From Iphinoe sp. HA4291-MV1 (lineage in GTDB: Bacteria; Cyanobacteriota; Cyanobacteriia; Cyanobacteriales; Nostocaceae), in assembly GCA_019359415.1 (NCBI GenBank), contig JAHHHH010000020.1:24893-88892 (forward strand): a stretch of DNA of 64,000 nucleotides, given 5' to 3'. A program made the translations under genes and the position numbers. Position 1 is the stretch's first letter, and the number at the start of each line of letters is the position of its first letter. Positions 1-64,000 of the stretch are shown here, one piece after another. The notes beneath the pieces are model-generated. The model worked only from the letters and a program-made list of their open reading frames with translations, was not told the DNA's origin and made no database searches.

Positions 1-147
1 TATCCATATTTGTTATGAAGATTCATTTCACGAAACTATGCGCTTTCTCGGTTTCCAATACCTGGTACTACAGCCAAGGGTCAGGAGAATGATAATAATT
101 CGCCGTACCTATTGTTGGTATCAAGGAATAACAGGAGAGGTTTCTCA

Positions 148-1170
148 ATGACCGACGCTCAACTTCAGTTCGATGTCTTCCTGGTACACAACAGTCAGGA
201 TAAACCTCTAGTTAGAGTGATCGCAAATGAACTCAAGCGGCGCGGTATAAAGGCGTGGTTAGATGAGGAGCAAATTCCACCAGGACGACCATTTCAAGAT
301 GAAATCCAACAGGTGATTCCACTAGTCAAATCTGCTGCCATATTAATTGGTTTGCAGGGATTAGGAAGCTGGCAAAATTGGGAATTACGGGCACTAATAT
401 CATTGTGTGTCAAGAAGAATATCTCTGTCATTCCTGTCCTGCTTCCAGGTGTTAGTCATTTACCTGAATATCTGCTCTTCTTAGAACAGTTTAGATGGGT
501 AAGTTTCTCTGAGGAAATTGATGATGAGAATGCATTGTACTTGTTGGAGTGGGGCATAACTGGGAAGAAGCCACAGCCAACCGTAAAAATCATACCACAA
601 AATCCTAGCGAAAACACTCTGCAAAACAGACAAGATAACTCTGGTGATGAACTCAGTAGTGAAGGTGTTTTATACTATAAAAGGCTACATAACTTCCTAA
701 AATTGGGAGAGTGGAAAGAAGCGGATCAGGAAACTTTCGCTGTCATGCTCAAAGCATCTGACAGAGAAGAAGAAGGCTGGCTTGATGACGAATCCATTGA
801 CAATTTTCCCTGTACAGATCTCTACACGATTGATCAACTTTGGGTAAAATACAGCAACGGTCGCTTCGGCTTTAGTGTGCAAAAGGACATTTTGCAAAGC
901 GTCGATCAAGACTTGGAAAAGTTTGGCGATCTCGTCGGCTGGCGCCAAGGAATGTTTTGGAACAAAGGATGGCTGGTATATCGAGAACTCACCTTCGACA
1001 CCAACGCCCCTCAGGGACATCTTCCCAGACCTTTAGGTCGAGCTCGCATCTCCCCAGGTCTTTCGTCTGAGCTAGTTATGGGAGGTTGGGTATTTAGGTT
1101 GTGGGAAAGTTGGGGAGGGTATGTCAGTCTCCCTTCTCTCGCGTCCAGACTGAGAGAGTGTAACCTATAA
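148..1170 (+). CDS. TIR domain-GUN4 domain fusion protein
   Basis: A 340-residue protein with two domains. Residues about 8-135 look like a bacterial TIR domain (FDVFLVHNSQD start, WLDEEQIPPG loop, then WQNWELRAL, whose Glu79 sits where NAD-cleaving TIR domains carry the catalytic glutamate). Residues about 174-340 match GUN4, the tetrapyrrole-binding regulator of Mg-chelatase: LHNFLKLGEWKEAD, the core LWVKYSNGRFGFSVQK, VGWR, APQGHLP and the end SRLRECNL. The start at 148 follows a good AGGAGAGG site; an upstream TTG at 112 is less likely. No membrane segment or signal is visible. Such fusions presumably couple porphyrin or light status to a TIR output, possibly NAD+ hydrolysis; that role is inference. 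chlI, the usual GUN4-linked chelatase subunit, is 42 kb away and not in an operon with this gene. Confidence 0.87.
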   Translation: MTDAQLQFDVFLVHNSQDKPLVRVIANELKRRGIKAWLDEEQIPPGRPFQDEIQQVIPLVKSAAILIGLQGLGSWQNWELRALISLCVKKNISVIPVLLPGVSHLPEYLLFLEQFRWVSFSEEIDDENALYLLEWGITGKKPQPTVKIIPQNPSENTLQNRQDNSGDELSSEGVLYYKRLHNFLKLGEWKEADQETFAVMLKASDREEEGWLDDESIDNFPCTDLYTIDQLWVKYSNGRFGFSVQKDILQSVDQDLEKFGDLVGWRQGMFWNKGWLVYRELTFDTNAPQGHLPRPLGRARISPGLSSELVMGGWVFRLWESWGGYVSLPSLASRLRECNL

Positions 1171-1389
1171 AGGTTTTAGAAAATTATTAAGATTTGCTAA
1201 AAAAGTTTATTTGACAAAACCTAATGTTTCCTTGATTTTCGATACCTGATTTGAACAAGTTTGGAGTACAAAAACACCAATTAATAGATAATGCCTTTTG
1301 GCTGTATCAGTTAACAGTTAATACAGCAGTTTGCATTTTTATTAAGGTACACCTTTTCAACTCAAGAGCCAGATATAGAGCTAATTTTA

Positions 1390-1453
1390 CTTCTCCCAAA
1401 GGGAGACGCTACGCGATCTGACTCCTGAATTTTGAATTCTGAATTCTGCTGTA
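1390..1453. repeat. Dispersed intergenic repeat, copy 1
   Basis: Contains the palindromic core CTCCCAAAGGGAG followed by ACGCTACGCGATCTGA, then GAATTCTG units and CTGCTGTAA. The same order of blocks recurs at 54781-54839, and the core alone is found near 4610, 39897 and 61964. It occupies the gap between the TIR-GUN4 gene and the convergent methyltransferase gene. Confidence 0.7.
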
Positions 1454-1466
1454 AGATTAATGTTAA

Positions 1467-2138
1467 CTATTCATTATGCCAAGCCCGTTCTGCAGTCCAA
1501 TGACAGTCACTTGATTGATAGACCTTAACTGCTTCCAAGCCCACCTGTGAAATCAACTGATTCACTTCATCTAGAGTGAGTGCAGCGTGAAGAGAATCAC
1601 GAAATAACTTCTTCTGATAGGCATTGTATTCTGCTCCTACACTATTAACTAAAGCATTCATTGTTGTTTCATCCGCTGGTCTAAACAAGTCGCGGATAAA
1701 AATACTACCATTTGGTTTTAAGACACGCTTAAGTTCGCTAAAGAAAAGTAACGGATCGGACAAATGGTGGATAAGGCTATTTGATATAACCATATCAAAC
1801 TGCTCATCTTGATAAGGCAAGTTTTTCGCATCTACTGATTCTAGGCGAATTTGCTGTTGCAAACCAGCTTGTTGAATGTGTTGTAAGGCTATGCGTAACA
1901 TACTTTGAGCTAAATCAATAGCAATCACTTGCGATTGGGGACGCATTTGACATAGTAAAATTGGAATACGAGCGGGTCCAGTACCAGCATCCAGTATTAG
2001 ACCCTGTTCCTTTGGTCCAAGGGCGATCGCTCCTTCAACAAAAGCAGTATTTACCTCAATGAAGTCCATTGCATCATACTCAATGGCTTCTTCTAAACTA
2101 TCCATGATTTCTGGTTCCAGCACTCTTTCTATCGTCAT
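1467..2138 (-). CDS. Class I SAM-dependent methyltransferase
   Basis: A 223-residue protein of the UbiE/Methyltransf_11 type. It shows the SAM-binding motif I (GLILDAGTGPARIP), an acidic motif II end (VIAIDLAQSML), a motif around SVDAKNLPYQDEQFDMVISN and HHLSDPLLFFSELKRVLKPNG, the usual post-motif segment. The substrate cannot be read from sequence. The start at 2138 (MTIERVLEPEIM) has a GAGGGAGAG site upstream; longer forms would begin inside a CATCCCCCT repeat and are probably not real. The gene is convergent with TIR-GUN4 and divergent from the TPR gene. Confidence 0.85.
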   Translation of the reverse strand: MTIERVLEPEIMDSLEEAIEYDAMDFIEVNTAFVEGAIALGPKEQGLILDAGTGPARIPILLCQMRPQSQVIAIDLAQSMLRIALQHIQQAGLQQQIRLESVDAKNLPYQDEQFDMVISNSLIHHLSDPLLFFSELKRVLKPNGSIFIRDLFRPADETTMNALVNSVGAEYNAYQKKLFRDSLHAALTLDEVNQLISQVGLEAVKVYQSSDCHWTAERAWHNE

Positions 2139-2367
2139 GAGTCTCTCCCTCATCCCCCTCATCCCCCTCATCCTCCCCAGATGAGAGATACATTCTAATT
2201 TTGGGAACACTAAGTGTATCACCACTATTAACAGCAATTGGTCGATGTGGAAAGACGAATGGAATCTTAGCTCGAAAAACATAGTTCCCTTGCAACCACT
2301 TACAGCATATCTAACAGCAAGGAAATACGGTACTATCTCTTATGATTTTAGCCATTCAGCAGAGGAA

Positions 2368-3348
2368 ATGTTAATTCCCCAAGGACAGGAAGACCACTCA
2401 TTAGAAGCATACAAGCTATTACAGCAAGGAGTTCAACAACAGCAAGCTGGAGATTTATCTGCAGCCATGAAGTCTTTGCAAGGTTCTCTTGCGTTATTTC
2501 AAGCAGTTGGAGATATTGAAAAACAAGCGCAAGTGCTTTCTTGTTTGGCTTCCATAGTTTATATTTTAAGAGACTACAAGAGTGCTATTTCACACTCACA
2601 GCAGTGTTTATCTTTAACAAAAGATGTCGCAAACTTGCAAGTCATAAAGATGCAAGTACTTTCGCATTTAGGTAATGCTTACCGTCATTTAGGCAACTAT
2701 GATAAGGCAATTGAGTCTCTGCAAGAGTGTTTGAAACTAGCACAGCAATTACAAGATAAGCAAAGTCAAGTGGCGGGACTCAATAATCTGGGATTGGTCT
2801 ATAAAGCTTTGGGTGACCTTCCTCAAGTAATTGAACTTAAACAGCAAAGCTTAGAAATTGTACGGGAACTACAGGACAATTGGGGTGAAGAGCAAGTTCT
2901 GAAGAATTTAGGCAATGCTTGCTATGCTTTAGGAGATTTTGCTAAAGCGATCGCCTACTACAAGCAGTGTATGAAAATAGCTGATTCGCTTAACAATCAC
3001 CGAAGTACAATTCAAGTGTTAAATAATCTAGGGAACGCTTGTTATGCGCTAAAGGATTATGCCAAAGCTATTGTTTATTATGAGCAACGTTTACTATTAG
3101 CTAGGGCAATGAAAGACAAGCGCAGTGAAGGACAATCATTAGGTAGTTTGGGAGTTGCTTATGAAGCTTTGGGCGATTACGCTCAAGCGATTAGTTACTA
3201 TGAAGAAGGTTTGGAACTAGCCAGGTTTCTCAAAGACCACCACAGTGAGGAGCAGATTCTTACCAGTTTAAAAAAGGCTTGCCAAGCTTTAGGTGACTAT
3301 ACTAGAGTCATGAAATACCAGCTACAAGCAAAAACAGATAAAAAGTGA
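2368..3348 (+). CDS. Tetratricopeptide repeat protein
   Basis: A 326-residue protein built almost wholly of 40-residue TPR units of the Rapsyn/LGN type (for example LGNAYRHLGNYDKAIESLQ, LGNACYALGDFAKAIAYYK, LGVAYEALGDYAQAISYYE), about seven units from residue 10 to the end. No signal peptide, membrane segment or enzymatic domain is seen, so it is probably a cytoplasmic protein-binding scaffold. The ATG at 2368 is chosen because the repeats begin soon after it, although the purine-rich AGAGGAA lies very close to the start. A longer reading from 2245 would run into the promoter of the divergent methyltransferase gene. Confidence 0.85.
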   Translation: MLIPQGQEDHSLEAYKLLQQGVQQQQAGDLSAAMKSLQGSLALFQAVGDIEKQAQVLSCLASIVYILRDYKSAISHSQQCLSLTKDVANLQVIKMQVLSHLGNAYRHLGNYDKAIESLQECLKLAQQLQDKQSQVAGLNNLGLVYKALGDLPQVIELKQQSLEIVRELQDNWGEEQVLKNLGNACYALGDFAKAIAYYKQCMKIADSLNNHRSTIQVLNNLGNACYALKDYAKAIVYYEQRLLLARAMKDKRSEGQSLGSLGVAYEALGDYAQAISYYEEGLELARFLKDHHSEEQILTSLKKACQALGDYTRVMKYQLQAKTDKK

Positions 3349-3460
3349 TGAGTTCCGCTGGTCAACCTAATGAAACGTAAAACGCTCGATTGGGTACTGA
3401 GCTTGTGCAGCTAGTGTTTTCTACACTTTCAATAACGGCGATCGCTTACTCATCACCTTT

Positions 3461-4390
3461 CTACAAAAGTTCCCAAGCCTCTTGTTTATATCCATATTGA
3501 AAAATTTCTGGATGCAGGATTTCTGCCAAAATTTCTATGGAATCTACGAGTCGTGGTCCTGGACGATTGAAGTAGGAATTACCATCAGTAATGTACACTC
3601 TGCCAGTTTGAGAGGCGTGTAATTTTTGCCATTCTGGACTTTGACTTAATAGTTGGGCTTCTTGACGAGTGCGATTTAAATCAAAGCCACAAGGCATAAA
3701 GATTATGATATCCGGATTGCTAGAAATGAGTGTTTCCCACTTTAAAGAAGTAGAAGGCTGACCTGTCGTGCTAAATAGTGGTTGTCCTCCGGCTTCGGTC
3801 ACGAGTTCAGGAATCCAATTAGCAGCAACCATCAAAGGGTCAGTCCACTCAATGCAAGCAACAGTCGGGAGGTTTTCTGTTTGAGAAAGACCTTTTGTTT
3901 TTTGGTCTACTATTTTCACCCGAGCTTCTAGGTTTTCTATCAACTGCAGCGAGTCCACCTCGAAAACATTAGCTACTCGTTGAATATCTTCCCAAACATC
4001 TTGAAGAACATTTGGCTGTAAGGAAATAATCTGAGGTGAGCTATCTGTAATGGTAGCAACTGCTTCTTCCACATCTTTTAAGCTAACAGCACAGACATCA
4101 CATTGGTCCTGGGTAACAATGTGAGTCGGTTGTAATTCCTTTAAAACATCTGTTTTAATTTGATAAATACTGAGTGCAGATTGCAACAGATTGTTAACTT
4201 TATCGTGAATTTCATTGCTTGAGGCATTGCTATTTATGCGTGCTTGAGTGCAAACAGGACGATCTTGAATTTCTGGGGGATAATCACATTCGTGCGATCG
4301 CCCAACAATTGCATCTGTTAACCCCAGAGCTGCTAAAATTTCTGTTCCACTTGGAATTAGGGAGACAATTCTCACACTACTATCTGTCAT
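3461..4390 (-). CDS. BtuF-like cobalamin-binding/ABC substrate-binding-fold protein
   Basis: A 309-residue member of the periplasmic-binding fold used by BtuF and siderophore receptors: RIVSLIPSGTEILAALGL at the start, GRSHECDYPPEI, THIVTQDQCDVCAVS, NPDIIIFMPCGFD and a C-terminal GPRLVDSIEILAEILHPE. It has no signal peptide, which is common for cyanobacterial members of this branch, so it may act in the cytoplasm or carry another cofactor role. The start has a strong GGAGG site 7 bases upstream. No permease or ATPase gene lies beside it. The cobO gene near 32 kb is the only other cobalamin gene here. Confidence 0.8.
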   Translation of the reverse strand: MTDSSVRIVSLIPSGTEILAALGLTDAIVGRSHECDYPPEIQDRPVCTQARINSNASSNEIHDKVNNLLQSALSIYQIKTDVLKELQPTHIVTQDQCDVCAVSLKDVEEAVATITDSSPQIISLQPNVLQDVWEDIQRVANVFEVDSLQLIENLEARVKIVDQKTKGLSQTENLPTVACIEWTDPLMVAANWIPELVTEAGGQPLFSTTGQPSTSLKWETLISSNPDIIIFMPCGFDLNRTRQEAQLLSQSPEWQKLHASQTGRVYITDGNSYFNRPGPRLVDSIEILAEILHPEIFQYGYKQEAWELL

Positions 4391-4590
4391 TCTCTACCTC
4401 CAGAACAGCTACCATGACTTTAATTTTCGCAAAATTCTACAAATTAGGAATCTTTCTGTAGGTCAATGCATAGTGCCATTGGGGGAAGAACAAGGGCATT
4501 GCTGATTAAGAGTATGAATTTGGTTTCGCGCAAAGGACGCACCAGGCGAACCAGAGTTAGTGTTATTTGTTGATTTTGTGAGACAGCGCT

Positions 4591-4676
4591 GCGGGAGGGT
4601 TTCCCTCTCCTAAGGGAGACGCTTCGCGTTGGCGCAGCCTGTCCGCAGGACTTACCGCAGGCGACTGCGAACCCAA
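4591..4676. repeat. GC-rich palindromic repeat cluster
   Basis: Several short palindromes in a row: GAGGGTTTCCCTCTCC, CTAAGGGAGACGCTTCGCG, GGCGCAGCC and CCTGTCCGCAGGACTTACCGCAGG. It belongs to the same interspersed family as the copies at 1390, 54781 and 61964. The rest of 4391-4724 shows no gene. Confidence 0.6.
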
Positions 4677-4724
4677 AGGGTCATTTCATACTTGAATTCA
4701 ACAACGCTAGAACAAGTTATCTCC

Positions 4725-4860
4725 GGGTGTGGTCAAAACCTGTCGGTAAAGGAATAGACAAGGGGACAAGACAATTCGCTCATTCAAAATTTGGAATCTC
4801 CCTCTTGTTTGCCTCTTCATCTCCCCATTGCCCATTGCCAACCAATGATTGACCACACCC
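4725..4860. mobile_element. MITE, copy A, 136 bp
   Basis: The element starts GGGTGTGGTCA and ends TGACCACACCC, perfect 11-bp terminal inverted repeats. It is flanked by a perfect 9-bp direct repeat GTTATCTCC at 4716-4724 and 4861-4869, the target site duplication. Inside are GGAATAGACAAGGGGACAAG and CCCATTGCCCATTGCC blocks shared with the copies at 39259 and 40019, plus about 40 extra bases. No reading frame. It sits exactly at the stop codon of the Wzc-like gene: the duplicated target holds that stop, so the gene was not damaged. Confidence 0.9.
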
Positions 4861-4861
4861 G

Positions 4862-7030
4862 TTATCTCCTGACCCCATTTATCACTTGTGCTTGCGATTC
4901 TTCAGGTGGAGAGTTTGGCTCTACATATGAGTGAGGCAGAGCAATGGTGATATCAGTACCGTTGATAACAGTTCCCAACAATCCAAGGTCAGATTCGACC
5001 AATTGGTCGATCGCTTCGCTGAGCATATTTTCCTGTGTGTAGTTTGGTCTTGTCACCAGGACAATGCTATCGCTGTAGGGCTGTATTAACAGAGCATCAT
5101 TTGATATGCTCAAAGCTGGCGTATCTAAAATGACCAAATCAAAACGCTCACGCACATCCTCCATCAGGCGTCGTATTTCGCTAGATTCAAGAATTGCTGC
5201 TGATTGACGCACAGGACCAGGGCTGGGAAGAATGTATAAATTTTCTATATCTGGTACTAAGCGAATACATTCGCTCAAGCTGGCGTAATAACGCAAGGGT
5301 TCAATAGTCGCATCAGGATCAGTAGTTACTCTAAAGGAAGAAGAACCAGAAGGCGATCGCAAATCTGCTTCAATAATCAAGGTTCTTTTGCCTGCACGGG
5401 CGGATGCTATCCCCAAGTTATAAGCAGTTACAGTCTTACCTTCTGCACTGCTCGTGCTAGTAATTAATACCACCTTCAATTCTTTCCCGCCAATGCGGCG
5501 TAGATAACTGCGGAACTTCTCATAAAACTCCAGGTAGAAAGACTCTGGAGAAAGAACTACTGGTACCTCCATTGGATCTAACCCATCAACAGGCATTAAA
5601 GGCAATTCGCCCAGTAGAGGAATTTCTCGTTGTTTGAGACTGTCGCGGATATCTTCCTTTGTCTTGAAGGTTTCTTCCAATGACCCTAGTAAAAATATAA
5701 CTCCGCCACCCACCAACAATCCTAGTAAACTGCCTATGCCCAGAGTAATAGGCGTACTCAGACGATCCCTATTAGCATCAATCACGACTGGTGATCTAGC
5801 TATGCCAAGACTGCTGACTGTTTCAGCTTCTGCCGTTCTTGCGTCTGTTAGTTTTACTTGCATTTGGTCATAGACGGCTCTTTTTAATGCAACCTCCTGT
5901 TCTAAACGCGATCGCTCCAATTGCTTATTGGGTATGAGAGAATACTCCTTCCGTAATCGTGCTTCATCTTGTGTTAAATCACCGAGTTGCTCTCGCAGTG
6001 CTTCACGCTGGGTTTGCAAAGCTACCATCTGGTTTGCCAACTGCTGTCGGGCTGGATCTAGGTTGCTGCGGGAGCGAATGGCAACAGTAGCTGGAAGCGG
6101 TGCTGTTCCATCTCTACCGCCTACAACTTCACCACCACGTTGCCGAAGTAAGTTTTCGTAACCTTCTTTCTGATGCTGCAACTGAACCACTGTGGGGTGT
6201 TCGGGGCGCAAACCTTCTTTTCTCAAAACTTCAATTTGAGATTCAATTTGGTAAAGTTGTACTCGCACGTTAGCAATAATCGGATCGGCACTCAAAGCAG
6301 AAGAGACATATGCTTGGTTAACGTTTAAACCCAACTTTTCTTGTATACTGCGAACTTGAGCATCAATTCCAGCAATAATTAATTGAATTTGTCGTTGCTG
6401 TATTTGGCTACTAGTCACTGCGTTGAGCAAACTCCCATTTTCTGCCGCTAATATTGCTGGTCGTTCTTTGCGATCATATACTTCTAACTTCTGCTCAGCC
6501 ACTTGCAGTTCCTGTTTCGCCTGTGGTAAGCGTTCGTTAACTTTACTAATAACTGCTTTTAATCGTCGTGTATTAATTTCCGTACTCATTTGTATCATTG
6601 ATTGCATCAATGCCTGCAATGTGTCTCGCGATCGCTGGAGATTTGTATCCTTATATTGCAGCTCAATGAGTGTGGGTGTGAGTTGTCTCTGTGTCGTTTT
6701 TAACTCTTTTTCCGGCATGATGAGCACGACATTTCGACTGATTTTTGTTGGATTGACATTGACCTTAGATGCTGTAGCATTAATGACTTGGTCTGATAAC
6801 AAAATCTCTTGGCTCAGTTCCTGCCCTTGCAGATTAATTTCACTACCTGTTGCGGAAAAAGAAACTGCTGGACGATTGTATGTGAGTGCGCCGTTCGCTA
6901 CATATCTAGATTGTTGTGGTTGCAAAGCCACCACCATTGTTCCCGCTACAACTAGACCAAAACTAGCTAGTCCAATCCACTTGTATTTATCGAAAGCAAT
7001 GAGGTAGCGTTTAACAATTGGTGGAGTCAT
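4862..7030 (-). CDS. Wzc-like polysaccharide co-polymerase / tyrosine autokinase
   Basis: A 722-residue inner-membrane protein that controls chain length and export of capsule or exopolysaccharide. An N-terminal membrane segment near residues 17-37 is followed by a Wzz-type periplasmic domain rich in coiled coil (about 170-400), a second membrane segment near 437-458 (GIGSLLGLLVGGGVIFLL) and a cytoplasmic BY-kinase domain. That domain has Walker A' STSSAEGKT near residue 530, LIIEADLRSP and Walker B VILDTPA. The C-terminal tail has only one or two tyrosines, so autophosphorylation may be limited. It is the last gene of a leftward set with the Wza-like and cyanoexosortase-associated genes, 174 bases after the former. 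A MITE lies at its stop codon. Confidence 0.88.
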   Translation of the reverse strand: MTPPIVKRYLIAFDKYKWIGLASFGLVVAGTMVVALQPQQSRYVANGALTYNRPAVSFSATGSEINLQGQELSQEILLSDQVINATASKVNVNPTKISRNVVLIMPEKELKTTQRQLTPTLIELQYKDTNLQRSRDTLQALMQSMIQMSTEINTRRLKAVISKVNERLPQAKQELQVAEQKLEVYDRKERPAILAAENGSLLNAVTSSQIQQRQIQLIIAGIDAQVRSIQEKLGLNVNQAYVSSALSADPIIANVRVQLYQIESQIEVLRKEGLRPEHPTVVQLQHQKEGYENLLRQRGGEVVGGRDGTAPLPATVAIRSRSNLDPARQQLANQMVALQTQREALREQLGDLTQDEARLRKEYSLIPNKQLERSRLEQEVALKRAVYDQMQVKLTDARTAEAETVSSLGIARSPVVIDANRDRLSTPITLGIGSLLGLLVGGGVIFLLGSLEETFKTKEDIRDSLKQREIPLLGELPLMPVDGLDPMEVPVVLSPESFYLEFYEKFRSYLRRIGGKELKVVLITSTSSAEGKTVTAYNLGIASARAGKRTLIIEADLRSPSGSSSFRVTTDPDATIEPLRYYASLSECIRLVPDIENLYILPSPGPVRQSAAILESSEIRRLMEDVRERFDLVILDTPALSISNDALLIQPYSDSIVLVTRPNYTQENMLSEAIDQLVESDLGLLGTVINGTDITIALPHSYVEPNSPPEESQAQVINGVRR

Positions 7031-7204
7031 GGCAGCAGCAAATAAAAACTAGGTATAAATTAGGCTACAGTTATGAAAATATTTTGGATTTTACGAGTCT
7101 GAAATTATAAACTATTTCATCAATTTATATTATTTCATAAATTTATACTTTACAGTTTTTCACTCCTCTTCCTTCTGTTATAAAAAGCTACAGACACGAC
7201 TTAT

Positions 7205-8647
7205 CTAATATCTGTCATACACACCAAAGAAGTAGAGAAAGCTACGAATATCGTAGAAAGGACGAGTAAATGTACTGATGAGGTTAGTAATTTTAGCAAT
7301 GAGGTTTCGTCCTACTACGATAACATCGTTATCTTGAAGTGGTACATTTTGAGATACATCCCCTGCCAGTACCTTTTTAGCATTAATTGTTTGCTTGACG
7401 GCTCGTCCTCTTTCTGGGTCAAAGCGAACTAGAGCTATTTCACTAAGGTTGGCACTGTCGGTATTAATTCCTGCCAATACGTCTATAAAAGTACTGCCAT
7501 TAGGCAAAGGGACAGTGACTATTCCTCCACCAGCATAATTTAAAACACGAATTCTAATCTGCGGTGTCGCTAACGTTGAGCGAGACACCAATGTGCGGTC
7601 ATAACTATCGTCGTTTGCGAGTTCTCGACGTGGCACAATGATCGCATCACCATCCTGCAAGCGTAGGTTAGGAATTTCACCGCCATTTTGTAATGGAGTA
7701 TACAGGTCGATAGTTTGTGAAACCACAGAACCATCTACCAGCTTCCGACGTACTTGTACTTGCCTTAGGTCTGCCATCGTTGCAGAACCACCAGCTAAGA
7801 ACAACGCATCACTGACGCGAGGTGTTACTGAGCCAATAGGATAAATTCCAGGTCGATTGACTTCTCCATTAATGGTGACTTGAACTGGTCGCTGTCCTAT
7901 AAGTGATAATGACACAAGTGGGTCAACTAATTCGCGACTCAATGCCAAACGGATTTTTTCTTGCGCTTCTTCCAAAGTTAAGCCTTGTAGCGATACTGTA
8001 CCTACCTGCGGCACAATTATGTTGCCTTCGGGGTTAATTTGAGCTGAAAAATTGAACTCGGGACGCTGCGCTGCTAGTGACAATGTCACAATTGGGTCAA
8101 CCACAAAACGATTATAGCCTGAGCGAATTTTTTCTTGTGCTTGTTCTAGAGTCAAGCCCTTTAGTGATACTGTTCCCAGTAACGGCACAGCAATGTTTCC
8201 TTCTGGGTTAATTGCGGCTTGAAAGCTTAAATCTGGGAAGCGTAAAACTGAAACTGTAATGCCATCTCCTGGTCCTAAGCGATAGCGACCGGGAGGACGC
8301 TGAACCAAAACGTTTATGCTATCTCCTGGTCCCAAAAGGTAGCGGTTCAATTGCGGCGACATCCCTTCTTGGAGACCTGGAGCGACAAAGTCAGTACTAC
8401 CAGGTACAGGTGCGGGAGGTTGTCGTGGCGATTGTCCTTCTAGAGTATTAGGTACAGGTGCGGGAGTCTGTCCTGCTGGAATATTAGGTACAGGCGCGGG
8501 GGTCTGTCCTTGCGGTTGTTTCTGGGTTGGTATTTGAGCAACAACAGGTTGGGCAATTGTTACCAAAAAAACGCCTACGTAAAGACCAGCAGAAGACAGG
8601 GCGTTAAAGAAGCGCATACGACAACCAGGAACTATAAACATTGGCAC
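7205..8647 (-). CDS. Wza-like polysaccharide export protein with duplicated export domain
   Basis: About 480 residues. A signal peptide (FFNALSSAGLYVGVFLVTIA, cleavage after VVAQ) leads into a Pro-rich stretch with repeated GQTPAPVPN units. Two copies of the polysaccharide-export domain follow: both hold a GPGD box (LLGPGDSINV, RLGPGDGITV), INPEGNI, GTVSL and LTLEQAQEKIR / LTLEEAQEKIR. SLBB-type repeats come next (VTINGEVNRPGIYPIG, and IRVLNYAGGG later). This is the outer-membrane channel partner of the Wzc-like protein encoded downstream. The first possible start is GTG at 8647 with no clear ribosome site; ATG at 8641 or 8617 (MRFFNAL) are alternatives that keep the signal peptide. Confidence 0.87.
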   Translation of the reverse strand: MPMFIVPGCRMRFFNALSSAGLYVGVFLVTIAQPVVAQIPTQKQPQGQTPAPVPNIPAGQTPAPVPNTLEGQSPRQPPAPVPGSTDFVAPGLQEGMSPQLNRYLLGPGDSINVLVQRPPGRYRLGPGDGITVSVLRFPDLSFQAAINPEGNIAVPLLGTVSLKGLTLEQAQEKIRSGYNRFVVDPIVTLSLAAQRPEFNFSAQINPEGNIIVPQVGTVSLQGLTLEEAQEKIRLALSRELVDPLVSLSLIGQRPVQVTINGEVNRPGIYPIGSVTPRVSDALFLAGGSATMADLRQVQVRRKLVDGSVVSQTIDLYTPLQNGGEIPNLRLQDGDAIIVPRRELANDDSYDRTLVSRSTLATPQIRIRVLNYAGGGIVTVPLPNGSTFIDVLAGINTDSANLSEIALVRFDPERGRAVKQTINAKKVLAGDVSQNVPLQDNDVIVVGRNLIAKITNLISTFTRPFYDIRSFLYFFGVYDRY

Positions 8648-8792
8648 TATAACTTAATCAGAGTATGAAGTGCCAACACAACAGAGTTATTATTTTACTT
8701 TAATCAAGACGCTAGAAATTACCTTTTTTATCGCAAAATTTTACTTTTTTATACAAATGTTATTGATGAACGAATTTAAAAAAACGAATTTA

Positions 8793-9500
8793 TCAAAGAC
8801 GTGCCATCAAAGCAGCTTGCACTGTTTGACCGAGAGATTTTGCTTCATTCCAAGTTGTTTCCACCTGACCCAATGGCTCCATAGGAATGAGAATACTCAC
8901 AGCAACCCAAGGAGCGCGTTTTTTGTGCCACTGTGCTATCTGATCGACTACAAACCATGGTAACGGTGACGAATGACCACCATTGAACCAGGCATACCAT
9001 TGCAAAACAGCGAAGGTCTGCTGATTTTTTGTTGAGGCACGAAAGAACCTAGATTCTACCTTTGTTTCAGCAGCATTTGGCCCTGCCCCTTGTGATTTAA
9101 CAGTAAAATCAGCAGAGCGATACTGAGCTACCTGCCACTGCCAAAAGCCGTTTATTTCCGTCCACTCTACCACAGGCTGGTCTTTAGATCCTGTTTGTGG
9201 CAGCAAAAGCAGAATTGCTTTGGTTGAGTCGCCTTTTTTCTGAATCAGCTGATAAGACCATAGACGTCCTCCTATCTCTTGTTCTCGCTGTTCTATGGTT
9301 TGCCAACCAGGAAGGGTCAACCCCTTTTGACGTAAATGTTTCAACTTCTCGATGCTAGTCAGGCGTGGTAGTTCCTGCCATTCCCAGTGTCCTGCTAGGT
9401 AACCAGGAACTGCTCCTATGAGCAACAGTAGTAACAGCAATAGAAGCGCTACTATCTGAGAAAACTGATGCTCCTTGAGAAATTTGGAAAAGGAAATCAT
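8793..9500 (-). CDS. Cyanoexosortase-system-associated protein
   Basis: A 235-residue protein with one N-terminal membrane anchor (VALLLLLLLLLIGAVPGYLAG) and a mostly extracytoplasmic remainder with EpsI-like features: LTLPGWQTIEQREQEIGG, WSYQLIQKKG, ILLLLPQTG and WFVVDQIAQW. It recalls the small proteins that accompany cyanoexosortase genes, B type more likely than A, though I judge this from remembered family shape. It is the first gene of the leftward export set; exosortases act on PEP-CTERM proteins and sit in such exopolysaccharide loci. No exosortase gene lies beside it, while a PEP-CTERM protein is encoded at 40446. Confidence 0.68.
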   Translation of the reverse strand: MISFSKFLKEHQFSQIVALLLLLLLLLIGAVPGYLAGHWEWQELPRLTSIEKLKHLRQKGLTLPGWQTIEQREQEIGGRLWSYQLIQKKGDSTKAILLLLPQTGSKDQPVVEWTEINGFWQWQVAQYRSADFTVKSQGAGPNAAETKVESRFFRASTKNQQTFAVLQWYAWFNGGHSSPLPWFVVDQIAQWHKKRAPWVAVSILIPMEPLGQVETTWNEAKSLGQTVQAALMARL

Positions 9501-9648
9501 CGGTGAAGTTTACGGTACTTAGACAAAATCTTACTTTGAAAATGAACTTTATGAATAATAATATGACAGTACGCTTGTGCAGAATGTGGATTACTTGATT
9601 TCGCTAAGAAGGCTCACGCTATAGTTGTAGACGAGAGTGCCGAGTCGT

Positions 9649-10635
9649 TCACTCAGTTGCGATATCTTCTGCAATAGTCTTCATCTCTGCCTTATCAGAT
9701 CCCCTACCGGATTTCGCGAGATATATACCAACCAAAACTACGAAAAAAGCCAACAAGTTAAACAGACTTAAGTGTTCAGCAAAGATGACCCAGGCAAGAA
9801 TTGTAGTAATAATCGGCTCAAGTAGAAGGAACAGAGAAGCAAACCCTGAGGAGAACTGCTTGAGGCTATAAGCGAGAATCCCCGAACCGATCACTTGGCA
9901 GAAAAGAGCTAGGCAAAACACTGGTAACCATCCCTCCACCGAAGAAGGGAAAAGTCGCTCTTCAGTGAATGCAGCGACTGGAAACGTCAAAAAACTTCTG
10001 ATCAAACAAGACCACAGTAGTATGCTTGTGGTGGAAAACTTGACTCTCAGTTTTTCTGCCGCTAGCAGACCCCCCGCATAGAATACAGCAGAAAGTAAAG
10101 CCAAAGCATCACCGATAAGTTGATCAGCAGCGATTTGCGAATCTTGAATGCCAATGGCGATCGCTCCCCCTATGGCTAGAAGCATACCCATGAGAAATCT
10201 GCGATCAAAGTAGTGACCCAACAGCACCCACCCCCCCAGAGTGGCGAAAATTGGGGTCAAATTATGCAGTAAATTCGAGTTAGCAACGTTAGTTTGAGTC
10301 AGAGACCAAGCCCAGGAAATATGAGACATGGGAATTACAGTACTCCATACTAGCAACATCACTAGATCGCGAATTGTGTAATTCTGCTTTTGCGGGGGGG
10401 AGTCTCGGGACAGTCGAGAACCCATAGCCCTGATACCCCTCCACAATCCAAGGATGACAGTAGCTATCCAAAAGCGATTGAAAACTGTGGCATTAGGACC
10501 GATATACTGTTCGCTTAATTTGATAAAGATTGCTGCTAGGGACAGGGTAAATACCCCTATGATTAATAAGGTAAGCAGCATCAGAGTTGATAATGAATCT
10601 GTTTGTTGCTGTGGCGCTTCTAGTGTATTAGTCAT
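9649..10635 (-). CDS. EamA/DMT-family transporter (exporter of small metabolites)
   Basis: About 328 residues with ten predicted membrane helices and two EamA repeats: one from FTLSLAAIFIKLSEQYIG to GGAIAIGIQD, the second from LIGDALALLSAVFYAGGLLA to FFVVLVGIYLAKSG. This family exports amino acids, purines and other small molecules. The ATG at 10635 is chosen; a TTG at 10695 would add 20 residues with no helix. No strong ribosome site is seen for either. It lies 192 bases after the M20 amidohydrolase gene on the same strand and may belong to the block that holds the halogenase-type enzymes, as a product exporter. That link is inference from position. Confidence 0.87.
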   Translation of the reverse strand: MTNTLEAPQQQTDSLSTLMLLTLLIIGVFTLSLAAIFIKLSEQYIGPNATVFNRFWIATVILGLWRGIRAMGSRLSRDSPPQKQNYTIRDLVMLLVWSTVIPMSHISWAWSLTQTNVANSNLLHNLTPIFATLGGWVLLGHYFDRRFLMGMLLAIGGAIAIGIQDSQIAADQLIGDALALLSAVFYAGGLLAAEKLRVKFSTTSILLWSCLIRSFLTFPVAAFTEERLFPSSVEGWLPVFCLALFCQVIGSGILAYSLKQFSSGFASLFLLLEPIITTILAWVIFAEHLSLFNLLAFFVVLVGIYLAKSGRGSDKAEMKTIAEDIATE

Positions 10636-10827
10636 ATTTGTTGTGTTGCAAAAACTTTTTGAGAACAGCCGTGGAATAATGTAGCACTTTGTCAATGAGT
10701 AAGAAATCTATTAATAGAGTTACCCGAAAGTTTAAGCAACAAATGAGAAAATTATGATCTGAGTTTAAAGACTCAAAATTCTTAGAAATGGTGTATTAAG
10801 AAACACATCCATAAATTCATCCATAAA

Positions 10828-12012
10828 TTAAATATGTTTGCCCTGAAAGTACTGACAAACGCTATAAGCTAAGGTCATAACACCTGCTAGAATTGAGGTC
10901 TCATCAACATCAAACTTTGGGTGATGCAAAGGATAATTATATTTGTCTTTGTATCCAACTCCCAAGCGGAACATAGCACCGGGGACATAGTTGAGATACT
11001 CAGCAAAATCCTCTGAACCTAACGAGGGATCTGGCAAAACTTGAACATAATCATTTCCTAATGCCTCAGTGGCTGCTCTCTCTAGCAATTGAGTCAGTTC
11101 TGGATAATTGACAACTGAAGGCATTGAGTGATGATAGTGTAATTCATACTCAGCTCCATAAGCATGGCAAACTCCAGCGACAACTTGCTCAACCCATTCT
11201 GCTAACCTAGCCCGTACCTCTGGATGGAGAGTACGTGCTGTCCCTACCAACTTAACTCTGTCTGCAATTGTATTAGAGTTATATCCACCACGGATTTTCC
11301 CAATTGTGAGAACTACCGGACGTTGTGGATCCTGCATCCGACTAATTGCTTGCTGAAGGCTAATGATAACTTGGGACGCTACCCAGATAGCATCTACCCC
11401 CTGTTTGGGATTACCCGCATCGGCTGCTTGACCTATAATTGTGATTTCCACACTATCCAACGATGCTGTCAGAGAGCCATATCTGATGCCAACGGAACCA
11501 GCGGGGATTGTCGGAAATACGTGCAGACTAAGGATGGCGGAGACATTTTCTAAAGCCTTATTTTTAATCATCCACATAGCCCCTTGACCAATTTCCTCCG
11601 CTGGCTGAAATATAAAGCGAACATTGCCTGGTATCTGCTCTTTGAGATGAGATAGTACCATAGCCGTGCCCAAGCCAACAGTAGTATGAACATCGTGACC
11701 GCAAGCGTGCATCACTCCCGGAACTTTTGAAGCAAACTCAAGACCAGTTTGCTCGTGAATCGGTAAGGCATCCATATCGACGCGAATAGCTAGCTGTCGG
11801 CTGTCTGTTCCTTGACCTTGTAGTTCTCCGAAAAGACCTGTTTTTCCGACGTTCTCTTGCACGTGCAGCTCGTAAGAACTGAGAACTCCTGCGACAAAAA
11901 TGGCTGTTAGGTGTTCCTGTCCACTCAATTCTGGATGGCTGTGGAGATGTCGCCGAATTTCCTTCAGGCGAGGCATAAGTTCTTCAGCGATTTGTTTAAT
12001 TTCAGTTAGCAC
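10828..12012 (-). CDS. M20-family metallo-amidohydrolase
   Basis: A 394-residue M20D enzyme (N-acyl-L-amino-acid amidohydrolase / hippurate hydrolase / IAA-amino-acid hydrolase group). Metal-site motifs are present: HLHSHPELSGQE near the start, the ligand motif ACGHDVHTT, PAEEIGQGA with the general-base glutamate pair, and LHHPKFDVDE near the end. It would release free amino acids from N-acyl or related amides in the cytoplasm. The GTG start overlaps the stop of the GNAT gene by one base (TAGTG), so the two are translationally coupled. In this position it could remove a protecting acyl or glutamyl group from a toxic amino acid; this is a hypothesis, as the family is also a common housekeeping one. 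Confidence 0.9.
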   Translation of the reverse strand: MLTEIKQIAEELMPRLKEIRRHLHSHPELSGQEHLTAIFVAGVLSSYELHVQENVGKTGLFGELQGQGTDSRQLAIRVDMDALPIHEQTGLEFASKVPGVMHACGHDVHTTVGLGTAMVLSHLKEQIPGNVRFIFQPAEEIGQGAMWMIKNKALENVSAILSLHVFPTIPAGSVGIRYGSLTASLDSVEITIIGQAADAGNPKQGVDAIWVASQVIISLQQAISRMQDPQRPVVLTIGKIRGGYNSNTIADRVKLVGTARTLHPEVRARLAEWVEQVVAGVCHAYGAEYELHYHHSMPSVVNYPELTQLLERAATEALGNDYVQVLPDPSLGSEDFAEYLNYVPGAMFRLGVGYKDKYNYPLHHPKFDVDETSILAGVMTLAYSVCQYFQGKHI

Positions 12013-12491
12013 TATTGTAATCCCAACTCGAGTTCCTCGTATATCATATAGCCAGTGTCTTTCATACCTAAAGCTTTATAAGTTTTTTGTGCAACAGTAT
12101 TTTGATGATCCACATAAAGTCTAAAACCACAGATTCTTAGTTCATTTTGTTCATTTCTCGCTTTTTCTTTCACAAACTCGTAGAGTTTTCTATAAATCCC
12201 TTGACGACGAAACTTTGGGTGAACATAGACACTTTGTATCCACCAAAATCTCCCATTTCGCCAGTCGCTCCACTCTGTCGTCACCATCAGAGAAGCAGCG
12301 ACTTTATCATTATTTTCTGCAACAACATAAAAACCAAAATCCGAATTTTTTAACAAAGTTTCTACACCAGCCGTGACAATCTCTAAAGAGAGGTCTTTAT
12401 CCTCGGTTTCACGTGCCATTGCTCGATTGAATTCAACTAATACATCTAAATCGTCAGTCTTTGCTAAACGAATTAACAACTTGTTTTCCAC
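12012..12491 (-). CDS. GNAT-family N-acetyltransferase
   Basis: A 159-residue protein with the GNAT fold: VVAENNDKVAASLMVTTEW strands, the acetyl-CoA loop HPKFRRQGIYRKLYEFV (the R/Q-x-x-G-x-G/A pattern) and GFRLYVDHQNTVAQKTYKALGM, the usual last strand and helix, then MKDTGYMIYEEL. The substrate is unknown. GTG start with GAGGAAA site. It is the first gene of a leftward operon followed by the M20 amidohydrolase (one-base overlap) and the EamA exporter. Acetyltransferase plus deacylase plus exporter is a common protection set for toxic amino acids, which fits the neighbouring halogenase-type genes but is not proved. Confidence 0.88.
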   Translation of the reverse strand: MENKLLIRLAKTDDLDVLVEFNRAMARETEDKDLSLEIVTAGVETLLKNSDFGFYVVAENNDKVAASLMVTTEWSDWRNGRFWWIQSVYVHPKFRRQGIYRKLYEFVKEKARNEQNELRICGFRLYVDHQNTVAQKTYKALGMKDTGYMIYEELELGLQ

Positions 12492-12834
12492 CTATTTTCC
12501 TCTATATAATTATGAATTGAGAAGAAACCAAGACCAAAAATGTATTCAACTAAAAAATAAGCATTGTATCTTAAAATTCTCAATTTATGAGCTAAGTTAC
12601 TGGCTTAAGAATGTGTTTTATTGTATCATAACTCAAATGAATATTTTCTAATTATATTAGTTTCAAAGTTTTCATTATCTAATTAATTAAATAACTATAT
12701 ACTTTTGTAAATATATCTGTTTTCGTATATATGAAATAAATAAAATCTATAAAGTTATTAAGCTAGACGACTTGGGTCAAATAGAGAAATCATCAAAGTA
12801 GAATTTTCAGTCAATCATTTAGCTATCATAGATT
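12492..12834. other. AT-rich divergent intergenic region
   Basis: No convincing gene in this AT-rich stretch between the leftward GNAT operon and the rightward ligase gene. It must hold both promoters; I could not fix a -10/-35 pair with confidence. Confidence 0.5.
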
Positions 12835-12854
12835 TGACTTAGGAGTTAAAGTCA
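12835..12854. promoter_or_regulatory. Inverted repeat TGACTT-N8-AAGTCA upstream of the GCS2 ligase
   Basis: A perfect 6-bp inverted repeat with an 8-base spacer, ending 23 bases before the GTG start of the ligase gene, just upstream of its ribosome site. Its place suggests an operator, though an arm of six can arise by chance. Confidence 0.35.
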
Positions 12855-12877
12855 TTTGAGCACAAAAGGAGTTAGTT

Positions 12878-14227
12878 GTGAAAAATAAACCATTGCTCAC
12901 TTATCAAGATCTTCTATATTTCTTTCTTAAAAACGAAGCAGTTACTGAGAAAATAGGAATGGAGGTGGAATTAGGTGTAGTCGATCCCAACACGGGAATA
13001 TCCCTACCTTACAAGGGAACCAATGGAGCTCGAGCCATACTTGAAGTTTTGATGAAAACTGATAACTGGACTCCCGTTTATGAAGAAAATCTTCTTCTCG
13101 GTGTTGTACGAGCCGATGGATGTCAAGTAACCTTAGAACCTGGAGGACAAATCGAATATTCATCTCCTCCAGCCAAGGATTTAGTAGAACTTGTCCAGAA
13201 GATGCGTCAAGTCGTTTTGAGCATTGCAGAGGTGGCGCGAGGATTAGGATCTGCCTTGATAGCGGGTAGTATGCTGCCGTTCGATAAACCCGAAGATGCC
13301 AAATGGGCACCGAAGCCACGATTTCAAATGACACTGGATTATTTAGCCAGTTTGGGAATCGATTCGCTGGGTTGGTGTACAATGGCACGAACATTGTCTA
13401 CACAAGTCACCTTTGATTACCTGTCTGAAGATGACATGAATCGAAAGGTGCGAGTTCTTGTAGCAGCAGCGCCTGTGTCTTGTGCTCTTTTCGCTAACTC
13501 TCCGATCGAGGGGGGAGTGCTTGACGGTGTTCTCTCGCATCGAGGAAAGTACTGGCTGAGATTCGATCCAGCACGCTGCGGTTGTATTCCTCCAGCTTTG
13601 AGTGGTTCGATGACTTTCAATGACTATATCCAATGGGCGATGGAAATTCCGATGATTGCTTCTATGGTTAACGGAGTTTGTCAACCGATGTATGGACGCC
13701 CCTTTTCTTCAGTATTAAATAGTGGCTTTGATGATGGAAGCCAACCGACATTTGATAACTGGCGTGCTCACTTCTCATCTATTTACACTGATATTCGCTT
13801 GCGCGATACTATTGAAGTTCGTGCGATGGATGGACTAGCTTTTGAACACATACCCTCTGCCTGTGCTTTTTGGACTGGACTGGCTTATCATCAACCCTCT
13901 ATTGAATCCTTGTGGAAACTATTAGAAAATCGAACGCTTGAAGACTATCAAACAGCACAAGCTGAAGTTTGCGTTAAAGGATTAAAAGCAAGGTATGGTG
14001 AAGACTCGGTTCAAGACTTAGCGATAGAAATGGTGAAGCTTGCAAAACTTGGGCTAGAAGCACGAGTGAATGCACAGCTTGAACATCCAGAAGTCTTAAG
14101 TTACCTTGAGCCTCTAGAAGAAGTTGCTTTTTCCGGTCAAACTTTTGCAGAACGTCTGATTGAGAAGTGGAAAGGTGAGTTGCAATTTTCTCGCGATCGC
14201 TATGTAGAAGCTTATCGAATCAATTAG
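12878..14227 (+). CDS. GCS2-family glutamate-cysteine ligase-like gamma-glutamyl ligase
   Basis: A 449-residue ATP-dependent carboxylate-amine ligase of the GCS2 group (plant-type GshA / EgtA). Visible motifs: IGMEVELGVVD for the glutamate and metal site, GCQVTLEPGGQIEYSSPP, LSTQVTFDYLSEDDMNRK, FANSPIEGG and the Mg/ATP-side segment TIEVRAMDGLAFEHIPSA. The family joins the gamma-carboxyl of glutamate to an amino acid. It does not look like the usual cyanobacterial GshA, so a specialised role is likely. It faces the BesC-like and BesD-like genes; in the bes pathway of Streptomyces cattleya the BesA step is also a gamma-glutamyl ligation. The GTG start is set by AAAGGAG 7 bases upstream. The alternative is thiol synthesis such as ergothioneine precursor formation, but no egt genes are near. 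Confidence 0.85.
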   Translation: MKNKPLLTYQDLLYFFLKNEAVTEKIGMEVELGVVDPNTGISLPYKGTNGARAILEVLMKTDNWTPVYEENLLLGVVRADGCQVTLEPGGQIEYSSPPAKDLVELVQKMRQVVLSIAEVARGLGSALIAGSMLPFDKPEDAKWAPKPRFQMTLDYLASLGIDSLGWCTMARTLSTQVTFDYLSEDDMNRKVRVLVAAAPVSCALFANSPIEGGVLDGVLSHRGKYWLRFDPARCGCIPPALSGSMTFNDYIQWAMEIPMIASMVNGVCQPMYGRPFSSVLNSGFDDGSQPTFDNWRAHFSSIYTDIRLRDTIEVRAMDGLAFEHIPSACAFWTGLAYHQPSIESLWKLLENRTLEDYQTAQAEVCVKGLKARYGEDSVQDLAIEMVKLAKLGLEARVNAQLEHPEVLSYLEPLEEVAFSGQTFAERLIEKWKGELQFSRDRYVEAYRIN

Positions 14228-14239
14228 GACTTATTTTCA

Positions 14240-14336
14240 AGAAGTGAGCAGACAGCCCTAAAATATGCATAACATTGCAAAGATGCTTGAGTGCTTCTTT
14301 TATGTCTTTTGGGGCTAACTGCTCATCCCGACTTCT
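14240..14336. terminator. Long imperfect hairpin between convergent genes
   Basis: The left arm AGAAGTGAGCAG..AGCCCTAAAA pairs with the right arm TTTTGGGGCTAACTGCTCATC..ACTTCT. It lies between the stops of the rightward ligase gene and the leftward diiron-oxidase gene and probably ends both transcripts. Confidence 0.6.
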
Positions 14337-14352
14337 TTAACTGTTTTAAAAC

Positions 14353-15105
14353 CTATGTTTGATTGCCTAAAAGAAGCGCCTCAACACCATCCCAATAAGT
14401 TGCTACAAGTTCTAGGAATCCATTCATCCCTTTCTCAAATAACTCTCTGGTATCCTGTTCACTAATGTAAGGAGAGATAGCATTGAAAACGTTGTTGCTG
14501 TGTCCCACTTCCACATTGATATGAATCAGCCAGAAATTCCTGAGCTTCTTATCATACTCCTGGTTCTCTAGCCCATCGTTTAACTTAGAAACCATCGTAG
14601 CAGACATAGTTTCATCAGCATACAAGGCTCCCAAACATTTCTCAATCGGCGGCTCAGTGTAAAGCTTCATAATACCTTGGTTGAGTGCCGTTGTGGTGGG
14701 CAAACATTTGTAATTCTCAAACTCTTCGTTGGTAATCCCAATTTGGTGTAGAAAATCCCTGTAAATCATTGAATGAGTCACCTTGCTCCCAACTTCATCA
14801 ATGACATTGAGGATCACTTCCCGCAGGATATTCTCATCTCTAGTATGTAAAGCCATACCAGTGATATAAAAAGGAAGATACTGGAAGAAGTAGAAACACT
14901 CTAGGAAAAGCTTCTTTTCTTGTTCTTTGGTTAGCTTGTTCTTTCTGTAGTAGTTAAGAAAAGGATGCTCTACTGCTCGGTGAGCCAAAATGTATTCAAT
15001 TTGCTCATCAAGATACTTTTTAGTCTCTTGATTATCCAGCTTGACTCGTTTGCGAATATTGGGATCTTCTACTTCTTCAAATCGCTTAATTGTTGTAGAT
15101 GTCAT
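14353..15105 (-). CDS. Heme-oxygenase-like diiron oxidase (BesC-like)
   Basis: A 250-residue all-helical protein of the HDO superfamily (BesC, SznF, UndA, CADD). The full metal-ligand pattern is present: Glu104-x6-His111 (DEVGSKVTH), Glu165 (ALYADETM) and His195-x3-Glu199-x2-His202 (HINVEVGH); Glu69 is a further candidate. The E-x6-H spacing matches CADD, and the 30-residue step from Glu165 to His195 matches SznF as I remember it. BesC cleaves 4-chlorolysine with O2 to 4-chloroallylglycine, formaldehyde and ammonia. The gene lies 63 bases after the halogenase-like gene in one operon. The start at 15105 has AAGGAG 8 bases upstream; a longer form from 15144 is less likely. Another oxidative activity on a different amine is possible. 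Confidence 0.83.
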   Translation of the reverse strand: MTSTTIKRFEEVEDPNIRKRVKLDNQETKKYLDEQIEYILAHRAVEHPFLNYYRKNKLTKEQEKKLFLECFYFFQYLPFYITGMALHTRDENILREVILNVIDEVGSKVTHSMIYRDFLHQIGITNEEFENYKCLPTTTALNQGIMKLYTEPPIEKCLGALYADETMSATMVSKLNDGLENQEYDKKLRNFWLIHINVEVGHSNNVFNAISPYISEQDTRELFEKGMNGFLELVATYWDGVEALLLGNQT

Positions 15106-15168
15106 TTGCAAACTCCTTTTCAGCGACGAACTCTTATGAGACACATCTCAAATGAAACTGGAGTAGCT

Positions 15169-15939
15169 TCAGCTATAAACCCCAGCTTCTACTTCTTTTT
15201 CAGCCCACCATCTATCGTTGGTGATCATTTGCTTCTTCAGATCGTCTTCACATCCCCAAGTCATATTAATCATGATTCTGATTGCATCGTGATTCAGAGG
15301 AACTGTGCGATGGAGAGTCGTATCTGCTTTTAAAAAGTAGATGTCGCCACTCACAAAACCATAAGTTTTAATGAGATTTTGACATAGATACTCGTGGATT
15401 TTTGGATTAGATTTGTCCCAATTGGTGTGAGGAACACATTGAAGCATACCACCATATTCTGTTGGCGGTGTTTCCAAAATCCAAATTAAAGCAAAACGAT
15501 AATCTCCCCAGTGCCATCCATGAGTATCACCACTTTTTTCCTGTCTAGTAATGAGAAATTCTTCATCCTTTGAAGGACATGGCAAAAGGGGTTCACCGGC
15601 AAGAGCTTCGAGAAAGCTCAACAAAGCTTTGGAACGGTATATTGTGTTAATAAATTCACTGTTAGCAGCAATCGTTTCACTGGTCACAACGCTCATCTTT
15701 CTTGGAGTATTTCCTGTTGTTGCCAGTTTGAGATCTCTGCGTTCTGCATAGAGTTCCAAAAGTCTTAACGCTTCTTCTTTCATAGATTTTCGGATTTCCA
15801 AAGGCATAACCTCTGGAATCTTGATCACCCCCTCTCTCTTAAATTGATTAGAAAGAAAAGGAAGAGTCTTTTTAGAGTATTTCTCGACAAGATTAGAGCT
15901 AATCTTTTCTTCAGTTTGAGATGAGATAGACAGAACCAT
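15169..15939 (-). CDS. 2OG/Fe(II) radical halogenase of the BesD lysine-halogenase type
   Basis: A 256-residue cupin-fold 2-oxoglutarate/iron enzyme. The metal site reads His143-Trp-Gly145 (GWHWGDY) with distal His210 (TTLHRTVPL): glycine replaces the carboxylate ligand of hydroxylases, the mark of iron halogenases, where chloride binds iron. Residues I recall as important in BesD (R74, E120, H134, H137, G139, D140, H204, N219, T221, W238, W239) all have equivalents here at a constant offset of six: R80, E126, H140, H143, G145, D146, H210, N225, T227, W244, W245. This predicts chlorination of free L-lysine or a close analogue. It is first in an operon with the BesC-like gene. The numbers for BesD are from memory and should be aligned. 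If lysine is not the substrate, another amino acid is likely. Confidence 0.85.
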   Translation of the reverse strand: MVLSISSQTEEKISSNLVEKYSKKTLPFLSNQFKREGVIKIPEVMPLEIRKSMKEEALRLLELYAERRDLKLATTGNTPRKMSVVTSETIAANSEFINTIYRSKALLSFLEALAGEPLLPCPSKDEEFLITRQEKSGDTHGWHWGDYRFALIWILETPPTEYGGMLQCVPHTNWDKSNPKIHEYLCQNLIKTYGFVSGDIYFLKADTTLHRTVPLNHDAIRIMINMTWGCEDDLKKQMITNDRWWAEKEVEAGVYS

Positions 15940-16653
15940 TGTCTTTTATCACGCACAGAATAGCCAGAATTTACTAATGCTTTTAGGCATCAGTTTGTCT
16001 ACCAGTTACGTTGCTATTAACTAAGTCTTATAAAAGTACTTTATCATTTCTGAAAATGGTAGCCAAATTTATGCCTAAAACCACTGTTGTTTATGAAATT
16101 CATTTGAGATGAATTCCTAACAAAATAAATATTACTACAAATATATTAGTAAAAAGTTTTATTTTATTTTTTTTAACAAAAAAGATTTTTATTTCTCCAA
16201 AATGGCTTTTTTGAGACCTCAGAAGGATTTATTTGCATGGATTGTTGGTTAATAACTACAATTTTTTGTAGAAATTAAATAAAATTTTCAATAAAATAAC
16301 ATTAAATATTTATTTTTTAAAAATAAATATTTAATGTTAGAATACACATTTTACAGTGCAGATCGCAAAACATTGTATTTTTAAAGCATGACAGCTTCAC
16401 CATTTAGATATCAAATACAGAATATTGACCACTGCGATATAGTCGCTCTCATCATCAACGAAATGAGTCTAGTAGAGTAAATTAACCGATCGCTGAGAAC
16501 TCATACTAAATCCGCAGCTTAAAAGTAATTATTTTCAACAGACTGAGTTTTTTGTACCCTATTATACACATATGGCGATTCGAGAAACCACCACCCAGAT
16601 TTAAAGCAATGTGTGTACTGAGAAAAAAGCGCCGATTTTGAATTTTGTATTGC
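15940..16653. other. Very AT-rich intergenic region upstream of the halogenase gene
   Basis: About 714 bases without a convincing gene, with T-runs and A-runs around 16140-16200 and a perfect AT palindrome at 16298-16338. It holds the promoter of the halogenase/diiron oxidase operon and the 3' flank of the leftward kinase gene. Confidence 0.5.
16298..16338. repeat. Perfect AT-rich palindrome, 20-bp arms
   Basis: 41 bases with two perfect 20-base arms (AACATTAAATATTTATTTTT and its complement) around one central base. It lies about 360 bases upstream of the halogenase start and about 315 bases past the end of the kinase gene. It could form a hairpin or cruciform, act as a terminator without GC, or be an operator. 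Confidence 0.75.
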
Positions 16654-18780
16654 TTATGGTGTTATCGGTGTGGGTGTAGGCGAAGATGTCGGTGTCAGTG
16701 TTGGTGTTGGCGTAGCTGTAGGCGTAGGCGAGGATGTCGGTGTAGCTGTAATTGTAGGCGTGGGTATGGGTGAGGATGTCGGTGTTGGTGTGACAGTTTC
16801 TATAGGAGTTGACGTCGGCGATGGAGGTGGAGCAGGATTTTCTGCTGTGACCGAAAGTGTATAATTTGATTTATTTAACCCTGTAGAAACAACGACATAT
16901 TCATAAAATCCAGTTTCTGGAAGTTTAATGGATAAGGTACGTTGTGTTGAATCTTCCAAGAATCGGAATTTACCACTGGGGGAATAGATGGAAAGCAGAA
17001 TTTTAGAATTCGCATCTAGCTCAACTTTCATCAATTGTTCTTCTTGAAGCCCAGCGATAAAAACTTTACCTTCTCCTGATTTAAGAGTGCCACTAACTCT
17101 GCTACCAATAGCCCCTTTGTCAAAGATTAGTTTTCTGAAAGCGCTACCAGCAACAATAGCATTGAGTTTATCGCTGACAAATCCTTGCCAGACTTGTCCA
17201 ATCGGCTGATCGATAAAATTCTTACCACGCTGTTCTGGAAATTGCTGGAAAAATGCCGCATCCCCTAAATCATACAAAGAACGGCTACCAACGTTGATTT
17301 TGTTGACTGCCACTTTAGCGCGATCGCGTTCTGCTTGTGTGAAACTACCCAATTGCCTACGTGCATCTGAACTCAGTACTGCAAGCTTGTCCAGCAATTC
17401 GTCTGCTATGCTATCCCACCGTACCCGTAGTTGTGCATCTTCCGAGTTATCAGTTAGGGTACGGTTGCGTAAACTTGGATTTCTATCCCAAAAGACTTGA
17501 TTGACTAACTCAGTAAAAAATTTATTATTAATACCCAATTGTTGACGGCGCTCATCTAATCTTTCCTTGCGCTGTCGTTCTTCTGGAGGAAGTTTTGAAT
17601 CATCAGACAACAGGGGTGAAGAATAATTAAATAACTGATTTGCTCCCCACATACCCACACCAACGGCAGTAACCATTATTGCCACTATTACAATGATTTT
17701 GCCAGGTGTCCACCAGCTTGTGGGAGGGGATGAGGAGGATGAAGGGGATGAGGGGGATGAGGGGGATGGAGCTACGGCTACGGTTTGTTCTGTTTGCGCT
17801 GGTGGCGTTGGTGGAGGGGGATAGTTGACAGGTGGCGGAGTAAGAGCCTGCAGAACTTGATGAGCGCTTTGGTAACGTTCTTTTGGTGTTGGTGATAGCA
17901 TTTTATCCAACACCATTCCAAAAGTGTGGCTCAAGTTAACTTCTCGTCGCCATTGCCAAGTAAAGGTATGATTATCTATAAGTTCTTGTGGCTGTTTGCC
18001 TGTCAGTAAAACGAGTACCGTTGCTGCTAAAGCATACAAGTCGCTATGAGGCTCTACTAACCCCGTTTGCATTTGTTCTGGGGGAGAGTACCCTGCTTTA
18101 CCCAATAATGTTGGGAGTCCAGAAGCAGTACCAGGTTGATAATACTGCGAGACGACTGTTGCAGCGACTTGTTTAACCCCACCAAAATCAATTAACACTG
18201 GCAGTTGGTCAATACCGCGTAAAATTAAGTTGTCAGGAGAGATATCGCGGTGAATTACTCCCATAGAGTGGATGTATGCCAAAACAGGCAGAATTTGCTG
18301 CATGAGAAAACGGACTTCCGCCTCTGTAAACCGCAAACCTTGCTTTTTCCTAGCGTCTAATAAAGAGCCATAAGTTTGCCCTTCTACAAAGTCTTGCACC
18401 AAAAATAGATATTCCTTATCAACTAGGTTAATGCGGAAAAGTTCCCGGAAGCGGGGAATTTGGGGGTGTTGCAGTTTGTAGAGAACGCTGGCTTCTCGCT
18501 GAAACAGTTCTTCGGCTTTTTGTAGAACATATGGTGTTTGAACTTGAGGGGAGAATTCCTTTAAAACACAAAGTTCGTGAAAGCGATTAATATCCTCAGC
18601 TAAATAAGTACGCCCAAAACCTCCCTGTCCCAATTGACGCACAATAAGATAGCGATCGTTCAAAGTTTGCCCGCTTTGAATACCTTGACTCATCGGGTTA
18701 CCCAAATTTTCGCCGCAGTGCAGACAAAAGCGACTACTAGCTGGATTTTCATGTCCTTTGGAGCAATAAACAGGATTCAT
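16654..18780 (-). CDS. Four-Cys-prefix Ser/Thr protein kinase with PT-rich tail
   Basis: A 708-residue membrane kinase. The N-terminal metal-binding prefix is YCSKGHENPASSRFCLHCG. The PKN2-type kinase domain runs from about 38 to 300: LGQGGFGRTYLAED glycine loop, LKEF lysine, HRDISPDNLIL catalytic loop, LIDFGGVK for the DFG. A Pro/Ser-rich linker, a membrane helix (IIVIVAIMVTAVGVGMWGA) and an outer region follow: a conserved segment starting RRQQLGINNKFFTELVNQ, a beta-rich segment, then a long Thr-Pro tail. The downstream neighbour on the same strand (18896) is a paralogue with the same outer segment. The ATG at 18780 is preferred; the one at 18786 lies in a heptamer repeat. Confidence 0.9.
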   Translation of the reverse strand: MNPVYCSKGHENPASSRFCLHCGENLGNPMSQGIQSGQTLNDRYLIVRQLGQGGFGRTYLAEDINRFHELCVLKEFSPQVQTPYVLQKAEELFQREASVLYKLQHPQIPRFRELFRINLVDKEYLFLVQDFVEGQTYGSLLDARKKQGLRFTEAEVRFLMQQILPVLAYIHSMGVIHRDISPDNLILRGIDQLPVLIDFGGVKQVAATVVSQYYQPGTASGLPTLLGKAGYSPPEQMQTGLVEPHSDLYALAATVLVLLTGKQPQELIDNHTFTWQWRREVNLSHTFGMVLDKMLSPTPKERYQSAHQVLQALTPPPVNYPPPPTPPAQTEQTVAVAPSPSSPSSPSSSSSPPTSWWTPGKIIVIVAIMVTAVGVGMWGANQLFNYSSPLLSDDSKLPPEERQRKERLDERRQQLGINNKFFTELVNQVFWDRNPSLRNRTLTDNSEDAQLRVRWDSIADELLDKLAVLSSDARRQLGSFTQAERDRAKVAVNKINVGSRSLYDLGDAAFFQQFPEQRGKNFIDQPIGQVWQGFVSDKLNAIVAGSAFRKLIFDKGAIGSRVSGTLKSGEGKVFIAGLQEEQLMKVELDANSKILLSIYSPSGKFRFLEDSTQRTLSIKLPETGFYEYVVVSTGLNKSNYTLSVTAENPAPPPSPTSTPIETVTPTPTSSPIPTPTITATPTSSPTPTATPTPTLTPTSSPTPTPITP
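16660..16800. repeat. Minisatellite encoding the Thr-Pro tail of the kinase
   Basis: Degenerate GGTGT(T/A)GGCGT units and two-fold GAGGATGTCGGTGT blocks repeat through the last 50 codons. It encodes alternating TPTPT and TPTSSP. Such tails change length readily. Confidence 0.7.
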
Positions 18781-18818
18781 AGTCATTAGTCATTAGTCAT
18801 TAGTCATTAGTCATTAGT
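18781..18818. repeat. Tandem heptamer repeat (AGTCATT)n
   Basis: Five direct copies of AGTCATT followed by AGTTAGTTGTT and an inverted ACTAACCACTAACTAC tract at 18830-18860. This is the short tandem repeat class typical of Nostocales. A short copy is at 26165-26183. Confidence 0.85.
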
Positions 18819-18895
18819 TAGTTGTTAAAAAGTACTACTAACCACTAACTACTAACGACTAACCATTTCCTATCTTCCCATTTTCCCATCTTCTT

Positions 18896-20635
18896 CTAGT
18901 TAGTAGATCCTAGTTGACTCACTTGCTCGGCAGCAAGTGCATACCATATTTGACCAAACGTCTGTTTATCCAGTTTCTCATTTCTACGTCGCTGCCCCGG
19001 AAATAATCCATCAAATTTTTTGTTTGTGTCTCCGTTGAGTTGCTTGATGGTATAGTTACCCAACTGTCCAGCTTGTGCTTGACGTCTCCAATTGTCGTAA
19101 TCTTGCTCACTATATTTTCCCAGATTGCGACGCGCTGATGTGTTCAGATCAGCCCGTTCTAGTTTATTTAATAAATCTTCAGCGATCGCGAACCATTCGT
19201 TGCGCAAAGCAGCATCCTCTGAACTACCCGTGAGGATGCGTCCCTTTGCTTCAGGATTTTTCGTATAGAAAATTTGATTTACCATTAGTGTAAAAAAGAC
19301 TTCTGGTATTTCTAGCTGCTGACGGCGACGGATAATTTGGTTACCGCGATTTACTTCGTTGCTATCTGTTGGTTTTTCAGGAGCAGTTGGTTTTTTAGGA
19401 GAATCTGATCCCCCTGGAATTTTCGGTAATGAGATTGTTGGTATAGAAATAGATGATACAGCCTGAATAACACCGTTGACGACTGCCCAAGTCCCTGCCA
19501 AAGTCAAAACAATGACACTTGTGCTGATAAGACTCAAAGCAAAAGGACGAAGCCAAACAGGCAAAGGTAACGCCTGAGCAACCGCTTGAGTTTGATTATG
19601 AAGCTTACCAACAAGAGTCTTGACACGTTTGCGCCCAGGAGCAACAACCATCGTCTTCAGCTTAGTTATACCAGTATTGACAGGTTTGGCAGTTTTGGCA
19701 GGGTTGGGAGCAGGAGTGTAATACTTCAAATCTTTGAGGACATCGTCGGCTTTTTGGTAGCGATCGCTTGGTTTATAAGCCAGCATTCTTTTCAGCACTG
19801 CTTCTAGTTTGGGGCTGACTTTTATTTGTTCTCCCCAACGCCAAGTTCCCTGATAAGAATCATACAGTCGTTGTGGTTCAAGTCCCGTTAATAATACGAG
19901 CGCTGTCACTGCCAAAGAGTACAAATCACTACTAGGAAATGCTTTTCCCTGACGTAATTGTTCCTCTGGTGCGTAGCCCTTTTTCCCCAAAATCGTACGA
20001 ATTCCACCTAGTTGGGTAAACCAAAAACCCTTAGAAGCTGGCAATTGTTTCACCCCACCAAAGTCAATCAACACGGGTAAATTATCACTATGTCGCAAAA
20101 TCACATTATCAGGAGAAATATCGCGATGAACGACATTGCAAGAGTGAATGTAAGACAAAATAGGCAACATCTGTTGCAGCAGTTTGACGACTTCCTCCTC
20201 GCTAAAGGTTTGCCCCTCAGTTGTGCGGTTTTCTAATAAATCCCAGTAGTTGTCACCCTCCACATAGTCTTGCACCAAAAAGAAAAAATCTTTGTGACTC
20301 AACTGCACTTGTAACGAGGCGTGGAAACGTGGAATCTGTGGGTGCTGTAGTTTTTTCAGCACACTTGCTTCTCGTTCAAACAGTTCTTTAGCTTTTTCTA
20401 AATCTTGTTGTTCTTCAACTTGGGGTGCAAACTCCTTCAGAACGCACTGTAGTTGAGATTGATGTAAATCCTCAGCTAAATAAGTACGTCCAAAGCCTCC
20501 CTGTCCCAAATGACGTATAATCCGATAACGGTTATCGACAACTTGCCCCACACGAAGAGGTAACGGTTCACCGCACTGAGTGCAAAAACGGTTACTCTCA
20601 TTATTTACATGTTGTTTGCTGCAATAAACATCCAT
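18896..20635 (-). CDS. Four-Cys-prefix Ser/Thr protein kinase, tandem paralogue
   Basis: 579 residues with prefix YCSKQHVNNESNRFCTQCG, kinase domain from about 36 to 310 (LGQGGFGRTYLAED, LKEF, HRDISPDNVIL, LIDFGGVK), a basic linker, a membrane helix near residues 365-390 (LSLISTSVIVLTLAGTWAV) and an outer segment from RRRQQLEIPEVFFTLMVNQ to LGKYSEQDYDNW. That segment is shared with the kinase at 16654 (NPxxxxRxLTxxSEDA, ARRxLG), so the pair arose by duplication; this copy ends without the PT tail. Starting ATG at 20635 gives the four-Cys prefix directly. Both are in line, transcribed leftwards. Confidence 0.9.
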   Translation of the reverse strand: MDVYCSKQHVNNESNRFCTQCGEPLPLRVGQVVDNRYRIIRHLGQGGFGRTYLAEDLHQSQLQCVLKEFAPQVEEQQDLEKAKELFEREASVLKKLQHPQIPRFHASLQVQLSHKDFFFLVQDYVEGDNYWDLLENRTTEGQTFSEEEVVKLLQQMLPILSYIHSCNVVHRDISPDNVILRHSDNLPVLIDFGGVKQLPASKGFWFTQLGGIRTILGKKGYAPEEQLRQGKAFPSSDLYSLAVTALVLLTGLEPQRLYDSYQGTWRWGEQIKVSPKLEAVLKRMLAYKPSDRYQKADDVLKDLKYYTPAPNPAKTAKPVNTGITKLKTMVVAPGRKRVKTLVGKLHNQTQAVAQALPLPVWLRPFALSLISTSVIVLTLAGTWAVVNGVIQAVSSISIPTISLPKIPGGSDSPKKPTAPEKPTDSNEVNRGNQIIRRRQQLEIPEVFFTLMVNQIFYTKNPEAKGRILTGSSEDAALRNEWFAIAEDLLNKLERADLNTSARRNLGKYSEQDYDNWRRQAQAGQLGNYTIKQLNGDTNKKFDGLFPGQRRRNEKLDKQTFGQIWYALAAEQVSQLGSTN

Positions 20636-20842
20636 GACGCTGAAGGATGAATCAAAGGTTTTTATAAGTTGCTACAACTTGGAAAGCGACTATTACGCAT
20701 ACTCTCTCTTTTATTTTGCCCTTCTTTGTTCAAGAGCGTGATAAAGAATACAACAAAGGTTAAAATACAGGCAACAAGTAACAGTGATCTGGAGTCTACT
20801 TGGTAGAATTAGCAATAAGAATTTTTTATAGCAACAAACATC

Positions 20843-22351
20843 ATGAATTTGGAAGAACAACGGCAGAGGGCAATTAAAGCATTCGCAGATTTTTTACAAA
20901 CTCCTTTAGAAACACTACTACAACAGCATATAAATACTGATACTTCGACAGCAGCTTTGACATTATTTCACGATATGGCTGCTAGTGTACCTGCTTACAA
21001 AGATTTCTTAGCAAATCATGCAGTAAATCCTGATGAATACCAAAACTTTGAGGATTTCCAAAGATTACCGCAACTCACCAAAGAAAATTACCTGCAATGT
21101 TATCGTCTAGCTGAATTATGCCGCCATGGACAGTTACAAACATGCGATATGATAGCTGTTTCCTCTGGTTCCACAGGCAAACCTACATTTTGGCCCCGTT
21201 TCTTTGCAGATGAAATGCAAATTGCTACCCGTTTTGAGCAGGTATTTCATGACAGCTTTTACGCAGATACTAGACGTACTCTCGCTGTGATTTGTTTCAC
21301 TCTAGGAACCTGGGTAGGTGGAATGTACACAACCAATTGCTGTCGCTATCTTGCCAGCAAAGGTTATCCTGTCACCGTGATTACTCCTGGCAATAATAAA
21401 GAAGAAATCTTTCGAGTTGTTCAAGAACTTGGTTTCGCTTTCGAGCAGGTTGTCCTGTTAGGATATCCACCGTTTCTCAAAGATATTATTGATACTGGAA
21501 TTGCCCGTGGTATTGAGTGGCAGCGATATCAGATAAAGTTGGTCATGGCGGGAGAAGTGTTCAGCGAAGAATGGCGCAGTTTGGTGGGTGAAAGAGTTGG
21601 TTCCCAACATTCCTGCTACGACTCAGTATCACTCTATGGCACAGCAGATGCAGGTGTCTTGGGTAACGAAACACCTTTGAGTATATGCATTCGGCGGTTT
21701 TTAGCAAATCATCCAGATGCAGCACGCGACTTGTTTGGGGAATCTCGTTTACCCACACTGGTACAGTATGACCCTATAAGCCGCTTTTTTGAAGTTATAG
21801 ATGGCACATTGCTATTTTCTGGAGATAATGGCATTCCCTTAGTACGTTACAACATCTTGGATACTGGGGGGATCCTTAGTTACGATACTATGCTCCAGTT
21901 TTTGGCAAAATATGGCTTCGACCCAGTGACGGAGTTACAACATCAGGGTGGAAGAGGGATTCATCCGTTACCTTTTGTCTATGTTTTCGGACGTTCTAAC
22001 TTTACGGTTTCTTACTTTGGAGCGAATATCTACCCAGAAAATGTGACGGTGGGATTGGAGCAATCAGTCATTAGAGAATGGGTGACAGGTAAGTTCGTGT
22101 TGCAAGTGCAAGAAGATGCAGATAAGAACCGATTTTTATCTGTGGTTGTGGAGTTAGCACCGAGAGTGGAAGAGAGCGAAGATAAAAAACAGGCGATCGC
22201 ATCTTCTATTCTCACCCAACTCAAGCGCCTCAATAGCGAATTTGCTAACTACGTTCCCCCAGAATACCAGATGCCACAAGTTGCACTAGCTCCAACAGGC
22301 GATCCAGAATATTTCCCTGTTGGGGTGAAGCATCGCTATACCCGTAAGTAG
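20843..22351 (+). CDS. PaaK-like adenylate-forming enzyme
   Basis: A 502-residue member of the phenylacetate-CoA ligase family (ANL superfamily). The AMP-binding P-loop is VSSGSTGKPTFWPR; SLYGTADAGVLGNET is the A5-type motif and GIPLVRYNILDTGG the A7/A8-type motif with ATP-ribose Asp. It would activate a carboxylate, probably aromatic, through an acyl-adenylate. The substrate cannot be told from sequence and no clear partner genes flank it. ATG at 20843; the upstream AATAAGAATTTTTTATAGC has no strong ribosome site. Confidence 0.82.
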   Translation: MNLEEQRQRAIKAFADFLQTPLETLLQQHINTDTSTAALTLFHDMAASVPAYKDFLANHAVNPDEYQNFEDFQRLPQLTKENYLQCYRLAELCRHGQLQTCDMIAVSSGSTGKPTFWPRFFADEMQIATRFEQVFHDSFYADTRRTLAVICFTLGTWVGGMYTTNCCRYLASKGYPVTVITPGNNKEEIFRVVQELGFAFEQVVLLGYPPFLKDIIDTGIARGIEWQRYQIKLVMAGEVFSEEWRSLVGERVGSQHSCYDSVSLYGTADAGVLGNETPLSICIRRFLANHPDAARDLFGESRLPTLVQYDPISRFFEVIDGTLLFSGDNGIPLVRYNILDTGGILSYDTMLQFLAKYGFDPVTELQHQGGRGIHPLPFVYVFGRSNFTVSYFGANIYPENVTVGLEQSVIREWVTGKFVLQVQEDADKNRFLSVVVELAPRVEESEDKKQAIASSILTQLKRLNSEFANYVPPEYQMPQVALAPTGDPEYFPVGVKHRYTRK

Positions 22352-22402
22352 TGTAAAATTGCAGTGAATCCCGTCAAGCAGGTTGAGGAGGATGTCAAGG
22401 CT

Positions 22403-22588
22403 TTAAGCGACAGCAAATCCAGAGAGCGATCGCCTTTCTGGACGGTAGAATGCTAATACAATATCTTCTTTTGAAATCCCTGCTTCTAACAGGTATTGAG
22501 TAATTCCAGGCTCTGTACCATCCCATTCAATCCAAATTTTGCCGTTCCAGATTCGCAGATGAAAGACAACTGCATGGTATCGGCTCAA
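22403..22588 (-). pseudogene. xisI: Truncated xisI (fdxN element excision controlling factor) remnant
   Basis: The C-terminal half of an XisI protein is recognisable: HAVVFHLRIWNGKIWIEWDG, TEPGITQYLLEAGISKEDIVLAF and the usual end FAVA. Full proteins are about 110 residues; here only about 57 remain. The upstream half is replaced by the inverted-repeat end of an IS66-type relic, so the LSRY preceding His is element-derived. XisI and XisH pairs are widespread in Nostocales outside the fdxN element, so this does not by itself mark a nif region. Confidence 0.75.
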
Positions 22589-23760
22589 TAATCAGGGGTA
22601 GGCAGTTATTCCGTCTGCCACGACCAACCAAACAGATTAGGAGCAGTCTTGTTCCGAATTATTTGAGCTAGGGACTCTATATTTTCAGTTCGAGTGATGC
22701 GGTCGCGCAGGTATTCAAAAAAACTAACCCCCAACTTACGAGTCGTAGCGACAAGGGACATAAAAGTATCCCAAGCCTTGGTTCCATCTGAAGTCTGAGT
22801 GCCATAGCTAATATTACGTCGCAGCACCATTGTCCTGGCTCCAAGTTCAGCCGGATTATTATGTAACGGAAGTTCGGGGTGTTCTAAGACTAACAACAAC
22901 TCCTCCATTTTTGCGGCGGTTAATCGTTTTCGTTCATCCAACTCCTCATAAGCACTCTTAGTGCTGAAAATTTCCCAAAACTCAGACCGCAGTTTCTGGG
23001 AAGCTTCATTGCTTGGAGCATCCCGGTAAGCCAATAATTCTCGGTAGTAATCCCAGAAGGATTTGAGAAATTCGTCTAAAAGCTTTTGATGATAAGCCAC
23101 AACAGGACTCAATTTTTTGTAGTGTCGTCCTTCATGTACCCAACACAAAGCCAACTGTGCAGTCAGTAATTTGAATTGAGGAGCATCGTCACATACGAGA
23201 GCTTGCACCAAAGGCCAATCAGTTTGCTGGTGATCATAAGCGATCGCTGCTGCTTCCAAAATACGGGTACGTTGTTGAGAGCCGAGTTTGGGTAGATGGT
23301 GATCGAGTAGGGTATTAAACTCTAAATTTCTGAACTTAGTTTCTTGGGGGAAGAGTTTCAGAGACTTGTGGAATTTTTGGGGAATTTGGAAAGCCTCTAA
23401 TAGGTCGTATGTGAGTGGATTGAGAACAAACTGGAGTTCTCGCTCGTTTTGTAATCCCTTAAGAGCGTTTAATTTCTGGTTTCCCCTGTTCCCCTTTGAG
23501 ACGGTTGTTTTCGTCCCTTAAGCGTTGGTTCTCGGAACGCAAGTCCTTGACTTCTGATTTTAATTCTTCTATCAGGTTCAGTAATATCTCTACAGTCTGA
23601 CGCAAAGATTCGTCTGCAATCTTGTTTGGGTCGATGGTTTGCAGGAGCTTATCTACTGGTGTCTGTGTTAACTGCTTTTGCGTCATGTGTCATATTCTAT
23701 AATGCCGCGACCTCTAATATCATCATTTTCTTGCGCTACCCCTACTTATTGAGCCGATAC
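22577..23760. mobile_element. IS66-type insertion sequence relic
   Basis: Terminal inverted repeats of 25 bp with two mismatches lie at 22577-22601 and 23736-23760; the outer part reads GTATCGGCTCAATAA. The 8-bp flanks (ACTGCATG and GAAATATA) do not match, so no target duplication remains. Inside is a broken transposase with a central deletion. The left end cuts xisI. Confidence 0.75.
22606..23686 (-). pseudogene. IS66-type transposase with internal deletion
   Basis: The N-terminal piece (23686-23459) is the leucine-zipper-like start of IS66 TnpC, with LRSENQRLRDENNRLKGEQG. The frame then breaks, and a second piece, readable from about 23450 as LQNERELQFVLNPLTYDLLE, runs to 22606 and ends FGWSWQTE. 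It keeps ALCWVHEGRHYKKL, LHNNPAELGARTMVLRRNIS and GTKAWDTFMSL. About 190 residues between the KPEIK and LQNER segments are missing compared with the intact type I remember, including part of the catalytic core. The element cannot move by itself. Confidence 0.8.
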
Positions 23761-23906
23761 GAAATATACTTGTTAACAGGTAACAGTTCTTGTAAAGTAA
23801 AGTTTCTTTCATTCATAACGGATTGCAATCGCTGTCCGTAGAGTGCTCCTATGACACATCCTAAGTGTTCATTAATGTGGGCGATCGCCTGTTTTAACTG
23901 ATGCAT
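23742..23906 (-). CDS. Small hypothetical reading frame cut by the IS66-type relic
   Basis: Reads MHQLKQAIAHINEHLGCV then GALYGQRLQSVMNERNFTLQ and ends in residues supplied by the terminal repeat of the insertion sequence (ISYRLNK). The part before the repeat may be the start of a gene broken by the insertion. I do not recognise the family; it may also be a chance frame. Confidence 0.3.
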   Translation of the reverse strand: MHQLKQAIAHINEHLGCVIGALYGQRLQSVMNERNFTLQELLPVNKYISYRLNK

Positions 23907-23936
23907 TTTTGTAAAACAGCAAACACTGCCAAAACG

Positions 23937-23974
23937 AAAAAACCCGTCCAAATTATTATTTAAACGAGTTTTTT
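23937..23974 (-). terminator. Terminator after the fasciclin gene
   Basis: The stem AAAAAACCCGT..ACGAGTTTTTT extends through AAATTATTATTT; the minus strand ends in a run of six T. It is 55 bases past the fasciclin stop. Confidence 0.75.
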
Positions 23975-24028
23975 GTCAAATATTTATTTCAACCTAGTTT
24001 TGTTACACAGTGTACCTCTACCAACAAC

Positions 24029-24901
24029 TTACAAGTCTGGAGGCAAAATTACGGTATCAATGACATGGATGACGCCGTTGCTGGCTTTGATATCAGGCTG
24101 AACTACTTTACCATCATTTACTGCTACACCAGCACTTGGATCAACCTTAACGATGATTGGCTGACCTTCAATGCTTTTGACTTCACCAGACTTCAAATCG
24201 CTGGACGTTACTGAACCTTGCACTACATGGTATCGCAAAATCTTCACCAGGACTTCTTTGTTTTCTGGCTTCAACAAATCTTGTACAGCGTCTGGTGGCA
24301 GTTTGCCAAATGCAGCATCATTGGGTGCAAAGATAGTGAAAGGACCTTTGCCTTGCAAGGTTTCTGCCAGTCCAGCTGCTTTTAGAGCCTTGGTTAGAAA
24401 CGTCAAAGAGTTGTTGGACTGTGCGATCGCTACTACGTTCTTGTTCTCTGTACCCGCTGCTGGTTCTTTAGAAGGCGTTTCTGTTCCAGGTGCACCAGGC
24501 GTGGTGGGTATTTCTGTTCCAGGTGTAGTGGGTGCGCTTTCAGGGGTAGATGCAGGAGGTGTAGAAGTACCACCTCCACCAGGACAAGCAGCACGGTTGT
24601 AGGGACACTCCTGCAAAATTTTAGGGTTGGGGTTTAATCCTCCCCCTTTCTGTGCCACTGTTATGCTTTGATCTGGGGTTTTTTTGGACTTTGTTACTTC
24701 TGGCGCAGCGTCGCTAGGCTGAGTATGCTGAGCGTTTATTAAAAGGCGTTGACCGCCGTTATACGGTGCTTCCTTGAAAATACCAGGGTTAGGATTTAAT
24801 ACCTCGTTTGCTCCAGTGGGTAGACCGATAAGAAGACTGATGCCCGTTACTCCTACTATACCAGCCAACTTGGTCAGCAAATTGCTGTATTTAACCTTCA
24901 T
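24029..24901 (-). CDS. Secreted fasciclin (FAS1) domain protein
   Basis: A 290-residue exported protein. A signal peptide covers residues 1-31 (TKLAGIVGVTGISLLIGLPT, cut near GAN). Two copies of a short motif follow (LNPNPGIFKEAPYN and LNPNPKILQECPYN), then a Pro/Thr/Gly linker, then one FAS1 domain from about 152 to 290: FLTKALKAAGLAETLQGKG, FTIFAPNDAAFGKLP, LRYHVVQGSV and ASNGVIHVIDTVILPP. FAS1 domains mediate adhesion in the matrix or cell surface. Single gene with its own terminator. Confidence 0.92.
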   Translation of the reverse strand: MKVKYSNLLTKLAGIVGVTGISLLIGLPTGANEVLNPNPGIFKEAPYNGGQRLLINAQHTQPSDAAPEVTKSKKTPDQSITVAQKGGGLNPNPKILQECPYNRAACPGGGGTSTPPASTPESAPTTPGTEIPTTPGAPGTETPSKEPAAGTENKNVVAIAQSNNSLTFLTKALKAAGLAETLQGKGPFTIFAPNDAAFGKLPPDAVQDLLKPENKEVLVKILRYHVVQGSVTSSDLKSGEVKSIEGQPIIVKVDPSAGVAVNDGKVVQPDIKASNGVIHVIDTVILPPDL

Positions 24902-25366
24902 AAATTTTATTTGGCTTTAATTTCCACACGTTACCATAATGATTTATATCATCTTGCTACACAGAACATCTAACTAAAGAAGTGAGATTTTTCATCATCA
25001 TAAATTAAGTATCAGTATGGAAAATTTGAAGAATTATCTCAATGAGGAGTATAATCTGCTGTCTGCATCAAGATACTTCTCTTGAATAAGAACAGCTATA
25101 GACGATAGAATCCTCTATTTTGTTCCCTCAAAATGAAAATTTCGTATAATTGCATTATTCCAGCTTCTAGAAAGCAAAATATTTAAATTAGTTGATTCTA
25201 CTGAATCTGTCGAAAATAATTTTTATTCAAAAAATAAATTTTTCAATACCAAATAGGTTTTCAACTTCAGTATCAATTTATCAGGCATAAATTGTGAATC
25301 TAAATCATTCTAACTAACATAAAATTGTAAAATTTATTTAAGTGAACAACGTATAGGAAAGGAAGA
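24902..25366. other. AT-rich intergenic region
   Basis: About 465 AT-rich bases between divergent genes. No gene or clear repeat is seen; it must carry promoters for the fasciclin and GST-like genes. Confidence 0.45.
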
Positions 25367-26164
25367 ATGTTGGAATTATACCAGTTTGAACTATCTCAAT
25401 ACTCAGAGAAAGTGCGTCTTATACTTGATTATAAAGGGCTGGAGTACCGTAAAATCGAGGTGACGCCAGGAATTGGACAGGTAGAACTCTTTCGGTTGAG
25501 TGGTCAGCGGCAAGTACCCGTCTTGAAAGACGGTAGTAGGTATATAGTAGATTCAACAGAGATAGCTAAGTATTTAGACTCACAATATCCAGAACGCCCA
25601 TTGATACCAACCGATCCGAAGAAGCGGGGTTTATGTTTAATGATGGAAGAATGGGCAGATGAATCAATTGGCATCAAAGGTCGCAAAGCACTGTTTTCCG
25701 CCATTAGTCAAAACCAGAATTTCCGCAAGTCCTTACTACCTACAACGACACCAGAAGTCCTCAAAACTCTGGTAGAAGGAGTACCCAACGACATACTGAA
25801 AGTTTTGGGTTTTGGCGTTGGTTATAGCCCAGATGCAATACGCAGTGCGATCGCCGACTTGAAGCAAGATTTGGAAGCGCTGACGTTGTTGTTAGCAGAT
25901 ACTCCCTATTTAGTAGGAGATGAACCAACTCTAGCTGACTTTGCCGTGGCAGGTTTATCGATATTGCTAAAGTTTCCTAATGGTGCTTATTTAAATTTAC
26001 CAGAAACCATCAGAGGAAAAGGAGTTCCTGGATTGGCAGATAATCCTGTTTATGAACCCTTCTTTGCTTGGCGCGATCGCCTTTATGCCCAATATCGCAG
26101 ACCTTTCATAAGTTCTACCACAACAGGATCTGGCAGTGCGCCGACTTCAATTCAAATTGAGTGA
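25367..26164 (+). CDS. Glutathione S-transferase-like protein
   Basis: 265 residues. The N-terminal thioredoxin fold runs about 1-76 (LYQFELSQYSEKVRLILDYK, RQVPVLKDGSRYIVDSTEIA with the cis-proline VP and the glutathione-gripping DS pair). The C-terminal helical domain contains LVGDEPTLADFAVAGL, the usual N-capping box. The active-site Ser/Tyr/Cys place is QYSEKV. Substrate unknown. The ribosome site GGAAAGGAAG precedes ATG. An insertion around 120-150 makes it longer than classical GSTs of about 210 residues. Confidence 0.87.
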   Translation: MLELYQFELSQYSEKVRLILDYKGLEYRKIEVTPGIGQVELFRLSGQRQVPVLKDGSRYIVDSTEIAKYLDSQYPERPLIPTDPKKRGLCLMMEEWADESIGIKGRKALFSAISQNQNFRKSLLPTTTPEVLKTLVEGVPNDILKVLGFGVGYSPDAIRSAIADLKQDLEALTLLLADTPYLVGDEPTLADFAVAGLSILLKFPNGAYLNLPETIRGKGVPGLADNPVYEPFFAWRDRLYAQYRRPFISSTTTGSGSAPTSIQIE

Positions 26165-26282
26165 TTAGTCATTAGTCATTAGTTCTCAACAAATGACAAA
26201 TTATAAAAGTTGCATCGCCAATTTTGTCTTCTACAATTACAATGCAACATAAGAGCAGGCTCATCACTGTGTAATTAATGAA

Positions 26283-28013
26283 ATGAATTTGGACGTTCCA
26301 TTAGGTTCAGTCATACAAGGCTCTCTCATTGGAGGATTAGAAGTTAGATTGCACCCCGATATTTCGGTAGAAGATATGCGGGTCGGTAAGTTTTTAGTTG
26401 TGCAAGGGGTGCGATCGCGTTTTTTCTGCATGCTCACAGACGTAGCGTTGGGAATTGCCAATCAAAGAATTATTGCTAATCCTCCTAGTTGGGAAGACAC
26501 TTTTTTACGAGAAATTTTAGCAGGAGGTGGGACATACGGTACCATTAATCTTGCGCCTATGTTGATGTTTACCCCCGAATCTCAAGAATCGTTTTCTGCA
26601 ACAAATGGCAAGAGTGCAAATCCCTTCGTTCCATCAGCGACAGGTTTGGCATCTTTTCAGCCCCAAACGAGTACAACAATGGAACTGCTTCCAGTGAAAA
26701 CGATTCCCAGCCACTTTAGCCAAGTCTATGAAGCTTCAGAAGAAGATTTTCGCCGAGTATTTGGTTGGGAAGATGACCCTCAAAGGAAAAATTTTTCCAT
26801 TGGAAAACCACTGGATATGGAAGTACCAGTTTGCCTCGATTTAAACCGTTTTGTGGAAAGAAGCAACGGCGTTTTTGGAAAATCAGGAACTGGTAAATCC
26901 TTTTTGACACGTTTACTTTTAGCTGGGACAATCCGCAAAAATGCTGCGGTGAATTTGATTTTTGATATGCACTCAGAGTATGGCTGGGAAGCTGTCTCTG
27001 AAGGCAAACAAATGAGTACCGTGAAAGGCTTAAAGCAGCTATTTCCCAGTTTAGTTGAAGTTTACACTCTTGACCCAGAATCTACTAAGCGTCGTGGTGT
27101 TCCTCATGCTCAAGAACTCTACTTAAGTTACGACCAAATTGAAGTAGAAGATATTAAATTATGCTCTCGTGATTTAGGACTCTCAGAAGCAAGTTTGGAT
27201 AATGCCAATATTTTATTTGCTGAATTTGGCAAGTCTTGGATTCTTCAATTGATAAACATGACAAATGAGGAAATCAAGAATTTCTGTGAGGAGAAGCGAG
27301 GACACCAAGGTTCGATTACAGCATTGCAGCGCAAACTTCTGCGATTGGAAAATTTAAAGTATATGCGTGCGGCTTGTCCGCACAATTATGTCAATCAAAT
27401 GTTACGCTCTTTGGAAGCTGGGAAGAATATTGTCGTGGAGTTTGGTTCCCAGTCAAATATGCTTTCTTATATGTTGGTGACTAATATGATTACCCGACGG
27501 ATTCACCAACATTATGTCAGCAAAGCAGAAAAGTTTTTACAAACAAAAAATCCCAACGATAGACCAACGCAACTGATGATTACGATTGAGGAAGCACACC
27601 GTTTCCTCGATCCAGCAACAGTACAAAGTACGATCTTCGGGACGATCGCTCGTGAGATGCGGAAATATTTCGTAACGCTTCTGGTGGTTGATCAACGTCC
27701 ATCGGGTATAGATAATGAAGTTATGTCCCAAATTGGTACTCGCATCACCGCCTTGCTGAATGATGAAAAAGACATTGACGCGATTTTTACAGGGGTGTCT
27801 GGTGGAGGCGCATTGCGCTCTGTGTTGGCAAAGTTAGATTCTAAGCAGCAAGCTTTGATTTTAGGTCACGCTGTTCCTATGCCAGTGGTCGTGCGTACTC
27901 GTCCTTACGATACCAAATTCTATGAAGAAATTGGCGAAACTGCTTGGGATGAAAAGCCAGATGAAGAAGTCTTTGCTGCAGCTGAACTAGCTAAAGCGGA
28001 TCTCGGCTTTTAG
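26283..28013 (+). CDS. HerA-like ATPase (DUF87)
   Basis: A 576-residue P-loop ATPase. An N-terminal HAS-barrel-like domain (GSVIQGSLIGGLEVRL, VGKFLVVQG) is followed by a RecA-type core with Walker A FGKSGTGKSFLTRLLL near residue 200, DMHSEYGWE, Walker B LMITIEEAHRFL, and an arginine-finger-side segment IAREMRKYFVTLLVVDQRPS. HerA proteins form hexameric DNA translocases in repair with NurA; no nurA is next to it, and this branch is common in cyanobacteria. ATG at 26283 has weak upstream purines. Confidence 0.85.
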   Translation: MNLDVPLGSVIQGSLIGGLEVRLHPDISVEDMRVGKFLVVQGVRSRFFCMLTDVALGIANQRIIANPPSWEDTFLREILAGGGTYGTINLAPMLMFTPESQESFSATNGKSANPFVPSATGLASFQPQTSTTMELLPVKTIPSHFSQVYEASEEDFRRVFGWEDDPQRKNFSIGKPLDMEVPVCLDLNRFVERSNGVFGKSGTGKSFLTRLLLAGTIRKNAAVNLIFDMHSEYGWEAVSEGKQMSTVKGLKQLFPSLVEVYTLDPESTKRRGVPHAQELYLSYDQIEVEDIKLCSRDLGLSEASLDNANILFAEFGKSWILQLINMTNEEIKNFCEEKRGHQGSITALQRKLLRLENLKYMRAACPHNYVNQMLRSLEAGKNIVVEFGSQSNMLSYMLVTNMITRRIHQHYVSKAEKFLQTKNPNDRPTQLMITIEEAHRFLDPATVQSTIFGTIAREMRKYFVTLLVVDQRPSGIDNEVMSQIGTRITALLNDEKDIDAIFTGVSGGGALRSVLAKLDSKQQALILGHAVPMPVVVRTRPYDTKFYEEIGETAWDEKPDEEVFAAAELAKADLGF

Positions 28014-28390
28014 ATATTTGAGATTTTGGATTTTGGATTTGGCGATTGGTAGTTAATATTTAAGCTACGTGAAGCAGTCCAGAGAGGTTTGCGAGAACCT
28101 TTAGATGCATGAGTTCAAGCTGGATAAGCTGATGTGCAGCTAGATTGTATAAGACGAAAACGTAAAATCATTGTAGTGCGGACCGGACAGCCCGCGTCCC
28201 ATATACAAATTAAATACGCAACAGCTTATCACAGACACTAAAAGAAAAATTCGCATACAGGCTGGTGACCAATGTGGTTACTGTTGTAGTTTACAAAAGA
28301 TAGAATAATAACTATCTGGATATTTTCATCTATAACGAGAAAGATGTTATTATTGTAAATAGTTCCTTCCTGCAGATTCGAGGGGGTATA
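28014..28390. other. Intergenic region with (ATTTTGG)n repeats
   Basis: Direct repeats of GATTTTGGATTTTGGATTTGG lie at about 28022-28042, right after the HerA-like gene. The rest shows no gene I can support. Confidence 0.5.
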
Positions 28391-28639
28391 GTGTTGCCAG
28401 AGCAGGAAGGTTTTGGACAAAGGCTGCTCAAGCAAGTGGACAACTTCTTAGCAACTTGTCCTGCGGCGCTGTCAGCGAATGAAATCCAATTGTGGCGTAC
28501 CTGGTTCAAGAAAATGTTAAAGCGTATCTCCCAAGGAGACATTGAAGCTGACTTCCGTCGTGTGTGGCTGTTGTATGACCTGCTTGAAGACTACTTTGCC
28601 TTACGCACAGAAGTGGATTTCGGTTCAAAGAAAAGTTGA
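28391..28639 (+). CDS. Small conserved-looking hypothetical protein, possibly truncated by an in-frame stop
   Basis: 82 residues, GTG start with a GAGGGGG site four bases upstream. The sequence is charged and helical (LLKQVDNFLATCPAALSANE, IQLWRTWFKKMLKRISQGD, VWLLYDLLEDYFALRTEVDF) with no membrane segment. I do not recognise it. After the TGA at 28637 the same frame stays open for 55 more codons (to 28807) with protein-like composition (WLKTHDPDTYVVLEIALKPA), so the gene may be a longer one cut by a nonsense change, or the tail may be a chance. Confidence 0.6.
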   Translation: MLPEQEGFGQRLLKQVDNFLATCPAALSANEIQLWRTWFKKMLKRISQGDIEADFRRVWLLYDLLEDYFALRTEVDFGSKKS

Positions 28640-28807
28640 AACTGGCTTAAAACTCATGACCCAGACACCTACGTAGTACTTGAGATTGCTCTCAAACCAG
28701 CAGTGTCTTTTTCGGCTATTGAGTCCTTGGTGGAAAAAGTGATAGCTTGTGAACCCAAGTTAACGGAAAAACATATCAACTACCAATTCCCAATCTCCCA
28801 TTTCTGA

Positions 28808-29301
28808 TTTCTAGATTTCGTGACATCCCTCCATGATGAGAACCATTTCAGTTCGGTTATCCGGCTATGGGCAGAGGACTGATTATGGACTATTAGCGTC
28901 ACTATAGATGTAGTAAGTTTTGATAAAAATCAGATTTTTCGTACAAAAAGGTAAATTTGCATTACAATAGGAAGATTTAACTAAACTACTTTACTCTCAA
29001 CATGATTTGTCTTATTATAGATTAAGTAGAACTCATACTGACTTCGTATTATTCAGATCGTCACCAGCGATTGAAGGATTAAAAGAATTCTTGAAAACAA
29101 GCCAGCGTGCTGGTAAACGGTTTCAAAATTTAGGGAAAGAAGGGGAACCTATCTAAAAGAGTGATCGTCTTGACAGGTTCTGTGGAAATCAATTTTCTTT
29201 CTTGATGGTTCCCCTGGTTGCGTAATACGTGTACTAACTTTCCCAATCCGCCTAGTTATTGAGTATTTATTTTTGTTTACGGAGTAGAGGAAAACGCACC
29301 A
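28808..29301. other. Leader region of the sigma factor gene
   Basis: About 490 bases without a supported gene. They presumably hold the promoter and long leader of the downstream sigma factor gene. I see no clear riboswitch or tRNA. Confidence 0.4.
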
Positions 29302-30285
29302 ATGCCTACTGTTAACACCCAAACTGAAAACCTTAACGCCAAATTCACGGCTGATATGGTGCGAACCTATCTGCGCGAGATTGGTCGTGTACCACTGCTA
29401 ACCCGTGAGCAAGAGATTGTATATGGGAAGCAAGTACAACAAATGATGACACTCGTGGACGCTAAGGAGGCTTTGGCGAAGAAATTGCGCCGCGAACCTA
29501 GCTTACAAGAGTGGGCTACTCATGTTCGTAAATCTGAAACTGATGTCAAAGAGATAGTACATCAAGGCAAGCGAGCAAAGCAGAAGATGATTGAAGCGAA
29601 TTTGCGCTTGGTTGTCGCCATTGCCAAAAAGTATCAGAAGCGGAACATGGAATTTCTGGATCTTATCCAGGAAGGAACACTAGGATTAGAGCGAGGAGTG
29701 GAGAAATTTGACCCAACGCGGGGTTATAAGTTCTCAACTTACGCTTACTGGTGGATTCGCCAAGCAATTACTCGTGCGATCGCTCAGCAAGGTCGTACCA
29801 TTCGCCTACCTATCCACATTACCGAGAAGCTGAACAAAATCAAGAAAGTGCAGCGGGAACTTGCTCAGAAATTGGGAAGATCACCAACTCCTGCTGAAAT
29901 TGGCAAAGAGCTAGAATTAGAACCTGCTCAGATCCGTGAGTATCTGAACATGGCGCGTCAACCAGTCTCTTTGGATGTCAAAGTTGGCGATAACCAAGAT
30001 ACCGAACTGCAAGAAATGCTCGAAGATGAAGGACCATCACCAGAGTATTACATGACGCAGGAATTTTTGCGCCAAGACTTGAACAATATGCTGGCAGAAC
30101 TCACCCCGCAACAGCGAGAAGTTTTAGCCCTACGCTTTGGTTTAATGGATGGCAACGAAATGTCTTTGGCAAAAGTTGGCGAACGGTTGAACCTCAGCCG
30201 CGAACGCGTCCGCCAGTTAGAGCATCAAGCCCTTGCTCATCTGCGTCGCCGTCGTGCCAACGTTAAAGAGTATGTTGCTAGTTAA
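29302..30285 (+). CDS. Group 2 RNA polymerase sigma factor (RpoD-like)
   Basis: A 327-residue sigma-70 protein of the cyanobacterial SigB/SigC/SigD/SigE group. Region 1.2 is [20 protein letters not shown]; region 2 holds [39 protein letters not shown] and [14 protein letters not shown]; region 3 has [17 protein letters not shown]; region 4 ends with the helix-turn-helix [19 protein letters not shown]. Group 2 factors are non-essential and steer stress, light or nitrogen responses. The exact letter cannot be assigned safely. The start follows GGAGTAGAGGAAA. A strong terminator is 40 bases downstream. Confidence 0.95.
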
Positions 30286-30324
30286 CTAGAGTAGCATTGC
30301 TACGTCTTTATCAAGATGATGACG

Positions 30325-30354
30325 CGCCCCCTGAATTCAGGGGGCGATTTTTTT
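30325..30354 (+). terminator. Rho-independent terminator of the sigma factor gene
   Basis: A perfect 22-base palindrome (CGCCCCCTGAA and its complement) is followed by ATTTTTTT. Confidence 0.93.
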
Positions 30355-30822
30355 GTCATAACTGACTTCTCATCCTACACTTCTCCTGCTTTCCCCTACT
30401 CTCGTCATAATTTCTGCCAAAATCTTTGGATAATATCCGGAATTAAGAGAATTGCTTGTGTAGTTTTGCTTGTTCATACAGTTCATACATTAGAGAGATG
30501 ACTCTACCAATAAGGTGTCAATTGTTTTTGAAATTAAATAATGAAAAAGAAAAAATATCAAAATAAAACTTTTTATTTTTTAAAAGAATTATTTAATTGA
30601 GTGAATCTAATGGATGAAGCGCGAATAGCTTGAACAATGGTAAGTTAAGATTATGGCTCAGAATCAGTCACTCAAAATTAAATAAAAAATTTCTTTGTTG
30701 GCAGAGATTTTTTCTAGACAATATAAATCAAACCATTGACGGAGCCTTTACATATCAATACCTCGGTACGTTTGTAAGTAAGTTGCAAAAAATCAAGATA
30801 TTTTTTTGACAGGAGGAATCGG
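30355..30822. other. AT-rich intergenic region
   Basis: No supported gene. Very AT-rich around 30520-30600. Confidence 0.45.
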
Positions 30823-31572
30823 GTGCCAAACAACATCAAAAAGTTTCTTTCTCCAAGTTTATTAGGAATCCCTTTTGTTGGCATATTTTTGTTGCTTGGC
30901 TTTGTTGCTAATCGCCCTAAACCAGTACTGAGTAATCAGGTTGCATACGTTGACTCATCCACTGAGTCGGCTAAAGATTCTCAGTTACCAATTTACACTT
31001 GGTTACAGAGAAATTCTTCCCCAACTTCAGAATTCGCTGGGGAGAAAGAAGCTCGACTGCGTAGAGCACTAGCAAAATCAGTTACTGTTCCAAATCATGT
31101 CACTCGCTCAAATGATTCGGAAGCAGTCTCTACAACCACAGCAACAATTGCAGAACCCCAAACATCTGGCAAAATTCCCAGAGTTACGTCTACAGAAGCT
31201 AAGTTTCCCAAACAAGATGGCGTTTACCTTTATAGTCAGTCACCCAGGTCAGGTCAACTGGGACAAGGGTATATCATATTTGAAAAGCAGCAGGGCAAGG
31301 TGATGGGCGCGTTGTATATGCCAAGCTCTGAGTTTAGTTGTTTTAATGGCACACTCTACTCCTCTGGAGAGTTGGCAATGACAGTGACTGGTTACCCAGG
31401 TGATAAAAGCCCAACTCAGGTGGCAACAAACAATACATTACCTCGGGTTATGGATGATGAGTCCAGCACTTATGCCCACTCTGTAACGCTGCAAGATTAT
31501 TATCAGCTAAATAACATCAGTACTGACGATCGCCGCGTTTTGCAAATGTGTCAGGCAAACGTTCAAGAGTGA
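30823..31572 (+). CDS. Single-pass membrane or secreted hypothetical protein
   Basis: 249 residues with an N-terminal hydrophobic segment (LGIPFVGIFLLLGFVA) that could be an uncleaved anchor or signal. A low-complexity Ser/Thr linker follows, then a compact domain from about 130: FPKQDGVYLYSQSPRSGQLG, GYIIFEKQQGKVMGALYMPS, FSCFNGTLYSSGELAMTV. Two cysteines (one late, LQMCQAN) could pair. GTG start fixed by an AGGAGGA site. I know similar cyanobacterial proteins without assigned function. Confidence 0.8.
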   Translation: MPNNIKKFLSPSLLGIPFVGIFLLLGFVANRPKPVLSNQVAYVDSSTESAKDSQLPIYTWLQRNSSPTSEFAGEKEARLRRALAKSVTVPNHVTRSNDSEAVSTTTATIAEPQTSGKIPRVTSTEAKFPKQDGVYLYSQSPRSGQLGQGYIIFEKQQGKVMGALYMPSSEFSCFNGTLYSSGELAMTVTGYPGDKSPTQVATNNTLPRVMDDESSTYAHSVTLQDYYQLNNISTDDRRVLQMCQANVQE

Positions 31573-31587
31573 GGAATTCATCAATTT

Positions 31588-32289
31588 TTAATACTCAATT
31601 CCTGGTTGTGCCTTAATACCTTGGTCCCGGAAGGGATGCTTAACTAGGGTCATTTCTGTTACTAGGTCAGCTCGTTCAATCAATGCCGTGGGTGCACCTC
31701 TACCAGTCAGAATAACGTGATTGTCAGGTTGCTTTTGAGCTAACCCAGCTAAAACTTGCTCAACTTGTAAGTAACCAAGTTTCAGAGCAATATTAATTTC
31801 ATCCAACAGCACTAGCTTGAAGTCTGGGTTACGGATGTATTCTAATGCTTTTTGCCAAGCGGCGACAGCTTTTGCAATATCGCGATCGCGGTCTTGAGTT
31901 TCCCAAGTGAAGCCTTCGCCCATAGCATGAAATTCTAGTAAATCATCTTGCCAAAGACTGAAAACTTTTTTTTCGGCAGGTTCCCAGGCACCTTTAATAA
32001 ATTGAATGATAGCAACCTTATACCCATGACCAAGCGCACGTAATACCATCCCTAGTGCCGCTGTGGTCTTCCCCTTACCATTACCAGTATTAACAATAAT
32101 TAACCCTTTTTCGTTAGACGCATTCTTCATTCGCACCTCCTGGACTTCCTTGCGGCGCTGCATCTTTTTGCGGTGCTGTTCTGACGTAAGGGAGGAATTT
32201 TCCTCAGGAGCTACATTACTAGTAGTTGTCCAAGTTTCATCGGTTTGCATGACGCTGGCATTCAGTTTAGTGTCATTACTACAAGGCAT
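31588..32289 (-). CDS. cobO: Cob(I)yrinic acid a,c-diamide adenosyltransferase
   Basis: A 233-residue CobO/BtuR enzyme that adds the adenosyl group from ATP to the cobalt of corrinoids in coenzyme B12 synthesis. Features: P-loop NTGNGKGKTTAALGM, HGYKVAIIQFIKGAWEP, LVLLDEINIALKLGYL (Walker B) and HVILTGRGAP. The first about 55 residues are a polar leader. ATG at 32289 is chosen; the longer reading from 32373 adds a hydrophobic stretch typical of random AT-rich sequence. Gene end is 15 bases from the convergent hypothetical gene. Confidence 0.93.
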   Translation of the reverse strand: MPCSNDTKLNASVMQTDETWTTTSNVAPEENSSLTSEQHRKKMQRRKEVQEVRMKNASNEKGLIIVNTGNGKGKTTAALGMVLRALGHGYKVAIIQFIKGAWEPAEKKVFSLWQDDLLEFHAMGEGFTWETQDRDRDIAKAVAAWQKALEYIRNPDFKLVLLDEINIALKLGYLQVEQVLAGLAQKQPDNHVILTGRGAPTALIERADLVTEMTLVKHPFRDQGIKAQPGIEY

Positions 32290-32481
32290 TACCAAAAGTT
32301 CTTGATTAGGGCATTTATTATATAACAAAAAGTATAAAGAATTGAGAAAAATGACCAGAAAAAAATCTGTCACATAGCTAAGTCAAGAGTATCAAATCAA
32401 GAGTATAAAGAAAAATATAAAAATTTTTGAAAAACGACTAGGGTGCCGAAAAGCACGAATCGAATAAAATATCAAGTTTTA

Positions 32482-33342
32482 ATGAAGTTAAGTGTGATCG
32501 TACCCTGTTTCAATGCAGCGAACACCATTGCTTATCAATTGGAAGCGTTAGCTAATCAGCAATGTTCTGAACCGTGGGAGATTGTTGTTGCCGATAACGG
32601 CTCGATTGATGATACGGCGGCAATTATAAAGCAATATCAGCACCGCATACCTCATCTTCGTTTTGTCGAAGCATATGCTTGCAGAGGTTCTGCCCACGCC
32701 CGCAACGTTGCTGCAAGTGTTGCCAAGAGTGAGGCACTTGCATTCTGTGATGCTGACGATGAAGTTGCCCCAGGATGGGTCGCAGCTATGGTTGAAGCGC
32801 TCTCCAAACACGACTTAGTTGCAGGTTGCAACGAGTACTGGAAACTGAATCAACCGTGGGTCATTCAATGCTGTGGATATAGAGAAGGAAATGGAGTTAA
32901 CAAACATCCCTATTTCCCATATGCAGGCTGTAGTAATCTTGGTGTCAAGCGTTCAGTCCATAAAATGGTCGGTGGTTTCGATGAAACGATGCACTCTCTT
33001 CAAGACGTTGACTACTGCTGGAGAATACAAGAGGCAGGGAAAACACTTGGGCAAGCAAAAGATGCACTCGTTCATTTCCGGTTTCGCAATACCATTGGAG
33101 ATATGTACCGTCGATGTTGGAAATTAGCTAGTTACGATATTTTGCTACATAAAAAGCACCAACAAGTAGGTATGCCTAAGTTGATCAAATACCAGGGGTT
33201 TGTCAAAGACGCTGTCATTCTTCCTTTGAAATTTATCTTGAAAGTTCGTAATAGAGAAAGTTTGGTAAGGTGGTTATTAGATTTTGCCTGGTTTGCCGGA
33301 CACTTGGATGGTTGTATAAAGCATAAGTATTTTCCTTTATAA
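32482..33342 (+). CDS. Glycosyltransferase family 2
   Basis: A 286-residue GT-A fold glycosyltransferase: LSVIVPCFNAANTIAYQLEA, IVVADNGSIDDTAAI, then the metal-binding DxD equivalent AFCDADDEVAPGW, and the acceptor-side segment GGFDETMHSLQDVDYCWRIQ (the ED-type catalytic motif). It would move a sugar from a nucleotide sugar to a glycan, probably at the inner face of the membrane; no transmembrane helix is clear. ATG at 32482 begins the fold directly; a GTG at 32443 is the alternative. Its neighbours do not form a pathway. Confidence 0.9.
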   Translation: MKLSVIVPCFNAANTIAYQLEALANQQCSEPWEIVVADNGSIDDTAAIIKQYQHRIPHLRFVEAYACRGSAHARNVAASVAKSEALAFCDADDEVAPGWVAAMVEALSKHDLVAGCNEYWKLNQPWVIQCCGYREGNGVNKHPYFPYAGCSNLGVKRSVHKMVGGFDETMHSLQDVDYCWRIQEAGKTLGQAKDALVHFRFRNTIGDMYRRCWKLASYDILLHKKHQQVGMPKLIKYQGFVKDAVILPLKFILKVRNRESLVRWLLDFAWFAGHLDGCIKHKYFPL

Positions 33343-33348
33343 TTAGCA

Positions 33349-33500
33349 GGATTTGGGGTTTCTGCACTGGCACCGCTGAACCGTAATGGATTTATTGATT
33401 GGATGATTAGTACTGGTGCTAATATTTACCACAATATTCACTATGGGCTAGTTTTGAACTCTTCGCTGGCAATCCATTTTTGGATGATGTGAAGCTTGAC
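33349..33500 (+). pseudogene. Deoxyhypusine synthase-like gene fragment
   Basis: Frame-shifted remains: first [20 protein letters not shown], then [13 protein letters not shown], then after a shift [14 protein letters not shown]. This order (FVDWIISTGANLYHDxHFxL, later GNPFxDDVKL) is the core of deoxyhypusine synthase-like proteins found in cyanobacteria. No start and no intact frame remain. Confidence 0.6.
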
Positions 33501-34067
33501 AAACGGTAATAAATAATAGACAAGCTGCGGACAGACTATTTAGCAGCTAAAACTCAACCAGTAGATGAAATACCTGTTGCTGTAGCTGAAAGCACATCTG
33601 GTTCAGGAAGTAGCAACGCATCCTGTAGGCAGACTAGTACAACGCGGCGGAAATAAAGCTACCATTCCAAAGCAGCAAAAAGCCCACATAATCAGCTTTT
33701 TGACTTTTGACTTTTGACTTTTGACGAACGCCAGCGGTACTAGTCAATACGGGAGCGGAGAATAGTAGGGGAAGATGGGGCTAAGGATCTCCACGTAAAC
33801 ACTCCGTGCACACTTCGTGTTTCAGTTTTGCCTAGCTTCATCTTTTAGGATTCTCTCATTTGTCGCAATCTTTTTCAAATTAGTATTAGTTTTACAAAGC
33901 TTTGATAAAAAAATTCCCATTGCCCGCTATTTTTATGAGGACAATGCTTAAATGGGAAAGAATTATTAATGGTTAATGGTCATTAGTAGCAGTCATATAG
34001 GATAGTGAGGAGTAAAGTATTAGGTTAAAGAATGTGGACGCCCTATGGTGGCTGACTAGAGGCTAGG
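33501..34067. repeat. Intergenic region with (TTTTGAC)n heptamers
   Basis: Four tandem TTTTGAC heptamers are at 33698-33725. No gene is supported elsewhere. A GTGCACACTTCGTG hairpin is near 33810. Confidence 0.55.
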
Positions 34068-34262
34068 ATGAGTTATGAACTAGAGGCAAAAGTATATATA
34101 CGCCTTGAGGGTGAATTCCCCCAAAGTGGTATGAACTATAAAGTGAAGTATGAAGTCATTCTTCCTTTATCTTTTCTTGGTCATCCTCACGAAAATCTAG
34201 CTATACTCATGTTGCGACCATTAAGCCATGATCGTAGCACAGGCAAAAGCCTGTCTAAATGA
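34068..34262 (+). CDS. Small hypothetical reading frame
   Basis: 64 codons, ATG with a GAGGCTAGG stretch upstream. Composition is plausible (YELEAKVYIRLEGEF) but I recognise no family, and nothing else supports it. Confidence 0.25.
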   Translation: MSYELEAKVYIRLEGEFPQSGMNYKVKYEVILPLSFLGHPHENLAILMLRPLSHDRSTGKSLSK

Positions 34263-34388
34263 TGGATATTGTATGCGTGATTATGGCTAATGTCAGATCA
34301 CATCGGGTAATTGACTTTGCTGTTGAGCAGAAATTCTCGCTCAGGATATTGAGATAGAGCAAGTAAGTGGACTAGGCGGACGAGGTAG

Positions 34389-34754
34389 ATGAATACACAC
34401 ACTTTTGATAATCATTATGTGACTTGCCCAATTTGCCAAAAAAATGCTAAGCCAAAGCTAGTAAATAAGTGCACTGGATTGTATATTTGTCCGTATTGTC
34501 AGGAAAGGCTAGTAGTCTGTCAAAGCGGTCATTACGTCCGCGATCCGTTTGCCTATAAACAGATAATGATATCGTCAATGCTCCGTCGTCAAAGCCGACC
34601 TTTAGCTAGAATTCTACGGGATTTTGTCATTCTCAAGCGTCCTGTAGTAGCTCTGGTTGTAGGAGGTGCTATTCTCTTGAGTGTCATTGGTATAACCCAG
34701 CAAACCTCAGATCAAGATTCTCCAAGGTTGCCAAAAACAGAGAAGCAACGTTAG
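34389..34754 (+). CDS. Zinc-ribbon protein with C-terminal membrane anchor
   Basis: 121 residues. Two CxxC knuckles (CPICQKN and CPYCQER, with a CTGLYI between) and a later C-x2-GH make a zinc-ribbon-like N-terminal half (VVCQSGHYVRDPF). A membrane helix follows near residue 88 (VVALVVGGAILLSVIGI), so the ribbon faces the cytoplasm. A GAGGTAG site lies before ATG. Function unknown; family not recognised. Confidence 0.72.
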   Translation: MNTHTFDNHYVTCPICQKNAKPKLVNKCTGLYICPYCQERLVVCQSGHYVRDPFAYKQIMISSMLRRQSRPLARILRDFVILKRPVVALVVGGAILLSVIGITQQTSDQDSPRLPKTEKQR

Positions 34755-34775
34755 AAATTCGGAATTGTTATTGGT

Positions 34776-34805
34776 TAGTGGTTAGTTGTTTACTGCTAAC
34801 CACTA
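34776..34805. terminator. Hairpin between convergent genes
   Basis: TAGTGGTTAG pairs with CTAACCACTA, 10-base arms, 10-base loop, between the zinc-ribbon gene and the GT39 gene. No long T run, so termination is only likely. Confidence 0.45.
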
Positions 34806-34829
34806 CTTTGTTCGATCTTCTTGGCAAAG

Positions 34830-36443
34830 CTATTTAGTATTTTTTGTAACTAAGAACCAATCTGAAGTACGGTTAACTAACTTCACCGACTCCAATTCAA
34901 GAGTTTTGAGTGCAGTTCCCTGAAGCAGGAGGTAAGGTTGTCTGTCAGATTGCCAATAATGCTTTAGTTGAGGAAAAGAAGCAGGAAGAATCGTGCGATC
35001 GCTATAAAAATTCAGTGACGGACGATGGTAAGGGAAAGATGTGTAAATTTTCGTGACTGTTGGGTTTGCCTGCTGGATCATCTGTGCAACTGGTTTGACT
35101 GGATAAGCTTCCCCTAGTTCCCAAACCCAGTAATTGGATTTCATCAACAATAGTAGCGAAACATAACTGCCCCAAAATAGAATCTTGAGGAATTGTCCAT
35201 CACCTCGCTCTGCCAAAATAGCGGCTATTGCCATTGTTACCGCTACTGCTGCAAAAATCAGTTGTAAGTCTGATTTTGGTGTGCTTCCCAAACTATAGTA
35301 AATGCTAAGCGCAGTTGCCACTAGAGATAAAACTGTCAAAGATACAACCAAATAGCGAGGATAAGATGACAATAAAGGCATATTTTCGATTTCCGCAAGC
35401 TTGGCACCACAAACCAAGGCTATACCTGGGTAAATTGGAAATACGTACCAAGGAAGTTTGGTTCCCATCAGGGAAATAGCGATGAGATAAACTAAACACC
35501 ACACCAGCACGAGTTTCGCCCAGCTCAAGTTGCGATTTTCCCAACTGAAGCGCAAACTAGACGGCAAAAAAATGAGCCAGGGCCATGTGTACTTGAGAAT
35601 TTCCAGTAAATAATACCACGGCGGTCCAGAATTACCCTCGACAGATTGCCAAACACGGCTGAGGGATTGATCCATCATGCCGATTTTGGTAAAGGTGTCA
35701 CCATAGTGTATCCACTGGGCACCATACCAAAAAGTCACAGGTAAAATGCCAAGTAGGATTCCTGTCCACATATATCGACTGGTAAGCAATCGCGGTGTGT
35801 CCCAGAAGAGAAAAACAAGCACGATCGCACCCAACAATAAAGCCAATATACCTTTTGTCAGGCAAATTAACCCAAAACCGATGCCAACACCAAGGCAGTA
35901 GCGTAAGTTGCGGCGCGATCGCAGCAAACACAGTATCATAACCATGAAAAAACAGACTGCTGCTCCATCCAACATTGCTAACCGCCCATGACGCACCACT
36001 GGTAGCATTGTGAGGTAAACTAAGGCGCTATAGATAGCTGTCCAACGTTGGTGAAATATTTCTCGCCCAATGTAATACAGTAAAGGCACTGAAATAGCTG
36101 TGAGCAGCGCTCCAGGTAAGCGTGATGTCCACTCATGGACTCCCCCCAAGGAGTAAGCCCAAGCAATCAGCAAGTGCATGAGCGGTGGCTTATTATAATA
36201 TGGTTCACCCCCAAGCGTTGGGTAAAGCCAATGCATAGAACCAGCTGGGGCACGCCATATTTCACGCGCAACTTGTGCCACAGTACCTTCATCCCAATCT
36301 CGTAGCGGCAATTCTCCCAAATTTATAGTGAAGAGTAAAACTGCTGCCAAAAGCAGCACCAGAACCCATACCCAATCAATCCATTTCTCTACCGTGCTAT
36401 ACTGCCTTTCCAGACGACCCCTAATAAAGCTTCCTTCTTGCAT
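34830..36443 (-). CDS. GT39-family (PMT/ArnT-like) membrane glycosyltransferase
   Basis: A 537-residue protein with about 11 membrane helices. The first outer loop has the GT-C mark: LPLRDWDEGTVAQVAREI, with Asp/Glu as in ArnT and PMT, and GGEPYYNKPPLMHLLIAWAY follows. The late segment is soluble. These enzymes use lipid-linked sugars to modify lipids or proteins on the outer side. ATG at 36443 is taken, giving a 20-residue polar start before the first helix. Single gene, facing the zinc-ribbon gene. Confidence 0.9.
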   Translation of the reverse strand: MQEGSFIRGRLERQYSTVEKWIDWVWVLVLLLAAVLLFTINLGELPLRDWDEGTVAQVAREIWRAPAGSMHWLYPTLGGEPYYNKPPLMHLLIAWAYSLGGVHEWTSRLPGALLTAISVPLLYYIGREIFHQRWTAIYSALVYLTMLPVVRHGRLAMLDGAAVCFFMVMILCLLRSRRNLRYCLGVGIGFGLICLTKGILALLLGAIVLVFLFWDTPRLLTSRYMWTGILLGILPVTFWYGAQWIHYGDTFTKIGMMDQSLSRVWQSVEGNSGPPWYYLLEILKYTWPWLIFLPSSLRFSWENRNLSWAKLVLVWCLVYLIAISLMGTKLPWYVFPIYPGIALVCGAKLAEIENMPLLSSYPRYLVVSLTVLSLVATALSIYYSLGSTPKSDLQLIFAAVAVTMAIAAILAERGDGQFLKILFWGSYVSLLLLMKSNYWVWELGEAYPVKPVAQMIQQANPTVTKIYTSFPYHRPSLNFYSDRTILPASFPQLKHYWQSDRQPYLLLQGTALKTLELESVKLVNRTSDWFLVTKNTK

Positions 36444-36677
36444 ATTCGGTGGATATTTATTGTGCTTGCTGGTTCAATTAAACTCCAGACGCTTTGGAGT
36501 CTCGAATGTTGCCACTTGTAACAATGAGTGTTCTTAAACAATCTCTTCTTATTTAAATTAACTTACATTTCCTCGTTAAGAAATAGTTTTTTTCATTTAA
36601 TAATCTTTATTTTAGGAAAAATGCTAAAACTATTACTAATCAAAACATCTAATTGATTTTTCAAGGAGAATATTTTC

Positions 36678-37859
36678 ATGAATCTACCTGTTATTTTAGA
36701 TATTGCTCTTGGCTTAATTTTTATTTACTTGATTTTGAGCTTACTAGCTTCAGAAATTCAGGAGCTAATTACCACACTTTTACAATGGAGAGCTAAACAT
36801 TTAAAAAACTCAATAGAATTGCTTGTCGCAGGTGGTAGTCAAACTGAACAATCAGATATTACCAAAGCAGAGTTTTTGGTACAGGAACTTTATAAAGACC
36901 CCTTGATTAATACTCTGAATCAACAAGCTAAGGAGAAAGTAGAAAAGGAATTCCGGGAATTGACTAAAAAATTTGACCAAAAATCATTAGGAGTAAAACA
37001 AAGCGCTCCTTCTTATATTCCTTCCGAAACTTTTGCAGTTACCTTATTGGAAACCTTAAAAATTCCAGAATTAATTAATCATGTCAATAATCCTTCTGAA
37101 GAGTTTAAAACTAACTTACACATGATATTGGCTTCTTACAAAGAACTGAAAACATCTATTAATAACCCAGAAAGTGAAAGCTACCAAAAAATTCAAAGAA
37201 TTTACGGAAATATTGACCAAAACTTTAAAAACTTTGTTAATGATGAGTTACCTGATTATGTGCCTGATAATTTAATCACGAGTCTTAGTGTTCTCGCTCA
37301 GCGAAGTAGGATAAAGATTGATGACCTTAGAGAGGAAATGAATCAGTTTAAAAAAGAGGTTGAAACGTGGTTTGACCGCTCTATGGATCGGGCAAGTGGT
37401 GTTTATAAGCGTAATGCCAAAGGAGTTGCTATTTTAATTGGGGTATCAGTTGCTATATTAACCAATACCGATACATTTCACCTATTGAGAAGACTTTCAC
37501 AGGATTCGGCTATCCGCTCTGCGATTACTCAAAGTGCAATTCAGCAAGGCAGTTTTCTTAACAACTCAGATAATAGAAAGCAAGTTGAAAAACTTTTAGG
37601 AGATGCTTCTATACCCATTGGATGGCAAAATATAAGTCAACAATTTGAGCCATTAAATACTAGTCGAGGGAATAGTGTTAACAGTTTGTTACTCGGAATT
37701 TGGGTAGTTTTTAAACTCATTTGCGGTTGGATTGTGAGTGGTTTAGCTATTGCTATGGGTGCGCCTTTTTGGTTTGATATCCTCAATAAAGTTATCAATG
37801 TACGTAATTCAGGTCCAAAACCTGTTGCATATACTAAGGATCAGCCGCCTGAAAAATAG
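36678..37859 (+). CDS. Membrane protein of unknown function with long soluble loop
   Basis: 393 residues. An N-terminal helix (LDIALGLIFIYLILSLLASE, with EIQELITTLLQWRAK after it) leads into a long charged helical region (60-250), a second helix near residue 255 (GVAILIGVSVAILTN) and two more near 345-380 (LLLGIWVVFKLICGWIV). AAGGAG site ahead of the ATG. I know related proteins in several bacteria without an assigned role; nothing enzymatic is visible. It converges with the recombinase-like gene, only 13 bases apart. Confidence 0.8.
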   Translation: MNLPVILDIALGLIFIYLILSLLASEIQELITTLLQWRAKHLKNSIELLVAGGSQTEQSDITKAEFLVQELYKDPLINTLNQQAKEKVEKEFRELTKKFDQKSLGVKQSAPSYIPSETFAVTLLETLKIPELINHVNNPSEEFKTNLHMILASYKELKTSINNPESESYQKIQRIYGNIDQNFKNFVNDELPDYVPDNLITSLSVLAQRSRIKIDDLREEMNQFKKEVETWFDRSMDRASGVYKRNAKGVAILIGVSVAILTNTDTFHLLRRLSQDSAIRSAITQSAIQQGSFLNNSDNRKQVEKLLGDASIPIGWQNISQQFEPLNTSRGNSVNSLLLGIWVVFKLICGWIVSGLAIAMGAPFWFDILNKVINVRNSGPKPVAYTKDQPPEK

Positions 37860-37872
37860 CATTTCTATTCAA

Positions 37873-39171
37873 TTAAAAGATAAAAATAATTTGCAATTTC
37901 CACTCTTTATCCTGACGAATAATCTCGATTTGCCGAATGAATTCTCGAAAGTAAAATCGTCGCTCTGCTTCAGACAAATCTAACCAAAATTGCGGAATTG
38001 AAACAGCTTGAGCAACAGAACGCAAATTAACGGGTGGTAAAGTTGCTAGTTTTGCTTGAAGTGAAGATATTTCTGTGCGGAGTTTGTACGCCCTTAACTG
38101 AGCTGTTTGAGCATCCAAAACTCCAGTTGCTAACAAAGAGGGAAGTTGATTGAGTATTTCTTGCTGACGGGAAATGCCTTCACTTAAATTATTTTTAACT
38201 GCATCCAACTGAGGAAAATTTATCCCCACTACAGCAAGGGGTAGATCACGGCAAACAGCTTGAATTGTCTGTTCTAAAATTTCTTGGTAAGAAAGGGCGC
38301 GACACTTGGGATGTTTGGGACAGTTAATAGGACGTAAATAAAGATATTCTTTCTCTTGGTTCCGCATAGTCACACGAGTCACTGTCATGTAAGACTGACA
38401 CTCATGACAGACAACCAACCCAGCCAGAGAACGCGGTGCGCTAGCAGTCCGAGGAGGTAAACGACTGTTGCGGCGTAACAGTCGATCAACCTGGGCGGCT
38501 TCTTCCTTGGTAATAATAGGAGCATGGGTATTAGAGATGATTTCTCCGTTCTGATAAGCTGTATCACCCCGATAAACTGGATTTGTCAACCAACGGCGTC
38601 CAGTAGTGACAGAGATTTTCTTACTGTATTTTTTTACTAGGTAACGTACTGCTCCCCGCAGAGAACCATAGAGTAAGAAATGTTCAAAAAAATCCTTAAT
38701 AACTGGCGAAGTGGTGCGATCAATAGTGTATTTTCCTTTGCCTCGGCGGTAACCGTAGGGTGCTCTACCAGGTGGTGGTGCAGCATCCAGACGGTTGCGG
38801 GCGTGTCCTTGACGGATGCGGCGACTACGTTGCTGACGCTGAATTTCGTACAGTAATTTCAGCAATTCTGCACGAAGATTGGGAGTTTGTTGAGAAGAAT
38901 TATAGTCTTGCTCAACAGCAATGAGTGTTATTCCCATTGCTTCAAGTTCCGCAAGGCACGAACTGACCTCTTCTACAGTATCTCCCAGTTCTTCTAAGCA
39001 GCGTATAAGGAGACAATCAGGCGATTCTGTTTTACAGTTGTTGAGTAATTGTTGTAGTTCAGTGCGTTTACCTAAGTCTTGGTAAATAAGGTCTAATTCC
39101 CAACCCCAAGTTGTGGGATCAGGAATGGGTTCTAGCAGAGGGTCGCTGTAGGTGTAAGCGAAGATTTTCAT
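37873..39171 (-). CDS. Large serine recombinase-like protein with lost catalytic residues
   Basis: 432 residues laid out like XisF-type large serine recombinases: an N-terminal resolvase-like domain (1-110), a Recombinase domain (PPPGRAPYGYRRGKGKYTID), a zinc-ribbon region (VVCHECQSYMTV with CPKHPKC) and a coiled-coil end. Unlike active enzymes, the start reads AYTYSDP where YxRVS is expected, and the LDRLGR motif is CLEELGDT: the key arginines are replaced. It may have kept DNA binding but not strand cutting. The ATG at 39171 is preferred because upstream codons fall in an intergenic repeat. Confidence 0.8.
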   Translation of the reverse strand: MKIFAYTYSDPLLEPIPDPTTWGWELDLIYQDLGKRTELQQLLNNCKTESPDCLLIRCLEELGDTVEEVSSCLAELEAMGITLIAVEQDYNSSQQTPNLRAELLKLLYEIQRQQRSRRIRQGHARNRLDAAPPPGRAPYGYRRGKGKYTIDRTTSPVIKDFFEHFLLYGSLRGAVRYLVKKYSKKISVTTGRRWLTNPVYRGDTAYQNGEIISNTHAPIITKEEAAQVDRLLRRNSRLPPRTASAPRSLAGLVVCHECQSYMTVTRVTMRNQEKEYLYLRPINCPKHPKCRALSYQEILEQTIQAVCRDLPLAVVGINFPQLDAVKNNLSEGISRQQEILNQLPSLLATGVLDAQTAQLRAYKLRTEISSLQAKLATLPPVNLRSVAQAVSIPQFWLDLSEAERRFYFREFIRQIEIIRQDKEWKLQIIFIF

Positions 39172-39258
39172 TAACGAACCGCGAAGACGCGAAGTACACA
39201 AAGGTAGGATTTGAGAGGAGTATAACGCACCTCTACCTCATCCCCCTCATCTTCCCTT

Positions 39259-39352
39259 GGGTGTAGTCAAAATCTGTTGGTGAAGGGATGGACAAGAGGA
39301 CAATGCCCAATGCCCAATACCCAATGCTAACCAACTACTTATGACCACACCC
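39259..39352. mobile_element. MITE, copy B, 94 bp
   Basis: Starts GGGTGTAGTCA (one change from the 11-bp repeat) and ends TGACCACACCC. Flanked by a perfect 9-bp duplication TCTTCCCTT at 39250-39258 and 39353-39361. The interior holds GGATGGACAAGAGGACAATG and CCAATGC units as in copy C. It lies right at the 3' end of the VOC gene, one base from its stop codon. Confidence 0.9.
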
Positions 39353-39362
39353 TCTTCCCTTC

Positions 39363-39722
39363 TCACCGCTGACTGAGTTCGATGATATTCCCATCTGGGT
39401 CTTTGGTGAAGAGGGCTGGACGTCCGGAAGCGCTGGGTTGAATGAAGCAGTTGTTATCTAGAAGTTGTTGTTTCGCTGTGTCTAAGTCAGCAACTGAGAA
39501 CGCGATGTGAGGATTGCGTCCCCATTTTTCGTTTTGGTCTTCAGTAGGGACACATGGAGCGGCTATCAGGTGAATTTGATAGTTGCCAACTTGATACCAA
39601 GCGCCAGGATATTTCAGAGAGCGTTCTACTTTGGGCAATCCTAGCACCTTTCCATAAAAATGTTCAGATCCTTCTAAGTCCGTGACGAGAATAGCTGTGT
39701 GTAGACACTGAGTAATCTGCAT
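39363..39722 (-). CDS. VOC-family (glyoxalase/dioxygenase-like) protein
   Basis: A 119-residue single VOC unit: LHTAILVTDLEGSEHFYGKV, LKYPGAWYQVGNYQIHLIA, then NPHIAFSVADLDTAKQQL and FTKDPDGNIIELSQ. Metal ligands fit the H...E pattern with His8, His52-region and Glu116. The class covers glyoxalase I, ring-cleaving dioxygenases and antibiotic resistance proteins; the reaction cannot be told. Family length is normal. A MITE is inserted just past its stop. Confidence 0.88.
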   Translation of the reverse strand: MQITQCLHTAILVTDLEGSEHFYGKVLGLPKVERSLKYPGAWYQVGNYQIHLIAAPCVPTEDQNEKWGRNPHIAFSVADLDTAKQQLLDNNCFIQPSASGRPALFTKDPDGNIIELSQR

Positions 39723-40018
39723 TGGTCTTAATTAGTTGGGAGTTTTATCATGGAGCAAGCTACTATATTTTTATAAAAGCATAGCGGGAGGTGATGTGTC
39801 GCTTCTCGCTACCGAGTTGGTGGGTTCGACTGGCTCAGTGGGGCGTGAGAAAATAGCTCCAGAAAACTCATGTTTGCAATTATCTAAGAGCGATACTCCC
39901 AAAGGGAGCCGTCAAAGACGAACGCGCAGGCATCATCTTCTATGATGATTGGGGCAACATCGGACACAGTATTCATTGAAGTGGGAAATCACCGCTGATC
40001 CTGTGAAGGGTTCGATGG

Positions 40019-40112
40019 GGGTGTGGTCAAAATCCGTTGATGAAGGAATGGACAAGAGGACAATGCCCATTGCCCATTGCCCATTGCTAACCAACTACTT
40101 ATGACCACACCC
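40019..40112. mobile_element. MITE, copy C, 94 bp
   Basis: Perfect ends GGGTGTGGTCA and TGACCACACCC, flanked by the perfect 9-bp duplication GTTCGATGG at 40010-40018 and 40113-40121. Nearly identical to copy B. It lies in the 723-base gap between the VOC and PEP-CTERM genes, which otherwise shows only short repeats. Confidence 0.92.
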
Positions 40113-40445
40113 GTTCGATGGTGATTAACTGATCTAGAGAGACAACTTTTCCATAACAAACATTTATCATAATTTTACAAAAAAGTTAATTAAACACTTA
40201 GACTAGTTTGTTAAGATTATGACTTAAATACACTATTAAACATTAGCATTATGCCGTAGTAACACTGCTATAGTTATTGCACATACTTAGATGCAAGGAA
40301 GTTGCATTATTTACCAAGTCAAAGAATGACTGCAAATACAGCAGAATCAATCTGCCTGGAAAATTCAAAGCATATTGATTCTGCTTACGGATTTTTGCAG
40401 AGTGAGTTAGCCAACCTAAGAACCAACGTATAGGTAAAGAATTGT

Positions 40446-41294
40446 ATGAAGCAACACTTAGGGTTTGTTCAACATTGTGTACTGTTCGTTACGCCATTAA
40501 TAGCCAGTTCTGCCTTAGGAACTGCACCAAGTCAAGCGGCTACTTTTGCTTACTCTGAAGGAGAATTTGATTTTACCAATATTAGTCAAAAACCTTTGGG
40601 AATTGGAACTGACACTGACACCAAGACTATTGCTATTGCTAATGGTGGCATGGTAGATACTCTGGCTTATGCAACAGCAACTTTTATAGCTCGTCCTAGT
40701 CCACCAGAAGCATCCAATTTCTCTTTGAGCGCAGCCTTGGGTGAAGATAAGGATTACTTAGGACAGGCAGAAAGTAAGGCTACAGTTATTGGTAATTTCG
40801 TTGTAGATGCAAATACACCTTTTTCTTTTAACTTCACAACAGATTTAAACCTGCAAACATCAATAGACAATCCACCAGCAGAAAATGCAAGAGCAGCTGG
40901 AGATACATATTTTGCATTAATCGATACTGATAATAACAGTATCTTAGATTTCTTCAACCTTACGGGAAATTTAAATACTCTAGGCGATAACGATTTTATC
41001 GCATTTCAAAAAAGCGACAATGTTACTTTAAGTGCTCCAGTCACTACGTCTAATTTTGGAGGAAATCAAGAATCTGCTACAGCTTCTATTCAGGGTTCTT
41101 TCCAACGCTCTTTTGCTAATAAAACAAATTTAGCTTTAGTAGAAGTTAAGAGAAATAAGGCTAGAGTTACAGCACCTGAACCTTCCAGTAGTCTGGCTTT
41201 ACTGTCTTGTTTTAGCGTCATTGGTCTTGCTACCAAAGCAAGACGTAAAGCAATGACCTTAGTAAGCTCATTGAAAGAAAAATATAACTGCTGA
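40446..41294 (+). CDS. PEP-CTERM secreted protein
   Basis: A 282-residue secreted protein: signal peptide 1-32 (VLFVTPLIASSALGTAPSQA), a beta-rich body with repeated Asn/Thr/Asp, and a C-terminal sorting signal APEPSSSLALLSCFSVIGLA followed by basic TKARRK. This PEP motif, hydrophobic helix and basic tail are read by exosortases. The tail continues 13 residues past the basic cluster, which is slightly long. The cyanoexosortase-associated protein gene is at 8793. Function of the body unknown. Confidence 0.88.
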   Translation: MKQHLGFVQHCVLFVTPLIASSALGTAPSQAATFAYSEGEFDFTNISQKPLGIGTDTDTKTIAIANGGMVDTLAYATATFIARPSPPEASNFSLSAALGEDKDYLGQAESKATVIGNFVVDANTPFSFNFTTDLNLQTSIDNPPAENARAAGDTYFALIDTDNNSILDFFNLTGNLNTLGDNDFIAFQKSDNVTLSAPVTTSNFGGNQESATASIQGSFQRSFANKTNLALVEVKRNKARVTAPEPSSSLALLSCFSVIGLATKARRKAMTLVSSLKEKYNC

Positions 41295-41610
41295 AGGTTA
41301 AGGAGTTGCCATTCGTGAGAGGTTAAGGTCGGATACCATTTGTCAATAAGCAATAATACTCAAAAAGTGGCTAAAAAGCGGGGTTGGAAACACAATTTTT
41401 GAGCAGGCGATAAGCCGGAGGCTTGACGCTGCGCGTATCGCGTAATCTGGATACGCATCATTCATTCTTGACCTATAATTTCAGTACAAGAGTTAACTTA
41501 ATACCTCTGTTTTCTCCAAATTTTCAGCCTAATTTCTAATTGACAAAAGTAAGATTATCTTAATCTCTCACCGATGGGGAGTTGCTAACGGTTAACGGTT
41601 AATAGCTACA
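41295..41610. other. Intergenic region with a short GC-rich repeat
   Basis: GGCGATAAGCCGGAGGC and GACGCTGCGCGTATCGCG at about 41406-41440 are remnants of the dispersed palindromic repeats. No gene is supported. Confidence 0.45.
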
Positions 41611-41645
41611 ATGACTAAAAGCGATGATATATCGCTTTTAGTCAT
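41611..41645. terminator. Strong hairpin after the small membrane protein gene
   Basis: ATGACTAAAAGCGAT pairs perfectly with ATCGCTTTTAGTCAT (15-bp stem, 5-base loop). It lies 14 bases past the stop of the leftward gene. No clear T run on that strand. Confidence 0.55.
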
Positions 41646-41658
41646 TTTATTCGCAATG

Positions 41659-42009
41659 TTAATGCTCAGAGTTGGATTCATTTCCCATGAGGGGTGTTGT
41701 TGCACTTCTATGTGGGAGAAGTAGCCAGACTTTTTCTGCTTGAATATCTCCCAAAAAATGCTTTGTTGAATCCAGGGAGATCAGAAGAGAAGTATTTAGA
41801 GGCATTTGTTCTGATTCTTCCCAAACTTCTGGTAATTCTTCTACTTGTGGTTGTGGTTGCTCTTGCGATGATATAAATAATGATTTGGGATAGGAGAACA
41901 ATGCAAATTGAAATAGTCCATTCGTAATGGCAATCACGAAAATACCAGTACTAAATAATATAAAATATTCGAGAAACTGGGTGAGAAAAGCTTGTATTGT
42001 ATTGTACAT
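41659..42009 (-). CDS. Small membrane protein, unknown function
   Basis: 116 residues with one N-terminal helix (FLEYFILFSTGIFVIAITNG) and a polar Glu/Pro-rich rest (QEQPQPQVEELPEVWEESEQ). No family recognised. A strong hairpin follows the gene, which supports it being expressed. Confidence 0.6.
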   Translation of the reverse strand: MYNTIQAFLTQFLEYFILFSTGIFVIAITNGLFQFALFSYPKSLFISSQEQPQPQVEELPEVWEESEQMPLNTSLLISLDSTKHFLGDIQAEKVWLLLPHRSATTPLMGNESNSEH

Positions 42010-42110
42010 AAGGCGATCTTAGATAGTGAAATGACTGAGCAAAAATTGTGTTGACAGCCTATAGAGTGTCAGTACGCAATTATGCCGGAACTTTAGCATT
42101 CCCAAATCAG

Positions 42111-42460
42111 CTAAAATCCCGTTTTGCATCCTGAAACTAGACTGAGGGTTGTAGTACCGATATACCATCGGTCATCATTACTGGGTGCATTGTCGTTGTA
42201 ATTTGCTAGAGCACGAAACGCTCTATAGATTTTTTCCTCTACTGCTCCAGCAGCTTTCATACTTTCAAGCTGCTCGTTGGGGATAGATTCCCAATCAATT
42301 TCTGGTTTCGGCGCTGGCTGCTTGCGTGTTGTAAAAGCCGATGGTGGTTCCTCAACTATGGGCTTGACTATAGTGCCGAAATTACTTGATTCAGCATCTG
42401 TTCCAACCCCACCATTTGCACTTCTAGTTTGTCGATGCGGCTATACCAGAAGCGACTCGC
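42111..42460 (-). pseudogene. Degenerate gene remnant, possibly integrase or protelomerase type
   Basis: On the minus strand one frame reads RIDKLEVQMVGLEQMLNQVI, a coiled coil, then after a frameshift PEIDWESIPNEQLESMKAAG, AVEEKIYRAFRALANYND and APSNDDRWYIGTTTLSLVSG, ending in TAG at 42111. Composition is clearly protein-like over both pieces. It recalls the DNA-binding part of cyanobacterial tyrosine-recombinase-like proteins, but I cannot name it safely. Confidence 0.5.
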
Positions 42461-42815
42461 AAGATTACTGGAGAAATGGTACTAATGGGACTTTGTAAAA
42501 ACTAGGTTCAAAATCGTTTCAATCGTAAAATTGGCAAGGTTTTTACATCGATTTAGCACATACACCAATTGTCACGCTCGTTTGAGGCTTTTTACCCCTG
42601 TTGACGTATTTGCCTTGTCCACAAAGGTTTTGGGGCACTTTTTATCTCAGAAAGTTCTAAAGTCTCAATTAAGAATCTTTTTTTGAATTCATAATATTGA
42701 ACTTTGAATTAAGCACAGGGGTGTCCCTTTATCCTCCTCATCTCCCTCATCCTCCTCATCCCCTCCTATGGCACAATAAAGACGGTAATAAGAGAAATAT
42801 AGATAAGGTAATTTA
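42461..42815. other. Upstream region of chlI
   Basis: No gene. A CTCATC repeat tract (CCTCCTCATCTCCCTCATCC) lies at about 42733-42765, like those near 2150 and 39240. The chlI promoter is expected here. Confidence 0.45.
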
Positions 42816-43937
42816 GTGAGTCCAACTGCTCAGGCTACCGCTGCTGCGCGTCGCGTGGTATTTCCATTTACAGCAATTGTCGGTCAGGAAGAAATGAAAC
42901 TGGCTCTACTGTTGAACGTGATTGACCCGAAAATTGGCGGTGTGATGATTATGGGCGATCGCGGTACCGGGAAATCCACAGCTATCCGGGCGCTGGCTGA
43001 TTTGCTCCCAGAAATCCCCGTCGTTGCTAACGACGCCTTCAACAGCCATCCCAACGATCCCGATTTGATGAGCGATGAAGTCCGCCAACAGCTAGAGCAA
43101 GGGGCGGATATTCCCGTAGTTCAGAAAAAAGTCCAAATGGTAGATTTGCCTTTAGGAGCTACAGAAGACCGGGTTTGTGGCACAATTGACATCGAAAAAG
43201 CTTTATCAGAAGGTATTAAAGCCTTTGAACCAGGGCTGCTGGCAAAAGCGAACCGAGGTATTCTCTACGTGGATGAAGTAAACTTGCTAGATGACCACTT
43301 AGTAGACGTGCTTCTTGACTCCGCTGCCAGTGGTTGGAATACAGTAGAACGAGAAGGTATTTCCATACGTCACCCAGCGCGTTTCGTGCTTGTAGGTTCT
43401 GGTAACCCAGAAGAAGGAGAACTGCGTCCCCAACTCTTAGATAGATTTGGAATGCACGCAGAAATTCATACAGTGAAAGAACCAGTCTTACGCGTGCAAA
43501 TCGTTGAGCAACGGTCGGAATTCGACCAAAACCCTCCAGCATTTGTGGAAAAGTACGAACCTCAGCAGGAAGAACAGCAACAGAAAATCATCAACGCCCA
43601 AAAACTCTTGCCATCTGTAACAATTGATTACGACTTACGGGTGAAGATTTCTGAAGTCTGTTCCGAACTTGATGTTGATGGTTTGCGGGGAGACATTGTC
43701 ACTAACCGCGCCGCCAAAGCCTTAGCTGCATATGAAGGGCGTACCGAAGTCACAATTGATGACATCCGTCGCGTGATGACTCTATCTCTGCGTCACCGAC
43801 TGCGAAAAGACCCCTTAGAGTCGATTGATTCTGGATACAAGGTCGAAAAAGCCTTTAGCCGCGTCTTTGGCGTAGAACTACCAGAAGAGACAACACAAAA
43901 AAATGGTATGGGACAAAAGTTAGGAGTTAGAAGTTAA
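42816..43937 (+). CDS. chlI: Magnesium chelatase ATPase subunit I
   Basis: A 373-residue AAA+ protein that, with ChlD and ChlH, inserts Mg into protoporphyrin IX, the first step of the chlorophyll branch. Visible: [18 protein letters not shown], Walker [36 protein letters not shown], Walker [17 protein letters not shown], sensor [18 protein letters not shown] and [19 protein letters not shown]. The length and the VSPTA start match the family. GTG start. The last 12 residues ([12 protein letters not shown]) run into an intergenic repeat and may be an extension. GUN4, which stimulates this chelatase, is fused to TIR at 148. Confidence 0.97.
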
Positions 43938-44142
43938 GAATGAAGACTGAAGAATGAAGAATCAAGAGAAAAGAAATTGTTTTATTTTCTTTCTTCTTTA
44001 TCTCTGAAGAAACACGAGCCAGAATACTTGTAAAATAAGGGTTCGTCGGAATTATCGAGTGTTTCTTTCATTCGTTGGAGGCGGTGCGCTGCCAGTGCGC
44101 CTGCTCTCAAGACGTCACATTACTCAGCACTCATTACTTAAT

Positions 44143-44439
44143 ATGAGATTTTGGCGCTTTTGGTTCAACAGCTTTGTTTTATCCAGCCAATACAACCCAC
44201 CTCGGTTTGTAGAGATGCTGATGGTGCTGCTAGCAATTGTCATGCTGATTGTTTGGAACTTTACGCTAGAGATACCCTATATGATACTTGGGTGGAGCTT
44301 CGTAGTTGGGGCATCCATTTCTATCTTGGTACGAGAAGCCATTACTCCCTCACCAGATATGCGAGTTAACCAATTAGCAGCATTTTTCTTTCTCAGCATT
44401 AGTCTCTATGGCTTTGTCTACATATTTCAAACTCTCTGA
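44143..44439 (+). CDS. Small membrane protein, unknown function
   Basis: 98 residues with three predicted helices (FVEMLMVLLAIVMLIVWNF, YMILGWSFVVGASISILV and LAAFFFLSISLYGFVYIF). ATG at 44143 gives MRFWRFWFNSF; a longer frame from 44059 starts in repeat-derived sequence. It is downstream of chlI on the same strand by about 200 bases. No family is recognised with certainty. Confidence 0.65.
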   Translation: MRFWRFWFNSFVLSSQYNPPRFVEMLMVLLAIVMLIVWNFTLEIPYMILGWSFVVGASISILVREAITPSPDMRVNQLAAFFFLSISLYGFVYIFQTL

Positions 44440-44484
44440 AATGCATTCTTTAACTACAAGGCGGTTTTCTGAGATGCTAGCACG

Positions 44485-44640
44485 CCCTCAAGAACGCGAT
44501 CGCGAAGCGGCTCCTCCGGAGCATCGCGTCCCTTGCGCGTGTCTGTTGGCTCACCTGTTCCGATAGGAGAAGGACGAGCGCGGGCGCTCTGCACCATTGC
44601 GCCATCGCGATGCTCCCTTTGGGAGCATCGCGTCATTATC
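44485..44640. repeat. GC-rich nested palindromic repeat
   Basis: Includes the hairpin CGCGATGCTCCC-TTT-GGGAGCATCGCG at 44606-44632 and a related half GGAGCATCGCGTCCCTTGCG near 44518. It combines the dispersed palindrome family with GCGATCGC. It separates the small membrane gene from the transposase remnant. Confidence 0.75.
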
Positions 44641-44677
44641 TATGATTTATCAAATATTACTAAAAATTATTGTTCAC

Positions 44678-44842
44678 AAGTCAGTCTCTGATCGCCCGGG
44701 CAGAAGAAGTGAACCAAGAGTCCGCAAACGTCGCCCTAAAGCTTACCCTTTAATGAAGCAACCTAGACATCAATTGTGCCATCAATTGCAAACAGCTTGT
44801 TCTAACTGCGTTGTGGTTTATCTTAGTGCCATTCAGTTATAG
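44678..44842 (+). pseudogene. IS4-type transposase C-terminal fragment
   Basis: Reads KSVSDRPGRRSEPRVRKRRP then KAYPLMKQPRHQ, a typical end of cyanobacterial IS4-family transposases (DRPGRxEPRxxKRRPKxxPLMxxPR). Everything upstream is gone. Its end overlaps the stop region of the regulator gene on the other strand. Confidence 0.65.
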
Positions 44843-45280
44843 CCCTCTGGCAATAACGATGTCGTTGGATTTAATCACTGCATATGCTTGTGCTCCTTGG
44901 GTGAGTTCCAACTCGTCTGCTGAGACTCTGGTGATAATTGAAGTTAACTCAACTTCATGAACAATCTTCAGTGTCACCTCGCTACTAACGGATCCATTGA
45001 CGACTCGTGTGACCACACCTTTAAGGACATTACGGGAGCTAACTTTTAAAGGTTTCTTTGGACTGCTAACTTCTATCTGGTGAGTGTAACCATTTTCCTC
45101 TTCTTTGGACTCGTGGTGTAGTGACTGTAACTTTGAAGAGGAATACTCACCCAAACCACGTACAAGTTCCCTCAAAATTTCGGTCTTCGTACGCTGAGAC
45201 TGCTTTGAAAACTCCTCTAGAATTCTCTGCTCTTCGTCTGAAGTTTGAAATGTGACCCATCCTTGTTCTTTTCTTGGCAT
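44837..45280 (-). CDS. RHH-TOBE (Mop) molybdate-responsive regulator
   Basis: A 147-residue two-domain protein. The N-terminal 50 residues look like a ribbon-helix-helix DNA-binding unit (GWVTFQTSDEEQRILEEFSK, then TKTEILRELVRGL). The C-terminal part is a Mop/TOBE oxyanion-binding domain (SSRNVLKGVVTRVVNGSVSS, ELTSIITRVSADELELTQGA, YAVIKSNDIVIA). ModE of E. coli uses a winged helix instead. It is divergent from modA with 98 bases between starts, in which two inverted pairs of TTGGTA/TACCAA lie. Predicted: dimer represses modA-modBC and itself when molybdate is bound. ATG at 45280; the longer form from 45334 would cover the operators. Confidence 0.82.
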   Translation of the reverse strand: MPRKEQGWVTFQTSDEEQRILEEFSKQSQRTKTEILRELVRGLGEYSSSKLQSLHHESKEEENGYTHQIEVSSPKKPLKVSSRNVLKGVVTRVVNGSVSSEVTLKIVHEVELTSIITRVSADELELTQGAQAYAVIKSNDIVIARGL

Positions 45281-45285
45281 AGCTT

Positions 45286-45334
45286 TACCAATCTCATTGG
45301 TAATATGAGAGTTATTTTGGTACGATCCTACCAA
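45286..45334. promoter_or_regulatory. Double inverted-repeat operator of the molybdate module
   Basis: Four copies of one 6-bp half-site: TACCAA at 45286 and TTGGTA at 45297 (extended arms TACCAAT-CTC-ATTGGTA), then TTGGTA at 45317 and TACCAA at 45329. The pair centres are about 31 bases apart, three helical turns. They fill the gap between the divergent regulator and modA genes, as expected for a ribbon-helix-helix repressor. Confidence 0.75.
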
Positions 45335-45378
45335 CTATAAATTCCTTGAAAAAGAATCTCTGTCAGTTCAGTTCTCCT

Positions 45379-46200
45379 ATGAAAAGAAGACAACTTTTTG
45401 CCACCCTTAGCATAGCAGTTGCTAGCTTACTGTTAACCGCTGGCTTGCGATTGTTTGATCCGTCTGTTGTGATAGCACAGTCCAACGCTAATCTACTCGT
45501 CTCGGCAGCCGCCAGCCTTAAAGATGCGATGGAGGAAATCAAGACGGTCTACCAACAAAGTAAACCAAGTGTCAATATTAATTATAACTTAGGTGCTTCT
45601 GGTGCCTTACAGCAACAGATAGAGCAAGGTGCACCAGCGGATGTCTTTATATCTGCAGGGAAAAAGCAGATGGATGCCTTGGAGCAAAAGGGATTGTTGC
45701 TCCCCGGTACTCGTGCTAACTTAGCAAACAATAGTCTAGTCTTGGTTGTGCCTAGTAATTCGACTGGCGTCACCAGCTTCAACACCTTGAGTGACGCCAA
45801 GGTGAAGAAAATTGCCATAGGTGAACCCAGAAGCGTTCCTGCAGGTCAATATGGCGAACAAGTTCTTCAGAACTTGAACCTTTTGCAGAAAATCAAGCCC
45901 AAACTTGTCTATGGCAGCAACGTGCGTCAAGTGCTCGCAGCTGTAGAAAGTGGAAACGCTGATGCTGGTCTTGTTTATGCAACCGATGCCAAAATCACCA
46001 ATAAAGTGAAAGTGGCAGTTGTCGCTAGTGAAAAGTCCCACTCTCCGATTGTCTATCCGATGGCAGTGCTCAAAAGCAGTAAAAATGTTGATGCTGCTAA
46101 GGAGTTTGTCCAGTTTTTATCTGGCGATTCAGCTGTGGCTGTGCTCAAGAAATACGGGTTTATTGTGCAAGCATCAAAAGTCCCAGCAACAAGCCGTTAA
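45379..46200 (+). CDS. modA: Molybdate ABC transporter substrate-binding protein
   Basis: A 273-residue periplasmic protein. Signal peptide: MKRRQLFATLSIAVASLLLT then cleavage near VIAQ. The mature fold has NLLVSAAASLKDAMEEI, YNLGASGALQQQIEQGAPAD with the oxyanion-binding Ser, NSLVLVVPSN, GEPRSVPAGQYGEQ and GNADAGLVYATDA. It captures molybdate (or tungstate) for the fused ModBC, whose gene starts 15 bases downstream. The ATG at 45379 is preferred over the reading from 45346. Confidence 0.95.
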   Translation: MKRRQLFATLSIAVASLLLTAGLRLFDPSVVIAQSNANLLVSAAASLKDAMEEIKTVYQQSKPSVNINYNLGASGALQQQIEQGAPADVFISAGKKQMDALEQKGLLLPGTRANLANNSLVLVVPSNSTGVTSFNTLSDAKVKKIAIGEPRSVPAGQYGEQVLQNLNLLQKIKPKLVYGSNVRQVLAAVESGNADAGLVYATDAKITNKVKVAVVASEKSHSPIVYPMAVLKSSKNVDAAKEFVQFLSGDSAVAVLKKYGFIVQASKVPATSR

Positions 46201-46214
46201 GCCTTGAATGACTT

Positions 46215-48053
46215 ATGCCTTTTGACCTTTCCCCGTTGTGGATATCCCTCAAAACCTCCTTACTTGCGACGTTTATTACCTTCTTCCTTGGTATTGCTGC
46301 TGCCTATTGGATGCTGGGATATCGAGGGAAAGGTAAGTCTTTGATTGAAGGAATCTTCGTCGCTCCTCTGATTTTACCCCCCACAGTCGTCGGTTTTTTG
46401 TTGCTACTGTTGTTTGGTAAAAATGGTCCTGTGGGAAAACTCATGGAACCTTTGGGCTTGAGTATTGTTTTCACCTGGTATGGTGCAGCGATCGCTGCCA
46501 CTGTGGTAGCCTTTCCCTTGATGTATAAAACTGCCTTAGGTGCTTTTGAGCAAATAGATAGCAATCTTCTGCGAGTCGCAAGAACCCTTGGTGCAAAAGA
46601 ATCAACAATATTTTGGCGAATTAGTTTACCACTTGCAGGGAGCGGAATTTTAGCAGCAACGACCTTAGCTTTCGCCCGTGCTTTAGGTGAATTTGGTGCG
46701 ACGCTAATGTTAGCAGGAAATATTCCAGGGCAAACTCAGACGATTCCAATGGCAATTTATTTTGCTGTGGAAGGGGGAGCAATCAACGAAGCTTGGTTTT
46801 GGGCTGTTGCCATCATGGCTATTTCTCTATCTGGCATTATTGCTGTTAATTATTGGCAGGAAACGCGGGGGAAGAGGAGACAAATCAATTCAAAATGGAC
46901 TGCGGAGCGCTGCGCTAACAAAATTCAAAATTCAAAATTACCATCTCCCTCATCTCCCTCATCCCCCTCACCCTCCTCTTCTTCTTCTGGACTGTTTGTT
47001 GACATCGAAAAACAACTTCCTGGCTTTAGCTTGAAAGTGTCTTTTAGTGCTCTTCAGCAACCCTTGGGATTGCTGGGAGGGTCTGGGGCTGGTAAGAGCA
47101 TGATTTTGCGCTGCATTGCTGGGATAGAAACTCCAAGTTCTGGTCGCATTGTACTCAATGGGCAGGTGTTGTTTGACTCGCAACTTCGGATTAATTTGCC
47201 GTCGCGCGATCGCCGCATTGGTTTTCTGGTACAAAATTACGCTCTTTTCCCACACATGAGTGTAGCGCAAAACATTGCATTTGGCTTACCCAAAGGACTT
47301 TCTACCACAGCGATTAGACAACAAGTCGAAACCCAACTTATAGCAGTACAGTTGGAAGGATATTCACAGCGCTATCCACATCAACTCTCTGGTGGTCAAC
47401 AGCAGAGAGTGGCATTGGCAAGAGCCTTAGCAAGTCAACCAGAAGCACTGCTGTTGGATGAGCCATTTTCTGCACTAGATACCCACTTGCGAAGCCAGCT
47501 CGAACAGCAAATGGTCGGAACATTAGCGAATTACGAAGATGTGACTTTATTTGTGACCCATAACATGGAGGAGGCTTATCGAGTTTGTCCTAATTTGCTA
47601 GTTATCGAGAAAGGAAAAGTCATTCATTCTGGCACTAAATACGACATTTTTGAACACCCTGCCACTGTAAGTGTTGCCCAATTGACGGGATGTAAAAACT
47701 TATCGAGTGCTGTTGCGGTGACATCAACTCAAGTGGAAGCGATTGATTGGGGCTGTACCCTGAGGGTCATCGAACCTATCCCTGATGCTTTATCTGATAT
47801 AGGAATTCGTGCTCATCAAATCATTCTTACTAATGACCCCAATCAAGAAAATACCTTTCCTTGCTGGCTAGCGAGAACGAGTGAAACGCCACACCGAATG
47901 ACGCTGTTTCTCAAGCTACATCAACCATTTACTAGCCATAGTGATTACCACTTGCAAGCGGAGGTGTTTAAGGAGAAATGGGCAACTCTCAAAGACGAAC
48001 CAATGCCTTGGTATGTGTGTTTAGATCCTTTGCGGCTGATTTTAATGGAGTGA
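46215..48053 (+). CDS. modBC: Fused molybdate permease-ATPase ModB-ModC
   Basis: 612 residues joining the membrane and ATP-binding parts of the molybdate importer. ModB (about 1-222) has five helices and the EAA loop ARTLGAKESTIFWRISLPLA, and FARALGEFGATLM. A 38-residue linker follows (from QINSKWTAERCANK to a Ser/Pro tract). ModC (about 261-612) has Walker A LGGSGAGKSMILRC, Q-loop FLVQNYALFPHMSV, signature LSGGQQQRVALARALA, Walker B ALLLDEPFSALD and H-loop FVTHNMEE. The linker DNA looks like a translated intergenic repeat, so the fusion may have arisen by read-through. It follows modA by 15 bases in one operon. Molybdate serves nitrate reductase and nitrogenase. Confidence 0.95.
   Translation: MPFDLSPLWISLKTSLLATFITFFLGIAAAYWMLGYRGKGKSLIEGIFVAPLILPPTVVGFLLLLLFGKNGPVGKLMEPLGLSIVFTWYGAAIAATVVAFPLMYKTALGAFEQIDSNLLRVARTLGAKESTIFWRISLPLAGSGILAATTLAFARALGEFGATLMLAGNIPGQTQTIPMAIYFAVEGGAINEAWFWAVAIMAISLSGIIAVNYWQETRGKRRQINSKWTAERCANKIQNSKLPSPSSPSSPSPSSSSSGLFVDIEKQLPGFSLKVSFSALQQPLGLLGGSGAGKSMILRCIAGIETPSSGRIVLNGQVLFDSQLRINLPSRDRRIGFLVQNYALFPHMSVAQNIAFGLPKGLSTTAIRQQVETQLIAVQLEGYSQRYPHQLSGGQQQRVALARALASQPEALLLDEPFSALDTHLRSQLEQQMVGTLANYEDVTLFVTHNMEEAYRVCPNLLVIEKGKVIHSGTKYDIFEHPATVSVAQLTGCKNLSSAVAVTSTQVEAIDWGCTLRVIEPIPDALSDIGIRAHQIILTNDPNQENTFPCWLARTSETPHRMTLFLKLHQPFTSHSDYHLQAEVFKEKWATLKDEPMPWYVCLDPLRLILME
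46879..46990 (+). repeat. Intergenic-type repeat inside the modBC linker
   Basis: Contains AAATTCAAAATTCAAAATTA and then CTCCCTCATC units, the same low-complexity sequence seen between genes elsewhere (2150, 39240, 42735). Here it is in frame and encodes the ModB-ModC linker. Confidence 0.75.
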
Positions 48054-48083
48054 GTGTTTGGTGTTCGGAATTATTTGACACTT

Positions 48084-48102
48084 CCACGGCTTGAAGCCGT
48101 GG
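48084..48102. repeat. IS200/IS605-type terminal hairpin
   Basis: CCACGGC-TTGAA-GCCGTGG followed by GATTCTTGG, the form of subterminal hairpin at ends of IS200/IS605 elements. A second such end, CCCCACGG-ATAAAT-CCGGGGG, is near 48425-48445. No TnpA or TnpB frame remains between. Confidence 0.5.
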
Positions 48103-48125
48103 GATTCTTGGTTCAATGAATCAAC

Positions 48126-48341
48126 TTCAGTAGACCGAAAAGATTTCTAGAAGGCTTACCATTGGGGCATTCTGGCGGATTGTATACAATCCGCCAGAAT
48201 GCCCGTATCATCTGCGTTTTGAGCAATAGGGTTGTAGATGAGTTCTCCTGCTAAGGTAAGCGATCGCTCGACCCTGTGCCCAAAACATCGCCCCAAACCC
48301 TCATTCTTGCGTTGACTGACAAAAGTTTTCGGTCTACTGAA
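48126..48341. repeat. 216-bp inverted-repeat element with a 40-bp perfect palindrome
   Basis: Outer arms TTCAGTAGACCGAAAA (48126-48141) and its exact complement (48326-48341). Inside, 48165-48204 is a perfect palindrome with 20-bp arms (GGGCATTCTGGCGGATTGTA) and no loop. No known element ends are recognised and no clear target duplication is seen. Confidence 0.8.
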
Positions 48342-48921
48342 CTTATCTAACTGAGTTTCCCCAACTAGAGAGCCAGTCAACGAAGAGGCTCCAGGGGCAG
48401 AGGGGATGGGGAGCAGAGGGGAAACCCCACGGATAAATCCGGGGGCTTGAAGTAAGGACGCCTTGTGTCTCGTACTACGTATCTCGACACAAATCTTTCT
48501 TTTTTTTCAGAAATAAATTCAGGGGCTTGTACCCTGATGCAGGGGATAAGTTCATTTTCTCCTCCGCTCCTCCGCTCCTCCGCTCCCCTGCTTTTTTGGT
48601 CAAGTATTCGTAATTGACGGACCAATACTTGGGTGATGCAAATCCTCCAAGCAAGTCAACTCGTGGAAAGAGGAAATCCAAAGAGCAATCCTTGGAATCC
48701 CCCGTTATACTCGATACTCCGAGTTAGCGGTGGGAGGATGTCAATAAAGGGGACAGTTCACTTCAAAAGATAGAAGCGATCGCACAGCATTATCAACACA
48801 GGTGCATTCCTCTGCCAAGCGCTTTTATTCCCTAAAGCAGTGGCGAATCACCGCTCCATATATTTACTAGGTTATCATCAAATAAACGATGTTTTCTACG
48901 TAGTAAGGCATATGGCAAGTT
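48342..48921. other. Intergenic region with repeats before the roadblock gene
   Basis: No supported gene. CTCCTCCGCTCCTCCGCTCC tandem units are at about 48558-48585. The promoter of the roadblock gene should lie near the right end. Confidence 0.45.
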
Positions 48922-49422
48922 ATGAATATAGACAATATCAAGGGAATTTTAAAAAAATTTGCTAGTAATACGATGGGTTTTCAGGGTGTAGCGCTTGTGA
49001 ATTCTGAGGGTAAGCTGATCACAACAAATGGGATGGATGAGAACGCTGCTTTGAGTATGGCTAGCACGATGATTTATTTGGCTGACCGTACCCGCAAGGA
49101 AGTAGGATGGCAAGCGGTTGAGCAGATTGATTTAAAAAGTCCAGACGGGTACGTCATTTTAACTATCTGTAGTCCTGATGTTTTCTTACTAGTAAAAGCC
49201 AGTAAGGTTCCAGAAGGGATGCTGCTTGTAGACATCAATCGCACTGTGGAAAAGCTGAAAGCTGCACTTCAGGATGAAGACTCTGACAGTCCAAACTCAA
49301 ATAATACAAAATTACAGGATACTGTATCGAATAACCAACCATCTTATGATACAAAATCTACTAGTAACGATAATTACCTCCCCCATCCCCAGATGTATAG
49401 AGGAAGCCAGGTACCCACATAG
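48922..49422 (+). CDS. Roadblock/LC7-domain protein
   Basis: 166 residues. The Roadblock/LC7 domain covers about 5-110: INDI-type start, FQGVALVNSEGKLITTNGMD, TMIYLADRTRKEVGW, VILTICSPDVFLLVKAS and LLVDINRTVEKLKAAL. Such proteins regulate small Ras-like GTPases of the MglA type or twitching motility in bacteria. A polar Asn/Ser tail follows. No MglA-type GTPase gene is adjacent; the kinase-GTPase at 51190 is of another GTPase class. Confidence 0.85.
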   Translation: MNIDNIKGILKKFASNTMGFQGVALVNSEGKLITTNGMDENAALSMASTMIYLADRTRKEVGWQAVEQIDLKSPDGYVILTICSPDVFLLVKASKVPEGMLLVDINRTVEKLKAALQDEDSDSPNSNNTKLQDTVSNNQPSYDTKSTSNDNYLPHPQMYRGSQVPT

Positions 49423-49487
49423 GAGTGACAGCACACTATGGAAGAATACCCAGAATATCCGCAAAGACTGAGGAAAAGATGATTTCG

Positions 49488-51011
49488 CTACACCTTTTTC
49501 CTATCAAATCCGTGATAAGCATCCATGTCATGCTCGCTAATATCCAAACCATCAAGTTCAGCTTGGTGTGAAACTCGCAGACCTACTGTAGCCTTAATTG
49601 CTGACCAAGCAAGCCAACTGAACACAACTGTGAAGGTACCTACAGAGATAATACCGAGTAGCTGAATCAAAAATTGGTTGAGACTACCACCGAGCAACAA
49701 ACCCTTTGCTGGACCAGGTGATACCAAAAGCTTCTCACCATACCAAGAGTAAACGTTGGGACCGACACTAAACAACCCCACAGCCAGTGTTCCCCAAATG
49801 CCGTTGACAAGGTGAACTGAGATAGCACCCACTGGATCGTCAATTTTTAACTTTGCGTCTATAAAAAGCACCGAGAAAAACACAAGGATTCCCGCAATCA
49901 GACCGATCCAAAATGCACCCCAAACATTAACAAAGGCAGAGGGAGCTGTAATGGCTACCAAACCTGCCAAGACTCCATTAAGGATCATAGTCAGTTCCGG
50001 CTTACCAAAGCGCAACCAGGAGGTAATGGTTGCGGCGATACCACCCATTGCACCTGCCATATTCGTTGTGAGGAGAATATGACTGATGGCATTGGGATCA
50101 GCTTTGAGCGTTGAGCCTGCATTAAAGCCAAACCAGCCCAACCAAAGAATTAAGCTCCCTAGAATAGCAATACTCAGGTTATGTCCAAGCATAGCAATCC
50201 TTTTACCGTTGTCTAGATAGCGGTAAAGCGGTGTACCATCTGATTCAAGGCTGTACAGACGTGGTCCCAACAACCAAGCTCCCACTAAGCCAGCCCAACC
50301 ACCAACAGAATGAACCACAGTCGAACCAGCAAAATCGTAGAAGCCTAATTTGGATAGCCAACCACCTCCCCAAATCCAGTGACCTGTGATCGGGTAGGAA
50401 ATACCAATGAGTAAAAAACTAAAGATAAAAAATGCAATGAACTTAATGCGTTCAGCAACCGCTCCAGTAAAAATAGTTGCAGCGGTGTCTGCAAAAACGA
50501 GTTCAAAGAAAAATAGAGCTGTCGGAGGTACACTAGACTTGAGGGACTTAAACATCTGTTTGTCTGTTCCATCAAAAAACCAACCATTTGTTCCAAAGAA
50601 CTGACCAAATAACGGGTCTGTGTTGTTACCAAACATCAGAGCACAGCCAATTACCCAAAATGCCACTGTCGCCAGTGCAAATACAATGAAGTTTTGAGCC
50701 AAAATATTAACAGTATTCTTGTGGCGGCAAAGTCCGGTTTCCAACATTGCAAAGCCAGCATTCATAAAGAACACTAAACAGCCAGTGAATAGTACCCACA
50801 CAGTATCTACAGCCGCTTGCCAATTTGAAGAGGCTTTGACTGGGGTAATGGTGGAAGTTTGGGCAACTGCAGTGTAACTCCAAATCAGCACAATTATACT
50901 TGCTAAGAGTAAGCAGGATTGCCAAGTCGGTGACAACCAGCTTTTTTGGTACTTTAATTTTTTGAGCTTTGACTTAGACATCAGTTTCTTTATCTTTTTA
51001 AAGATATACAT
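49488..51011 (-). CDS. amt: Ammonium transporter
   Basis: A 507-residue Amt protein with a basic start and a signal-like helix (LLLASIIVLIWSYTAVAQT), then the eleven-helix core: WVLFTGCLVFFMNAGFAMLE, GLCRHKNTVNILAQNF, FDGTDKQMFKSLKSS, FAGSTVVHSVGGWAGLVGAW with the first pore His, GNLS-type AMLGHNLSIAILG, and HLVNGIWGTLAVG with the second His. It takes up ammonium or recaptures leaked ammonia. ATG at 50981 (MSKSKLKK) is an alternative start. No glnK/PII gene is adjacent. Upstream palindromes of the GTA-N10-TAC form may bind NtcA or another factor. Confidence 0.95.
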   Translation of the reverse strand: MYIFKKIKKLMSKSKLKKLKYQKSWLSPTWQSCLLLASIIVLIWSYTAVAQTSTITPVKASSNWQAAVDTVWVLFTGCLVFFMNAGFAMLETGLCRHKNTVNILAQNFIVFALATVAFWVIGCALMFGNNTDPLFGQFFGTNGWFFDGTDKQMFKSLKSSVPPTALFFFELVFADTAATIFTGAVAERIKFIAFFIFSFLLIGISYPITGHWIWGGGWLSKLGFYDFAGSTVVHSVGGWAGLVGAWLLGPRLYSLESDGTPLYRYLDNGKRIAMLGHNLSIAILGSLILWLGWFGFNAGSTLKADPNAISHILLTTNMAGAMGGIAATITSWLRFGKPELTMILNGVLAGLVAITAPSAFVNVWGAFWIGLIAGILVFFSVLFIDAKLKIDDPVGAISVHLVNGIWGTLAVGLFSVGPNVYSWYGEKLLVSPGPAKGLLLGGSLNQFLIQLLGIISVGTFTVVFSWLAWSAIKATVGLRVSHQAELDGLDISEHDMDAYHGFDRKKV

Positions 51012-51070
51012 TCAAGCAATTCCAATAACATATCTTTTAGTAACGTAAGTTGTTAGTTACTGCCACAAAA

Positions 51071-51088
51071 TGTATCTTTTATGATACA
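51071..51088 (-). promoter_or_regulatory. Palindrome TGTATC-N6-GATACA upstream of amt
   Basis: 60 bases ahead of the ATG at 51011. It resembles the NtcA consensus GTA-N8-TAC but with ten central bases. A second GTA-N10-TAC lies at 51045-51060. Both are in the expected promoter area of a nitrogen-regulated gene. Confidence 0.4.
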
Positions 51089-51189
51089 TATCTTGTCTTT
51101 TTTAGTACTAAAAAGTCCAATATTTTGGAGTTGAGTACTGAATTGAAGGCATTTTTTGATGGCTAGCAACTTGGGTTAGTAGTTAATCA

Positions 51190-53394
51190 TCAGAACACGG
51201 GTGGCAAATAAGAGTTGCTCAGATCATCCGGCTCATCTTCATACATACGCCGCAAACCGTATCGCTCATAAAGCTCTTGGTCTATTTCTCGCAGTTTGCT
51301 GACGACTTTTGTCGGTCCTCCCTTGAGTGCTTCTTGAAATTCCGGTTCTCGAAGCTCTTTTTCCAGAGAGAAAGCTTGTTCTGCCTGTTTTATACTACAT
51401 TTTTCAATAAAGTAATGAATTGCTGCTTTACCAATTGCCAATGTCATAGCAAGAGCAGCTCTTGCATCAGTTGGTTTAACACCCAATTGTCTTAAAAAAT
51501 CTTCGACTGCATTACTTTGGTCTTCGTTTGTAGTTGCAATTTGGGCAATCATATTCACCAAACGGAATTGCGTGGCGAACACAATCTTTTCGTCAACCGC
51601 AGGAACAGGAAGGAGGTACGCAAAGAATGCGAACCACGCTGCAACTACAGTAAAGGTTTCAGCGACAGCTTTCTTGAGTGAAATTTCGGCGGTTGCTCCC
51701 CCAAAACCCTGTTTTGCAGCTTCGTCAGGAATGCAGTTATATATTTGTATAGCGAGTGCTTCTATGTTATAGAGTCTGTCTCCGAAATCATTCCAAAATG
51801 CACAAACGGGAACATAAGTGGTAGTCAGTTCTTTGTATTCCTTGAGCCTTACCTTAATACACTCTACTATATTGGCTTCTTTCGCCTCTCTTGCAGTCTT
51901 TGGCGATCGCTTATCAACCTCAGAGTCTAAGCTCAGCTCATATAATGGATTTGGATTCCACTCAAAGGGAGGGTCAATTTGGTCAATCTTGTTAATGACT
52001 AAAACGATAGGCAGTTTTACCTTATGTGCTTTCTGATGTTTTTGTTGCAGCGCAGTTAGAAATTTAACGTCATTACGCACATATCCTCGCTCATCAGCTG
52101 GAATAACGAATAAGAGAATATCTACTCTTTGTTTGATGATGTGATCAATTGCTAGTTGAAAGGCTGCGTTATCAGCTGAGTCTCCGACACCTCGTGAGTC
52201 AATGAATTCTAATTTCCATCCATTCCGCTGATATTCGTATGGTTCAAGGTCTTTCGTTGTTGCTCTGGCTACCCCAACATCAGCAACACGCTGTCCCAGA
52301 ATGGCATTAATCAGAGATGATTTGCCTGCTCCAGAACGCCCGTAAAATGCTATTTTAGGAATCCGGCGTTGCTTGCTCCACTGCTGGAGTTGATTTTTGA
52401 AAATTTGCTTAGCCAAAAATTTCAGTGGTAAAGGCAAATCCTCTATACTTGATTGAATGGAGGACTCTAAAGCTTGTCTTAGTTCGTCAGTTTCGAGAAT
52501 AATTTGATTGAGACGTTGCAAAATAACCTGCGTATTTTGAGGTCTTTTCCTTGGCAATTGAGCCATCAGATCATCAATCAAATCTGCCAAAGGCTTCGAG
52601 ATCTGAGTTGCAAAGTTTCGCCAAATCAACTGACCTGTTTTGGAGTCCTCAGACAATGAACTCGGAGGTTGACCTGTTAGTAAGTGAACAAATGTCCGCC
52701 CTAGTGCAAAAAAATCAGATTGCACAACAGCTTCACCTTTGATTTGTTCCGGCGGCGTGTAGCCCGATGAAAGAATTCTTGTACCCCGCAGTCCTTTATC
52801 TATGTTTATGAGGTAAGTTGTTGTGGCATATTTAACAGCACCAAAGTCAATTAACACGAGTTGACCATCGGGTTTGAGCATGATGTTGGATGGCTTTATA
52901 TCCCGATGGAAAAACCTGTGTTTATGTACCAGATCCAAAATCTCTACAAGTTCTTGCAGCCACTTTTGTGCTTGCTTTTGAGAAATAGGTTCGCGATACT
53001 GCAACCATTCCTGCAAGTTCTGCCCCTCAATTTTCTCCATTACCAAGCAGTGCAATGTCTTGGAACCGTTGGGGAGCGACAAGGTTAAAGTAAAGTATCC
53101 ACCTGGCTCGACTCTGAGAATTCCTGAATGCTTCAGTTTACTTAAGACGCTTACTTCTCGCTTAAACATTTCAACCCATTTGGGACTGTCTTGTTTCAGC
53201 ACCTTCAGAACTTTTGGCATCCCCCGATCATTTACCTCAAAGACTTCGGTGTAGTCTTCTGGGTGCAGTTCACGCAATGGTGTTATTAACTGATATCGCT
53301 GATTTACCAGCAGGCTAGTCCCACAAGCTTCGCAATACTTTGCCCAGTCAGAGTTTTGTCGTTGTTGACACCAGGGATTGATGCAATAGATCAC
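51190..53394 (-). CDS. Ser/Thr kinase-GTPase fusion protein
   Basis: A 734-residue protein. It begins with a four-Cys prefix (YCINPWCQQ, KYCEACG), then a kinase domain (about 34-300) with lysine in KVLKVLK, HRDIKPSNIML (His163) and LIDFGAVK (Asp183). A second, independent P-loop GTPase follows: G1 GRSGAGKSSLIN at 352-363, G3 DSRG at 399, G4 NKID at 467-470. The C-terminal part has a hydrophobic segment (AAWFAFFAYLLPVPAVD) and a helical bundle like DUF697/Era-like membrane GTPases. GTG at 53394 gives the prefix at once; TTG at 53415 is possible. Glycine loop of the kinase is atypical. It may phosphorylate its own switch. Confidence 0.88.
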   Translation of the reverse strand: MIYCINPWCQQRQNSDWAKYCEACGTSLLVNQRYQLITPLRELHPEDYTEVFEVNDRGMPKVLKVLKQDSPKWVEMFKREVSVLSKLKHSGILRVEPGGYFTLTLSLPNGSKTLHCLVMEKIEGQNLQEWLQYREPISQKQAQKWLQELVEILDLVHKHRFFHRDIKPSNIMLKPDGQLVLIDFGAVKYATTTYLINIDKGLRGTRILSSGYTPPEQIKGEAVVQSDFFALGRTFVHLLTGQPPSSLSEDSKTGQLIWRNFATQISKPLADLIDDLMAQLPRKRPQNTQVILQRLNQIILETDELRQALESSIQSSIEDLPLPLKFLAKQIFKNQLQQWSKQRRIPKIAFYGRSGAGKSSLINAILGQRVADVGVARATTKDLEPYEYQRNGWKLEFIDSRGVGDSADNAAFQLAIDHIIKQRVDILLFVIPADERGYVRNDVKFLTALQQKHQKAHKVKLPIVLVINKIDQIDPPFEWNPNPLYELSLDSEVDKRSPKTAREAKEANIVECIKVRLKEYKELTTTYVPVCAFWNDFGDRLYNIEALAIQIYNCIPDEAAKQGFGGATAEISLKKAVAETFTVVAAWFAFFAYLLPVPAVDEKIVFATQFRLVNMIAQIATTNEDQSNAVEDFLRQLGVKPTDARAALAMTLAIGKAAIHYFIEKCSIKQAEQAFSLEKELREPEFQEALKGGPTKVVSKLREIDQELYERYGLRRMYEDEPDDLSNSYLPPVF

Positions 53395-53673
53395 AATATT
53401 CTTTTCTTTAAGCAAATATCTAAACCTATATCTAGGTAAATATTTTAGCTTAGCCTAGTCCAAATTCCCACATCTAGAAATTACTGATGATATCAGAGCA
53501 CACGATAAACAATCTTTACAGATAGTCCACAGGAACATCCCAAAACTAACTTAGAAAAACCAGCCACGTAGCCCACAAATAAACTCAATTAACCAAGCGA
53601 TCGCTTTTTTTCTATCTAAGCTCGCATTGCTACCCGAAAGCGATACGCTAGAAACTGAAGCTCAAAAAAGACT

Positions 53674-54243
53674 ATGACACCTTCTGAAATCGCGGACACA
53701 CTCAAAGAATTATATGGTGCGGTATCTGTCAATGCTATTGCACCTGGTTCCTGGCAAATAGAAACTCCCAATTTTCGGCTGCTGGTTATGCTTTCGGATG
53801 ATGAAAGTTGGTTACGCATTTTATTACCCATTATGTCAGCATCTGAGGCTCAACCGTTTCTAGAACACTTCTTAGAAGCCAATTTTGATGAAACTCAGGA
53901 AGTACGTTATGCTTTACAGCAAGGAGTTTTATGGGGGGTATATCAGCATAACTGTAATAGTTTAGTTCCAGAAGATTTTCGATCTGGCATCGCCCGACTT
54001 ATTCTTCTCTATCAAACTGGCTTAGATAATGTTTTTAATCGACTGATTGAAGAACGTGTCCGGCAAATTGTTATAGCAGCTAAACAGCAAAATCAGTCTT
54101 TAGAAACTACTATGCAAAACTTAGAACGATTTTATACAGAAGGATTCATGGGGGAATTAGACCAAACTTCACAACAAAGAGAGGAAGTTTTAGCAACATG
54201 GCGGTATCAGTTAGAGCGTCTGTGGTCAGAAGTAGAACCTTAA
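53674..54243 (+). CDS. Conserved-looking cyanobacterial hypothetical protein
   Basis: 189 residues, soluble and acidic. The N-terminal half looks like a type III secretion chaperone or YbjN-like alpha/beta fold (WQIETPNFRLLVMLSDDESW, FLEANFDETQEVRYALQQGV, LWGVYQHNCNSLVPEDFR), the C-terminal half is coiled (VIAAKQQNQSLETTMQNLER). No catalytic motif. ATG at 53674. I do not know a function; neighbours give no hint. Confidence 0.8.
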   Translation: MTPSEIADTLKELYGAVSVNAIAPGSWQIETPNFRLLVMLSDDESWLRILLPIMSASEAQPFLEHFLEANFDETQEVRYALQQGVLWGVYQHNCNSLVPEDFRSGIARLILLYQTGLDNVFNRLIEERVRQIVIAAKQQNQSLETTMQNLERFYTEGFMGELDQTSQQREEVLATWRYQLERLWSEVEP

Positions 54244-54606
54244 ATAATAACCCCATTTGTTAACTACAATAATTCCTTTTCAACTATATTTGATACAGTA
54301 TCTAACTATGACTTTTCTTGTTTAAAAAATTGAATTATGTCGTGAGTTTATTGTTTTTTGATAAAATCTTTATAGTATCATTACATTCTAGTTTTTAAAA
54401 CTTGTTATTTTTTATAAAAAAAGATTACCAAAAAAGTAGTCAGGAGTCAGAGTCCAGGAGTCAGAATGATTCGTTTTGCGAGTGGTGGATGACTTGAGGT
54501 TTAAAGCCCCTGCGCTCCCGCATGGAGGAATAAAAATGCAAAGCACCTTACTTGAAACCCCTGACTTCTCCCTTGTCTGCGACAGGCTTGCGCCAACGCC
54601 TTTGGC
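54244..54606. other. Intergenic region, left part
   Basis: AT-rich then repeat-rich (AGTCAGGAGTCAGAGTCCAG at about 54440). No gene is supported. Confidence 0.45.
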
Positions 54607-54653
54607 GTCTCCCCTTCGCCCTTCGCCCAAGGGGCGAAGGGCGAAGGGGAGAC
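54607..54653. repeat. Long GC-rich hairpin, 22-bp stem
   Basis: Perfect 22-base arms beginning GTCTCCCCTTCGCCCTTCGC with a 3-base loop. Flanked by CGCCAACGCCTTTGGCG. Part of the palindromic repeat superfamily. Several short open frames here are by-products of the palindrome. Confidence 0.85.
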
Positions 54654-54780
54654 GCGCAAGGGACAGGCATGGGGTATTCTGACTCCAGCAATTCTGTATT
54701 CTGACTCCTTCTCATAACACATGGCAAGTAAGTGAAGTACAAAGAGTAAGGTCTAAAAGCCAGACAGAAAGCAAATTTGA

Positions 54781-54839
54781 CTTCTCCTAAAGGGAGACGC
54801 TACGCGATCTGAATTCTGACACCAATATTTCTGCTGTAA
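54781..54839. repeat. Dispersed intergenic repeat, copy 2
   Basis: Same order of blocks as 1390-1453: CTTCTCCTAAAGGGAGACGC, TACGCGATCTGA, GAATTCTGA and CTGCTGTAAA, with one or two changes. Confidence 0.7.
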
Positions 54840-55006
54840 ATACTTTTATTTAATGTTCTAGTGGAACTTTAAACTTTCTGATACGGAAAGTGCCAGAAAG
54901 TCTTTGTAAATAATTGCTATATGGTAATTTGATTGAGCCATTAAATGTCTGCACTTCTTGAGAAAGTTTGTACGAACTAGCGTAAATCATCATGGGAAGT
55001 TCATCT

Positions 55007-56200
55007 ATGACCCAATCTACAGAACAATCTAGCAGCAAGCGAGTACATCTTCACTACTTAGATGGTTTACGTGGACTCGCAGCATTATACGTTGTATTTT
55101 CCCACCTTTGGGAATTACAGGAAAATAATGTACCTAGCTTATGGCTCGTTGCTAGCAACGTTTTCAGATATGGAATCTTCAGTGTCTCAGTCTTTATTGT
55201 TCTTTCTGGATATTGTTTGATGCTGCCGATAGTTCGCTCTCAAACAAGTTATATTTCAGGAAGTTTGCTGGATTACTTTAAGAGGCGATCGCGGAGAATT
55301 CTACCACCTTATTATGCTGCTCTTTTAATATCAATAGCAGCTGGTTTAATAATAACCATTTTAGTAAAATTCCATATCTTTTCCTGGAATGATGATTTGT
55401 GGGGTCATTTTTCTCGTAATTTCACATTTGGTGATGTCATCTATCATCTGTTACTAATTCATAATTTAACTCCAGGAGATAAGCTCTTTCATATTAACGG
55501 TCCAATGTGGAGCGTAGCAACAGAATGGCAGATATACTTCATTTTTCCTCTGATGTTACTGCCTATATGGCGGCGTTTAGGTCTGTTTTTCGTTGTCATC
55601 ATTGCCTTCTTTTTGGGACTAATACCCAACTATTTACTACATGGATTGATAGACTTAGCACACCCTTGGTATCTGGGTTTATTTGCTTTGGGAATGGCTG
55701 CGGCAGATATAGGATTTTCTCAAAAGCAATCTTTAATACGAATGAGAAGTTTATTGCCGTGGAGTTGGCTTGCAACAATATTTTTTGGTTTCGCTTTGCT
55801 AAGTGAGTCGCCAGAGTTTGGGATAGCAAAAATATGGATGACTGACAGTTTCGTTGGTTTGGCTGCTGCCTGTTTGCTAATCTACTGTACCAATTGTGTG
55901 ATTGATAGTAAAGCAAAACCTTTAATCCTGCGAGTATTGCAATCATCCTGGGCAATTGCGCTAGGCACATTCTCTTATAGTCTCTATCTACTTCACGTTG
56001 TAGTTATAACTCCAATTAATCAGTATCTACACAGCTTACACCTTTCTCCTATTAAGACAGATGTCATATTATACGCAGTGAGTCTGCCAGCATCTTTACT
56101 ATTAGCATATTTATTTTACTTAGTCTTTGAGCGACCATTTATGTCCAAGTTTTTGAAAAAGCGGAAAGTGAAAGATACAATTATTTCAAGTGATCGCTAG
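55007..56200 (+). CDS. Acyltransferase 3 family (OafA-like) membrane protein
   Basis: A 397-residue integral membrane acyltransferase. The start HLHYLDGLRGLAALYVVFSH carries the catalytic-type His and the RG motif; YFKRRSRRILPPYYAALL is the conserved RRxxRxxP element; GPMWSVATEWQIYFIFPLML carries the W-SL-E-like motif. About ten helices. These enzymes O-acylate surface sugars or lipids. ATG at 55007 is preceded by GGGAAG; a start at 54992 is also possible. Confidence 0.92.
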   Translation: MTQSTEQSSSKRVHLHYLDGLRGLAALYVVFSHLWELQENNVPSLWLVASNVFRYGIFSVSVFIVLSGYCLMLPIVRSQTSYISGSLLDYFKRRSRRILPPYYAALLISIAAGLIITILVKFHIFSWNDDLWGHFSRNFTFGDVIYHLLLIHNLTPGDKLFHINGPMWSVATEWQIYFIFPLMLLPIWRRLGLFFVVIIAFFLGLIPNYLLHGLIDLAHPWYLGLFALGMAAADIGFSQKQSLIRMRSLLPWSWLATIFFGFALLSESPEFGIAKIWMTDSFVGLAAACLLIYCTNCVIDSKAKPLILRVLQSSWAIALGTFSYSLYLLHVVVITPINQYLHSLHLSPIKTDVILYAVSLPASLLLAYLFYLVFERPFMSKFLKKRKVKDTIISSDR

Positions 56201-56209
56201 CTTGAAAAT

Positions 56210-56244
56210 GGGTATAGGGGTGTAGGGGTGTAGGGGTGTAGGGG
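56210..56244. repeat. Tandem octamer repeat (GGGGTGTA)n
   Basis: Three direct copies of GGGGTGTA plus a partial one (GGGTATAG), just after the acyltransferase gene. GGGAACAG units follow at 56310-56340. Confidence 0.85.
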
Positions 56245-56443
56245 AAAGACATTTTCATTGCAAAGTTCGTGGGATTTTCTCGTGAATGGCTGACTTGCAA
56301 ATAGGGAACTCTTAACAGGGAACAGAGAACAGGGAACAGGTTAATAAGAGGTATTTTCATGTGTTCTGGTGTATGCAGTTCATGAGGGCTACTCTAAAGG
56401 TAATATCAAAATTAGAGTTATTAAATTAAGTTGCTCGTTACCT

Positions 56444-56833
56444 ATGGATATCATACAAATTCTTCAACAAGACTATCAAAGATTTCCAGATAATCAAACA
56501 TACAACATCTACGCTCAAGACGTTTATTTTCAAGACCCGGTATTCAAATTTCGTGGTCTTGAGCGGTACAAGTTGATGATTAAATTCATCAAGACTGCAT
56601 TTTTAAATCCCAAAATGGATTTGCATAACATTGCTCGTACAGGAGACACAATCAAAACTGAGTGGACGCTCAACTGGAATACCCCCCTTCCTTGGAAACC
56701 ACGTATTTCTATCCCCGGTTGGAGTGAATTGCGCCTCAACACTCAAGGGTTGATTGTTTCTCACATAGATTATTGGCACTGTTCGCGCCTAGATGTACTG
56801 AAACAGAATTTATTCCCCCTAAAAAGTTCATAA
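56444..56833 (+). CDS. DUF2358-type protein
   Basis: 129 residues of the SnoaL-like/NTF2-like DUF2358 type: [60 protein letters not shown] and a late [12 protein letters not shown]. Found in cyanobacteria and chloroplasts; function unknown. ATG at 56444 begins at the family start; upstream sequence lacks a clear ribosome site. It lies 43 bases before the ArsA-like gene and could share its transcript. Confidence 0.85.
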
Positions 56834-56876
56834 TGTAAATAAATGTAAATACTCCTCATCTAGGACAAAACCATCC

Positions 56877-58055
56877 ATGCGTGTAATTTTAATGACAGGC
56901 AAAGGCGGCGTCGGAAAAACCTCCGTAGCCGCCGCCACTGGGCTTCGTTGTGCAGAACTAGGGTATCGTACACTTGTTTTGAGTACAGACCCTGCTCACT
57001 CTCTAGCAGATAGTTTTGACCTAGAACTGGAACACGCACCGCGACAAATTCGCCCCAATTTGTGGGGTGCGGAACTGGATGCACTACTAGAACTAGAGGG
57101 AAACTGGGGTTCAGTGAAGCGCTACATCACTCAAGTTTTACAAGCACGTGGTTTAGACGGAGTGCAGGCAGAAGAATTGGCTATTTTACCAGGCATGGAT
57201 GAGATTTTTGGCTTAGTCAGAATGAAACGCCATTACGATGAGGGGGAGTATGACGTTTTAATTATTGATTCAGCCCCTACTGGCACAGCTTTACGCTTAC
57301 TCAGTTTACCAGAAGTTAGTGGCTGGTACATGCGTCGTTTTTACAAACCTTTTCAAAATATTTCTGTTGCACTAAGACCTTTAGTTGAACCCATTTTTAA
57401 ACCAATTGCTGGTTTCTCTTTACCAGACAAAGAGGTGATGGACGCACCTTACGAATTCTATCAACAAATAGAAGCTCTGGAAAAAGTCTTAACAGATAAC
57501 AATCAAACCTCTGTGCGTCTGGTCACCAACCCTGAAAAAATGGTGATTAAAGAATCTCTTCGCGCTCATGCTTATTTGAGCTTATATAACGTTGCAACAG
57601 ATTTAGTTGTCGCAAATCGGATTATTCCTGAAGAAGTGCAAGACCCATTTTTCAAGCGTTGGAAAGAGAATCAACAGCAGTATCGCCAGGAAATTCATGA
57701 CAACTTCCATCCATTGCCTATTAAGGAAGTTCCACTTTTTTCTGCAGAAATGTGTGGCTTGGATGCGTTGGAACGTCTGAAGGAAACACTCTATAAAGAT
57801 GAAGATCCAACTCAGGTTTATTACAAAGAAACGACAATTAGAGTGATTCAAGAAAACAATCAATATAGCTTAGAATTGTACTTACCAGGCATTCCTAAAA
57901 ACCAAGTTCAATTAAGTAAAAGTGGAGATGAATTAAACATCACAATTGGTAATCATCGCCGTAACTTAGTATTGCCGCAAGCATTAGCTGCACTGCAACC
58001 TGCAGGGGCAAAAATGGAGGAAGATTATCTCAAAATCCGTTTTGCTGCAGTTTGA
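56877..58055 (+). CDS. ArsA/GET3-family ATPase with HSP20-like C-terminal domain
   Basis: A 392-residue SIMIBI ATPase. The deviant P-loop [12 protein letters not shown] is at residues 8-19, the switch motif [14 protein letters not shown] at about 39, and [16 protein letters not shown] the Walker B/switch II. There is one ATPase unit, as in GET3/TRC40. The last about 75 residues form an ArsA HSP20-like beta domain ([35 protein letters not shown]). In cyanobacteria and plastids such proteins are linked to membrane-protein targeting rather than arsenite export; no arsenic genes are near. Confidence 0.93.
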
Positions 58056-58246
58056 GAATCAGTTGTGCAACCAAAAGCATAACAATAACACGCCCGTTCT
58101 TAGCACTTTTAAAAAAGTTAAATTTTTAGCTTTTTTGGAATTGGAATTAACCCCACACAATCTGTAAATCTAAGACAAAACCAGGTAATACAGCGCTTTT
58201 GAGATAAGTGAGGTACACCAATTTTAGGGATGCTTTTTAAACTTAG
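58056..58246. other. Gap before the IS1634-type relic
   Basis: No gene. A weak hairpin AAAAAAGTTAAA/TTTTTAGCTTTTTT at about 58110-58138 may end the ArsA-like transcript. Confidence 0.35.
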
Positions 58247-58384
58247 AACCCACATTCCGCAGATATTAAAGCGGATTTAATAATTATGAAATTGAAGAGT
58301 ATGAAGCCTGAAATGGTTATGAAACAATCATTTCAGGCTTTTATTATATAAAATAATAAGCATCAAGTAGAGACAGAAAAAAGC

Positions 58385-59314
58385 ATGAATGAGGCACTAG
58401 AAGCAATAAAAGTCGTAGATATAGACCATTTAGGCATAGTAGCGGGAATAATAGACGAGATGGAATTGGTAGAAGAAGTGAAGAAAAAAGTGGGAATAAA
58501 AGTTAAAGAAACTCTCACACCTGGACAAGTAATGAAAGCGATGATTTTGAATGGATTAGGGTTTTTGAGCGCGCCATTATACTTATTTGAAGAATTTTTT
58601 GTAGGAAAAGCGACCGAGCATTTAATAGGAACAGGAGTATTACCATCACATCTAAATGATGACAAGTTAGGAAGAGCATTAGACCAATATTATCAAGTAG
58701 GGACAACGAAATTATAGAAGTTGAAAAAATAAAAGCTGGAAGATTTCTATTAGCAACGAATATATTAGATGAAAATGAATTGAGTAATCAGCAAGTACTA
58801 GATGAATACAAAGCTCAACAATCCAATGAAAGAGGATTTAGGTTTTTCAAAGACCCATTGTTTTTTACATCAAGTGTGTTTGTCACGGGGTTGCGGCTTA
58901 GAAAAAAGAGCCAGCCTTCCCATTTTGGGGCTACAGCCCCAAAATGGGCGAGTCCCCATTCTTAGAAAGAAGGGGCTTGTTGAAAAGGCACCGCGAGTTT
59001 TTCTCTTCGCCAGATGCGTCAAAAGTCCAGAAAGAGTGGAGGCAATTGCCATGATAATGGGACTGTGTTTGTTAGTCTATAACCTAGCACAAAAAAAGTT
59101 GAGACAAGCATTATTATCATCAGATGGTAGCATCAGGAATCAAGTGAATAAATTGACAAAGAAACCGACAATGAGGTGGATATTTCAGATGTTTCAATCT
59201 GTACATCTGCTCATCATAAATGGACAGAAACAGATGAGCAATTTAACGGAAGAACGTCAAAAGATTCTGCATTATTTAAGTCAAAGTTGTCGTCAATATT
59301 ATCTCATGATTTGA
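58385..59314 (+). pseudogene. IS1634-type transposase, deleted and interrupted
   Basis: The first frame (58385-58717) is the DUF4277 start of IS1634 transposases (VVDIDHLGIVAGIIDEMELV, LGRALDQYYQVGTT). After a loss of perhaps 270 residues the frame resumes as EVEKIKAGRFLLATNILDEN, SNERGFRFFKDPLFFTSSVF. It is then split by a 132-bp insert with a 4-bp duplication and continues KSPERVEAIAMIMGLCLLVY, MRWIFQMFQSVHLL to SQSCRQYYL. The part around the insert is a single conserved block in intact relatives, so the insert came after the element. Non-functional. Confidence 0.82.
58886..59017. mobile_element. 132-bp palindromic insert within the transposase relic
   Basis: Flanked by the direct repeat GTCA (58882-58885 and 59018-59021). 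Removing the insert and one GTCA restores the frame VFV-KSPERV. It holds a perfect 13-bp-stem hairpin at 58919-58948 (CCCATTTTGGGGC) and a second weaker one with CCCCATTCTT/AAGAAGGGGC. No reading frame of its own. Confidence 0.8.
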
Positions 59315-59619
59315 GGTGGATTATTGGACTAAAAAAATGTAGATATTCTGGATATTTTTAAATAAATAGGAATTTTGAGTTAAGATTAAAATGGTCTTGG
59401 CTAGGATTAGATTGGTTAATTTCTGATAAATGTGTTGATGAATGAGAGAGTAAATATATTTTGAAATTCCGTGATACTAACTTACTTAATATTTTGGAAT
59501 TATTTGAACGAAAAATGAAATTAACCCACAAAAATTAAACTGATAAAAAATCTTCTGGGTTTGACTTTTCAAAATTACTAGTAATATGAATCACATCTGC
59601 GGAATGTGGGTTTGAATTT

Positions 59620-60302
59620 GATTCAGTTGCTGTACCTCATAAACATCGAATCTGCTGTATATCTTCTCCAGAAGCTTGTGGGGAACTCTAATACTTCTTT
59701 TGGTTGCCCTTGTCGATTAAATTTCAACGCGGCGGGCAATTCTTTCGATAAGCCAACCCAATTTTACGACTGCATTCATATATTCTTGCATTTTGGCTTG
59801 CGTTTCGCTCAAATTGTCGGATGGGGACATTAACTCTAAAACAAAATCTGGGGCGATAGGAGGAAATTTCTCGCGTTGTTCTGGTTTAAGGGCGTTCCAT
59901 CTTTCTAATTGTATCCAGGAAACATCAGGGGAGCGATCGCTCCCGTTGGGAAGTTTGAAACAGGTGGAGGAGTCGAATACCTCCCCGAGTTTTGTTTGAC
60001 GGTTCCAAATTACAAAATCCGCAATATTATTGATGCATTACGTTTCCCAGTTTCTCCCCCCGTTGGTGGCATTATAATTAGTTGTTCTCCAAAAGCATTA
60101 GGCACTTACCAGTAATAAAATGTCCCTCCGTCAAACCCAGATCCTCTACACCAACCCGTTAACTTAATACACGGCGGGACATTTTATTTTTTGGATCTCC
60201 CTTACGTTCAAATTTGATATCGGGATTATCTCGACACAGTTGGTAAAATTGGTCGTCGTTAAGTTTAACGACATTATTAAAGTTAATGGTAATTGCGGTC
60301 AT
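59620..60302 (-). pseudogene. Uma2-family endonuclease-like gene, broken
   Basis: Starts intact at 60302 (MTAITINFNNVVKLNDDQFY, LCRDNPDIKFERKGDP), is split by a 75-bp inverted-repeat insert (60114-60188), resumes GEQLIIMPPTGG then, after frameshifts, ADFVIWNRQTKLGEVFDSST, RSPDVSWIQLERWNALKPEQ and FPPIAPDFVLELMSPSDNLS (the PD-(D/E)xK-like region) and ETQAKMQEYMNAVVKLGWLI. The end is degenerate. Uma2 (DUF820) genes are numerous in cyanobacteria. Confidence 0.82.
60114..60188. mobile_element. 75-bp MITE-like insert in the Uma2 gene
   Basis: Ends AATAAAATGTCCCTCCGT and ACGGCGGGACATTTTATT are inverted repeats of 18 bp with one mismatch, bounded by TA-rich sequence. It separates two parts of the Uma2 reading frame that are continuous in relatives. 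Confidence 0.7.
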
Positions 60303-60326
60303 GGCTGTCCTGACATTATAAAGACA

Positions 60327-61490
60327 TTAATTCCTAAGTTGAACAGGCATAGCTAAATAAGTCATCTTCAAACCACCAAGTGGTGTGAAAATCACTGGGG
60401 TCAAATTTCCATTTAGCTGCATTTGAATTTCAGTAGATGGTAATGCTTTTAAACCTTCCATCAAATACTTAATATTAAAGGCAATATCTATCTCCTCTCC
60501 TAATATCTGTGCTGGCATTAACTCTCTACCATTGCCAACATCTTGAGCTTCACAAGATATTGTAATTTCCTGTGCTTCACTATCCATACTGATCTTAACG
60601 ACATTATTTTTCTGGTCGGCGAACACAGCAATTCTCTCTAAAGCACTCAAGAATTGTCGCCTATCTAAAATCAATTCTCGCTCAAATTGTCGGGGAATGA
60701 GTTGACGATAAGCAGGATACTGTCCTTCAAGAGTACGGCTAGTTAAACGTTGATTTTGCCATTCAAAAATAACTTGACCTTGGTCAAAATACAACGCCAC
60801 AGGTTCATCTTGCGAGTTTGTATGAGCCAGCATCCGCTCTAGTTCCCTTAATGCTCTGGCTGGTACTGTCACTTCTAAGCGAGTTTCAGTATTTGTATCT
60901 GGACTTTCATTAGTCGTCTGTACTACAGCTAAACGATGTCCATCTGTTGCTGCAAATTCGAGTGTGTCTTGTTGAACTGTTAAATGCACACCGGTGAGAA
61001 CTTGTTTAGTTTCATCTGCACTTGTTGCAAACAGAGAACCTCGCAATCCCTCAATTAATGTACCAGCAGCAATATGTAGCGCTTGAGTATTTTCGATGAC
61101 AGGGAGTTCTGGAAACTCTTGCGCTCCCATTGCTCGTACTTGATAACGTCCGCTTTTTGGTGTCAGCGTAACAATTGAGCCTTCCCCGCCTAAAGTATCA
61201 CCTGTCGCTGATTCATCTTCTAGAGTGATTTCACCCTCTCCAAGGCGAGCAGTGATGTCATTAAGCAGCTTGGCGGGAATCGCAATTGCTCCAGAGTGCA
61301 ACACCTCGGCGCTAAAACTCGTGCGGATACCCAAACTGAGGTCAAAGGCTGTTAGGCTGACTTGGTTAGTTTCAGCATCCGCTTGTAGTAGTACGTTAGC
61401 AAGTACTGGATGTGTTGGGCGTGAGGGTACAGCACGGCTTGTGAGTGAGAGATTAGTACTGAGGTCGCTTTGGGTGCAAACTAATTTCAT
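60327..61490 (-). CDS. dnaN: DNA polymerase III beta sliding clamp
   Basis: A 387-residue ring-forming clamp that holds the replicative polymerase on DNA. Three similar domains are seen: MKLVCTQSDLSTNLSLTSRA, domain 2 with GLRGSLFATSADETKQVLTG and EFAATDGHRLAVVQT, and domain 3 with VVKISMDSEAQEITISCEAQ, ending YLAMPVQLRN (the conserved MPxR-like tail). ATG at 61490 matches the family start; the longer frame from 61565 has no support. It is transcribed away from a cluster of DnaA boxes. Confidence 0.97.
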   Translation of the reverse strand: MKLVCTQSDLSTNLSLTSRAVPSRPTHPVLANVLLQADAETNQVSLTAFDLSLGIRTSFSAEVLHSGAIAIPAKLLNDITARLGEGEITLEDESATGDTLGGEGSIVTLTPKSGRYQVRAMGAQEFPELPVIENTQALHIAAGTLIEGLRGSLFATSADETKQVLTGVHLTVQQDTLEFAATDGHRLAVVQTTNESPDTNTETRLEVTVPARALRELERMLAHTNSQDEPVALYFDQGQVIFEWQNQRLTSRTLEGQYPAYRQLIPRQFERELILDRRQFLSALERIAVFADQKNNVVKISMDSEAQEITISCEAQDVGNGRELMPAQILGEEIDIAFNIKYLMEGLKALPSTEIQMQLNGNLTPVIFTPLGGLKMTYLAMPVQLRN

Positions 61491-61646
61491 GGTCAACTTT
61501 GGCTTCTGTGTTGGATATGTTAGCACCGTTGTTGCAGCGTAGGGAGTAGGTTCGTATAATGGCAAGGTATTACACCCCTTGACGTGTCTTTCACAGATAG
61601 ACGACTACTAAACATTAAGTATTTTTAATTATTTAGTCGTTGTACC

Positions 61647-61799
61647 TGTGGAAATTGTGGAAAACTTGATGCTGATCCGTTTCAAAGATGCTTCAGCAAG
61701 TTACTAACTGTGGAAAACCTGTGGAAAAACAGGCGATGTTTTCCACATGATACTTATACTTAGATAAGTTTTCCACAGATTCTTTGTAAGTTTTTCACA
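61647..61799. other. oriC: Probable chromosomal replication origin (oriC) with DnaA boxes
   Basis: Five perfect 9-mers TTTTCCACA or the complement TGTGGAAAA: 61656-61664, 61709-61717, 61720-61728, 61739-61747 and 61769-61777. Near matches are at 61647-61655 (TGTGGAAAT) and 61791-61799 (TTTTTCACA). An AT-rich stretch lies beside them. Position upstream of dnaN fits known cyanobacterial origins. dnaA is not in the window. Confidence 0.8.
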
Positions 61800-61872
61800 A
61801 AAAATAAAAAACGTAAAGATTCAGGTGATGGGGTATTGACAAAAGGAACGCTTTGGGTAGAGTATCGCAATC

Positions 61873-62049
61873 ATGAACAAAGACCTGCCTCAACAACTAG
61901 ATCGGGAGAGTCTAAGCCATCTGTCGAAAGAAGAACTGGTGGATATTATCATTGAGCAGGCGAGCCTCCCAAAGGGAGGAGCTTCGCTAACGCGATCAAG
62001 CAATTACAGTGAACTACCCAACACCCATCTGAGTACCGTTTCAGTGTGA
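61873..62049 (+). pseudogene. IS66-type transposase N-terminal fragment
   Basis: Starts MNKDLPQQLDRESLSHLSKE then LVDIIIEQA, the usual beginning of IS66 TnpC. A 28-bp palindromic repeat breaks it at 61964; after it the original frame resumes briefly (IKQLQ-like) and then is lost. Confidence 0.65.
61964..61991. repeat. 28-bp palindromic repeat inserted in the transposase fragment
   Basis: The unit GCCTCCCAAAGGGAGGAGCT plus TCGCTAAC is bounded by GCGA on both sides (61960-61963 and 61992-61995). Taking out the unit and one GCGA joins GAGCAG-GCGA-TCAAGCAATT, encoding EQAIKQL. Confidence 0.7.
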
Positions 62050-62109
62050 GGCTTCTTCTGCTTTAAGCTAAGCGTAAAACACTCCCGCACAGTCACCCTG
62101 TCAAGAAAT

Positions 62110-63405
62110 TCAAATTTCCAGTCTTTGGTAAACCTGCTCTAAATGTCTTAAATGGTACTGTGGATCAAAACACGCCTCAATTTCTGTTGGTGACAACTTT
62201 TGGGTAACGCGAGAGTCTTTGGTAATCAAGTCGTGGAAATTGCCGTCTGGTTTGTTCCAAGCAGTGTGAGCATTCTCTTGCACGATCGCATAAGCTTCCT
62301 CGCGGCTCATTCCTTTATCTACCAATGCTAAGAGTACCTTCTGGCTGAACACAACGCCACCATAGCAGTACATATTCCGCTCCATGTTGTCTGGATAAAC
62401 CAGCAGGTTTTTTACCAAGTCGGTTATTTCCAAAATCATAAAGTGCGTCAAAATGCAAGCATCAGGGAAAATCACCCTTTCTACCGAACTATGGGAAATG
62501 TCTCTCTCATGCCATAGTGCGACATTTTCTAAGGCTGTACCAGCATGAGAGCGAACCAGTCTTGCCATTCCTGTGAGTCTTTCTGAACGAATAGGGTTGC
62601 GTTTGTGAGGCATTGCTGAGGAACCTTTTTGTCCTTTGGAGAAGAATTCTTCTACTTCCAGAACGTCTGTTCTTTGCAAATTGCGAATTTCAACAGAGAA
62701 GCGTTCTATTGATGCGGCGAGCATTGCTAATTGCTGCACAAAATCAGCATGGCGATCGCGCGATATTACCTGTGTTGATGCTGTATCTGGTTTGAGTCCC
62801 AGTTTTTGACAGGCGATCGCTTCTACGCGAGGTTCAATATTAGCATATGTTCCCACTGCGCCAGAAATTTTACCGACAGCGATTGTTTCACGCAGAATTT
62901 TCAAACGTTCTTGATGTCGCAACACTTCTGCCAACCACCCAGCCAGTTTAAAACCAAAGGTGATAGGTTCAGCATGAATACCGTGGGAACGTCCAATCAT
63001 CACTGTAGTGCGATGTTCCTTTGCCTTTTGACGAATTACCTCAATCAAATCTTCTAGGTGTTGCATCAATACATCCAGACTAGCTACCAGTTGCAGTGCT
63101 AAAGCCGTATCTAGCACATCGGAACTAGTTAAACCCAAATGGATGTAGCGCCCCACATCACCTACATATTCATTGACATTTGTCAAGAAAGCAATCACAT
63201 CGTGACGGACTTGAGCCTCAATTTCCAGCACCCGCTTTGGATCAAAATTCGCCTTTGCCTTAATCTCCTCAACCGCTTGAGTTGGAATGTAACCCAACTC
63301 AGCTTGAGCCTCACAAACAGCGATTTCTACTTGCAACCAGGTTTTTAGCTTATATGCTTCTGTCCAGAGATTGCCCATCTCGGGCAAGGTATAACGCTCA
63401 ATCAC
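62110..63405 (-). CDS. purB: Adenylosuccinate lyase
   Basis: A 431-residue fumarase/aspartase-superfamily enzyme that cleaves SAICAR and adenylosuccinate in purine synthesis. Motifs: RHDVIAFLTNVNEYVGDVGR (first catalytic His region), GLTSSDVLDTALALQL, GRSHGIHAEPITFGFKLAGW (catalytic His), and the signature SSAMPHKRNPIRSERLTGMA. Length is normal. GTG start (MIERYTLPEMGNLW). It lies upstream of and on the same strand as dnaN, with the origin and a transposase fragment between. Confidence 0.97.
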   Translation of the reverse strand: MIERYTLPEMGNLWTEAYKLKTWLQVEIAVCEAQAELGYIPTQAVEEIKAKANFDPKRVLEIEAQVRHDVIAFLTNVNEYVGDVGRYIHLGLTSSDVLDTALALQLVASLDVLMQHLEDLIEVIRQKAKEHRTTVMIGRSHGIHAEPITFGFKLAGWLAEVLRHQERLKILRETIAVGKISGAVGTYANIEPRVEAIACQKLGLKPDTASTQVISRDRHADFVQQLAMLAASIERFSVEIRNLQRTDVLEVEEFFSKGQKGSSAMPHKRNPIRSERLTGMARLVRSHAGTALENVALWHERDISHSSVERVIFPDACILTHFMILEITDLVKNLLVYPDNMERNMYCYGGVVFSQKVLLALVDKGMSREEAYAIVQENAHTAWNKPDGNFHDLITKDSRVTQKLSPTEIEACFDPQYHLRHLEQVYQRLEI

Positions 63406-64000
63406 AGTCCGCCACAGAGTACAACCGTCATATTGTACAAAGAACGCGGGAAGTCATAAAGACTATTTACTAGACTTTTGCCAAAAGTTTACAGCATAAA
63501 AAGCAGAAAGCCCATCGCCTTTAGGCATGGGATGAATGCGTTGCAAATGCGCGTTGCAGTCCAAAACCTGGAAACAAAATAACATCAACGTGCGATAATG
63601 TAATTAGCTTACAGGTTGAGATACCGCCGACACGTGCCCGACAAATATGGCTCAGCTAGGAGAGATGCTACGGTATGCCACACGAGCGATCGGAAAATAG
63701 TAAGGGCAAGAGCACCGAAAACTCTATAAACAGGGCAGTAACTGTTCAACAACAGTGAATGATTTTGAAAAAACAATGTCGGGTACTCGTAGTAATAAGG
63801 CTGCCCAAAAATTTTACGTGTTAGACCCCCGCCTTGTTTCAATCCCATCCCTTTTAAGGGTGGATCCCTACACCCAGCCCTTTCAACGCGAACAAATGAA
63901 CTAGTGAGTCATTCCAATGACACAAGTTGCACAGGAGTAGGAAAATAGATATTTTCGACCAATTTTAGCGTGTGTTAACTCTGAGAGTTATGAGTGGAGT
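63406..64000. other. Right-end region with IS605-type hairpin and no intact gene
   Basis: A hairpin CCCATCGCC-TTTA-GGCATGGG at 63511-63531 followed by GATGAATGCG resembles the end of IS200/IS605 (TnpB-type) elements. The remaining sequence has many stops in all frames and looks like decayed mobile-element DNA. No gene can be supported. Confidence 0.45.

Follow-up and report, generated by a model that had tools for sequence, protein, structure and literature searches.

The window, a 64,000-nt stretch of a contig from the cyanobacterium Iphinoe sp. HA4291-MV1 (hereafter the host), carries a cluster of six genes between positions 9649 and 15939, all with open reading frames. A predicted besD-like gene (15169-15939, minus strand) encodes an Fe/2-oxoglutarate lysine 4-chlorinase of 256 aa with an HWG motif. 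It is followed on the same strand by a predicted besC-like gene (14353-15105) for a haem-oxygenase-like diiron oxidase. The start of this second gene at GTG 15144 is probably wrong; ATG 15105 is the likelier one, since it is preceded by AGGAG and agrees with the start of the cyanobacterial homologues, and it gives a protein of 250 aa and a gap of 63 nt to besD. Convergent on besC from the plus strand lies a gene for a GCS2 carboxylate-amine ligase of the plant-type glutamate-cysteine ligase family (12878-14227, 449 aa), for which co-transcription with besDC cannot be claimed owing to its opposite orientation. The remaining genes, all on the minus strand, encode a GNAT acetyltransferase (12012-12491, 159 aa, assigned by a Pfam-type profile), an M20 amidohydrolase of the N-acyl amino acid hydrolase type (10828-12012, overlapping the GNAT gene by 1 nt), and a predicted EamA exporter (9649-10695, with a start near 10635 suggested by its homologues). 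Apart from the oxidase start, the first-pass annotation had placed the halogenase, oxidase, and ligase genes correctly in position and strand, and the convergence of the ligase on the halogenase-oxidase run is likewise borne out. A promoter scan returned 13 promoter-like sites against 17.3 expected by chance, which is no enrichment, and a terminator scan of the locus gave nothing exceeding chance.

The halogenase matches the Pfam HalD family (313 bits), and its best solved structure is BesD, 6NIE (E 1e-91), with 58% identity (134 of 231 residues). On the NCBIfam BesD model (NF042920) it scores 342.8 bits and does not reach the equivalog cut-off of 450, which the BesD of Actinomadura clears with 459.7 bits. 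According to PMC13244439, BesD binds iron through H140 and H207, the lysine amine through E123, D143, and D239, and the lysine carboxylate through R77, H137, and W241, while G142, I149, and N222 are the three positions changed to convert a related hydroxylase into a halogenase. All 11 of these positions are kept in the window protein, including the HxG motif that lacks a carboxylate ligand and the two iron histidines (G145, H143, and H210 in its own numbering). Moreover, all 11 rows of the alignment share them; the alignment and tree omit the BesD of genome G848, which was found by tblastn only. A hydroxylase function is disfavoured by the HxG motif and the two other selectivity positions. The enzyme is expected to chlorinate free L-lysine at C4.

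The oxidase finds its best solved structure in BesC, 7TWA (E 9e-91), to which it is 60% identical (142 of 238 aligned columns). Its score on the NCBIfam BesC model (NF042919) is 350.5 bits, under the equivalog cut-off of 500; the Actinomadura BesC clears this with 546.1 bits, and three actinobacterial loci that possess BesA and BesB also stay under it at 452–454 bits. The E-H-E-H-E-H metal ligands of haem-oxygenase-like diiron oxidases (HDOs) are retained in 12 of 12 aligned BesC rows, the window protein among them (E117, H124, E178, H208, E212, and H215 in the numbering of the 263-aa reading). Thus, the earlier calls of a BesD-type halogenase and a BesC-type diiron oxidase both hold on identity and key residues. 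The oxidase might nevertheless act in another way, cleaving another bond or turning unchlorinated lysine into allylglycine, so that the pair would make 4-chlorolysine for another fate. An identity to BesC of only about 60% leaves room for such a difference; in addition, PMC10187165 describes the fragmentation of both lysine and 4-chlorolysine by BesC, and PMC13108848 describes different chemistry among HDO enzymes with like ligands. Against this stand the fixed positions of the family. Among 123 columns invariant across six non-cyanobacterial rows, the window oxidase differs at 17, of which 10 are changed jointly with a divergent cyanobacterial clade and only 7 in the window protein alone, whereas that clade as a whole differs at 29, 19 of them alone and 10 with the window. 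Furthermore, the window oxidase sits on a short end branch (0.094) in the BesC tree. A different oxidase reaction therefore appears improbable, and cleavage of the BesC kind is preferred.

BesC is sparsely distributed. At E<=1e-30 it occurs in 5 of 218 genomes of the host's family and in 2 of a phylum-wide sample of 386, the host being counted in both. Among 100 relatives searched with the BesC model at E<=0.001, 19 match, with three genomes strong (host included) and the rest at or below 48 bits. No family genome exceeds the equivalog cut-off for BesC (0 of 218) or for BesD (0 of 210); GCS2 was also searched in the 218 genomes and the amidinotransferase described below in the 210. A BesD with the HxG motif adjoins BesC at all six family loci, two of which lie in the host genome, namely the window pair and a second pair on contig C138. 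More distant BesD relatives carry HxD (motif read in 5 of 8 genomes) and are without a strong BesC match. A scan of genome contigs yielded two further loci, in Actinomadura and in a gammaproteobacterial MAG. Additionally, 36 plasmid records hold BesD relatives, the best being that of S. cattleya at 58%, and none of the 36 is cyanobacterial by the organism names counted. The first-pass annotation had considered a chance assembly of the three genes unlikely. This stands for the halogenase and oxidase, given their pairing at six of six loci, but does not extend to the ligase: the pair occurs at six family loci and its combination with GCS2 in the host only. At the limits searched, eight other genomes have GCS2 without BesC and four other genomes have BesC without GCS2, so the link between GCS2 and besDC rests on one genome.

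The patchy distribution could also mean that the locus was imported and is now decaying or silent, without a product. In five same-genus stretches, the window's next genes were not found beside a flank gene conserved in the genus, and three relatives have GCS2 only as a remnant. However, all six genes of the cluster are open, and neither BesD nor BesC has lost any of the catalytic residues checked. Decay is the least probable of the explanations weighed here, and a functional gene set is the favoured view.

The ligase deserves closer attention, as it had been likened to the BesA step, which adds gamma-glutamate in Streptomyces. This likeness fails as homology. The protein belongs to the GCS2 family (Pfam, 126 bits), the BesA family NF042917 is absent among its profile matches, and a BesA homologue is thereby ruled out; the BesA proteins of S. 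cattleya and Actinomadura score 881.6 and 655.2 bits on that model. A single weak BesA-family protein is encoded on another contig of the host genome (161.7 bits, cut-off 750), and the model also matches in one of 14 control genomes (S. elongatus). Moreover, BesA bears the NCBIfam label propargylglycine ligase and would thus act after BesB. BesB was found in five of five actinobacterial bes loci but has no match in the host genome (assembly 95% complete), although 13 of the 14 control genomes give its model a weak match; an alkyne product is accordingly disfavoured. Hence, the description as a Bes-like pathway is apt in view of the BesD and BesC relatives, but the locus is not the Bes pathway itself.

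By similarity, the ligase is closest to plant glutamate-cysteine ligases, with a near full-length match to 6GMO/2GWC. It scores 253.9 bits on the plant glutamate-cysteine ligase model (cut-off 463) and 101.5 bits on the EgtA equivalog (cut-off 371). It may therefore be unrelated to its neighbours, or a thiol gene serving gamma-glutamylcysteine or stress functions, BesD and BesC acting as stated and the real cap being acetyl, through GNAT and M20, or none. Besides this similarity and the co-occurrence with BesC in a single genome, such an explanation gains from GNAT, rather than GCS2, being common to other pathway loci. On the other hand, the host genome has a separate housekeeping GshA (TIGR02048, 703.8 bits), so glutathione synthesis does not depend on GCS2, and a role of GCS2 as the sole glutathione enzyme is rejected. 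Furthermore, GCS2 adjoins EamA in four other genomes (G343, G504, G514, and G481, the last with a short gapped copy). The EamA and GCS2 proteins of G343, G504, and G514 are 57–79% identical to those of the window. The window EamA is nearer to the four GCS2-linked EamA proteins (78, 70, 57, and 58% identity) than to those adjoining the amidinotransferase (50–53%), and together with the recurrent adjacency this makes GCS2 and EamA look like one module. An unrelated ligase is thus rather unlikely, though well worth considering, and a gamma-glutamyl cap added by GCS2 is possible by analogy.

The enzyme families, the catalytic and substrate residues, and the gene order of the cluster are all supported at the sequence level. 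Taken together with their pairing, the BesD and BesC relatives make 4-chlorolysine and 4-chloroallylglycine the expected intermediates in the host. The BesD-like enzyme would chlorinate free L-lysine to 4-chlorolysine, and the BesC-like oxidase would cleave its C4–C5 bond, giving 4-chloroallylglycine, formaldehyde, and ammonia. As BesB is lacking, the chlorine would not be eliminated and no alkyne would form; the chlorovinyl amino acid would be either the end point or capped. A gamma-glutamyl cap could be attached by the GCS2 ligase, while GNAT could acetylate the amino group instead or alongside, or serve in self-protection. EamA would export the capped product, and the M20 enzyme would be able to take off an acyl cap. 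Close BesD and BesC relatives combined with different finishing genes suggest that a chlorinated amino acid is a probable product of the host, made along an altered version of a known route in which both reactions would precede capping and export in this order. Overall, a small gene set for a chlorinated non-protein amino acid is the best explanation of the cluster, with about an even chance of being right. Against it count the scores of both proteins under the equivalog cut-offs, the single genome that combines GCS2 with BesC, the opposite orientation of the ligase gene, the lack of promoter enrichment, and the 10 oxidase columns changed jointly with the divergent clade. If it is right, a route characterised in Streptomyces would extend to cyanobacteria and stop at the chlorinated stage, leaving the chlorine in the product. 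No description of the besD-besC-GCS2 set in cyanobacteria was found in the portions of the open-licence literature searched.

The other five besD-besC pairs (C138 of the host, G007, G030, G154, and G469) form one clade. G154 and G469 have identical proteins, and the host shares its genus with G007, so these pairs amount to three or four lineages. An arginine amidinotransferase is common to the five BesC genomes and reaches at least 80% identity in no other of the 210 searched; of 33 genomes with matches, 28 lie at or below 57% and were treated as other subfamilies, to which a further host copy (C106, 47%) also belongs. Tentatively, Nostocaceae-type cyanobacteria may thus hold two diverged chloro-amino acid pathways that start from the same halogenation, a proposal rated somewhat below even. 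The window would lead to gamma-glutamyl- and/or N-acetyl-4-chloroallylglycine, and the C138 type to an undescribed guanidino, chlorine-bearing amino acid through the amidinotransferase and a re-tuned BesC in which acidic and polar residues are new, a capping enzyme replacing BesB/BesA in both. With its two paralogous pairs, the host genome is a natural experiment that sets one halogenase type beside two oxidase types, and the 19 clade-specific BesC changes are a small set of candidates for residues steering diiron C–C cleavage.

Compared with related systems, the window shares besD-besC adjacency, the same 11 halogenase positions, and EamA with the C138-type pairs, EamA lying on another contig than the pair in G007 and G030. 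GNAT also occurs in three of the four other pair genomes, as homologues of 60–64% identity near the amidinotransferase (G030, G154, and G469). The C138-type pairs differ in their oxidase and in having an amidinotransferase of the AGAT/SxtG/HsvA type in place of GCS2. The EamA-GCS2 modules of G343, G504, and G514 lie in genomes without BesC, unlike that of the window, and a TauD-type dioxygenase heads the run in G343. Plant-type glutamate-cysteine ligase and EgtA share the GCS2 family with the window ligase, which differs in falling under both equivalog cut-offs and in having relatives that pair with EamA. The bes cluster is the beta-ethynylserine pathway. As represented in Streptomyces/Streptantibioticus cattleya and Actinomadura sp. 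KC06, it resembles the window in besD-besC order, in a ligase gene convergent on the run, and in EamA, which is present in these two of five actinobacterial bes loci; the KC06 locus also has an M20 hydrolase, a 36% relative of that in the window. In both bes clusters besB follows besC, whereas the window locus has a GCS2 ligase and GNAT instead of BesB and BesA.

Three adjacent genes of the window, which the first-pass annotation had proposed as a trio resembling the bes pathway of Streptomyces cattleya, are confirmed at their positions. The besD-like halogenase gene (15169-15939, minus strand) encodes a protein matched by Pfam HalD at 313 bits and by the NCBIfam model of BesD, the lysine 4-chlorinase, at 342.8 bits, below the cut-off of 450; its best solved structure is BesD itself (6NIE; 134 of 231 aligned residues identical). 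According to a computational study of 2026 (PMC13244439), the iron ligands of 6NIE are H140 and H207, the lysine amine forms salt bridges with E123, D143, and D239, the carboxylate contacts are R77, H137, and W241, and D142G, N149I, and V223N are three substitutions by which a related lysine hydroxylase is engineered in the direction of a halogenase. The BesD residue is kept at all 11 of these positions, in the window protein as well as in ten other aligned rows. Among 210 family genomes, 13 have BesD-family matches (E<=1e-20), and matches above 330 bits fall in exactly the five genomes with BesC; all five motifs read among the remaining eight follow the hydroxylase pattern HxD. Stretches L112-L116 hold such HxD proteins, from five family genomes devoid of a strong BesC match. 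Judged from these comparisons, the window halogenase very probably chlorinates lysine at C4.

The besC-like oxidase gene (14353-15105, minus strand) likewise bears out its proposed kinship, scoring 350.5 bits with NCBIfam BesC (cut-off 500) and matching the BesC structure 7TWA, to which it is identical in 142 of 238 aligned columns. Its proper start should be the ATG at 15105, because AGGAG lies upstream and the homologues agree. Given this start, the gap to besD is 63 nt, consistent with one predicted operon. The six HDO ligands are present in all 12 rows of the BesC alignment. BesC is described in PMC13108848 as cutting 4-chlorolysine between C4 and C5, yielding 4-chloroallylglycine, ammonia, and formaldehyde.

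A second besD-besC pair lies on another contig of the same genome (G000 C138:82129-83906; L029, 14130-15907), with amidinotransferase, EamA, and methyltransferase genes as neighbours and an oxidase diverged from the BesC consensus. Single pairs occur in four other genomes (G007, G030, G154, and G469). These pairs are accompanied by the amidinotransferase gene, a relative of AGAT, HsvA, and SxtG, either nearby or, in G007 and G030, on a different contig; homologues of at least 80% identity occur in the same five genomes and no other of the 210 searched (next best 57%). It is adjoined by an EamA gene in all five, and a GNAT gene (60-64% to that of the window) lies nearby in G030, G154, and G469. 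Joint inheritance could explain part of this pattern, because the five genomes amount to three or four lineages: the proteins of two are identical and two more share a genus. In two of these genomes, an agmatinase-family gene lies no more than about 8 kb from the pair: in G007 (L031, 5464-6360; 187.6 bits) and in G030 (L032, 13916-14806; 79% identical to the former).

At 123 BesC columns identical across all six non-cyanobacterial rows, the window protein alone departs at 7, the five other cyanobacterial proteins jointly at 19, and both at 10. The same tally over 111 BesD columns gives 1, 0, and 11, respectively. The BesC phylogeny places the window protein as sister of the five others (100/99); its end branch measures 0.094, and the stem leading to the five 0.52. 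The six cyanobacterial BesD proteins form one group (100/99), in which the nearest neighbour of the window protein is C138, a modestly supported placement (81/83) that is uncertain in detail because the end branch of the window protein (0.3) is flagged as long. Counts and trees together argue that the oxidase is changed in one cyanobacterial type, while the halogenase carries no clade-wide change at the fixed columns in either type except those common to both. The oxidase changes, from window residue to the other clade, include L90 to E, F131 to Q, K187 to Q, F204 to H, and S125 to E, the last adjoining ligand H124.

The third gene (12878-14227, plus strand) encodes a GCS2-family ligase, as first annotated, with plant glutamate-cysteine ligases as nearest relatives; the genome also has a GshA match of the cyanobacterial type (703.8 bits). 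GCS2 matches occur in 9 of 218 family genomes, five of them full length (the window's included); the G481 copy is short, gapped, and near a contig end, and G494, G506, and G507 hold fragments. These remnants lie in stretches L055 (G494), L056 (G507), and L057 (G506). The GCS2 module may have been lost repeatedly among relatives. An EamA gene adjoins GCS2 in G343, G504, G514, and G481, and is not beside it in G458. The window EamA (9649-10695, minus strand) is 57-78% identical to these GCS2-linked proteins, versus 50-53% to those of amidinotransferase loci. We read EamA and GCS2 as a predicted capping and export module for unusual amino acids, here joined with besDC; counting against such a meeting, GCS2 and BesC co-occur in this genome only. 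In G343, which lacks BesC, a TauD-type dioxygenase is first in a run with EamA and GCS2 (L051, 9213-12892), possibly another capped amino acid pathway. In G504 and G514 (L052 and L053), EamA-GCS2 lies within about 7 kb of a thioesterase gene and unknown proteins of 346-387 aa, which are 43-44% identical to the product of the gene adjoining GCS2 in G458.

The immediate left flank of the cluster is a cyanoexosortase-B associated gene (316.9 bits; cut-off 65), present in all eight genus genomes, this one included. This match and that of GshA mark the host as a cyanobacterium. In stretches of five other genus genomes, polysaccharide genes follow it in four, and the contig of G007 ends there. None of the window genes up to 29 kb on the cluster side was found within about 11 kb (four genus genomes) or 2.7 kb (G003, where the contig ends). 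Conserved gene order thus breaks off at the start of the cluster, the pattern that acquisition or loss of a block would be expected to leave.

With tblastn, BesB, the alkyne-forming lyase, and BesA were found in all five actinobacterial loci; the stretches that flank the six cyanobacterial pairs had neither. A MAG from the Gammaproteobacteria also carries besD and besC side by side (L027, 9168-10696), and its 20.7 kb stretch yielded neither BesA nor BesB. The BesB model has no match in the whole genome, although it gives weak hits in 13 of the 14 control genomes. The BesA-family model gives one weak match (161.7 of 750 bits; G000 C138:46952-48268), roughly 34 kb away from the second besD-besC pair, and also matches one of the 14 controls (S. 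elongatus).

In the proposed pathway, lysine would be chlorinated at C4 and the chlorinated lysine cleaved to 4-chloroallylglycine, which, without BesB, would retain its chlorine. The alpha-amine would be capped with gamma-glutamate by GCS2 or with acetate by GNAT (12012-12491, minus strand), and the capped product exported by EamA; the M20 protein (10828-12012, minus strand) possibly uncaps it. Judged by allylglycine-type amino acids in general, the product may inhibit PLP enzymes, and capping may shield the cell from such an inhibitor.

In a literature search of open-licence papers, no report pairing these enzymes with cyanobacteria or Nostoc was found. The bes loci of S. cattleya and Actinomadura have BesB and a BesA of a non-GCS2 family, whereas the ligase of the window, which the first-pass annotation had likened to BesA, belongs to the GCS2 family.
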